From a virus: a stretch of DNA of 27,740 nucleotides. Positions 1-27,740 of the stretch are shown here, piece after piece (within the stretch, counting starts at the first letter, position 1; each line of letters begins with the position of its first letter). The translations under genes and the position numbers were made by a program. A model generated the notes under the pieces. It saw only the letters and a list, made by a program, of their open reading frames with translations. It made no database searches and was not told the origin of the DNA. The stretch spans positions 1 to 27,740 of the IMG/VR virus record IMGVR_UViG_3300021960_007377. The stretch is one strand, 5' to 3'.

Positions 1-59
1 TATCTGAGTTGGAAAACGTTGTAAAAAATCATATATTAATAAATTGGAGTAAGATATGA
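1..59 (+). CDS. C-terminal end of an upstream gene (partial)
   Basis: In the frame starting at base 3 the sequence is open from the left edge to a TGA at 57-59. That stop overlaps the ATG of the next gene as ATGA, the same junction used repeatedly downstream. About 18 residues are visible, too few to assign a family. The overlap style is the only real support; the 56 bases could also be a non-coding leader, and a GGAG at 46-49 would then be a rare Shine-Dalgarno-like site for the next gene. Confidence 0.5.
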   Translation, partial: SELENVVKNHILINWSKI

Positions 60-979
60 TAGGAGTACATGCATTTTGGTCTAAACCTACTTTAACAGGA
101 ACTAATGGTCACCACTTAGTCGGTAGAGAGAACTTTGATATGCATGATTTTGAAATAGTACATTTCTTACTATCAGCACTTTATTATAAAAAACTTAACG
201 GACCTATACACTTATATACAGATGATACGTTTTTTGAGTACTTAAGACATAAAGGACTGTTGCATGTGTGGGATAAAATAGATACCTCACTGTATAAAGA
301 GTTTAAAAAATTAGGTCTTAATTCAAAATCTAACTGGACAGGGTTTAAAACATGGCTATTACAAAAAATACCAGCCCCTTTTCTACTTTTAGATCATGAC
401 AACATGGTTTATACAAAAATTCCAAAGGAATTATTTAAAACTCCAGTAAGATTTGCTCATTTAGAGATTCCTAACCCACATTGGTACCCTGCTAAAGAGG
501 ATATACAAGTTTTTAACTTTAAATTTGATGATAGTTGGGATTGGACGCTAAATGTACCCAATACATGTATGTTGTATTTCAAAGACGATGGGTTTAAAGA
601 TTTATACTCAAAAATATCTATACAATTTCAGCTAGGTAACACAACTGACGATAAACATTTAGGTGAAGTACAGTATTTGTTTGCCGATCAAAGATTACTT
701 TTGATGTTGTTACACCAACACAAGGTTGAATACGGTACATTTTGTAATCACATCTTTGGTTCTGTTAGACCTGATGATGACCCTGTATGGGTGAAGTATT
801 CTGATGATGAAACTATCAGACAGGTTGGTTTTGATCACACCTGGGCACATAAACATAACTTACTTAACTCTGAATACCACTATACTGAGTATATGGATAG
901 ACATAAGGACATAATTTTCAACACATTTCCAGAACATAAGGAAATTTTTAGACAATTTTATAATGATACACAATTTTAA
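56..979 (+). CDS. Putative GT-A-type glycosyltransferase
   Basis: A 307-residue protein with no signal peptide or membrane segment, so probably cytoplasmic. The N-terminus (VHAFWSKP, residues 4-11) and a hydrophobic strand ending in LLLDHDN (about 110-116) resemble the nucleotide-binding half of GT-A glycosyltransferases, where Asp-x-Asp (here D113-H-D115) binds the metal and sugar nucleotide. The overall look recalls uncharacterised DUF6734-like proteins, but I cannot confirm that. It overlaps the upstream frame by 4 bases and the next glycosyltransferase gene by 17, placing it first in the visible part of the glycan cassette. Donor and acceptor sugars cannot be read from the sequence. The class is likely; the exact family is uncertain. 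Confidence 0.6.
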   Translation: MIGVHAFWSKPTLTGTNGHHLVGRENFDMHDFEIVHFLLSALYYKKLNGPIHLYTDDTFFEYLRHKGLLHVWDKIDTSLYKEFKKLGLNSKSNWTGFKTWLLQKIPAPFLLLDHDNMVYTKIPKELFKTPVRFAHLEIPNPHWYPAKEDIQVFNFKFDDSWDWTLNVPNTCMLYFKDDGFKDLYSKISIQFQLGNTTDDKHLGEVQYLFADQRLLLMLLHQHKVEYGTFCNHIFGSVRPDDDPVWVKYSDDETIRQVGFDHTWAHKHNLLNSEYHYTEYMDRHKDIIFNTFPEHKEIFRQFYNDTQF

Positions 980-1841
980 TAAACATATTCATCAAATTTG
1001 GTTTCAAGAAGGTGATCTTACTGAACAATGGAAAGATCTAGGCAGTCAAGATTATTTTGAAATGCAAAACACGTTTATTGAATTTTGTCAACGCAAAGGC
1101 TGGGAGTATACACTATGGAGAGAAAATAGTATATTAGATTTTATTTCAACTTACTTTCCAGAGTATTTAGATGAATTTAACAGTTTAGATTCTATTATAA
1201 AAAAAGTCGATTGTGCAAGATTAATGATTTTGTACATCTACGGAGGAATGTACGTCGATATAGATTCTTACCTTAAGAGAGATTTGGATGATTTTTTAAA
1301 TTTAGATCATATAGTAAGAGATGAATACGCATACACGTTGTGGCATATTAATCCAAAAATGCCTATAACACATACATACGACTTAATAGCAGGTCAAGAA
1401 AAAACTATATGTGAATACCACTATAATAAATTTGGAATACAAATACCTAAAGTAAATAATGCTGTTATATTTTGCAGGCCTGGATTAGACTTATTTTTAG
1501 AGGTAATTGAAAAAGGATTTAGAAGAAAGCATCATTCTATTATGAATTCTTTCGGTGTTCAGACATTCAGTAACACTGTTTACAATCACATGCGTCAGTT
1601 TATTGATAAAACATTAGAAACCAACCAATATAATTTACCTTCTAAGATACTCACACTACCTTTTATTTACTTTTATGAAATGGATGTTGATCAGGAGTGG
1701 TACATTAAAGCTGGAGGTTTAGAAAAGTATATTAACGACCCACGACAGTTTATCGTACACAAATTTGATGGTAACTGGGATGGTGAACAATATGAAGAGT
1801 TTTTGAATAAACTTACTAACAGAAATATTATTAAATACTAA
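963..1841 (+). CDS. DXD-motif glycosyltransferase (OCH1/capsular type)
   Basis: A 292-residue protein with the hallmark arrangement of the glycosyltransferase family containing a sugar-binding DXD region (Gly_transf_sug, related to yeast OCH1 and capsular transferases). It starts with IHQIWFQ (about 9-15), which matches the typical IHQIW opening. It has D83-CARL followed by LYIYGGMYVDID (90-101), in which D99-I-D101 would bind the metal and nucleotide-sugar. Such enzymes add hexoses to oligosaccharides or polysaccharides. The start overlaps the previous gene by 17 bases, and the stop overlaps the next start by one base (TAATG), suggesting coupled translation. No export signal is visible. The sugar specificity is unknown. 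Confidence 0.82.
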   Translation: MIHNFNKHIHQIWFQEGDLTEQWKDLGSQDYFEMQNTFIEFCQRKGWEYTLWRENSILDFISTYFPEYLDEFNSLDSIIKKVDCARLMILYIYGGMYVDIDSYLKRDLDDFLNLDHIVRDEYAYTLWHINPKMPITHTYDLIAGQEKTICEYHYNKFGIQIPKVNNAVIFCRPGLDLFLEVIEKGFRRKHHSIMNSFGVQTFSNTVYNHMRQFIDKTLETNQYNLPSKILTLPFIYFYEMDVDQEWYIKAGGLEKYINDPRQFIVHKFDGNWDGEQYEEFLNKLTNRNIIKY

Positions 1842-2680
1842 TGTTAAATTTAGTTACAGTAGTAGGGTATAACACAATAACAACCTCTCAAATGTTAAAA
1901 CATTATGAGAATATGGTTGATAAAATGTATGTTTGTGTGTTGACTGATAGAGAACATATGTTTGTACTTGATGAACTTGAAGAATTAAATATACCTGTAC
2001 ATAAAGTAGTAGTTCAAGATAAATTTAACTGGTATGGAGTAACTCCTCTTTACAATGAAATAAAAGCAACAAAACCAAATGATTGGTGGATAGTGGCTGA
2101 TGATGATGAGTTGCAAGTTTATCCATATAATATTGAAGATATTATTAGAGACTGTGAAAAAGGAGGATACGACTTTGTAACAGGTGGCTTTTTAGATAGA
2201 ATAGGTAAGAATGGTACTTTACCTAAAGTTACTAAAGATACAGACTTACATAAAGAGTTTCCTTTAGCAGGTTTCTTTAGAAACCCAATGTCTGGGGCAT
2301 GTCCTAACAAAGTTACTTTAATGAGAGGTTATCAAAAAGTAACCGATGGACAACATTATGCTGCTTTTGACGATGGTACTAACAGCTGGGGAAGAAAACA
2401 CCCAAAAAGAATGCCTGTAGAGCAAGTATTTACCCAAGTACACCACTTTAAATGGGATCAATCAGTATTAGAAAGACTATTATGGACTGCGAGTATGAAA
2501 GATTATTATAGATCTACAGCAGAATTTCAGAAAATGCATGATGCAATTATTGGTTCAGGTAACAAAATCGACATACATAATCTTAAGTATTTAGTTGAAA
2601 ATATGAAAGAATTTTCTTATATTAATTATAATGACTACCCTCATTGGGGTACGTTAACTGATAAAATAGTGTCAATATGA
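1841..2680 (+). CDS. Family 2-like glycosyltransferase
   Basis: A 279-residue protein. After the first beta strands comes WWIVADDDE (82-90), an acidic metal-binding motif of the family 2 type. A second conserved-looking block, VHHFKWD (200-206), resembles the HFKW signature of GT92/DUF23 and Glyco_tranf_2_4-type enzymes. The N-terminal region (LVTVVGYN) looks like the first strand of a GT-A fold. It is joined to its neighbours by TAATG upstream and ATGA downstream. There is no membrane segment, so it likely acts in the host cytoplasm on a nucleotide sugar. The acceptor is unknown. Confidence 0.72.
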   Translation: MLNLVTVVGYNTITTSQMLKHYENMVDKMYVCVLTDREHMFVLDELEELNIPVHKVVVQDKFNWYGVTPLYNEIKATKPNDWWIVADDDELQVYPYNIEDIIRDCEKGGYDFVTGGFLDRIGKNGTLPKVTKDTDLHKEFPLAGFFRNPMSGACPNKVTLMRGYQKVTDGQHYAAFDDGTNSWGRKHPKRMPVEQVFTQVHHFKWDQSVLERLLWTASMKDYYRSTAEFQKMHDAIIGSGNKIDIHNLKYLVENMKEFSYINYNDYPHWGTLTDKIVSI

Positions 2681-2868
2681 GTGATAACATTGAAAAACAG
2701 ATACTAGAAGAACGTAAAGTCAAAGCTCTAGAAAAAATAGGTAACTGTTTAGATACCCTTACCCTTTGGTTTGAAGAAATAGATAAAGAAGAGTGGGGAG
2801 AAAGAATTGAATGGTACCTAGATCTGTATAGAAAAAAATACCTTAGTGACGTAGAAGATGACGCATAA
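2677..2868 (+). CDS. Small acidic helical protein, function unknown
   Basis: A 63-residue ORF between two glycosyltransferase genes, overlapping the upstream one by ATGA and the downstream one by 11 bases. It is rich in Glu, Lys and Leu and looks largely helical, with two Trp-containing patches (LTLWFEE and EWGERIEWYL). I do not recognise a family. Its fit into the overlapping gene string supports it being real. It could be an accessory or partner protein for an adjacent transferase, but that is a guess. Confidence 0.6.
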   Translation: MSDNIEKQILEERKVKALEKIGNCLDTLTLWFEEIDKEEWGERIEWYLDLYRKKYLSDVEDDA

Positions 2869-4258
2869 GTTAGGTATTATAATTCCCTACAGAAATAGAC
2901 CTAATCAGTTATCCGAGTTTAGAAAAAGTATTTCTTCCTACCTAAGTACACCTCACGAGGTTATAGTTGTAGATCAACAAGATGATTTAGATTTTAATAG
3001 AGGTAAGCTTTTAAATATAGGTTTTCAAAAAGCGGACGAATTAGGTTGTGACTATATTGCGTTACACGATATAGATATGCTACCTATTGATGCTGATTAT
3101 ACATACAGTGACAAACCTGTACACCTAATTACTGAGTTAGATTTACCAGAAGGAGTAAATAGACAGTTATTTGATAGTTACTTTGGCGGAGTTACTCTGT
3201 TTCCTTCTTACATCTATAAACAGATAAATGGTTATTCAAATGAGTATTACGGTTGGGGGTTTGAAGATGATGATTTATTTTTAAGGTGTATTGAAAACGG
3301 TATTAATTTAGATAGTAAAGTCGTTCCTCAATTTACCAGAAATGCTGTTGGACTGAAGTTTAACGGTAAAGATAGTTTTGCCGCTGTACCAAATGTATTA
3401 AAATCATTCAGAGATTATACAGTATTTACTTCATTTAGATTTGATGAAATTAATAGACTTAAGGAAAACATAACAGATAATAATTCTATTTTTAGTATAC
3501 CTGGTTTTGATACTACGTTACTTATTAATTCATTCTTCGATTTATCCTTTCAGTTTTGGAAAAAAGATCTTAGTTCTATTTCTATTAATAACAAAATATT
3601 ACCTCAAGGGCATTTTAATGTTGCAGTAAAATTTAGTAATAAATCAAATCCTGCTTGTATTTCGGTATACGTTAATGGGAAAAAAATAGGTGATAATACA
3701 TATGATGAACTACTACCAATACACAAAAGCAAGTTAATCTACCTAGGAGTTGGAGACCCTAACAGAGATGAGAAACAAAATTGGTTTAATGGTAGTATTG
3801 ACAGATTCGCTATCTTTAATAGATGTTTAACAGATGATGAAATATATAGATTAACATCTAAAGCACCTCATACACTATTTGACTTTACTTTTTCAGATGA
3901 TTTAGTTAGTTATTATGAAATGTTAAACATTAAATCAAACACATTAATAGATTTAGCAGGAGAAAACGATGGGTATAGTTCTAACTGTAAACAAGTATAT
4001 ATGCCAAAGTCTAAAGATATTAATGTATTTTTACCTCACAGACGAGAAGGTAAATTTAAGGTTTTACCACACAAAGAAAATGGGTACAAAGATGGGTACT
4101 GGGTCAACTGGGCAAGTAGACAAAACCAGTTAAAATACTTAAAAAAGTTTTACAAAAAAAGATCTAAATTTAAAAATGATGGACTATCAACGTTAAAGTA
4201 TAAAATTAGTCAAAATTTTAGCAGTGGTAATTTTCATCATTTAGAAGTACATTTATGA
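2858..4258 (+). CDS. Beta-1,4-galactosyltransferase-like enzyme with inserted LamG-like domain
   Basis: A 466-residue protein. Residues 5-145 carry the beta-1,4-galactosyltransferase (GT7) signature: IIPYRNR (8-14), FNRGKLLNIGF (46-56), HDIDMLP (70-76) with the metal-binding DID, FGGV (109-112), and NGYSNEYYGWGFEDDD (124-139). The C-terminal 80 residues also look like GT7: H405 in VLPHKEN and NDGLSTLKY (440-448), which resembles the SDGLNSLTY block of animal enzymes. Between these, roughly residues 165-380, lies a beta-rich LamG/concanavalin-like region with FNGKDSFAAVP, VYVNGKKIG, LIYLGVGD and a closing DLAGENDG. The lectin-like domain thus appears nested inside the catalytic fold. A tandem paralogue follows by ATGA overlap. 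The domain boundaries are inferred by eye. Confidence 0.82.
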   Translation: MTHKLGIIIPYRNRPNQLSEFRKSISSYLSTPHEVIVVDQQDDLDFNRGKLLNIGFQKADELGCDYIALHDIDMLPIDADYTYSDKPVHLITELDLPEGVNRQLFDSYFGGVTLFPSYIYKQINGYSNEYYGWGFEDDDLFLRCIENGINLDSKVVPQFTRNAVGLKFNGKDSFAAVPNVLKSFRDYTVFTSFRFDEINRLKENITDNNSIFSIPGFDTTLLINSFFDLSFQFWKKDLSSISINNKILPQGHFNVAVKFSNKSNPACISVYVNGKKIGDNTYDELLPIHKSKLIYLGVGDPNRDEKQNWFNGSIDRFAIFNRCLTDDEIYRLTSKAPHTLFDFTFSDDLVSYYEMLNIKSNTLIDLAGENDGYSSNCKQVYMPKSKDINVFLPHRREGKFKVLPHKENGYKDGYWVNWASRQNQLKYLKKFYKKRSKFKNDGLSTLKYKISQNFSSGNFHHLEVHL

Positions 4259-5652
4259 AATTAGGAGTTTGCGTACCATATAGGAATAGAGAAGCTCATT
4301 TACATGAGTTTATACCAAGGGTTGGAAAACACCTTAAAGCTCAAGGTATAGATTTTCAGATGTACTTCTGTCATCAAGTTGATGATAAACTGTTTAATAG
4401 AGGTGCTACTAAAAATATAGCAGCCAAGCATGCTTTTGAAGAAGGGTGTGATTACATTGTCTGGCATGACATTGATATGATACCAGAACCTGATGCTGAT
4501 TATTCTTACCCAAAAGAAAACCCTATCCACCTAGCAACTAGAATATCTCAAATGGACTATAAACTAAAGTATCATGAATATTTTGGTGGAGCAGTTTTAT
4601 TTACAAAAGAACAAGTAGAAGCTACTAATGGTTATTCAAATGACTATTGGGACTGGGGGATGGAAGATGATGATCTATTCTGGAGATGTCACTTAGAGGG
4701 TATGACTAACGATACGTATCTAGACGTACCATTTAAACAAAAACGGATATTACAGTTTGATGGTAATAACTCATGGGCTAAGTTACCAAAAAGTAGAGAA
4801 CTAAGAACATTTAGTAACGATAGCCATACAGTTTCTATTTTAGTTAAATGTTTTCAACAACCGGATAAACAGTCAGAGTTTTTGATTGGGGCTAAAGATA
4901 AAAAGTATGTAGAATACCCAATATTAAGAATACCTGGATTTGATTACGGTATTTCATTTAATAATTCTAGAGCAATATCATTTCAATACTGGAATATATT
5001 CAACCAACATAACTACATGTGGTTAAAAAGATATGAAGGTCAATGGAGTTGGATTACAGTGGTGTTAGATGCAGATAAAAATTTATCTCATTTTTACCTA
5101 AACGGTACTGAAGTTGATAGTAAAGCAGGACACGGCAGTGAATCTCCTTGGAAGTTCAATGGCAAATTAAAAAAATATTCAGGTAAAGATGTTTATTTAG
5201 GAATAACTCCTTCTTTAGGTGAAAACGATCCTGCTAAATACTTTAAAGGTGAGATAGCTGACTTAAAAATTTGGGATAGAGCATTATCAGAACAAGAAGT
5301 AAAAGACTTACCTTTAGAGTACCCTTTAGACAGTATTATTTATAAGTATAATATTGATGAATTGATAAAACATCAATGTAATGAGGTTGTAGAAGAAGTT
5401 AAGGTTCCTAATTCTATTATTCCACATAGACGTACCGCTAGATTTACTTGTCTTCCTCATGAAGATGAAGGTTTAGTAGACGGTAAATGGACTAAAGGGG
5501 AAACTACTGCTCGAAATGAACGTAGATATGTACTTGAAATGCAAAAAGGTACATGGGATTATAAATCAGACGGTATAAAGCAAGTAAAATATGAGCTTGT
5601 AGGAGAGGAAATACTTACACCGTGGGCAAAAATGATTAACATAAGGTTGTGA
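4255..5652 (+). CDS. Second beta-1,4-galactosyltransferase-like enzyme with inserted LamG-like domain
   Basis: A 465-residue paralogue of the preceding gene with the same plan. It has VPYRNR (7-12), LFNRGATKN (46-54), HDIDMIP (71-77), YFGGAVLF (109-116) and NGYSNDYWDWGMEDDD (125-140). An insert of about 166-375 begins with FDGNNSWAKLP and includes FYLNGTEVD, VYLGITP, FKGEIADLKIWDRALSEQE, typical of LamG-like sandwiches. A C-terminal GT7-like remnant holds IPHRRTARFTCLPHE and KSDGIKQVKYEL (near 437-448). The corresponding C-terminal blocks begin at the same residue number (about 385) in both paralogues, so they probably arose by tandem duplication of an already nested gene and then diverged. 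It ends in GTGA, overlapping the radical SAM start. The donor is likely UDP-Gal or UDP-GalNAc from the family, not from direct evidence. Confidence 0.82.
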   Translation: MKLGVCVPYRNREAHLHEFIPRVGKHLKAQGIDFQMYFCHQVDDKLFNRGATKNIAAKHAFEEGCDYIVWHDIDMIPEPDADYSYPKENPIHLATRISQMDYKLKYHEYFGGAVLFTKEQVEATNGYSNDYWDWGMEDDDLFWRCHLEGMTNDTYLDVPFKQKRILQFDGNNSWAKLPKSRELRTFSNDSHTVSILVKCFQQPDKQSEFLIGAKDKKYVEYPILRIPGFDYGISFNNSRAISFQYWNIFNQHNYMWLKRYEGQWSWITVVLDADKNLSHFYLNGTEVDSKAGHGSESPWKFNGKLKKYSGKDVYLGITPSLGENDPAKYFKGEIADLKIWDRALSEQEVKDLPLEYPLDSIIYKYNIDELIKHQCNEVVEEVKVPNSIIPHRRTARFTCLPHEDEGLVDGKWTKGETTARNERRYVLEMQKGTWDYKSDGIKQVKYELVGEEILTPWAKMINIRL

Positions 5653-7019
5653 ATTCACAGGAAGTAAAAAGTAAATTAGATAAAGTAGGCTGTGGGTTTT
5701 GTTTAGCAAAATGGACACAAGTTACAATGCATTTAGGTTTGGGAATGACTCACTCCTGTCACCACCCATCTCCTCACAAAATACCTATTAATGAAGTAAA
5801 ACGTAACCCATCGGCACTACATAATACATTATTTAAGAAAAGAAAAAGAAAAGAAATGTTAGAAGGCAAAAGACCTTCTGAATGTAGTTATTGTTGGAAT
5901 ATAGAAGATAACTCTAATGCATTTTCTGATAGAGTATTTAAATCTAGCGAACCTTGGTCTTTAGATCAGTTCGATAAAATTAAATCAAGTGATTGGCGAG
6001 ATAATATTAACCCTAAGTATGTAGAAGTTTCATTTTCAAATACATGCAACTTTAAATGTGCTTATTGTGGCCCTCAATATTCTTCCAAATGGGTTGAAGA
6101 AATCGAAAAGTACGGAGGGTATAATACAACACAGAAGTATAACAACTTAGATGATTTACGAGCTAAAAATGAATTACCATTTAAACAATCTGAACACAAC
6201 CCTTATGTAGAAGCTTTTTGGGAATGGTGGCCTGACTTATATAAAGATTTACACACTTTTAGAATCACCGGAGGAGAACCTTTACTATCTAAAGATACTT
6301 TTAAGGTATTAGAGTATATTCAAGAACATTGGGAGGAAAACCCTAACCTATCTTTAGCTATAAACACTAACTTAGGAGTACCAGATGCATTAATTGATAA
6401 ATTAATTACAATTGCAAAAGATTTATGTGAGAATAATAAAGTTAAAGAACTTATTATATTTACATCAGTAGAAGCTACAAAAGAACAAGCTGAATACACT
6501 AGGTTTGGATTAAATTACGATAAGTTTTGGCAGAATGTAGATAATATATTAACACAATTACCAAAAGTAACAGTTAATATTATGGCAGCATTTAATGCTC
6601 TATCTGTTTTTACGTACAGTGACCTTATAGATAAAGTGTACGAAATGAAAAAGAAACACCACAATGAACAAAGGTATTGGATTTCTGCTCTTCAATTAGA
6701 CACCTCTTATATTAGATGGCCACAACATCTTTCTATACTAGTATTAGAGACACAACATAAAGAACTAATACTTGAAGCAGCTAAAAAAGCTTTTTACTAT
6801 GGAGCTAAAGGTTTTTCAAAAGAATTTTACGGATATTCTGGTATCGAAATACAGAAAATAAAAAGACTATATGACTATTCAATATCTGAAAAAAACTTTG
6901 ATGTAGATAAAAACAGAAAAGACTTTGGTAAATTTATTACCGATTACGATAAACGTAGGAACACAAATTTTAACAAAACTTTCCCACAACTAAAAGAGTT
7001 TTATGCTGAGTATAAATAA
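5649..7019 (+). CDS. Radical SAM protein with N-terminal twitch/SPASM-like cysteine region
   Basis: A 456-residue protein starting at GTG within a GTGA overlap. The radical SAM core is clear: CNFKCAYC (C133, C137, C140; CxxxCxxC binds the 4Fe-4S cluster and SAM), then ITGGEPLL (206-213), the SAM-binding GGEP motif. Ahead of the core are five more cysteines (C15, C18, C37, C79, C82), arranged as GCGFC, SCHH and ECSYCW. This resembles the auxiliary cluster region of twitch/SPASM proteins, but it lies N-terminal rather than C-terminal to the core. Proteins annotated as twitch-domain radical SAM occur in marine T4-like phages. The substrate is unknown; the surrounding glycan genes make a sugar or cell-surface substrate plausible. 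Confidence 0.85.
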   Translation: MNSQEVKSKLDKVGCGFCLAKWTQVTMHLGLGMTHSCHHPSPHKIPINEVKRNPSALHNTLFKKRKRKEMLEGKRPSECSYCWNIEDNSNAFSDRVFKSSEPWSLDQFDKIKSSDWRDNINPKYVEVSFSNTCNFKCAYCGPQYSSKWVEEIEKYGGYNTTQKYNNLDDLRAKNELPFKQSEHNPYVEAFWEWWPDLYKDLHTFRITGGEPLLSKDTFKVLEYIQEHWEENPNLSLAINTNLGVPDALIDKLITIAKDLCENNKVKELIIFTSVEATKEQAEYTRFGLNYDKFWQNVDNILTQLPKVTVNIMAAFNALSVFTYSDLIDKVYEMKKKHHNEQRYWISALQLDTSYIRWPQHLSILVLETQHKELILEAAKKAFYYGAKGFSKEFYGYSGIEIQKIKRLYDYSISEKNFDVDKNRKDFGKFITDYDKRRNTNFNKTFPQLKEFYAEYK

Positions 7020-7581
7020 ACATGATGTGTGGGCATTTTGGCCAAGTAGTATTTGCGAGAATTTTTCTGATAAAATTGCAAATAAGTACATATCTGGTGA
7101 ATATGATTTTGAAATCTATACTAAATTCTCAGTTGAAGAAGATGTAGATCAAAGATTAACTATTATTAGTATGCTACCCACATATGTTTCTTATGATTTA
7201 TATAACCAGTGGGTTAACGGTATAGTTGTTAATACCGATGATGGTGTAACCGGTACCCAACTAGAAGGTTTAGTTAAACAAGGTAAAATACATGAATTGG
7301 TTTGGAAAAATAAAAAAAATTCATATTTTGAAGTTATACTTGATTCTGAAATAATACATATTACTAAAAACTTTCCTATGAATAAGGAAATGCAAATACT
7401 GTTTGGAGCTGGTAATATACCTTCTCATGAAGGTAACCACAATTACTGTGCTTTAAATTTATATGAGTTTAAAATAACTGTTAATAACGAATTACTAAGT
7501 TACCACACATTCGATAAATTTATTGAAAACAAATCCGTTGACATAACTGGTAATTGTAATTTTATACATAAGTTAACCTAA
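7003..7581 (+). CDS. Possible stand-alone LamG-like lectin domain protein
   Basis: A 192-residue protein overlapping the radical SAM gene by 17 bases. I see no catalytic motif. The pattern is alternating beta strands: YDFEIYTKFSVEE (about 34-46), YFEVILDSEIIHI, MQILFGAG, LNLYEFKITVN and a closing VDITGNCNFIHKL. The order of a strand, then a glycine-rich turn (FGAGNIPSHEG), then a final DxTGN block resembles the LamG-like inserts in the two galactosyltransferase-like neighbours, where the closing block is DLAGENDG. I therefore suggest a carbohydrate-binding jelly roll, but the identity is weak and a different beta sandwich is possible. It joins the next gene by TAATG. Confidence 0.45.
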   Translation: MLSINKHDVWAFWPSSICENFSDKIANKYISGEYDFEIYTKFSVEEDVDQRLTIISMLPTYVSYDLYNQWVNGIVVNTDDGVTGTQLEGLVKQGKIHELVWKNKKNSYFEVILDSEIIHITKNFPMNKEMQILFGAGNIPSHEGNHNYCALNLYEFKITVNNELLSYHTFDKFIENKSVDITGNCNFIHKLT

Positions 7582-9020
7582 TGAGAAGAAAAATAAATTT
7601 AGCATTTACTGAGATACTGATGCACTATGATGAGCATCCACATTCATTTGCACCATTATTTTGGGAATCTCCGGAAAAAAATAAATTGTTTTACCCGCAT
7701 AGTTGTTTTAATCAATCTAAAGAAGAATTAGAAGAAAGCTATGATATTAAATTCCCTGTAAATCAAAGGCAATTGTACGATTTAGACCCTGGGTTAGCTA
7801 ACAGTCTAAATACCCAAACTGCACAATTTGTACAACATAGGACACACACCGAACGTAACACCGTTGAATATTTTCTAGATAAAAAGGAAAAAATGATACT
7901 ACCGGTTATAGTTGATTTGCCAGGTTTTTTCAAAACAGACGTGGACTCTTTTAACATTCCTAGTCATATTTTAAAACATATTCACTGTGGTAATATCACA
8001 CTACTGTTCTCTATGCACTTTGAAGGTCATTTTCATGAGTATAAGTACATAGCATGGTTAAATGATTTTGCAAAAAAATTTAAATTAGATAGAACTAATT
8101 TTTATTTTGCAAACAGTAACTTAATATCAGATGAATTATATGATACTTATGAGAAATATCACTGCACAGAGAATTTATTTTCCATTTTTACAGATTCTTT
8201 TTTTGAACACCAACCTTGGTTCTTTCCTAACACCAACCACACTAAGACTAAAAAGGAAGATAGGGTATTTCATTACACAAAATTTCATGAATTTTTGAGA
8301 CACAATGAAAGTGAGTCAAAAAAATCTGTATTTTTATCATTGAACAGGAGGTTGGATATACACAGGTTGTTAACAATAGCTCAATTTAAGTCTAATCCAC
8401 TTTTACATGACCATAAAATTAGTTTAGGTAATGTTTATAACGCACCTATTCAAGAACAGTTTATTTCTTTTATTGATAATGTATTAGATTTATCCTACTT
8501 TGATAACCCTCGAAAAATAAGACAAGCAGTAGATGAGGTCATAAAACAAATCCCAATAGTATTAGACGAGGATACAAGTAAAATTAACTTTGCTAACAAT
8601 CTAAATTTAGATTTACAAAGAAATACGTTTGTAAGTGTGGTTACTGAAAGCCTATACACAGAAAGATCTGTGTTCTTTTCTGAAAAAATATACAAACCTA
8701 TTTACTGTGCTCAACCGTTTATTATAGTCGGTAGTCCGTACTCCTTGAAAAAGCTGAGAGAACAGGGTTACCAAACTTTTGGTAAGTGGTGGGATGAATC
8801 ATATGATGAAGAACCAAATTTTATCAAAAGACTCACTAAACTTGAAAAAGTTTATGAATATATTGGTTCATTAAGCTATAGTCAACTTTATGATATGACA
8901 GTTGAAATGGAAGATGTGTTTATTAATAACTTTAACACACTTATGTCTTTGGATAGATTAAGTAGATCGGTGAATTTTTTAGAAGATTTATGTGATGGTG
9001 ACTTTAAAGAAATAGATTAA
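7581..9020 (+). CDS. Putative glycosyltransferase (GT-B-like C-terminal motif)
   Basis: A 479-residue cytoplasmic-looking protein. Two blocks stand out. FLSLNRRLDIHR (251-262) resembles a motif seen in uncharacterised phage and bacterial glycan-cluster proteins. The second, SEKIYKPIYCAQPFIIVG (367-384) followed by GYQTF (396-400) and WWDESYDE (403-410), resembles the nucleotide-sugar binding end of fucosyltransferase/exostosin-type GT-B enzymes, in which an E-K-x-x-K-P string precedes the glycine-rich loop. The N-terminal 240 residues are not recognisable. Position in an unbroken chain of glycan genes supports a transferase role. The specific family and sugar are not established. Confidence 0.55.
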   Translation: MRRKINLAFTEILMHYDEHPHSFAPLFWESPEKNKLFYPHSCFNQSKEELEESYDIKFPVNQRQLYDLDPGLANSLNTQTAQFVQHRTHTERNTVEYFLDKKEKMILPVIVDLPGFFKTDVDSFNIPSHILKHIHCGNITLLFSMHFEGHFHEYKYIAWLNDFAKKFKLDRTNFYFANSNLISDELYDTYEKYHCTENLFSIFTDSFFEHQPWFFPNTNHTKTKKEDRVFHYTKFHEFLRHNESESKKSVFLSLNRRLDIHRLLTIAQFKSNPLLHDHKISLGNVYNAPIQEQFISFIDNVLDLSYFDNPRKIRQAVDEVIKQIPIVLDEDTSKINFANNLNLDLQRNTFVSVVTESLYTERSVFFSEKIYKPIYCAQPFIIVGSPYSLKKLREQGYQTFGKWWDESYDEEPNFIKRLTKLEKVYEYIGSLSYSQLYDMTVEMEDVFINNFNTLMSLDRLSRSVNFLEDLCDGDFKEID

Positions 9021-9683
9021 ATGAAACTTATAACAGCTGGGTGTAGTTACACCTATGGACATGGATTGAAAGATTGTTTTATTCCTCCAAACGGGTACGG
9101 ACCTGAACCTAGTCAATATGCATGGCCAGCAGTTTTGGCTAAAAAATTAAATATAGAATGTGTTAATCTTGCACTTCCTGGAGGAAGTAACTCTTATATT
9201 GTTCAACAGGTAACTAACTACGAACCCACAATAGACGACGTGGTAGTTATACTATGGTCTTTCTTTACCAGAGAAACATTTTTAGATGAAAATAAATTAA
9301 CACAACACGGGGAATGGGAAGAAGATTATATGAAACATAAATTTGAGTTTTCAAATGTTACTGATAATTTTTTAAAACAATTTGTTCAAATTTTTCTATT
9401 AACTAAACATTTGGAAAACATAGGTTGTAAATTTTTATACTCTTTTATGGATCATTATAAAAATATTGAGGTTTATGAAAAGTATAGAGAAGTGAAAAAT
9501 AAATTTTCTACATATATAGATAAACATGATTGTACGGACAATACATTTACTGCTACTCAATTAAGGCTACATGAAAATAAATACCTAGGTGACATAGCAT
9601 TAGACGGTAGTCATCCTGGCGAACTTTGGCATAAAGATTTTGCTGATTTAATTTTTAACGAGTTAGAACAAAAATACAAATGA
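9021..9683 (+). CDS. SGNH/GDSL-type hydrolase-like protein
   Basis: A 220-residue protein whose ATG directly follows the previous stop. It has the SGNH blocks: ITAGCSYTYGHG (4-15) with candidate nucleophile S9; NLALPGGSNSY (about 49-59) with the block II Gly and Asn; and DGSHPGELWH (195-204) giving D195 and H198 of the catalytic triad. Family members hydrolyse esters or move acyl groups, and in polysaccharide clusters often remove or add acetyl groups on sugars. No signal peptide is visible. It overlaps the next SGNH-like gene by ATGA. A glycan O-acyl esterase or transferase role is inferred from context. Confidence 0.72.
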   Translation: MKLITAGCSYTYGHGLKDCFIPPNGYGPEPSQYAWPAVLAKKLNIECVNLALPGGSNSYIVQQVTNYEPTIDDVVVILWSFFTRETFLDENKLTQHGEWEEDYMKHKFEFSNVTDNFLKQFVQIFLLTKHLENIGCKFLYSFMDHYKNIEVYEKYREVKNKFSTYIDKHDCTDNTFTATQLRLHENKYLGDIALDGSHPGELWHKDFADLIFNELEQKYK

Positions 9684-10585
9684 AAAAATTAGTAACTTTC
9701 GGTTGCAGTTTCACCGACTATCCACAATGGCCTACATGGTCCGATTGGATGGCTCACCACTATGGAGAAGACGATTATGAAAAACACGCAAGAGGTGGAG
9801 TAGGAGCACGTGCAGTGTTTAACCTTATAGTAAAGTACCTTAGGTCTAAAGATAATTTTGAAAATGAACATATTATTGTACAGTGGGGTAGTTGTGCTCG
9901 AGATGATAAGTTTCCAAAAAACGTTTCTGGATTAACAACAGACCAACTTAACTACGTACAATGTGGGAGTATTACCAACACTCACTGTTATACTCCAGAG
10001 TACATTAAAAATAATTTTTCATTTTTACAGAGTGTGTTTGAAACTGTTAACTACATATACACCGTAAAAAGTTTATTCAACAACTTAGGCATTCAGTACA
10101 CAATGACATTTATGCTTGACCCTAGAATTAGTTCTTTTTTAGGAGAACCTGGATTTAATTCATACAACCAAGATGTGTCGGTTGCTGAAATGAAACTTAT
10201 TCAACCTTACTTTGATGAATTAGATAAGTTAATAGATGATAAGTTTACAGATAAGTGTATTACAATGCACCAATTGGACAAAGTAGAAAATGTATTTTGT
10301 TTCAATGATAATGTAACTGGATTACCAACTAGAGAAGGTCACCCTAGCCCGTCACAACATTATGAATTTTTCAAGAAGTACATAACCCCACATTTTCCTG
10401 ATAAACAATTTACTGAAACACCAGAAATTGTAAATTTAGTACAACAGTGGCAAGACTACGCAGAAATTAAAAAGGGAGTACAAGATAAGGTGGAGTTAGA
10501 ACCGAAAGTATGGCCTTGTAAGAAGAGATACAGTGGTATGAATTTAACAGAGGTTGAATTTTTAAAATATAGTGTAGTAAACTAA
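9680..10585 (+). CDS. Second SGNH-like protein, triad Asp apparently replaced
   Basis: A 301-residue protein opening with KKLVTFGCSFTDYPQW, so S10 sits in a GCSFT block I like its neighbour. GGVGARAVFN resembles block II, and VQWGSCARDD occupies the block III region. The C-terminal block reads TREGHPSPSQHY with H221, but the position three residues before the His, normally Asp, is R218. The protein therefore keeps Ser and His and seems to lack the usual Asp; E219 could substitute, or the protein may be inactive. The C-terminal 65 residues extend past the fold. It is the last gene before a short promoter-like gap. Fold assignment is fairly good; activity is uncertain. Confidence 0.65.
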   Translation: MKKLVTFGCSFTDYPQWPTWSDWMAHHYGEDDYEKHARGGVGARAVFNLIVKYLRSKDNFENEHIIVQWGSCARDDKFPKNVSGLTTDQLNYVQCGSITNTHCYTPEYIKNNFSFLQSVFETVNYIYTVKSLFNNLGIQYTMTFMLDPRISSFLGEPGFNSYNQDVSVAEMKLIQPYFDELDKLIDDKFTDKCITMHQLDKVENVFCFNDNVTGLPTREGHPSPSQHYEFFKKYITPHFPDKQFTETPEIVNLVQQWQDYAEIKKGVQDKVELEPKVWPCKKRYSGMNLTEVEFLKYSVVN

Positions 10586-10593
10586 TATTTATA
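10586..10593 (+). promoter_or_regulatory. TATTTATA element before the sugar dehydrogenase gene
   Basis: TATTTATA lies immediately after the stop of the previous gene and 11 bases before the ATG at 10605. It is one of seven exact copies in short gaps directly upstream of gene starts or in leaders. A promoter role is inferred from recurrence and position; it is the reverse complement of the T4 late promoter core TATAAATA. Confidence 0.45.
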
Positions 10594-10604
10594 ATAAAAA
10601 ACAT

Positions 10605-11771
10605 ATGAAAATAGGTTTTATAGGAGTTGGGAAGCTCGGTAAAGAATCTGCCGAAGTAATGGCAGAAAAACATGAAGTTATAGGTTACGACGTGACACAA
10701 GTGTCCCCGGAAAACTTTCAAATGGTATCCTCAATAGAGGAAGTATGTAAGGATAGAGAAATGATCTTTATTGCTGTACCAACACCTCATCACCCAGACT
10801 ACGATGGACGTTATCCTACGTCTCATCTACCAAATAAAGATTTTGATTATAGTATAGTTAACAACGTATTAGATGAAGTAAATAAATACGTTAGCAAAGA
10901 TCAATTAATAGTACTTATTTCTACTGTATTACCTGGAACTATTCGTAGAGAATTTATTCACAGAATACCCAATGGTAGATTTATTTACAACCCATACTTG
11001 ATTGCAATGGGTACAGTAAAATGGGATATGGTTAATCCTGAGATGGTCATTATAGGTACTGAAGATGGTTCAATGACAGGAGATGCTAAGATGCTTTTAG
11101 ACTTTTATAAGACTTTTATTACTGAAGGTACAAGATATGAAGTAGGAACTTGGGATGAAGCAGAAGCAATTAAAATATTCTATAATACATTTATATCTAC
11201 AAAAGTAGCTTTAGTTAACATGATTCAAGATGTAGCTGAAAAATCAGGTAACATGAATGTAGATGTGGTAACTGGAGCATTAGAAAGGTCTACCCAACGG
11301 ATATTAGGTAAAGCATACATGAAAGCAGGTATGGGTGATGGTGGAGGGTGTCATCCAAGAGATAATATTGCTTTACGTTATATGGCTGAAAAATTGAATT
11401 TAGGGTATGATTTATTTGATGCTATAATGAGAGCAAGAGAAATACAAGCAAAAAACATTGCAACAAGACTTGTTATAGAATCAGATAAGGCTAATCTACC
11501 TATTGTGATATTAGGTAAAGCATATAAACCTGATGTACATTACGAAGATGGATCTTCTTCAATATTAGTAGGTCATTACTGTGAATCATACGGTTCTGCT
11601 AAAAAGGTAACTTATGACCCAATAGAACCTATTAAAGCAGTTTACTTGTTAGGGCATTTAGGTAAACACCACGACTATGACTTTCCAGATGGTTCAGTAG
11701 TAGTTGATCCATGGAGAAGTTTTAGAACAGATAAAAATATTAAAACAATACATTACGGAAATACTCGTTAG
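10605..11771 (+). CDS. UDP-glucose/GDP-mannose dehydrogenase family protein
   Basis: A 388-residue NAD-dependent nucleotide-sugar dehydrogenase, oxidising the C6 hydroxyl of an NDP-hexose to a uronic acid in two steps. The N-terminal Rossmann motif is GVGKLG (7-12). FIAVPTP matches the family strand that follows. STVLPGT (about 106-112) matches the S-T-x-x-P-G-T block. EAEAIKIFYNT places the conserved Lys at 190. GDGGGCHPRDN places the catalytic Cys at 249. A C-terminal KAYKPD block and a final VVDPWR complete the family plan. At 388 residues it is slightly shorter than many bacterial UDP-glucose dehydrogenases. It would supply UDP-glucuronate or a similar sugar to the upstream transferases. 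The exact substrate is not shown. Confidence 0.88.
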   Translation: MKIGFIGVGKLGKESAEVMAEKHEVIGYDVTQVSPENFQMVSSIEEVCKDREMIFIAVPTPHHPDYDGRYPTSHLPNKDFDYSIVNNVLDEVNKYVSKDQLIVLISTVLPGTIRREFIHRIPNGRFIYNPYLIAMGTVKWDMVNPEMVIIGTEDGSMTGDAKMLLDFYKTFITEGTRYEVGTWDEAEAIKIFYNTFISTKVALVNMIQDVAEKSGNMNVDVVTGALERSTQRILGKAYMKAGMGDGGGCHPRDNIALRYMAEKLNLGYDLFDAIMRAREIQAKNIATRLVIESDKANLPIVILGKAYKPDVHYEDGSSSILVGHYCESYGSAKKVTYDPIEPIKAVYLLGHLGKHHDYDFPDGSVVVDPWRSFRTDKNIKTIHYGNTR

Positions 11772-11789
11772 TTTACGTAACAATCTCCA

Positions 11790-11797
11790 TATTTATA
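11790..11797 (+). promoter_or_regulatory. TATTTATA element in the sheath leader (distal)
   Basis: An exact TATTTATA in the 112-base gap between the dehydrogenase and sheath genes, 86 bases before the sheath ATG and just ahead of a stem-loop at 11801-11843. If it is a promoter, the hairpin would lie in the 5' leader of the sheath transcript. Confidence 0.35.
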
Positions 11798-11800
11798 TAT

Positions 11801-11843
11801 GTAGAGAAAAAACTATCCACTAAAACTGGTTTCGATTCTCTAC
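11801..11843 (+). repeat. Perfect 8-bp inverted repeat (stem-loop) upstream of the sheath gene
   Basis: GTAGAGAA at 11801-11808 is exactly complementary to TTCTCTAC at 11836-11843, leaving a 27-base loop. There is no proper T-tract after it, only an AT-rich stretch, so it is a poor classical terminator. It sits between two promoter-like elements, and could be a leader structure, a transcription-end hairpin for the glycan operon, or a protein-binding site. Confidence 0.5.
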
Positions 11844-11855
11844 TTATATTTATTA
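11843..11855 (+). promoter_or_regulatory. Promoter-like CTTATATTTATTA before the tail sheath gene
   Basis: CTTATATT at 11843-11850 runs into TATTTATT (11847-11854), a one-base variant of the recurrent TATTTATA element, about 29-33 bases before the sheath ATG. CTTATATT is also found upstream of the gp26-like, polymerase-like and gp32 genes. Promoter function is inferred. Confidence 0.4.
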
Positions 11856-11883
11856 TAGACAAAATAAATTAACTTATTATAAC

Positions 11884-13629
11884 ATGGCAGAAACATTAAT
11901 CTCCCCAGGCGTACTAGCAAGAGAGAATGACATTTCATTTATAGCACCCGCACCAGTAGAAGCAGGGGCTGCAATCATTGGACCTGCAGTAAAGGGACCA
12001 GTAGAAGAACCAACATTAGTGACTTCTTATGGTCAGTATCAAAGAATATTTGGTACTACGTTTGAGTCTGGGTCTAATAAATATGAATTTCTTACTTCGC
12101 TTGCTGTAAAATCTTACTTTAACCAAGGTGGCAATTCAGTATTAGTTTCCAGAGTTGTTTCTGGTTCATTTGGTGCTGGTAGTAACACTACAGTTGCATC
12201 AACAGATGCTGGTAGTACACCTTTTACTTTAGCAACTTTAGCTAAAGGAGCAATTCAAAACACAGCGACAGGTTCATCACCTACCAGTGCTGTTCACAAC
12301 TCAGATGGTTCTTTAACATTAGGTTCAGCAGACAACCTACGTTGGGAAATCACAAACAAGGATGCTTCAGCTGGTACTTTCTCACTTTTAGTTCGTAGAG
12401 GTGATGATAATACTAAAAATAAAATTATTCTTGAAACGTTTAACGACCTTTCTTTAGATCCTAACTCTGAAAACTATATTGAAAGAGTAATTGGTAACCA
12501 ATACAAATCTAAAGCAACTGACGGTAGTACTACTTATATTACTACAACAGGTGAATACGTTAATCGTTCAAGCTATATTAGAGTTGCTTCAGTAGATAGA
12601 CAGACTCTAAATTACCTAGCTAATGATGGTATCACTGTAAGTGATGCAAATTATCCAAATGCTTTACCAACTAACCAGTCTGGTTCATTCCACAGCGCTA
12701 CAGGAAACTTATATAAACATGATGCTCCTAATAATCACTTTGGTGATATTACAAATACAAATACACAAGGTCTTGTAGCAGCTAATTATGCTGATGCAAT
12801 TTCAATTCTAGAGAACAAAGATGAATATGTATTTAACATTATTTCTGCTCCTGGATTAATTTATGACTTTGGAGATCACAAAACTCAATTAGATTCTATT
12901 GTTTCTGTAGCAGAATCAAGAGGAGATGCAATTGCAGTAATTGATTTAGAGCAATATGGTGCTACAGTTAGTAATGTAACAGCTGCCGCTGCTACTATTA
13001 ACAGTTCATACACAGCTACTTACTGGCCTTGGTTACAAACCCAATCAGCCACTGGTAAGAATGTATGGATACCTGCTTCAGTTGTTATTCCTGGAGTATA
13101 TGCCTTCACTGATGGAGCTGCTGCACCATGGTTTGCACCTGCTGGTTTAACTAGAGGTGGAATCGGTGACGTTATCCAAGCAGAAAGAAAATTAACAAGA
13201 TCTCAAAGAGATACTTTATACAGTGCAAACGTTAACCCAATCGCTACATTCCCTGGAGCTGGAATTTCAGTATTTGGTCAGAAAACATTGCAAAAGAAAA
13301 AATCAGCTCTTGACAGAGTAAACGTTCGTAGATTATTAATTGAACTTAAGAAATTTGTTGGTGACGTATCCAGAACATTAGTGTTCGAACAAAATACATC
13401 AAGAACCAGAGATAAATTTTTACAGACAGTTAATCCATATTTGGAATCTGTAACTCAACGTCAAGGATTGTATGCTTATAGAGTAGTAATGGATGAAACT
13501 AATAACACTGCTGATACAATTGATAGAAATCAATTAGTTGGTCAGATTTATATTCAACCTGCAAAAACAGTTGAATTTGTAGTATTAGACTTTACTATTG
13601 AACCAACAGGGGCTACTTTTACAGCATAA
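11884..13629 (+). CDS. 18: Contractile tail sheath protein (T4 gp18-like)
   Basis: A 581-residue structural protein forming the outer sheath that contracts on infection. The N-terminus (ISPGVLARENDIS, about 6-18) and GAAIIGPAVKGP (28-39) are typical of phage sheath proteins, as is the YGQYQRIFG segment where subunits interlink. The C-terminal region is the most conserved: LTRSQRDTLYSANVNPI, RRLLIELKKFVG, LVFEQN (about 499-504) and QIYIQPAKTVEFV near the end. It is somewhat shorter than T4 gp18 (659 residues), consistent with a smaller variable middle domain. It is followed after a 37-base gap by the tube gene, the standard sheath-tube pair. The start has an A/T-rich leader without Shine-Dalgarno. 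Confidence 0.93.
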   Translation: MAETLISPGVLARENDISFIAPAPVEAGAAIIGPAVKGPVEEPTLVTSYGQYQRIFGTTFESGSNKYEFLTSLAVKSYFNQGGNSVLVSRVVSGSFGAGSNTTVASTDAGSTPFTLATLAKGAIQNTATGSSPTSAVHNSDGSLTLGSADNLRWEITNKDASAGTFSLLVRRGDDNTKNKIILETFNDLSLDPNSENYIERVIGNQYKSKATDGSTTYITTTGEYVNRSSYIRVASVDRQTLNYLANDGITVSDANYPNALPTNQSGSFHSATGNLYKHDAPNNHFGDITNTNTQGLVAANYADAISILENKDEYVFNIISAPGLIYDFGDHKTQLDSIVSVAESRGDAIAVIDLEQYGATVSNVTAAAATINSSYTATYWPWLQTQSATGKNVWIPASVVIPGVYAFTDGAAAPWFAPAGLTRGGIGDVIQAERKLTRSQRDTLYSANVNPIATFPGAGISVFGQKTLQKKKSALDRVNVRRLLIELKKFVGDVSRTLVFEQNTSRTRDKFLQTVNPYLESVTQRQGLYAYRVVMDETNNTADTIDRNQLVGQIYIQPAKTVEFVVLDFTIEPTGATFTA

Positions 13630-13642
13630 TTTAAATTAGTAA

Positions 13643-13650
13643 TATTTATA
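13643..13650 (+). promoter_or_regulatory. TATTTATA element before the tail tube gene
   Basis: An exact TATTTATA 16 bases before the tube ATG at 13667, in the 37-base sheath-tube gap. It would allow the abundant tube protein to be transcribed independently of sheath. Function is inferred from recurrence. Confidence 0.45.
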
Positions 13651-13666
13651 TAAAAGAATTATAGAA

Positions 13667-14143
13667 ATGGCAGTAGAACCCGTACTTTTTCAAGCATTTG
13701 AGCCAAAAGTTCAAAATAGATTCGTACTTTCAATGGACGGTATTGAGGCGTTTATGATTAAAAACGTAACAGCACCGTCATTTACAGATAACGAAATAAA
13801 ATTAGATACAATTAACTCTTACCGTAAAATTAGAGGAAAGAGAGAATGGAACAATATAGATATGACTCTATATGATCCAATCAGTCCATCAGCTGCACAG
13901 CAGGTAATGGAATGGGCACGTCTTTCATATGAATCTGTAACAGGTAGAGCCGGATATTCTGATTTTTACAAAAAGCAACTTACACTTAAAATTTTAGGAC
14001 CAGTTGGTGATGTAGTATCAGAATGGCAAATATTTGGTGCATTCATAGTTGATATGTCTCAAGGTTCATTTGACTGGGCTACAGATGATGTAGTTGAGTT
14101 AACAGTAACTGTAGCAATGGACTACTGTGTCTTAGATTATTAA
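13667..14143 (+). CDS. 19: Tail tube protein (T4 gp19-like)
   Basis: A 158-residue protein forming the hexameric rings of the inner tail tube. It has the gp19-family pattern: a start leading into QNRFVLSMDGIEAFMIKNVTAP in the first 40 residues, a central WNNIDMTLYDPISPS (about 65-79), then QQVMEWARL, and a C-terminal IVDMSQGSFDWATDD followed by the final strand VELTVTVAMDYC. The length matches T4 gp19 (163 residues). It follows the sheath gene with its own promoter-like element and is closed by a strong terminator at 14171, so these two major tail proteins form a compact expression block. Confidence 0.93.
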   Translation: MAVEPVLFQAFEPKVQNRFVLSMDGIEAFMIKNVTAPSFTDNEIKLDTINSYRKIRGKREWNNIDMTLYDPISPSAAQQVMEWARLSYESVTGRAGYSDFYKKQLTLKILGPVGDVVSEWQIFGAFIVDMSQGSFDWATDDVVELTVTVAMDYCVLDY

Positions 14144-14170
14144 TACCTCCCAATAACCACCGATACAAGG

Positions 14171-14197
14171 CCTGGCTTTTTAAGTCAGGTTTTGTTG
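14171..14197 (+). terminator. Rho-independent terminator after the tail tube gene
   Basis: CCTGGCTT (14171-14178) pairs with AAGTCAGG (14182-14189) over 8 bp including one G-T wobble, with a TTT loop, followed by a T-rich tract (TTTTGTTGT). It ends the sheath-tube unit 27 bases after the tube stop. Confidence 0.85.
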
Positions 14198-14210
14198 TCT
14201 AATAAAATAA

Positions 14211-14227
14211 AAGTTCTTATATTTATA
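14211..14227 (+). promoter_or_regulatory. Promoter-like AAGTTCTTATATTTATA before the gp26-like gene
   Basis: This site combines a 13-base string AAGTTCTTATATT (14211-14223), found again upstream of gp32 at almost the same distance from the ATG, with the recurrent TATTTATA (14220-14227). It lies just downstream of the terminator and 27 bases before the ATG at 14255. The combination makes it the strongest promoter candidate in the window. Confidence 0.55.
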
Positions 14228-14254
14228 TATGACTAGTTATATACAATAAAATTT

Positions 14255-14995
14255 ATGGATTCAAAATTTAATTTACCCACAGAGACTATCGAACTTCCTT
14301 CTAGAGGATTACTTTATTCTGAAGATTCTCCATTGGCCAACGGAACTTTAGAAATGAAGTATATGACAGCTAAAGAAGAAGATATTCTTTCTAACCCTAA
14401 CTACATTAGACAAGGCACTGTAATTGATAAGTTATTACAATCACTTATAGTAAGTAAAATTGATTACAACGAACTATTGGTAGGTGATAAAAATGCTATT
14501 ATGTTAGCAGCACGTATACTTGCTTATGGTAAAGATTACCAAATAACCTACGAAGGTAGTACGGTTGATGTAGATCTGACACAGTTTGTTAACAAAGACA
14601 TCGACTACTCTAAATTTAAAGAACGTAGAAATGAATTTGAATTTAAGTTACCTAATACTGATAATGTCATAACATTTAAACTTCTTACACACAGAGATGA
14701 ACAAACTATAGAAAAAGAGATTGCCGGAAGAAAGAAGATAGATAAGAATTTATCTACCAATGTTTCTTCTAGGTTAAAACAAATGATTACATCTGTCAAT
14801 GGACTAACGGAGAGAAAGGATATTCACGAATTTGTAGACAATTACTTACTAGCAAAAGATGCTAGAGCTTTAAGAGAGTATTATTCATCAATCTCTCCAG
14901 ACGTTGACCTAACAATTTCGGTTATTAATGCCGAGGGCGTTGAGGAGGACGTTGACATGCCAATCGGCGTAAACTTTTTTTGGCCTGACGCATGA
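14255..14995 (+). CDS. 26: gp26-like baseplate hub / tail assembly chaperone protein
   Basis: A 246-residue protein resembling the T4 baseplate protein family of gp26. It begins with an N-terminal LPTETIELPSRGLLY (about 7-21), followed by EMKYMTAKEEDILSNPNYI (33-51), a pattern shared by tail assembly chaperone-like proteins of many large phages. The middle holds KLLTHRDEQTIEKE. It ends in IGVNFFWPDA; this FFWP-type ending is common in the group. The sequence at the end contains a T7 run (14975-14981) in the codons for F241-F242, after which the +1 frame is open for 79 codons with no good start of its own (see next entry). The family is probable; whether it acts as hub component or tape-measure chaperone is inferred from position just before the tape measure gene. 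Confidence 0.78.
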   Translation: MDSKFNLPTETIELPSRGLLYSEDSPLANGTLEMKYMTAKEEDILSNPNYIRQGTVIDKLLQSLIVSKIDYNELLVGDKNAIMLAARILAYGKDYQITYEGSTVDVDLTQFVNKDIDYSKFKERRNEFEFKLPNTDNVITFKLLTHRDEQTIEKEIAGRKKIDKNLSTNVSSRLKQMITSVNGLTERKDIHEFVDNYLLAKDARALREYYSSISPDVDLTISVINAEGVEEDVDMPIGVNFFWPDA

Positions 14996-15221
14996 TTATA
15001 AAACATTCCTTTACCAACAAATACATCAAATAGTATTTCACGGTAAAGGTGGGTACTCTTGGTGGGATGTTTACCACATGCCAATATTTTTACGTAATTT
15101 TATTTTTAAAGAGATTAAAGATTATTATGAAGAAAGTAACAAGAAACAACCTAAACAACCTAACAAAACACCAAAAGGCCCATCAGTAAGACCTTCTTAC
15201 ACAGTCAAGGCTCCTAAATAG
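14982..15221 (+). CDS. Downstream tail assembly frame, probably made by frameshift from the gp26-like gene
   Basis: A 79-codon open frame directly after the T7 run, in the +1 (equivalently -2) frame relative to the gp26-like gene and ending at TAG 15219-15221. Its protein looks real: QIHQIVFHGKGGYSWWDVY then HMPIFLRNFIFKEIKDYYEE, followed by a Lys/Pro-rich tail. This pattern resembles the small tail assembly proteins (gp51 or chaperone extension type) that follow gp26-like genes. The frame is closed upstream by TAA at 14970-14972 and has no ATG, GTG or TTG before M33 (ATG 15078), which would cut the conserved block in half. The overlapping ATG at 14992 leads to a stop after 13 codons. A fusion product of about 321-322 residues is the best explanation; non-AUG initiation is the alternative. 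Confidence 0.65.
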   Translation, partial: GLTHDYKTFLYQQIHQIVFHGKGGYSWWDVYHMPIFLRNFIFKEIKDYYEESNKKQPKQPNKTPKGPSVRPSYTVKAPK

Positions 15222-15230
15222 GAGTCTTTT
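15209..15230 (+). terminator. Rho-independent terminator overlapping the end of the gp26 extension frame
   Basis: GGCTCCT (15209-15215) pairs with AGGAGTC (15220-15226) over 7 bp with one G-T wobble and an AAAT loop, followed by TTTTC. The TAG stop at 15219-15221 of the extension frame lies inside the hairpin. It separates the chaperone genes from the tape measure gene, which has its own promoter-like site 2 bases further on. Confidence 0.8.
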
Positions 15231-15231
15231 C

Positions 15232-15239
15232 TATTTATA
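15232..15239 (+). promoter_or_regulatory. TATTTATA element before the tape measure gene
   Basis: An exact TATTTATA 14 bases before the ATG at 15254 and immediately after the terminator at 15209-15230. The terminator-promoter adjacency is good circumstantial evidence for a new transcript here. Confidence 0.5.
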
Positions 15240-15253
15240 ATATATACTAAAAT

Positions 15254-18094
15254 ATGGCTAAGCAACCAGGAGAAGATTTTGATTTAGAAGGAGCTAAAGA
15301 TTACAGTAGATCTATGGATGAACTTGCTGCTAAAGCAGGTAGTTTAGAAAATGATTTTCGTAACATATCCGATTTTGTAAACAAAGCTAATAAATCTATA
15401 CAAGATTCTAGCATCAACACTGGCAAATTACGCAATTTGACTTCTAGTGTTGCTAGAAGCTTTAGTCAATATGCGGAATTATTAGAAAAAGCTAAATCAA
15501 CAGGTAAGTCTTCTAACAAAATACAGGAACTAGGTAATAAAGTTTCTAGACAAGCTGCAGAAATAGCAGAACTTCAGAGCAGAGCTGCGTTGGAATATAA
15601 CAAAGCATTACAAAGTAGAAGAGAAATAGAAGAGAAGTTAGCCAATGCCACAGGGGACCAAGCAAAAAATTTGCAGGGTCAATTAAAACAGGCTATCAAA
15701 ATAGAGAAAAACGCTAAAAACTTAAGTAGCGGTCTAAATGACGCAGCTTTTGAAGCACAAAGATTTAGAGATGCTGTTAAAGAAGCTGCTGAAGCATCTG
15801 CAGAGGCTAGTAAAAGCGTACAAATTATGGCAGGTATTGCAGATTTATTTGAAACCCTAGGTGTAGGTAAACTTGCTCCCGAATTTCGAAAAGCTGCTGA
15901 TGCTATAAAAAAAGCCAAACTTGAAGGCAAAGGATTTGTAAAATCGTTAAGTGCAGGTTTAGGAGAACTTGCTAAAGGGTTTAGTAAACTATCTTTAGTG
16001 TTTCTAATCTCTCAACTAAAAAAGTTTGACACAAGCTTATCAGGTATAGCTAACAATCTTAACGTTTCTAGAGAAGTTGCTTTGCGGTTAAACGATGAAA
16101 TGATTAACCTCTCTAAAAATAGTAAAGGAGTGTTAATCAACTCATACGAACTTAATCAAGCTCTTACATCAATAAACGATTTATTAGGTACTGTAGGTAC
16201 ACAATTTGGCAATTCTGCAGAATTTAGTAATGCTTTACTTAAGACAAATGTAATTCTTACCAAAAGACTAGGACTAACTAACCTAGAAGCAGCTGGATTA
16301 TCACAATACTTAATTGCAGCAAATGCTAACGCTGAAAAACTTACTGGGCAAGTAGGTCAATTTAATGCTGAAAATTTTGTACAAAGTTTAGCAGGTGCAG
16401 TTAAAGTTTTAAATGTAGCAGAAGAAACAGCCATAGACTTTAAAGATGTACTTAAAGACATTACAACATCAAGTGCCGCTACACTTGTAAATGCAGAAAA
16501 ATTCCCTGGAGGTATAAGACAAGCTGCTATAAATGCAAGAAAATTTGGATTTAGTTTATCTCAGGTTGAAAAAACAGCACAAGGATTATTAAATTTTGAA
16601 CAATCTATTGGCTCAGAATTAGAAGCAGAACTACTCATAGGAAGAAATCTTAATTTAGAACAAGCTCGTTTAGCAGCTCTCAAAGGAGATACAGCCAAAC
16701 TAGCAGAAGAATTAAATAAAAATGTAGGTACATTTGCTGACTATCAAAATTATAACGTAATACAACAACAGGCATTAGCAGATGCTGTTGGTATGACTAC
16801 TGATGAGTTAGCTAAAACATTAATGCAACAAGAAGCATTAGGTAACGTTACCAACTCGTTTAAAGAAAGTATAGCAGGATTAAATGCAAATGAATTAGCT
16901 GCGTACACTGAAGCAATAAAAAATAACACCTCTTTAACTGCTGCTGAAAAAGAGAGGTTGTTAAATCTTGAAGCAAGAGGTGCTACTTTAGAAGATCAAA
17001 TCAAAAAAGAATTAGCATTAATTGCTAGTTTAAAAGAACAAGCCTCACAAACAACAGATCAAGTAAAAAAACAAGAACTGTTAGATAAAGCAGCTAAATT
17101 AAGAGCAAGTTTAGATAATTCACAAGGTGCAGCTCAACTAGCAATCCAACAAGAAAATTTATCTAATCAGGAAAAAATACAAAGAGCAATGTTAAAAGTT
17201 GCTGAAGCTGTAGATAGAATATTCTCTCGTACCGGTTTTATGGAGGGGTTAGATAAAGCAGTTGATGGATTTATTAAACTAGCTAACATTGCCGACAGTA
17301 TTGCAACAGGTGTTATTGCTATCACTGGAGCTTTTGCAAAAATGAGATTAAGAAAAGTTTTTGTAGAAGGATTTAAGTCTATAGGTAGTATAATAGACAA
17401 AATAAAAAGCTTCTTTTCCGGTCCAAGCATATCAAATGTAGTGGAAGGCGGTGTAAAAGAAGGTACCAAAGACTTTGCAAAATCTGCAGGTTCACAAGCT
17501 GCTAAAGCAGGGGGAAAGACAGTTACAAAGGCAGCAGGAGAAACCGTTATCAAACAAGCAATAAAAACAGGAGCAGTTGCTGCTGCAAAGCAGTCTAGTA
17601 GTGCAGTTACAAAATCACTACTTAAAAAAATTCCTGTTATAGGTGCTTTAGCGTCTATACCATTTGCAATGTACAGAGCTAATAAAGGAGACTGGACAGG
17701 AGCTGGAATGGAAGTTCTATCAGGGTTAGTTTCAACAATACCTGGAGTAGGTACTGCCGGTTCGGTAGCTATTGATGCTGCACTGTTTGCAAAAGATATT
17801 AACAATGCAATAAAAACTCCTGAACCAACCAGTCAGGAACAAGGAATTGTACCTAATGAACTTAAAACCAAAGAGGATACTAAAATCACAGGTAATAGTT
17901 TAGATGTAGAAGATTTTACTATACGTTCTAACCCTAAAGATACCTTAGTGATGGCCGGTGGCACTAAATTTGGTGAAGAAACTAACGAACTGTTAAAAGA
18001 GTTAATACAGGCAGTAAGAAGTGGGGGAGATGTATTCCTTGACGGTAATAAGGTAGGTAATAGTTTAATGCTTGCTACCAGTAAAACAACATAA
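15254..18094 (+). CDS. Tail length tape measure protein
   Basis: A 946-residue protein, the longest in the window. It has the tape measure build: an Ala/Lys/Glu-rich helical, coiled-coil-like N-terminal region (about 1-250); repeated helical segments to about 660; then Ala/Gly/Val-rich hydrophobic stretches (VIGALASIPFAMYR and ATGVIAITGAFAKM) that could cross a membrane or line the tube. A short C-terminal domain ends with VFLDGNKVG (927-935), a beta motif common at tape measure C-termini. Position after the gp26-like assembly genes and before the tube cap fits T4 gp29, although it is much longer than T4 gp29 (590 residues). The protein would set tail length and sit inside the tube. The long antisense frame inside it is a composition artefact. 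Confidence 0.8.
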   Translation: MAKQPGEDFDLEGAKDYSRSMDELAAKAGSLENDFRNISDFVNKANKSIQDSSINTGKLRNLTSSVARSFSQYAELLEKAKSTGKSSNKIQELGNKVSRQAAEIAELQSRAALEYNKALQSRREIEEKLANATGDQAKNLQGQLKQAIKIEKNAKNLSSGLNDAAFEAQRFRDAVKEAAEASAEASKSVQIMAGIADLFETLGVGKLAPEFRKAADAIKKAKLEGKGFVKSLSAGLGELAKGFSKLSLVFLISQLKKFDTSLSGIANNLNVSREVALRLNDEMINLSKNSKGVLINSYELNQALTSINDLLGTVGTQFGNSAEFSNALLKTNVILTKRLGLTNLEAAGLSQYLIAANANAEKLTGQVGQFNAENFVQSLAGAVKVLNVAEETAIDFKDVLKDITTSSAATLVNAEKFPGGIRQAAINARKFGFSLSQVEKTAQGLLNFEQSIGSELEAELLIGRNLNLEQARLAALKGDTAKLAEELNKNVGTFADYQNYNVIQQQALADAVGMTTDELAKTLMQQEALGNVTNSFKESIAGLNANELAAYTEAIKNNTSLTAAEKERLLNLEARGATLEDQIKKELALIASLKEQASQTTDQVKKQELLDKAAKLRASLDNSQGAAQLAIQQENLSNQEKIQRAMLKVAEAVDRIFSRTGFMEGLDKAVDGFIKLANIADSIATGVIAITGAFAKMRLRKVFVEGFKSIGSIIDKIKSFFSGPSISNVVEGGVKEGTKDFAKSAGSQAAKAGGKTVTKAAGETVIKQAIKTGAVAAAKQSSSAVTKSLLKKIPVIGALASIPFAMYRANKGDWTGAGMEVLSGLVSTIPGVGTAGSVAIDAALFAKDINNAIKTPEPTSQEQGIVPNELKTKEDTKITGNSLDVEDFTIRSNPKDTLVMAGGTKFGEETNELLKELIQAVRSGGDVFLDGNKVGNSLMLATSKTT

Positions 18095-18097
18095 CAC

Positions 18098-18105
18098 TAT
18101 TTATA
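18098..18105 (+). promoter_or_regulatory. TATTTATA element before the small gene after the tape measure
   Basis: An exact TATTTATA 14 bases before the ATG at 18120 and only 3 bases after the tape measure stop. The spacing to the start codon is identical to that at the tape measure gene. Confidence 0.45.
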
Positions 18106-18119
18106 TAAAAAAGATAATC

Positions 18120-18341
18120 ATGGGAATCAAAAAATCATTCGAAACAAAACCTTCTGGGTTAAGTGCAGGAGTTAATCCTAAAAAAACATCTGCTCAAGTA
18201 TTTGAAGCAGAGTTTGGTAAAAGAACTGGTTTACACATTGACAAAAAAGGAAATCATTTAGATCACGTTACAACAACTAACGGAACTTCTGCATACAGTC
18301 CTTTTTCAAGCGGAACCAGATACCGTAATCCAGAAGGATAA
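18120..18341 (+). CDS. Small protein between tape measure and tube cap genes, function unknown
   Basis: A 73-residue basic protein. I chose the ATG at 18120 rather than one at 18072, which would overlap the tape measure gene and place the TATTTATA element inside the coding region. The residues are Gly, Ser, Thr and Lys-rich, with FEAEFGKRTGLHIDKKGNHLDH in two halves (about 28-48) and a C-terminal SPFSSGTRYRNPEG. I recognise no family. Given its position it may be a small tail or baseplate component, but that rests on context alone. Confidence 0.6.
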   Translation: MGIKKSFETKPSGLSAGVNPKKTSAQVFEAEFGKRTGLHIDKKGNHLDHVTTTNGTSAYSPFSSGTRYRNPEG

Positions 18342-18356
18342 TTTTAACCTACATTC

Positions 18357-20084
18357 ATGGCTGATAACTCCAAAGTACCATTTGGACCTAAACTACCTCT
18401 TCAAGATAGAAGGCCTATTATGACTGTTGATAATCCACTGTTTCCTACATATGGATTATTAAGAGAATACATAGATAGAGTTCAGTCAAATAACCCTTCT
18501 GACCTAGTTGAATCATCTGCACAAATTAAACAAAGGTTTAATCCTGAAACTTTAATCGAAAAAAACTCAGAACTTAGATCTTTAACTTACGAAGAATTTG
18601 GAGGTGAAAAACCACTTGTACATAAAAAGATACCATCTTACACAGAAAACGGTCCATCTAAAAATCAAGTAACTGCAAGAGTAGACGATTTAGTCAGAAT
18701 AACTAAACTATTAACAAAACCAGCAGGTTTAAAATTTGCTGCCAATCAAGCAGCACTACAGTCTGGAGGGTTAATAAAATTAGTAGACAATGTAAAAAAA
18801 GTCAAAAGAACTTCAAAAGGTAAAAGTTTAGTAGGAGCTATTTTGCAAACAGCCGGTCAAACTATTTTAGGTACTGCTAAAATAATAGGTAGTACATTAG
18901 CTCAAATTCCGGTTAACGGTACAGGTACCCAATTTATAAGAGGATTTAACCCTAAAAGATACATAGGTGGAGGAGGTTTTGATCTATTTGGTTTTTCTGT
19001 AGGAAATAGTGATAACATAAGAGTACAATCTGATTTAGAAACACGTTTGAGCCAATATGGTACTCACACCTCAGATTATAACAAAAATCGTCTTTCCATA
19101 CAAAATAACTCTAACGTACAATACAATGGTGGTAAACCGTACTTTAACACCAATGATTCTGGAGGCCCTGTAACTAATCTAGTAAGTGAAGAAACAGGTC
19201 TTGCCCAATATTCTCCTAATACGAAAACTTCTACTGGTAGACTTGGTAATACTCCCAGTACACCGGTACGTACAACATTAGATCGTGAAAAAACTAATAC
19301 GGAGAATCAAAAAAAAATAGGTGAATCTATTGCAAATCAGGTAATAAACCCTCAAGACACACCAGAAAAATATAGTGAACAAAGTGATGTCAAGTCAAAC
19401 ATATTGCACGTTAGATTAAGAAGTGGCAACCAAAGTAGAGTTAAGACTGCAGACGAATTAAAAGATAAAACCATATCAGTTGAACCTGATGAATTAAATA
19501 AATTAGGTGATTTAACAGAAAGTATTTTAGATGCATCAAATCAACCTAAGGATATAATACCATTTGAGTTTAATGTTATTTCTACTGGTAAGTATTTATA
19601 TTTTAGAGCTCATTTAGAAAATTTATCAGATAACTTTACAGGTAGGTGGAATAGTACCAAATACATAGGTAGAGCTGAAGATTTTTATACCTACGATGGT
19701 TTTGATAGAGATATTTCATTTGGATTTAAGGTAGCTGCTTTTTCTAGAGCAGAGTTGTCTCCTTTGTATAAAAAGCTTAACTTATTAGCTAATTCAACTG
19801 CTCCTGTATATGGAGATAATGGAGAGTTTATGAGAGGTACTTTAACCAGAATAACTATAGGAGATTATTTACAAAATCAAGCTGGGTACATAGGTGGTGT
19901 AGGTTTTAACTGGAGTAACAACTACCCTTGGGAGATAAACCTAGAAGAAAAAGATGATATACCCAGAGTACCCCATGTTTTAGATGTTAGTATTAATTTT
20001 AAACCAATACACGACTTTAATATAAGAGCAAGTCAAGATCCTACACAACGTGCATTCTTTGCAAAAGGAACTTGGTACCAATAA
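18357..20084 (+). CDS. 48: Baseplate tail tube cap protein (T4 gp48-like)
   Basis: A 575-residue structural protein. The N-terminal 380 residues are variable, with a Gly/Ala hydrophobic stretch (GAILQTAGQTILG) and a Gln/Asn/Thr-rich linker. The C-terminal domain (about 395-565) looks conserved: DIIPFEFNVIS, YLYFRAHLENLSDNFTGRW, YIGRAEDFYTYDGFDR, ISFGFKVAAFSR and a final VLDVSINFKPIHDF. This resembles the tube-like domain of T4 gp48/gp54 proteins that cap the baseplate hub and initiate the tail tube. Order after the tape measure and before the gp53-like gene supports it. It is longer than T4 gp48 (364 residues). gp54 is the main alternative. Confidence 0.68.
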   Translation: MADNSKVPFGPKLPLQDRRPIMTVDNPLFPTYGLLREYIDRVQSNNPSDLVESSAQIKQRFNPETLIEKNSELRSLTYEEFGGEKPLVHKKIPSYTENGPSKNQVTARVDDLVRITKLLTKPAGLKFAANQAALQSGGLIKLVDNVKKVKRTSKGKSLVGAILQTAGQTILGTAKIIGSTLAQIPVNGTGTQFIRGFNPKRYIGGGGFDLFGFSVGNSDNIRVQSDLETRLSQYGTHTSDYNKNRLSIQNNSNVQYNGGKPYFNTNDSGGPVTNLVSEETGLAQYSPNTKTSTGRLGNTPSTPVRTTLDREKTNTENQKKIGESIANQVINPQDTPEKYSEQSDVKSNILHVRLRSGNQSRVKTADELKDKTISVEPDELNKLGDLTESILDASNQPKDIIPFEFNVISTGKYLYFRAHLENLSDNFTGRWNSTKYIGRAEDFYTYDGFDRDISFGFKVAAFSRAELSPLYKKLNLLANSTAPVYGDNGEFMRGTLTRITIGDYLQNQAGYIGGVGFNWSNNYPWEINLEEKDDIPRVPHVLDVSINFKPIHDFNIRASQDPTQRAFFAKGTWYQ

Positions 20085-20085
20085 T

Positions 20086-20391
20086 ATGCCAGATAGATAT
20101 AGAAATATACAAGAATTAAGAACTACATCAGGTAGAAGGTATTTAAAAAATGCTATTTACCCCGATATTCCTGTATCAGAAAATGACACATATATTATGA
20201 CCACAGGTGGTGATAGGTACGATACACTTGCACAACAATTTTATGGAGATAGTTCTCTTTGGTGGGTTATAGCTACAGCAAACACTTCTAAAACCGATGG
20301 TTTGATAGTGGAGCAAGGTGTTCAGTTAAGAATCCCATTTGATGGTCTAGCAGCACTATCTCAGTTTGAGGAACTTAACAGAAATATGTAA
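20086..20391 (+). CDS. 53: Baseplate wedge gp53-like protein with LysM-type domain
   Basis: A 101-residue protein. The ATG at 20086 is chosen because it follows the previous stop by one base; an earlier in-frame ATG at 20050 would overlap the tube cap gene by 35 bases. Residues 1-25 (RYRNIQELRTTSGRRYL) resemble gp53-type N-termini. Residues 45-86 have the LysM plan used in tail proteins: GDRYDTLAQQFYGDSSLWWVIATAN in two halves, then GVQLRIP. In T4, gp53 joins neighbouring baseplate wedges. It overlaps the next gene by one base (TAATG). The LysM-like fold is convincing; the exact gp53 role is by position and length. Confidence 0.72.
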   Translation: MPDRYRNIQELRTTSGRRYLKNAIYPDIPVSENDTYIMTTGGDRYDTLAQQFYGDSSLWWVIATANTSKTDGLIVEQGVQLRIPFDGLAALSQFEELNRNM

Positions 20392-22586
20392 TGGCTAAAG
20401 AAACTATTGGTTCCCCAGTATCGGATAAACTACACAATCAAATTAAGGTTAGACAAGACATCTTAGGTAATGATGTTAAATCACCTGCTGAAATTTCCTA
20501 TTTAAATAGTTCAACTGCATGGGTTAAGTTAAGATCAAGTGTTAACAGCATTAGTATAGAACAAGCTCAACAAATCGCAAGAGGAGAAAAAACAAGAGAA
20601 GAAATAAAAGGTTCATCTACAGCTGCTAACAACTTCATACTAACCGGAGGGTTATTAACAGAAGAAGGTGGCCGCTACGGTATTAACTATAAACCCGGTA
20701 CACAACCTGTAAAGTTTAACCAAAATACAGGTGAAGGAGAAGTAGCTAGTAAATCAGCATATAGTAACTACAGTAGTATGGGTATCCGACCTATGCCAGG
20801 TATAACTAGTTTAAAAGTTACTTCAAAAAATACATACGGTACTCTACAAGAAGCTTCCGTTGATTTTTCACTTTTTTCTAAAGAAGATTTAGAAATAGCA
20901 GAATTACTTTACTTTAGACCAGGTTACACCGCATTATTGGAATGGGGACATTCTCTGTACTATTCCAACGACCGTAAATTACAATACGTAAATGACAGTT
21001 ACACAGTTTCAAATAAATTTTTCTTTGCTCACAAAACATCAGATGAAATAGATAGTGAAATTGACAGATTAAAGTCGAATAGCGATGGTAACTATGAAGG
21101 GTTATTTGGGTACGTAACAAATTTTAACTGGAGTTTTAGAAATGATGGTGGATACGACTGTTCAGTAAAAATAATTTCTAGAGGTGTAATTTTAGAATCC
21201 TTAAAAGTTGGTAAGACCTATAGTGCAACACAAAATAAGAAAGTTGAAAACGATGATACTACAGTTTTCAAAAATGATGTCAAAAGTATATACCATACAA
21301 TATTCGAAAGAATAGAGGCTAACAAAGACGACAATAAAACTAGTGCGGATATTAAATCTATTTTAGATAGGTATGGTTTAGAAAAAATTTCTTCAAAATT
21401 AGAATTTAATACGTACTCTATACCATTCACATCAGAAGAACCAGGTTGGTTTGACTTTGGTTCAGATGTTAATAACCTATCCTACATCTCATTAAGAGGG
21501 TTCTTATCTATTTTTAATAATTTTAACAGTATTTTTAACACCGCAGTAGAAAATCCTAAACCAGAGATTAGTTTTGATTTAGAAGCTGAGGATAAATTCT
21601 TAACTTTTAATAAACATTTTAGCATACACCCAGTAATTGCACTAACACCTAAGGTACCAGGAGTTTCTGAGTTAAGTATAACAAATAGGGGGTTACACCA
21701 AACAGTTCAAACAGATAGCAACCCTAATGATGAAATTTTAAATATTTTAGTTTCAACTTACTTTTTAAAAAATGCATTAAATAGAGTTATTGATGGACCA
21801 CAAGAAGAAGGTGTCGGTATATTTGATGTTATTAGATATGTTTTATCTAGCATTAACGACGCGTTCGGAGGTATAAACCAATTAGATATCGTAAACTACC
21901 CAGAGCAACCTTCTTTATACAGGGTTGTTGATAGAAGTGGGGTAGGTATGGCTAAAAAACCTAAAACAATTAATGTTACAGGTAAAAGTTCAACTATCAC
22001 TAATTTATCAATAACTAGTGAAATAAGTAATAGGACAGCTGCTCAAATATCTATTGCCGCACAAGGTAACACTGGAACATATTCAGAAAATTTAGATAAC
22101 CTTCTATCATGGAATAGAGGGGCAATAGATAGACACATAGTAGTAAAAAATGAAAATAAACAAAAGACTGCCACTAAAGTTATTATAGACCCTTTAAGAG
22201 ATCCAGATACAGGTGAAGATTCTGAAATTTATATAAAATTCAAAGAAGCTTATAAACAATTTAACAGTAGTGATGATTCTCCTTTAGTATTTATCGAATC
22301 AGAATGGAGTAACTTAAAAATTGAAGGAACATCTTTAATGAATAGATTACTACGTGCTTCAGAATCTAGCAAAACATCCCAAGCAAAACCTATACCTGTT
22401 GTACTTTCACTACAAATGCAAGGTTTAGGAGGATTCAAAGTAGGTTCTGTATTTAAAGTAAACAAACTTGTTCTACCAGATCGATATGATGGGTTTGGCT
22501 TTATTATAACAGGAGTAGAACACAGTGTTTCTGCTGATAATAAATGGTTAACATCTTTAAGAACTCAATTTTTTCAAATAGAATAA
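20391..22586 (+). CDS. Baseplate hub-like structural protein
   Basis: A 731-residue protein. A conserved-looking block, MGIRPMPGITSLKV then ASVDFSLFSKEDLEIAELLYF and PGYTALLEWGHSLYY (about 130-203), matches a pattern I associate with baseplate proteins of large marine phages. The C-terminus GFIITGVEHSVS and WLTSLRTQFFQIE resembles the beta-barrel end of gp27/gpD-type hub proteins, which hold the spike under the tail tube. No lysozyme domain is visible. It lies between the gp53-like gene and an uncharacterised tail gene, joined to both by TAATG overlaps. Hub is the most likely role; a large wedge component is an alternative. Confidence 0.55.
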   Translation: MAKETIGSPVSDKLHNQIKVRQDILGNDVKSPAEISYLNSSTAWVKLRSSVNSISIEQAQQIARGEKTREEIKGSSTAANNFILTGGLLTEEGGRYGINYKPGTQPVKFNQNTGEGEVASKSAYSNYSSMGIRPMPGITSLKVTSKNTYGTLQEASVDFSLFSKEDLEIAELLYFRPGYTALLEWGHSLYYSNDRKLQYVNDSYTVSNKFFFAHKTSDEIDSEIDRLKSNSDGNYEGLFGYVTNFNWSFRNDGGYDCSVKIISRGVILESLKVGKTYSATQNKKVENDDTTVFKNDVKSIYHTIFERIEANKDDNKTSADIKSILDRYGLEKISSKLEFNTYSIPFTSEEPGWFDFGSDVNNLSYISLRGFLSIFNNFNSIFNTAVENPKPEISFDLEAEDKFLTFNKHFSIHPVIALTPKVPGVSELSITNRGLHQTVQTDSNPNDEILNILVSTYFLKNALNRVIDGPQEEGVGIFDVIRYVLSSINDAFGGINQLDIVNYPEQPSLYRVVDRSGVGMAKKPKTINVTGKSSTITNLSITSEISNRTAAQISIAAQGNTGTYSENLDNLLSWNRGAIDRHIVVKNENKQKTATKVIIDPLRDPDTGEDSEIYIKFKEAYKQFNSSDDSPLVFIESEWSNLKIEGTSLMNRLLRASESSKTSQAKPIPVVLSLQMQGLGGFKVGSVFKVNKLVLPDRYDGFGFIITGVEHSVSADNKWLTSLRTQFFQIE

Positions 22587-23110
22587 TGTATTTACCAAAA
22601 TTTAGACAGATAGTAGGGGGAAAAATTCCCGGCAAGTTAATAGACCCTAAAACAGGTTTAAACTACCTTGGTGCGTTTGTTCAAGATTTTAAAGGTAATT
22701 TTTTCAAAGGAGATAGCATTACTTCTAAATCAAAACCACTAGAATTTATACCTGATGAAGAAATTGCTAAACAGGCATTAGGTTTTGAAAACATATACGT
22801 ATCCCCTAGTAGTGATGATGTTAGAAATGGGTACATGTTTCGTTATTTTGTTAAAGACTTAAGATCTGGTAAAATTGTAGAAGTTGATAAAGAGGTGTAT
22901 AGTGCTCAAAGAAAACAAAATAAACTGTATAGACGAACATTAAAAATACAGTGGTATATTGTTGGTAATTTTGAAGATGAAACTATCAATGGATACATAT
23001 ACCCAGGCATTAAATCAAAAAATTTGGATGTGATAGATCAAGCTGAAACTGCACTCCCTGGTATCACTGCCCAACACTTAAAAGATCCAGCACAGTTTGT
23101 TCGTAAGTAA
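22586..23110 (+). CDS. Putative tail/baseplate accessory protein, function unknown
   Basis: A 174-residue protein; the ATG at 22586 overlaps the hub-like gene's stop as TAATG, and a possible earlier ATG at 22544 is less likely. It begins with a YLPKFRQIVGG block, followed by GLNYLGAFVQDFKGNFFKGDS, here read as two halves, a tyrosine/glycine-rich pattern I have seen at the start of small proteins near marine phage baseplate genes. The middle holds basic residues and RRTLKIQWYIVG. No catalytic motif is seen. It is the last gene of the tail module, followed by an AT-rich inverted repeat. A structural or assembly role is inferred from location. Confidence 0.55.
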   Translation: MYLPKFRQIVGGKIPGKLIDPKTGLNYLGAFVQDFKGNFFKGDSITSKSKPLEFIPDEEIAKQALGFENIYVSPSSDDVRNGYMFRYFVKDLRSGKIVEVDKEVYSAQRKQNKLYRRTLKIQWYIVGNFEDETINGYIYPGIKSKNLDVIDQAETALPGITAQHLKDPAQFVRK

Positions 23111-23132
23111 TTTTATCTTATATTAGATAAAA
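23111..23132 (+). repeat. AT-only 8-bp inverted repeat between tail and replication modules
   Basis: TTTTATCT (23111-23118) is perfectly complementary to AGATAAAA (23125-23132), with a TATATT loop. It begins right after the tail gene stop. The A/T stem with flanking T and A runs could act as a weak bidirectional terminator, or as an operator for the following gene. CTTATATT, a string shared with other leaders, lies across its left arm and loop (23117-23124). Confidence 0.5.
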
Positions 23133-23143
23133 AGGTTGTATAA

Positions 23144-24469
23144 GTGTTTTATATTGTAGAGCAAGAAGACAAGCTTGAGGGCTTGGAAAGATTATCAAAA
23201 TTAGGGTTATATGTTGATGTAATATCATCTAACGATCTCTACCACCCTAAACTAACCTCTACTATTGCTGTTTATGTTAGACCTGTTAATTCTAAACACG
23301 GTTATATTATTCCAATCAACCACGATGAAGGTTTAAATGTATCAAAAGATCGTGTCTACCGTATTCTTTCGAAAGCAAGTAAACTATATACATTAGATAA
23401 AAAATACTTACTCTATCACTTTAATTTACAAGCTGCTATTGATTTATCTTTAGTCTATGCAATGACTAAATACGATAGATTAGAGTATTCTAAAGAGAAC
23501 GTAACATTAAACTATTTTTACAATAAGTTTAGAAACTTCCCAAAGATCAATCAGCTCATTCCTATATCTAAATTATACGAAAGCTGTGAAAAAGTATATG
23601 ATCAAGTTAAGGAAGTTATCGAATACGACATTCCGTCTGGTTTCGATTTTTATAACAAGACTGCAACTAATATATTTTACCTATTAGAACAGTCAGGGTT
23701 AGGAATATACTACGATAATTTTGTTAAGATGTTTAGTCCACGTGACCCTCTTTACAACATCGTTGATAACACAGTTTTAACATCTTATAATTTATACAAT
23801 GTCACATCTAGACCTACTAATGCTTTTAATAGCGTTAATTTCGCTGCTATTCCTAAAAGTGAGCAACACAGGAAATGTTTCCGTCCGAAAGGGGACTATT
23901 TTGTTGAGTTGGATTTTGACGGTTATCACTTGCGCTTACTTTGTGAGCAAATTGGTTATAACCTTGGAACAGACTCAGCACATAAGCAGTTAGCAAAACT
24001 TTATTTCGAAAAAGAAGAGATTACAGAAGAGGAATATAATGAAGCAAAACAAATTAACTTTCACGCAATTTATGGCAAAATCCCAGAGAAATGGGCATTC
24101 CTTGAAATATTTGACAAAATTGATCGATATATCCGAGAGCTTTGGAGACGATTTGAAAATGACGGAGAAGTCTTGGCACCGATTAGTGGAAAAACATTTA
24201 GCAAAGGATTAAAAGATATGCATCCTCAGAAATTGATGAATTATATTATGCAATCGCTTGAAACCTCAAGAAATATTCTTATATTAAAAGAAGTACTTAA
24301 CTACTTAAAAAACAAAAAAACAAAATTAGTTCTTTACACATACGATGCTTTACTGTTTGATTTTCACAAAGAGGATGGTAAAGAAACATTAGAAAAACTT
24401 AAAGAAATATTAGAATCTGATGGTAAATACCCAACAAAATTTAAATATTCCAAAGATCTTGTGTTATAG
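23144..24469 (+). CDS. Divergent family A DNA polymerase-like protein
   Basis: A 441-residue protein; GTG at 23144 directly follows an in-frame TAA, so it is the earliest possible start, and the next in-frame ATG would lose about 107 residues. Residues 1-110 look like a degenerate exonuclease-like domain (AVYVRPVN, GYIIPINHDEG). The polymerase fold is read from TSR (221-223), motif A VELDFDGYHLRLL (254-266; D257), motif B AKQINFHAIYG (301-311; K302, F306, Y310), and motif C LYTYDALLFDF (397-407; D401). Compared with E. coli Pol I, the motif A Glu is His262, the motif B Arg is Tyr298, and the HDE of motif C is Y-D-A. It may be the replicative enzyme or an accessory one. Confidence 0.75.
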   Translation: MFYIVEQEDKLEGLERLSKLGLYVDVISSNDLYHPKLTSTIAVYVRPVNSKHGYIIPINHDEGLNVSKDRVYRILSKASKLYTLDKKYLLYHFNLQAAIDLSLVYAMTKYDRLEYSKENVTLNYFYNKFRNFPKINQLIPISKLYESCEKVYDQVKEVIEYDIPSGFDFYNKTATNIFYLLEQSGLGIYYDNFVKMFSPRDPLYNIVDNTVLTSYNLYNVTSRPTNAFNSVNFAAIPKSEQHRKCFRPKGDYFVELDFDGYHLRLLCEQIGYNLGTDSAHKQLAKLYFEKEEITEEEYNEAKQINFHAIYGKIPEKWAFLEIFDKIDRYIRELWRRFENDGEVLAPISGKTFSKGLKDMHPQKLMNYIMQSLETSRNILILKEVLNYLKNKKTKLVLYTYDALLFDFHKEDGKETLEKLKEILESDGKYPTKFKYSKDLVL

Positions 24470-24480
24470 AACGTAAAAGA

Positions 24481-24488
24481 TATTTATA
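24481..24488 (+). promoter_or_regulatory. TATTTATA element one base before the gene at 24490
   Basis: An exact TATTTATA ending one base before the annotated ATG at 24490. If it is a promoter core, this transcript would be leaderless or start inside the gene, so either the start is further downstream (next Met at codon 23) or the element has another role here. Confidence 0.35.
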
Positions 24489-24489
24489 T

Positions 24490-24948
24490 ATGATACAACA
24501 AGTTGTAAGCACGGCATTTGATTATGATCTAGAGCCGATATATTTAAACGAAGATATGAGTAATAAACTTTTCTGTACCTTTGCTACTGAAGACACTTTA
24601 GATGAGATCCTTCAGGAGATTCAAGAGAGGTACAAAATCATATATAGTAAAATCTTTGTACTTTATTCCAAATCACAAGATGAGTATATTTGTACTTATA
24701 ACGTTGACTTTGGCAATGTTGGTACATTTTTAGATAACACTATCCTAGTGCATAGAAAGAAAGAGTCTAATACTCTTTACACTATTAATGCACTCAACAC
24801 TCTAATAAAAGAACTTAACGGAGGAGTTCTTGATACTAATTACCGTATCAACTGGCCTGATTACCGTAACTGCATACTTCTCACTAAAGGCCCAGAATTA
24901 AAAAGAGTGAACACTAAACTTTACAAGATAGTAGAGTTGGAGAACTGA
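24490..24948 (+). CDS. Uncharacterised protein between polymerase and gp32 genes
   Basis: A 152-residue acidic protein. A helix-rich N-terminal half (DTLDEILQEIQERYKIIYSK, here close to residues 35-54) is followed by strands (KIFVLYSK, YICTYNVDFG) and a C-terminal block with TLYTINALNTLIKELNGG and WPDYRNCILLT. I do not recognise the family with confidence. Its position between the polymerase-like gene and gp32 suggests a replication or late-transcription accessory factor. The start at 24490 is uncertain because a TATTTATA element ends one base before it; a later Met at codon 23 (ATG 24556) is possible. Confidence 0.65.
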   Translation: MIQQVVSTAFDYDLEPIYLNEDMSNKLFCTFATEDTLDEILQEIQERYKIIYSKIFVLYSKSQDEYICTYNVDFGNVGTFLDNTILVHRKKESNTLYTINALNTLIKELNGGVLDTNYRINWPDYRNCILLTKGPELKRVNTKLYKIVELEN

Positions 24949-24952
24949 AAAT

Positions 24953-24984
24953 AAGTTCTTATATTACATAATAAACGTTATAAT
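24953..24984 (+). promoter_or_regulatory. Promoter-like region before gp32
   Basis: AAGTTCTTATATT (24953-24965) repeats exactly the 13 bases upstream of the gp26-like gene, at nearly the same distance from the ATG (43 versus 44 bases from its first base). A TATAAT hexamer at 24979-24984 could be a -10 box. A host-type promoter for an abundant early or middle protein is plausible, but it is inferred. Confidence 0.5.
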
Positions 24985-24995
24985 AAATTAGTTAT

Positions 24996-25796
24996 ATGGA
25001 TTTAAATGCTATACGCGCAAAGCTGGATTCATTGAATAGCAATGGACAGCAAAGAGAGAAAACAGATTATTCCGAAATTTTTTGGAAACCTCAACTAGGT
25101 AAGCAGACGATTAGAATCGTACCTTCTACCTATGATCCTGCCTTCCCGTTTAAGGAATTAAAATTCCACTACGGAATTGGTAAGTATCCGATGATTGCTT
25201 TATCAAACTTTGGTAAGCAGGATCCAATTGAAGAGTTCGTAAAAGAACTTAGAAAAACGAACGATAAAGACAACTGGTCATTATCTGGTAAAATTAACCC
25301 TAAGACCCGTATTTTTGCTCCTATTGTTGTTAGAGGAGAAGAAGATAAAGGAGTACGTCTATGGGGATTTGGTGTTACAATCTTTAAAGCATTACTTGCT
25401 TTAGCAGAAGATGAAGATGTTGGTGATTACACCGATGTTATTAATGGATGGGATATGGTAGTAGAACAAAACCAAGGTAATCCCTACCCAGAAACAAGTG
25501 TTAGAATTAAACCTAAACAGACACCATTATCTGATAATAATGATTTAGTTGATAAGTGGTTGAAAGAACAACCTAATCCTGTTGATGTATTTACTCAATA
25601 CGATTATGATTTCATTAAAAAACAACTACAAAACTACTTGAACCCTGGTAGTGAAGATGATACTACTACGGGTACAAACACAGATTCATCTTTGCCAGAA
25701 AGCTTAGGTCAACAAAAAACTGACTTTACTTTGGAATCAGCTACTGCTGGCAACCAAGACACAGTTAGTAAATTTGATGATCTATTTAACGAATAA
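24996..25796 (+). CDS. 32: Single-stranded DNA-binding protein (T4 gp32-like) without zinc cysteines
   Basis: A 266-residue protein with the T4-like gp32 plan: an N-terminal helix (DLNAIRAKLDSL) for cooperativity, the aromatic and basic core that binds ssDNA (EIFWKPQLGKQTIRIVP, about 28-44; FKELKFHY), then LWGFGVTIFKALL (about 124-136). An acidic Asp/Glu/Thr-rich tail ends in SKFDDLFNE, the likely partner-binding tip. It has no cysteine at all, so the zinc site of T4 gp32 (H64, C77, C87, C90) is absent; FGKQDPIEEF (72-81) occupies the place where CPxCE-type cysteines usually sit. It coats ssDNA for replication and recombination. It is coupled to UvsX by TAATG. Confidence 0.85.
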   Translation: MDLNAIRAKLDSLNSNGQQREKTDYSEIFWKPQLGKQTIRIVPSTYDPAFPFKELKFHYGIGKYPMIALSNFGKQDPIEEFVKELRKTNDKDNWSLSGKINPKTRIFAPIVVRGEEDKGVRLWGFGVTIFKALLALAEDEDVGDYTDVINGWDMVVEQNQGNPYPETSVRIKPKQTPLSDNNDLVDKWLKEQPNPVDVFTQYDYDFIKKQLQNYLNPGSEDDTTTGTNTDSSLPESLGQQKTDFTLESATAGNQDTVSKFDDLFNE

Positions 25797-26866
25797 TGGC
25801 AAAAAAAACTGAAACTCAAGAAAAGGCTTCTGCTTTAGTGCAGAAGTCGTTTAATTTAGGGAATTTTAAGAAGAAAAAAGGGTATTCTAATGCTTCTGTT
25901 AAATTTAAGGAGCAAAAATGGATACCTCTTTCTGAGGCTTTCCAAGATATTACTTCCTTACCCGGTATACCTACCGGACATATCACTCTATTGCGTGGAC
26001 ATAGTGATACGGGCAAAACAACTGCCCTATTAGAAGCAGCGGTGAATGCTCAAAAAATGGGCATTCTCCCGGTCTTCATTATTACTGAGATGAAATGGTC
26101 TTGGGAACATGCTAAAGAGATGGGATTACAGTTTGATGAAATAAAAGACGCAAATGGAACTGTAACTGACTACGAAGGACATTTCTTATATGCTGATAGA
26201 GGTACACTAAATACCATTGAGGATGTGGCCGTTTATATTGCCGATCTTTTAGATGAGCAAGCAAAAGGTAATTTACCCTTTGATATGTGTTTCTTCTGGG
26301 ACAGTATAGGTTCAGTACCCAGTGATTTATCAGTTAGATCAAATAAAAATAATAATGAGTGGAATGCTGGTGCTATGTCTACTCAATTTGGTAATAACTT
26401 AAATCAAAAAATTCTTCTATCAAGAAAGGAGAACTCTCCTTATACTAATACCATGGTAGCTATTAACAAAGTATGGACTCAAAAGCCAGAGTCGCCTATG
26501 GGTATGCCTAAACTACAGAATAAAGGTGGTATGTCGATGTGGTACGATGCTACTTTAGTGGTAACATTTGGCAATATTACTAACCCTGGTACATCTAAGA
26601 TTAAAGCTATCAAAAACGGTATGCAAGTAGAATTTGCTAAACGTACTAACGTACAGATAGAGAAGAACCACATTGGTGGAGTACAATCTAGAGGTAGAAT
26701 AGTAATGACAGCTCACGGCTTCATTGCTGATGATAAAAGAGCAATTGATAAGTATAAAGATCAACATAAAGATCACTGGTTGAAACTTGTTGGTAGTTTA
26801 GATTTTGACCTAATTGAAGAAGGAGACCTAGAAGAAGATACAATTACTCCAAATCTTCTTGATTAG
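25796..26866 (+). CDS. uvsX: UvsX-like RecA-family recombinase
   Basis: A 356-residue RecA-fold ATPase that forms filaments on gp32-coated ssDNA and catalyses strand exchange for recombination-dependent replication. Walker A is GHSDTGKTT (68-76), giving the classical G-x4-G-K-T. Walker B is the hydrophobic strand MCFFWDS (164-170). FIITEMKWSWEHAKEMG (94-110) follows the nucleotide-binding strand where the RecA-family catalytic Glu is expected. QFGNNLNQKILLSRKEN and VAINKVWTQKPESPMG match later core elements, and the tail is acidic (EEGDLEEDTIT). The length is close to T4 UvsX (about 390). It sits directly after gp32, its partner, and overlaps the exonuclease gene start by one base (TAGTG). 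Confidence 0.9.
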   Translation: MAKKTETQEKASALVQKSFNLGNFKKKKGYSNASVKFKEQKWIPLSEAFQDITSLPGIPTGHITLLRGHSDTGKTTALLEAAVNAQKMGILPVFIITEMKWSWEHAKEMGLQFDEIKDANGTVTDYEGHFLYADRGTLNTIEDVAVYIADLLDEQAKGNLPFDMCFFWDSIGSVPSDLSVRSNKNNNEWNAGAMSTQFGNNLNQKILLSRKENSPYTNTMVAINKVWTQKPESPMGMPKLQNKGGMSMWYDATLVVTFGNITNPGTSKIKAIKNGMQVEFAKRTNVQIEKNHIGGVQSRGRIVMTAHGFIADDKRAIDKYKDQHKDHWLKLVGSLDFDLIEEGDLEEDTITPNLLD

Positions 26867-27740
26867 TGGCATATAACGATATTTTACAGAATTTAAAGGA
26901 GACCCCACCCCGAGCGTTAAATGATCATATTCTGATCATAGATGCTATGAATATGTTAATTCGTAGCTTCTCCCTGCTCAAAGCGATGAATCCGACCGGC
27001 ACCCATGTAGGAGGCTTGGTTGGGTTCCTTCGCTCCTTAGGGTATGTTACCCGTATATTTGATCCTACTAGAGTAGTGGTAATATGGGACGGAAAAGGTG
27101 GGTCTGCGAATAGAAAAAATATTGATCCAAATTATAAAGCACATCGTGCTACATCTCGAATAACGCATTGGGGTTTATACGACACCAAGGAACAAGAGAT
27201 GGAAGCATTAATTGGACAGTTATACCGTACCCAAGATTATTTAGATTGTCTACCCATACACCAGATGGTTATGGATAAGTTAGAAGCAGACGATATTATA
27301 GCATATCTTGCAAAAAGAGCTTCTAATGCAGGTAAAAAAGTTACAATAGTATCTTCCGATAAGGATTTTCTTCAACTTATAGACCACTATATTGAGGTAT
27401 ATGCTCCAGTAAAGAAAAAGACTTTCAATAAAGGTAATGTAAAAGAGGAACTTAAAGTAACTCCTAGAAACTACAATATAGTAAAAGCACTACTTGGAGA
27501 TAATTCTGATAATTTAAAAGGAATTAAAGGACTGGGAATCAAAACTATAGTCAAAGAGTTTCCAGGTTTGGCATCAAATTCTGATATGCAATTAGGGTAC
27601 GTATATAAACTTTGTGAACATAAATTAGACGAAAAAAAGATCTTTGCTAAAATAATACACGATTGGGATAGAGTGGAGACTAATTTTAAGTTGATGGATT
27701 TACATAACACAGCATTATCGGAAAACGAAATAGAGTATGT
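26866..27740 (+). CDS. rnh: 5'-3' exonuclease (FEN/RNase H-type), partial at right edge
   Basis: At least 291 codons, running off the right edge. I use the GTG at 26866, overlapping the UvsX stop as TAGTG. The protein has the FEN/PIN-type active-site plan of T4 RNase H and the Pol I 5'-nuclease domain: ILIIDAMNM (22-30; D26), VVVIWDGKGG (70-79; D75), EADD (140-143), SSDKDF (163-168; D165, D167), and GDNSDN (211-216) followed by a helix-hairpin-helix GIKGLGIKT (219-227). It would remove RNA primers and process flaps. A patch at about 26961-27040 is roughly 56% G+C, against about one third in the window, and uses codons unlike its neighbours. Confidence 0.88.
   Translation, partial: MAYNDILQNLKETPPRALNDHILIIDAMNMLIRSFSLLKAMNPTGTHVGGLVGFLRSLGYVTRIFDPTRVVVIWDGKGGSANRKNIDPNYKAHRATSRITHWGLYDTKEQEMEALIGQLYRTQDYLDCLPIHQMVMDKLEADDIIAYLAKRASNAGKKVTIVSSDKDFLQLIDHYIEVYAPVKKKTFNKGNVKEELKVTPRNYNIVKALLGDNSDNLKGIKGLGIKTIVKEFPGLASNSDMQLGYVYKLCEHKLDEKKIFAKIIHDWDRVETNFKLMDLHNTALSENEIEY

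Follow-up and report, generated by a model that had tools for sequence, protein, structure and literature searches.

Two adjacent genes of a marine, T4-like virus infecting bacteria encode glycosyltransferases of family GT7 (beta-1,4-galactosyltransferase type) whose GT-A fold is split by a LamG/pentraxin jelly roll, as confirmed on structure models and sequence comparison. We refer to the whole stretch of DNA analysed, 27,740 nucleotides of IMG/VR record IMGVR_UViG_3300021960_007377, as the window. P1 (2858..4258, 466 aa) and P2 (4255..5652, 465 aa) lie on its plus strand, overlap by 4 bp and together occupy 2858-5652, where the initial annotation had placed them. Nested LamG-GT7 proteins had no match in a search of openly accessible journal papers; the variant is real and, within a familiar enzyme family, apparently has not been described before.

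A LamG-like jelly roll nested in the GT7 fold

Both proteins scored over the Pfam cut-offs for Glyco_transf_7N (P1, 4e-14; P2, 1.5e-16), Glyco_transf_7C (8e-15; 2e-19), and Laminin_G_3 (8e-13; 5e-15), with the domains in the order GT7N-GT7C-LamG. The GT7 N-terminal catalytic part comprises residues 1-158 of P1 (2858..3331, plus strand) and 1-157 of P2 (4255..4725, plus strand) and was identified by residue invariance and by phmmer matches to B4GALT7/B4GALT1 (P1, E 9e-28 to 2e-18) or B4GALT1/B4GALT7 (P2, E 1e-25 to 9e-24). It is followed by the jelly roll (P1 residues 161-388, 3338..4021; P2 residues 161-386, 4735..5412; both plus strand), identified by Laminin_G_3 and structure alignment, and by the GT7 C-terminal part (P1 residues 389-466, 4022..4255; P2 residues 387-465, 5413..5649; both plus strand), which was recognized in an insert-free alignment to B4GALT1 and, for P2, also by structure alignment. 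The GT-A fold is thus broken at about residue 160 by an insert of about 230 residues and continues as GT7 from about residue 389. The insertion point would be a single hairpin immediately preceding the strand that carries a metal-ligand-type histidine at its end.

The AF2 models of P1 (pLDDT 94.3, pTM 0.88) and P2 (pLDDT 91.1, pTM 0.86) were aligned with VIA-align, which joined both GT7 halves and matched them to B4GALT1 across the entire models (P1, Z 26.5, rmsd 2.1, 208 aligned across 1..466; P2, Z 27.9, rmsd 1.9, 213 aligned across 1..465). With Foldseek by itself, the alignment was interrupted by the insert and covered no more than ~155 GT7 columns. P1 residues 161..388 aligned to 4dqa with a Z of 21.7, to the PAPP-A LamG domain with ~21, and to pentraxins with 17-20; the P2 insert reached a Z of about 21 with PAPP-A LamG and 17-19 with pentraxins. 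Scores of about 17-22 to LamG/pentraxin structures, together with the Laminin_G_3 matches, place both inserts among LamG domains. An insert-free profile that included uninterrupted bacterial GT7s could be aligned with B4GALT1 from one terminus to the other (E 4e-51). Uninterrupted bacterial enzymes, for example those from Parachlamydiaceae (L124), Planctomycetota (L127), and Chitinophagaceae (L142), are 36-48% identical to the phage proteins in the catalytic part and have the C-terminal block in common with them; lacking LamG, they represent the empty-site form, with the vacant site right before R.G.[FY]..L.H.

The models, the structure alignments, and the insert-free alignment bear out the earlier proposal that the LamG region is nested in the catalytic domain and not appended to it. 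The VLPH/CLPH and DGLSTLKY/DGIKQVKY blocks, previously noted as resembling a GT7 end, are the true GT7 C-terminus, as supported by superposition and the continuous insert-free alignment to B4GALT1: in the models, the last ~78 residues pack onto the rest of the GT7 fold and make it whole, and the middle region does form a jelly roll. This region is beta-rich and LamG-like as described, but slightly longer than the ~200 residues first given. It extends from about 158-161 to about 388, and insert length across relatives has a median of 233-234 aa (range 199-255). The insertion site is identical in 59 P1-type and 51 P2-type sequences, a recurrence that argues against a chance architecture, and also in nested proteins on MAG contigs. 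Lipothrixvirus matches to P1 residues 112-357 were considered as a second nested GT7 and rejected; the matching sequence belongs to a hypothetical protein of ~1340 aa whose LamG domain accounts for them best, as phrog_17320 matched P1 248-362 only.

Catalytic landmarks and conservation of the insert

The N-terminal part of P1 carries PYRNR, FNRG, HDID, YFGGV, and WGFEDDD. The GT7 motifs listed in the initial annotation are found in both proteins, except that P2 reads FGGA instead of FGGV. Invariant or almost invariant positions are R14, FNR, HDxD, YFGG, E136/D137, and H405 in P1 (59 sequences) and R10/R12, HDIDMIP, YFGG, D138/D140, and H402 in P2 (56 sequences), with HDxD fully invariant in both, as are E136/D137 of P1 and D138 of P2. 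Within the C-terminal part, which contains DGLSTLKY in P1 and DGIKQVKY in P2, the metal-ligand-type H405 of P1 is kept in 58/59 sequences and G442 in 59/59; H402 and G440 of P2 are each present in 56/56. Membership in GT7 is therefore indicated by the GT7N/GT7C matches, the whole GT-A fold, and retention of DxD, WGxEDD, and the metal-ligand histidine. P1 and P2 are two different, probably active GT7 glycosyltransferases.

They resemble B4GALT1 and B4GALT7 (CAZy GT7) in the complete GT-A fold, the HDxD, WGxEDD, and His landmarks, and the C-terminal DGL..L.Y block. The solved B4GALT1 and B4GALT7 structures, in contrast, have a hairpin without an inserted domain where the phage proteins add a LamG fold of about 230 residues, and where B4GALT1 has a Met at position -3 relative to its ligand His, they have Val, Cys, or another residue.

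The inserts of P1 and P2 are homologous (hhalign 99.8%, E 5e-30). That of P2 has 65 positions conserved at ≥90%, among them H252, Y254, W256, K258, and Y260, which alternate on one predicted strand, as would be expected of a binding face; these aromatic and polar residues may point, indirectly, to carbohydrate or calcium binding. The P1 insert has only 10 such positions and a mean pairwise identity of 30.6%, versus 56.6% in the N-terminal catalytic part. Its ligand may thus vary, or the insert may be a scaffold.

Conserved gene module and virion-gene context

P2 relatives are encoded in at least 197 IMG/VR loci, and the nested design is kept in two or three paralogues over many aquatic phage contigs. 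P1 precedes P2 in 75 of 80 non-redundant loci, and its end overlaps P2 by 4 bp or 1 bp in 66 of these 80. The conserved order is GT2-like, small ORF, P1, P2, twitch radical SAM, and stand-alone LamG. The GT2-like glycosyltransferase (1841..2680, plus strand; weak Pfam Glyco_tranf_2_4 match, E 0.0026, under cut-off) has homologues in 71/80 non-redundant loci. The small ORF (2677..2868, plus strand, 63 aa) overlaps the P1 start and is conserved among relatives, with a consensus of about ERKVKALEKIA.SLDALT.WFEEIDK.EW..RIQFYL.EF; it lies directly upstream of P1 in 61/73 non-redundant loci and likewise in loci L143-L147, and gave no matches in Pfam and PHROG. The twitch-domain radical SAM gene (5649..7019, plus strand; NCBIfam NF033640, E 1e-98, 331 bits against a curated cut-off of 170) has homologues in 76/80 loci, frequently in two or three copies. 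These are adjoined in 32/80 loci by homologues of the stand-alone LamG-like protein (7003..7581, plus strand, 192 aa), which matches the P1 insert (hhalign 97.0%, E 1e-10); a second stand-alone LamG family occupies the equivalent place in other loci.

Further upstream in the window are a GT32-type glycosyltransferase (963..1841, plus strand; Gly_transf_sug with DXD, PF04488, E 1.5e-10) and a DUF6734 protein (56..979, plus strand; PF20508, E 2e-5, slightly under cut-off), a probable glycosyltransferase with homologues in 30/80 loci. A Methyltransf_24 gene is a neighbour in relatives. Nucleotide-sugar supply is represented in the window by a UDP-glucose/GDP-mannose dehydrogenase (UGDH; 10605..11771, plus strand; phrog_9148, E 2e-101, PF00984), whose gene directly precedes that of the tail sheath downstream of the module, and by a dTDP-sugar epimerase in a related locus (L119). 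The initial annotation did not include this wider module of small ORF, radical SAM, stand-alone LamG, and virion-gene neighbourhood.

S74 tail-fibre genes lie just upstream of the module in L143, L146, and L147. The closest isolate, Flavobacterium phage vB_FspM_immuto (Immutovirus; tail sheath 63%, PolA 63%), shares the fibre-to-sheath gene order with the cassette phages, but has a short run of small genes between tail fibre and sheath; no counterpart of P1, of P2, of the twitch radical SAM protein, or of the cassette as a whole turned up in searches of its genome. The T4 late motif TATAAATA was rejected as a gene-start signal on the plus strand, where it is not enriched at gene starts; the reverse form of TATAAATA is enriched there.

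Bacterial copies and origin of the nesting

Solitary nested GT7 genes without a P1/P2 partner occur in two bacterial MAGs of one phylum (L121, L122), with bacterial neighbours (SNF2, LRR-kinase, GT2, ABC exporter, HlyD). Three other MAG loci (L119, L120, L123) have flanks that carry the phage module and were interpreted as phage contigs binned with bacterial ones, not as bacterial copies; L131 is probably another such contig. A survey of 167 genomes from the same phylum as L121 yielded no nested GT7 beyond the two already known, and 296 genomes from the phylum of L129 contained none, with an uninterrupted GT7 in one genome. Nested GT7s are rare in bacteria, as seen in these two phyla.

The identical site and homologous inserts agree with the initial view that P1 and P2 arose by duplication after the insertion, but the catalytic-core tree is compatible with one nested clade without demanding it: P1, P2, and P3 form separate clades, plain GT7s are not resolved among them, and a topology constrained to keep all nested proteins together passes the AU test (p-AU 0.27). 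The tree thus demonstrates neither a single nor multiple insertions.

Putative function of the cassette

We tentatively propose, with a probability of about 0.45, that the cassette decorates the virion, with P1 and P2 transferring hexoses to a glycan on a virion protein and LamG holding the chain or the acceptor. The glycosyltransferases, the methyltransferase of relatives, the twitch radical SAM protein, the stand-alone LamG, and the nucleotide-sugar enzymes would form one unit encoded between tail-fibre and tail-sheath genes; P1 and P2, and probably the small ORF, would be translated together as its core. We infer that P1 and P2 each most likely add a hexose from a UDP-sugar to the growing glycan, possibly of the Gal or Glc type because the Tyr before FGG is kept. 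The carrier would be a virion protein, probably a tail fibre. The nested LamG may keep the lengthening chain, or the protein that accepts it, close to the active site, or select the acceptor, and the paired enzymes could thereby act sequentially on one acceptor.

Alternatively, the products of the module might act on the host cell surface (O-antigen, capsule, exopolysaccharide), for example to block superinfection, with LamG recognizing the host polysaccharide and P1 and P2 lengthening or capping it. The presence of several glycosyltransferases together with nucleotide-sugar enzymes suits this reading, and phage glycosyltransferases often change host surface glycans (PMC12619734). However, the cassette lies amid virion structural genes and not early genes, and family searches of the window module revealed no evident membrane anchor or export gene, so that we consider host-surface remodelling rather unlikely. 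We are similarly doubtful that the insert is an assembly domain without sugar contact, which would bring P1 and P2 together or bind a virion protein, the stand-alone LamG, or the product of the small ORF. Protein or lipid binding and structural roles are frequent among LamG folds, LamG/pentraxin folds are common protein-binding modules, the P1-P2 pair and the small ORF show both conservation and translational coupling, and a homologous stand-alone LamG is encoded alongside; yet the partnerless nested GT7s of the two bacterial MAGs imply that pairing is not essential for the architecture. Glycosylation of nucleic acid or modified bases, in place of protein or polysaccharide, is very improbable: GT7 enzymes are known as glycan and glycoprotein transferases, and no base-modification gene was recognized in the neighbourhood, which consists of genes for fibre, sheath, nucleotide-sugar enzymes, methyltransferase, and radical SAM proteins, even if phage glycosyltransferases for DNA hypermodification exist (cited in PMC12619734).

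Built-in lectin domains tune acceptor choice in GT27 polypeptide GalNAc-transferases and MGAT4A/GnT-IVa (PMC4432651, PMC9296478), but these are ricin-type or CBM-like lectins separate from the catalytic domain in other GT families. The GT27 layout, with the lectin C-terminal to the catalytic domain, differs from P1 and P2, where GT7 residues flank LamG, and lectin-equipped GT27 would be a functional analogue at most. In the GPI-GalNAc transferase PGAP4 the GT-A fold is likewise interrupted, but by two transmembrane helices (residues 262-308) and not by a lectin domain, in a different enzyme and kingdom (PMC5785973). Moraphages, large aquatic Bacteroidota phages known from metagenomes, are reported to encode several core glycosyltransferases of unknown target, and the nested LamG-GT7 is absent from their description (PMC12619734).

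A more elaborate form of virion decoration, which we regard as unlikely and put forward as speculation, is a self-reading glycan assembly unit. In it, P1 and P2, acting with the stand-alone LamG and the product of the small ORF, would take turns in reading and extending one phage-encoded glycan on tail-fibre proteins, and the radical SAM enzymes would modify that glycan or protein. If true, virions would be decorated by a system of a new kind. Lectins on glycosyltransferases are normally appended; in P1 and P2, a lectin-like fold sits within the GT7 catalytic domain, whose own fold stays intact. P1 and P2 mark a conserved phage module of fibre genes, glycosyltransferases, and twitch radical SAM proteins, and offer a testable case of what may be an acceptor-reading module built into a GT-A enzyme.

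Two GT7 proteins with an internal LamG domain

The window spans 27,740 bases of a linear virus record and carries the genes of a T4-like myovirus (for the tail sheath and tube, the baseplate hub, a gp53-like protein, PolA and a UvsX-like protein). Among isolates, Flavobacterium phages in the genus Immutovirus come nearest (63% for both sheath and PolA). Both ORFs named in the initial annotation, P1 (2858–4258, + strand, 466 aa) and P2 (4255–5652, + strand, 465 aa), were present as described, share 4 bp, and each exceed the curated cut-offs for GT7N, GT7C and Laminin_G_3. The proposal that LamG is nested inside the GT7 catalytic domain was borne out by an insert-free alignment, an empty site and structural superpositions, and the insertion is real in both proteins. 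Similarity to B4GALT1 and B4GALT7 spans residues 2–152 of P1 and P2 (E 1e-28 to 1e-18). When P2 relatives are combined into a profile, their C-terminal DGL..L.Y block also falls on its B4GALT1 counterpart, in conserved order though with a weak match. An insert-free profile of 10 sequences (seven cores from nested proteins plus, as an aid to bridging, three bacterial GT7s that lack the insert) aligned with B4GALT1 in one unbroken run to position 267 of the 273-residue chain (E 4e-51). In uninterrupted bacterial GT7s, GL.I runs straight into R.G.[FY]..L.H, which marks the empty site. AlphaFold2 models, built from alignments of 59 (P1) and 56 (P2) rows, had pLDDTs of 94.3 and 91.1 and superposed on B4GALT1 throughout by VIA-align (P1, Z 26.5, rmsd 2.1 Å, 208 residues across model 1–466; P2, Z 27.9, 1.9 Å, 213 residues across 1–465); the C-terminal ~80 residues thus do not pack away from the GT domain. 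Residues ~161–388 of both models form the expected jelly roll, fitting 4dqa, the PAPP-A LamG and pentraxins at Z of about 17–22. No description of a LamG nested in GT7 was found in the literature searched. Lectin-bearing glycosyltransferases of other families are a known parallel, as is PGAP4, whose GT-A fold is divided by transmembrane helices (PMC5785973).

The enzyme looks intact from its motifs. Across 59 P1-type and 56 P2/P3-type rows (P3, a further nested paralogue), PYRxR, FNRG, HDxDM, YFGG, ED, the late His (H405 in 58 of 59 P1-type rows, H402 in 56 of 56 P2/P3-type rows) and the final block's DG show little or no variation, except that Tyr replaces the Arg of FNRG in 4/56 P2/P3 rows. 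The Tyr preceding FGG is the equivalent of B4GALT1 Tyr289, which favours Gal over GalNAc. A Met also contacts the metal in B4GALT1, whereas the phage proteins have Val, Cys or another residue there, so that metal preference may differ.

By hhalign, the P1 insert is homologous to that of P2 (99.8%, E 5e-30) and also to both kinds of stand-alone LamG protein encoded in the modules (97.0% and 99.3%). The P2 insert is under constraint, with a mean pairwise identity of 52% and conservation of 90% or more at 65 positions, and that of P1 far less so (31%, 10 positions); the N-terminal catalytic parts average 81% in P2 and 57% in P1. Residues H252, Y254, W256, K258 and Y260 of P2 alternate along one predicted strand, as a candidate binding face might look. 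Duplication after insertion, as initially suggested, is favoured because the insertion site is shared and the inserts are homologous, but the catalytic-core tree does not settle it: a forced single nested clade was not rejected (p-AU 0.27).

Gene neighbourhood and distribution

Searches of IMG/VR recovered P1 at 34 loci and P2 at 197, of which 80 non-redundant loci were kept; no phage record with P2 was found in INPHARED. The pair is coupled, P1 preceding P2 in 75/80 loci with an overlap of 4 or 1 bp in 66/80. Conserved neighbours encode a GT2-like protein (71/80), a radical SAM protein (76/80), a stand-alone LamG resembling that at window 7003–7581 (32/80), DUF6734 (30/80) and a 479-aa-type protein (21/80); a Methyltransf_24 protein also recurs. 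The radical SAM protein (window 5649–7019) belongs to the twitch-domain family NF033640, and related modules contain between one and three copies of it. Immediately 5' of P1, 61 of 73 loci encode a 60–80-aa protein. Its window member, a 63-aa ORF at 2677–2868 that overlaps the P1 start and was overlooked in the initial annotation, had no match in family searches. Some loci contain a third or fourth nested paralogue; these P3 copies lie 5' of P1 in L103, L105, L107, L092, L094 and L033, and most form their own clade.

At three related loci (L143, L146, L147) the module follows tail-fibre genes, identified through S74 chaperone domains or matches to tail-fibre PHROGs. In L143 (4097–8773), neighbouring virion-type proteins carry LamG domains, and one of these proteins has a glycine-rich region; they adjoin a collagen-repeat tail fibre with an S74 chaperone. 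LamG thus turns up, too, on what is likely the virion side of such phages. In the window, a UDP-glucose dehydrogenase gene closes the module directly 5' of the tail sheath. The corresponding Immutovirus interval instead holds a fibre gene, small genes including a lysozyme, and the sheath; the cassette therefore acts like an accessory island placed at the fibre–sheath junction.

The sequence TATTTATA looks like a late-promoter element, the reverse of T4 TATAAATA. It lies 9–94 bp 5' of gene starts in seven of nine window occurrences (+ strand; 10586, 11790, 13643, 14220, 15232, 18098 and 24481) and 12–76 bp 5' of them in 11/11 Immutovirus occurrences (L154), the genes including terminase, sheath and tube. 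None lies between genes at window 1–10585, and the cassette may therefore be read from an upstream promoter.

Nested GT7s were present in 6/24 genome-collection loci. L119, L120 and L123 have flanks with the phage module and L131 resembles a P3 copy; the best reading of these four is that phage contigs were placed in bacterial bins. In each of two MAGs from a single phylum, a solitary nested LamG-GT7 adjoins a GT2 gene (L121:4941–6431, L122:409–1884), and its catalytic core clusters with P2 (tree support 100/99); nesting thus also occurs outside phages. L121 additionally has genes for an ABC exporter and an HlyD-like protein, and the locus possibly makes a secreted glycosylated product. Surveys of 296 genomes from one phylum and 167 from a second turned up no further bacterial nested GT7.

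Putative function

P1 and P2 likely transfer a hexose from a UDP-sugar. At roughly even odds, the glycan would be attached to a virion protein, probably a fibre; a competing explanation is that the cassette remodels the host surface. With similar odds, LamG would hold the growing glycan or the acceptor near the active site, the rival reading being that the domain serves assembly purely.

Follow-up and report, generated by a model that had tools for sequence, protein, structure and literature searches.

A probable programmed +1 ribosomal frameshift at a UUU-pyrimidine site in a likely phage tail assembly chaperone gene related to T4 genes 26 and 51

The window analyzed here is 27.7 kb from an uncultured virus record and carries a contractile-tail module. 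Comparative sequence evidence indicates that a gene related to T4 gene 26 very probably undergoes programmed +1 ribosomal frameshifting to yield a tail assembly chaperone in a short and a long form. The majority of ribosomes would finish this gene at its own stop codon, giving a short, G-type form. Some would instead move by +1 with tRNA-Phe on the UUU at 14975-14977, which would re-pair on the UUU at 14976-14978, and continued reading in the new frame would produce a long, GT-type form of ~320 residues ending NFF-GLTHDYK...VKAPK. By analogy with the G and GT proteins of phage lambda, the G part may serve to coat the tape measure protein, with the T part bringing in tube subunits; we infer the occurrence and rate of the slip as well as these binding roles. 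The relevant features, all on the plus strand, are the following.

11884-13629 (+), tail sheath gene (PF04984 and PF17482)
13667-14143 (+), tail tube protein gene (PF06841 Phage_T4_gp19, E 3e-8)
14255-14995 (+), gp26-like gene, likely tail assembly chaperone, G-type short product of 246 aa (phrog_150, PF12322, predicted fold)
14942-14948 (+), conserved purine-rich, Shine-Dalgarno-like GAGGAGG, -33 to -27 from the slip site (silent-site constraint)
14974 (+), non-T base (C) preceding the T run (AAC/AGC preferred over AAT/AGT)
14975-14981 (+), putative slip site, T7 (TTT-Y invariant in 209 loci)
14982-15221 (+), putative T-type extension read in +1, with 79 codons and a stop but no canonical start (conserved protein, N/S ratio)
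15254-18094 (+), tape measure protein gene (similarity to the Flavobacterium phage immuto tape measure protein)

The gp26-like gene thus lies where a G/GT gene is expected, between the tube gene and the tape measure gene, the latter identified by 34% identity over ~320 residues (E 6e-35) to the annotated immuto protein. Residues 706-851 of the tape measure protein match PHROG families labeled endolysin and peptidase, labels that may be misleading and reflect a shared hydrophobic, glycine-rich stretch. Elsewhere in the window, two adjacent galactosyltransferase-like (Glyco_transf_7) proteins (2858-4258 and 4255-5652), each followed by a Laminin_G_3 (concanavalin-like) domain, lie in the phage tail region. 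Upstream of the sheath gene are a radical SAM protein and a UDP-glucose/GDP-mannose dehydrogenase-like protein (5649-7019 and 10605-11771), possibly a sugar-modification cluster adjoining the tail module. A family A DNA polymerase-like ORF with a GTG start (23144-24469; 441 aa, Pfam match at 208-428) is short for a full polymerase and is followed by ORFs that resemble gp32 and UvsX/RecA by inspection.

At the junction, the gp26-like frame that begins at 14255 ends in GTA AAC TTT TTT TGG CCT GAC GCA TGA, with its stop at 14993-14995. The +1 frame is shut upstream by TAA at 14970-14972, opens at 14973, and runs for 79 codons from GGC 14982 to 15218 before TAG at 15219-15221; in the window it has no ATG, GTG, or TTG ahead of its conserved block. 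The -1 frame stops at TGA 14986. The A-site codon of the slip is neither a stop nor obviously rare. The coordinates, stops, and frames in the original prediction are correct (T7 at 14975-14981, stop at 14993-14995, TAA at 14970), as are its descriptions of a start-less 79-codon frame and of an immediate TGA after a -1 slip. Its central proposal, a programmed shift into the +1 frame of a gene in tail assembly chaperone position ahead of the tape measure gene, is now the best-supported reading.

Conservation of the second frame provides the first line of evidence. Used as a tblastn query, the joined protein retrieves both pieces, in shifted frames, from immuto, Microcystis phage Mel-JY01, and a 484 kb metagenomic phage. 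Viral contigs and isolates together supplied 209 non-redundant loci carrying both pieces. Every close relative whose sequence extends at least 250 bases downstream, 278 loci before duplicate removal, has the T piece along with the gp26-like gene. The arrangement of a G/GT pair recurs throughout (a start-less second frame at constant offset, with a slip-prone sequence shortly before the first frame ends, 209/209 loci), and the +1/-2 offset is identical in 209/209 non-redundant loci, although these are related by descent and the counts are not independent events. Stops interrupt the T frame in 0/207 loci and the other two frames in 196/207 and 207/207. Single changes between close pairs number 900 synonymous vs 269 non-synonymous in the T frame; the ratio of non-synonymous to synonymous changes relative to expectation is 0.07 there, as against 2.0 and 2.3 for the remaining two frames. 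Across the slip site, the codon position with the least conservation moves from phase 2 to 0. By these substitution patterns, the T frame is a real coding sequence under strong purifying selection.

The same recurrence disposes of a sequencing or assembly error that split one gene, which the original prediction had named as a possible refutation. Homopolymer runs are prone to such errors, but the offset is shared by the 209 loci and by the isolates immuto, Mel-JY01, SP-15, LIS04, GXN1, and RM378, and this explanation, already refuted, carries a negligible probability.

Public annotations of several isolates call the T domain in part only, from an internal start: immuto (L001, 4854-4964), SP-15 (L004, 3809-3928), Atu_ph07 (L299, 2391-2513), and RM378 (L301, 2177-2353). 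That of Listeria phage LIS04 has no call at the T domain.

The direction of the slip is read from natural variation at the junction. Zero-frame codon 0 is TTT, never TTC, in all 209 loci, and codon 1 is TTT, CTT, or CTA (178/28/3). In the gene alignment, codon 0, the first Phe codon, is TTT in 208/208 cases, although TTC accounts for 11-17% of three other conserved Phe columns. The resulting variants, TTTTTTT, TTTCTTT, and TTTCTAT, all share a zero-frame UUU-Y, an invariance that fits the need of tRNA-Phe (anticodon GAA) for UUY when it moves by +1 from UUU. In every variant the P-site tRNA can pair again after moving one base forward, and silent positions at the site are constrained. Comparison of the junction among relatives, suggested in the original prediction as a check on the T run, accordingly yields a divided answer: the frame offset is kept, and the invariant element is UUU-pyrimidine rather than T7 itself. 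In the CTA variants (such as L003 and L155), full re-pairing of tRNA-Phe is possible only with a +1 slip at codon 0, and a +1 slip from the second codon is impossible. In a clade ~42% identical to L003, the site reads TTC TTT T, placing UUU-Y at codon 1. Other relatives also shift into +1, from TTC TTT C in Streptococcus phage GXN1, again with UUU-Y at the second codon, and from GAA TTT TTT CAC in Bacillus phage SP-15, GAG TTT TTT AGT in LIS04, and TCC TTT TTT TGG in Rhodothermus phage RM378, which is only ~25% identical.

Ribosomal frameshifting by -2 at this position would enter the same frame with one extra residue (NFFF-GLTHD), as in phage Mu, where -2 shifting occurs in decoding (PMC5009743). 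tRNA-Phe re-pairs fully on T7 after either shift, as the original prediction held, so that the T7 form by itself does not distinguish them. The variants do favor one direction: on TTTCTTT a -2 slip requires tRNA-Leu to pair with UUC, on TTTCTAT the mismatch is worse, and the TTC TTT T and TTC TTT C sites are compatible with +1 re-pairing but not with -2. Since the element common to all sites is UUU plus a pyrimidine, +1 is preferred, and a -2 shift appears improbable.

Transcriptional slippage on the T run would generate mixed mRNAs, some encoding the fusion. T7 is a homopolymer, and slippage is documented on longer T runs (Tn with n > 8; PMC3711429), but it is not expected at the interrupted TTTCTTT and TTTCTAT runs, which occur in 31/209 loci with the frame arrangement unchanged. 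This account is very unlikely.

The +1 ribosomal shift is further favored by constraint on the surrounding RNA. The codon before the run is AAC in 118 loci vs AAT in 2, and AGC in 33 vs AGT in 0, against a background of 32% AAC; avoidance of T at the position of 14974 removes the base needed for a -1 slip. Upstream, two Glu columns show GAG:GAA ratios of 106:19 (106/125) and 160:9 (160/169), with GAG at 18% elsewhere, and a Gly column at -9 is GGG in 91/149 vs a background of 6%. A Shine-Dalgarno-like 5-mer stands at the GAGGAGG position in 180/209 loci and at shifted positions in 0-9/209. Together, these silent-site biases near the slip site (TTT, C at -1, GAG, and GGG) point to selection at the RNA level. 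At 27-33 bases upstream, GAGGAGG is too distant for known Shine-Dalgarno stimulators. RNAalifold analysis of 145 non-redundant sites gave no conserved structure upstream or downstream, only a weak hairpin signal at -20 to -2 without covariation, and Rfam had no match within 14800-15300.

Strong Shine-Dalgarno-like character and selection at silent sites would also suit a role for GAGGAGG in independent initiation of the T domain from inside the gp26-like gene, with no frameshift at all, and a separate ATG is indeed in use at two related loci. In 59/132 loci, however, the T frame has no ATG, GTG, or TTG between its upstream stop and the T block. A properly spaced start after GAGGAGG would fall in frame 0, where the codon (at -18) is mostly Ile or Leu rather than ATG, and initiation of this kind leaves both the invariant UUU-Y and the avoidance of T at -1 unexplained. 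It is considered unlikely, a little more so than a -2 shift.

The two loci with a separate start are themselves informative. The original prediction had listed relatives with a normal ATG as grounds for rejection; such relatives exist, yet the slip motif is lost in them too, which supports frameshifting. In L312/L323 (a 187 kb contig) and in L317, the motif is replaced by TCA TTC TTG TAT and ACG TTC CTT TGG, respectively, and the T domain occupies an ORF of its own in another frame; the first ATG of that ORF comes 3-6 bases downstream of the first stop. L324 and L325, the next relatives of these loci, retain TTTCTTTGG and lack such an ATG. That the motif is absent from both loci in which the T domain starts at a separate ATG suggests that it was lost where no longer needed.

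The original prediction overlooked the likely identity of the gp26-like protein as itself the chaperone, and the likeness of T4 gp51 to an in-frame G-T form. The protein matches phrog_150 with E 3e-14; for PF12322 it scores 24.3 bits, just below the cut-off of 24.5, and its relatives from L003 and SP-15 reach 56 and 100 bits. Both are the family of T4 gp26 and gp51. A model of the G part (pLDDT 91) matches, in a viral structure library, the SP-15 protein together with annotated T4-type baseplate hub subunits and hub assembly proteins; the T part, folded separately, was modeled with low confidence (pLDDT 69). Plain Foldseek against the PDB returned nothing with E below 0.5. Among solved chains, YqbN 3klu (Z 5.7), 3fgx (Z 5.5), and the HK97 tail assembly chaperone 2ob9 (Z 4.8) rank highest, and the next has Z 2.0. 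The matches to 3klu and 3fgx span residues 1-100 and that to 2ob9 residues 126-216, which would fit two chaperone-like halves in the model. YqbN is a member of the XkdN-like chaperones. Z scores of 5-6 are moderate, and the predicted fold therefore backs the chaperone assignment without proving it. From the sequence and model comparisons, the gp26-like protein is likely a tail assembly chaperone of the T4 gp26/gp51 family.

This relationship bears on T4 itself, named as the exception to the G-T frameshifting conserved in long-tailed phages (PMC5009743). Both T4 proteins, gp26 and gp51, appear in the literature as hub assembly chaperones; gp51 does not occur in the particle, and its function is given as unknown (PMC3004832). 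Their profiles align over their length (probability 99.5%, E 5e-23), with gp51 continuing past the end of gp26; by this alignment they are paralogues. Taken alone, the T domain gives a weak match at the extra end of gp51 (P 0.002 against full gp51). A T-domain set including RAS14, XacN1, Atu_ph07, SP-15, and other intermediates matches the gp51 tail at 74% probability (E 3e-5), with reversed controls at 0.1%. Comparison of profiles with single T4 proteins, and of the clade profile with T4 gp26, gave nothing significant. For T4, the profile evidence suggests a probable split in which gene 26 encodes G and gene 51 an in-frame GT.

In distant members of the family, the Phe-Phe motif holds a classical -1 site: Stenotrophomonas phage RAS14 and Xanthomonas phage XacN1 (T TTT TTT A), and Agrobacterium phage Atu_ph07 and LR756511 (T TTT TTC), which together make up the -1 group (L005, L298, L299, and L300). 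The direction of the slip has therefore switched within one homologous family. Searches of viral contigs with the RAS14 and RM378 proteins as queries gave no additional relatives. A broader proposal, to which we assign an even chance, holds that the whole gp26/gp51 family consists of tail assembly chaperones whose ancestor frameshifted at the Phe-Phe motif. Lineages would then have switched between -1 and +1, with GAGGAGG acting as a previously undescribed far-upstream stimulator and T4 carrying duplicates in which gene 26 specifies G and gene 51 specifies GT, gp51 having the role of lambda GT.

Comparison with known systems separates the familiar from the new. Frameshifts of the lambda gpG/gpGT type are conserved in tail assembly chaperones (Xu, Hendrix and Duda 2004, as reviewed in PMC5009743). 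The present locus shares with lambda overlapping frames ahead of the tape measure gene, a short and an extended product, and a shift near the first-frame stop; the likeness seen is one of arrangement, and whereas lambda shifts by -1, the shift here would be +1 on UUU-Y in a T4 gp26/gp51-family protein. T4 gp51 belongs to the same family and has its extra C-terminal part placed like the frameshifted domain, but in T4 there are two separate in-frame genes and no known frameshift. In prfB (CUU UGA) and Listeria phage PSA (CCC), as proposed here, the P-site tRNA slips +1 onto an overlapping codon; here the A site holds no stop codon, and the Shine-Dalgarno-like motif stands 27-33 bases upstream. 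The Shine-Dalgarno spacing in prfB is about 3 bases. The original prediction regarded a +1 or -2 event as unusual. That net frame is the one indicated, but tail genes offer precedents in phage Mu (-2) and HSTV-2 (very likely +1) (PMC5009743), which makes it less exotic; the gene kind and net frame are the same, and the sites and lineages differ. Frameshifted tail chaperones, including +1/-2 cases, are thus already known, and what is new is the connection to T4 gp26/gp51, the switching of direction at one motif, and the upstream element. In the literature covered, which took in few subscription papers or preprints, neither T4 gp26/gp51 as G/GT chaperones nor the present frameshift is reported.

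For +1 slipping without an A-site stop codon, this site and its relatives form a large set of natural examples, and across the family homologous genes slip in either direction, -1 or +1 depending on the phage, at one shared Phe-Phe motif. Current annotations miss the T domain or give it a wrong start. If the broader proposal is true, the long-unexplained role of T4 gp51 would be that of lambda GT.
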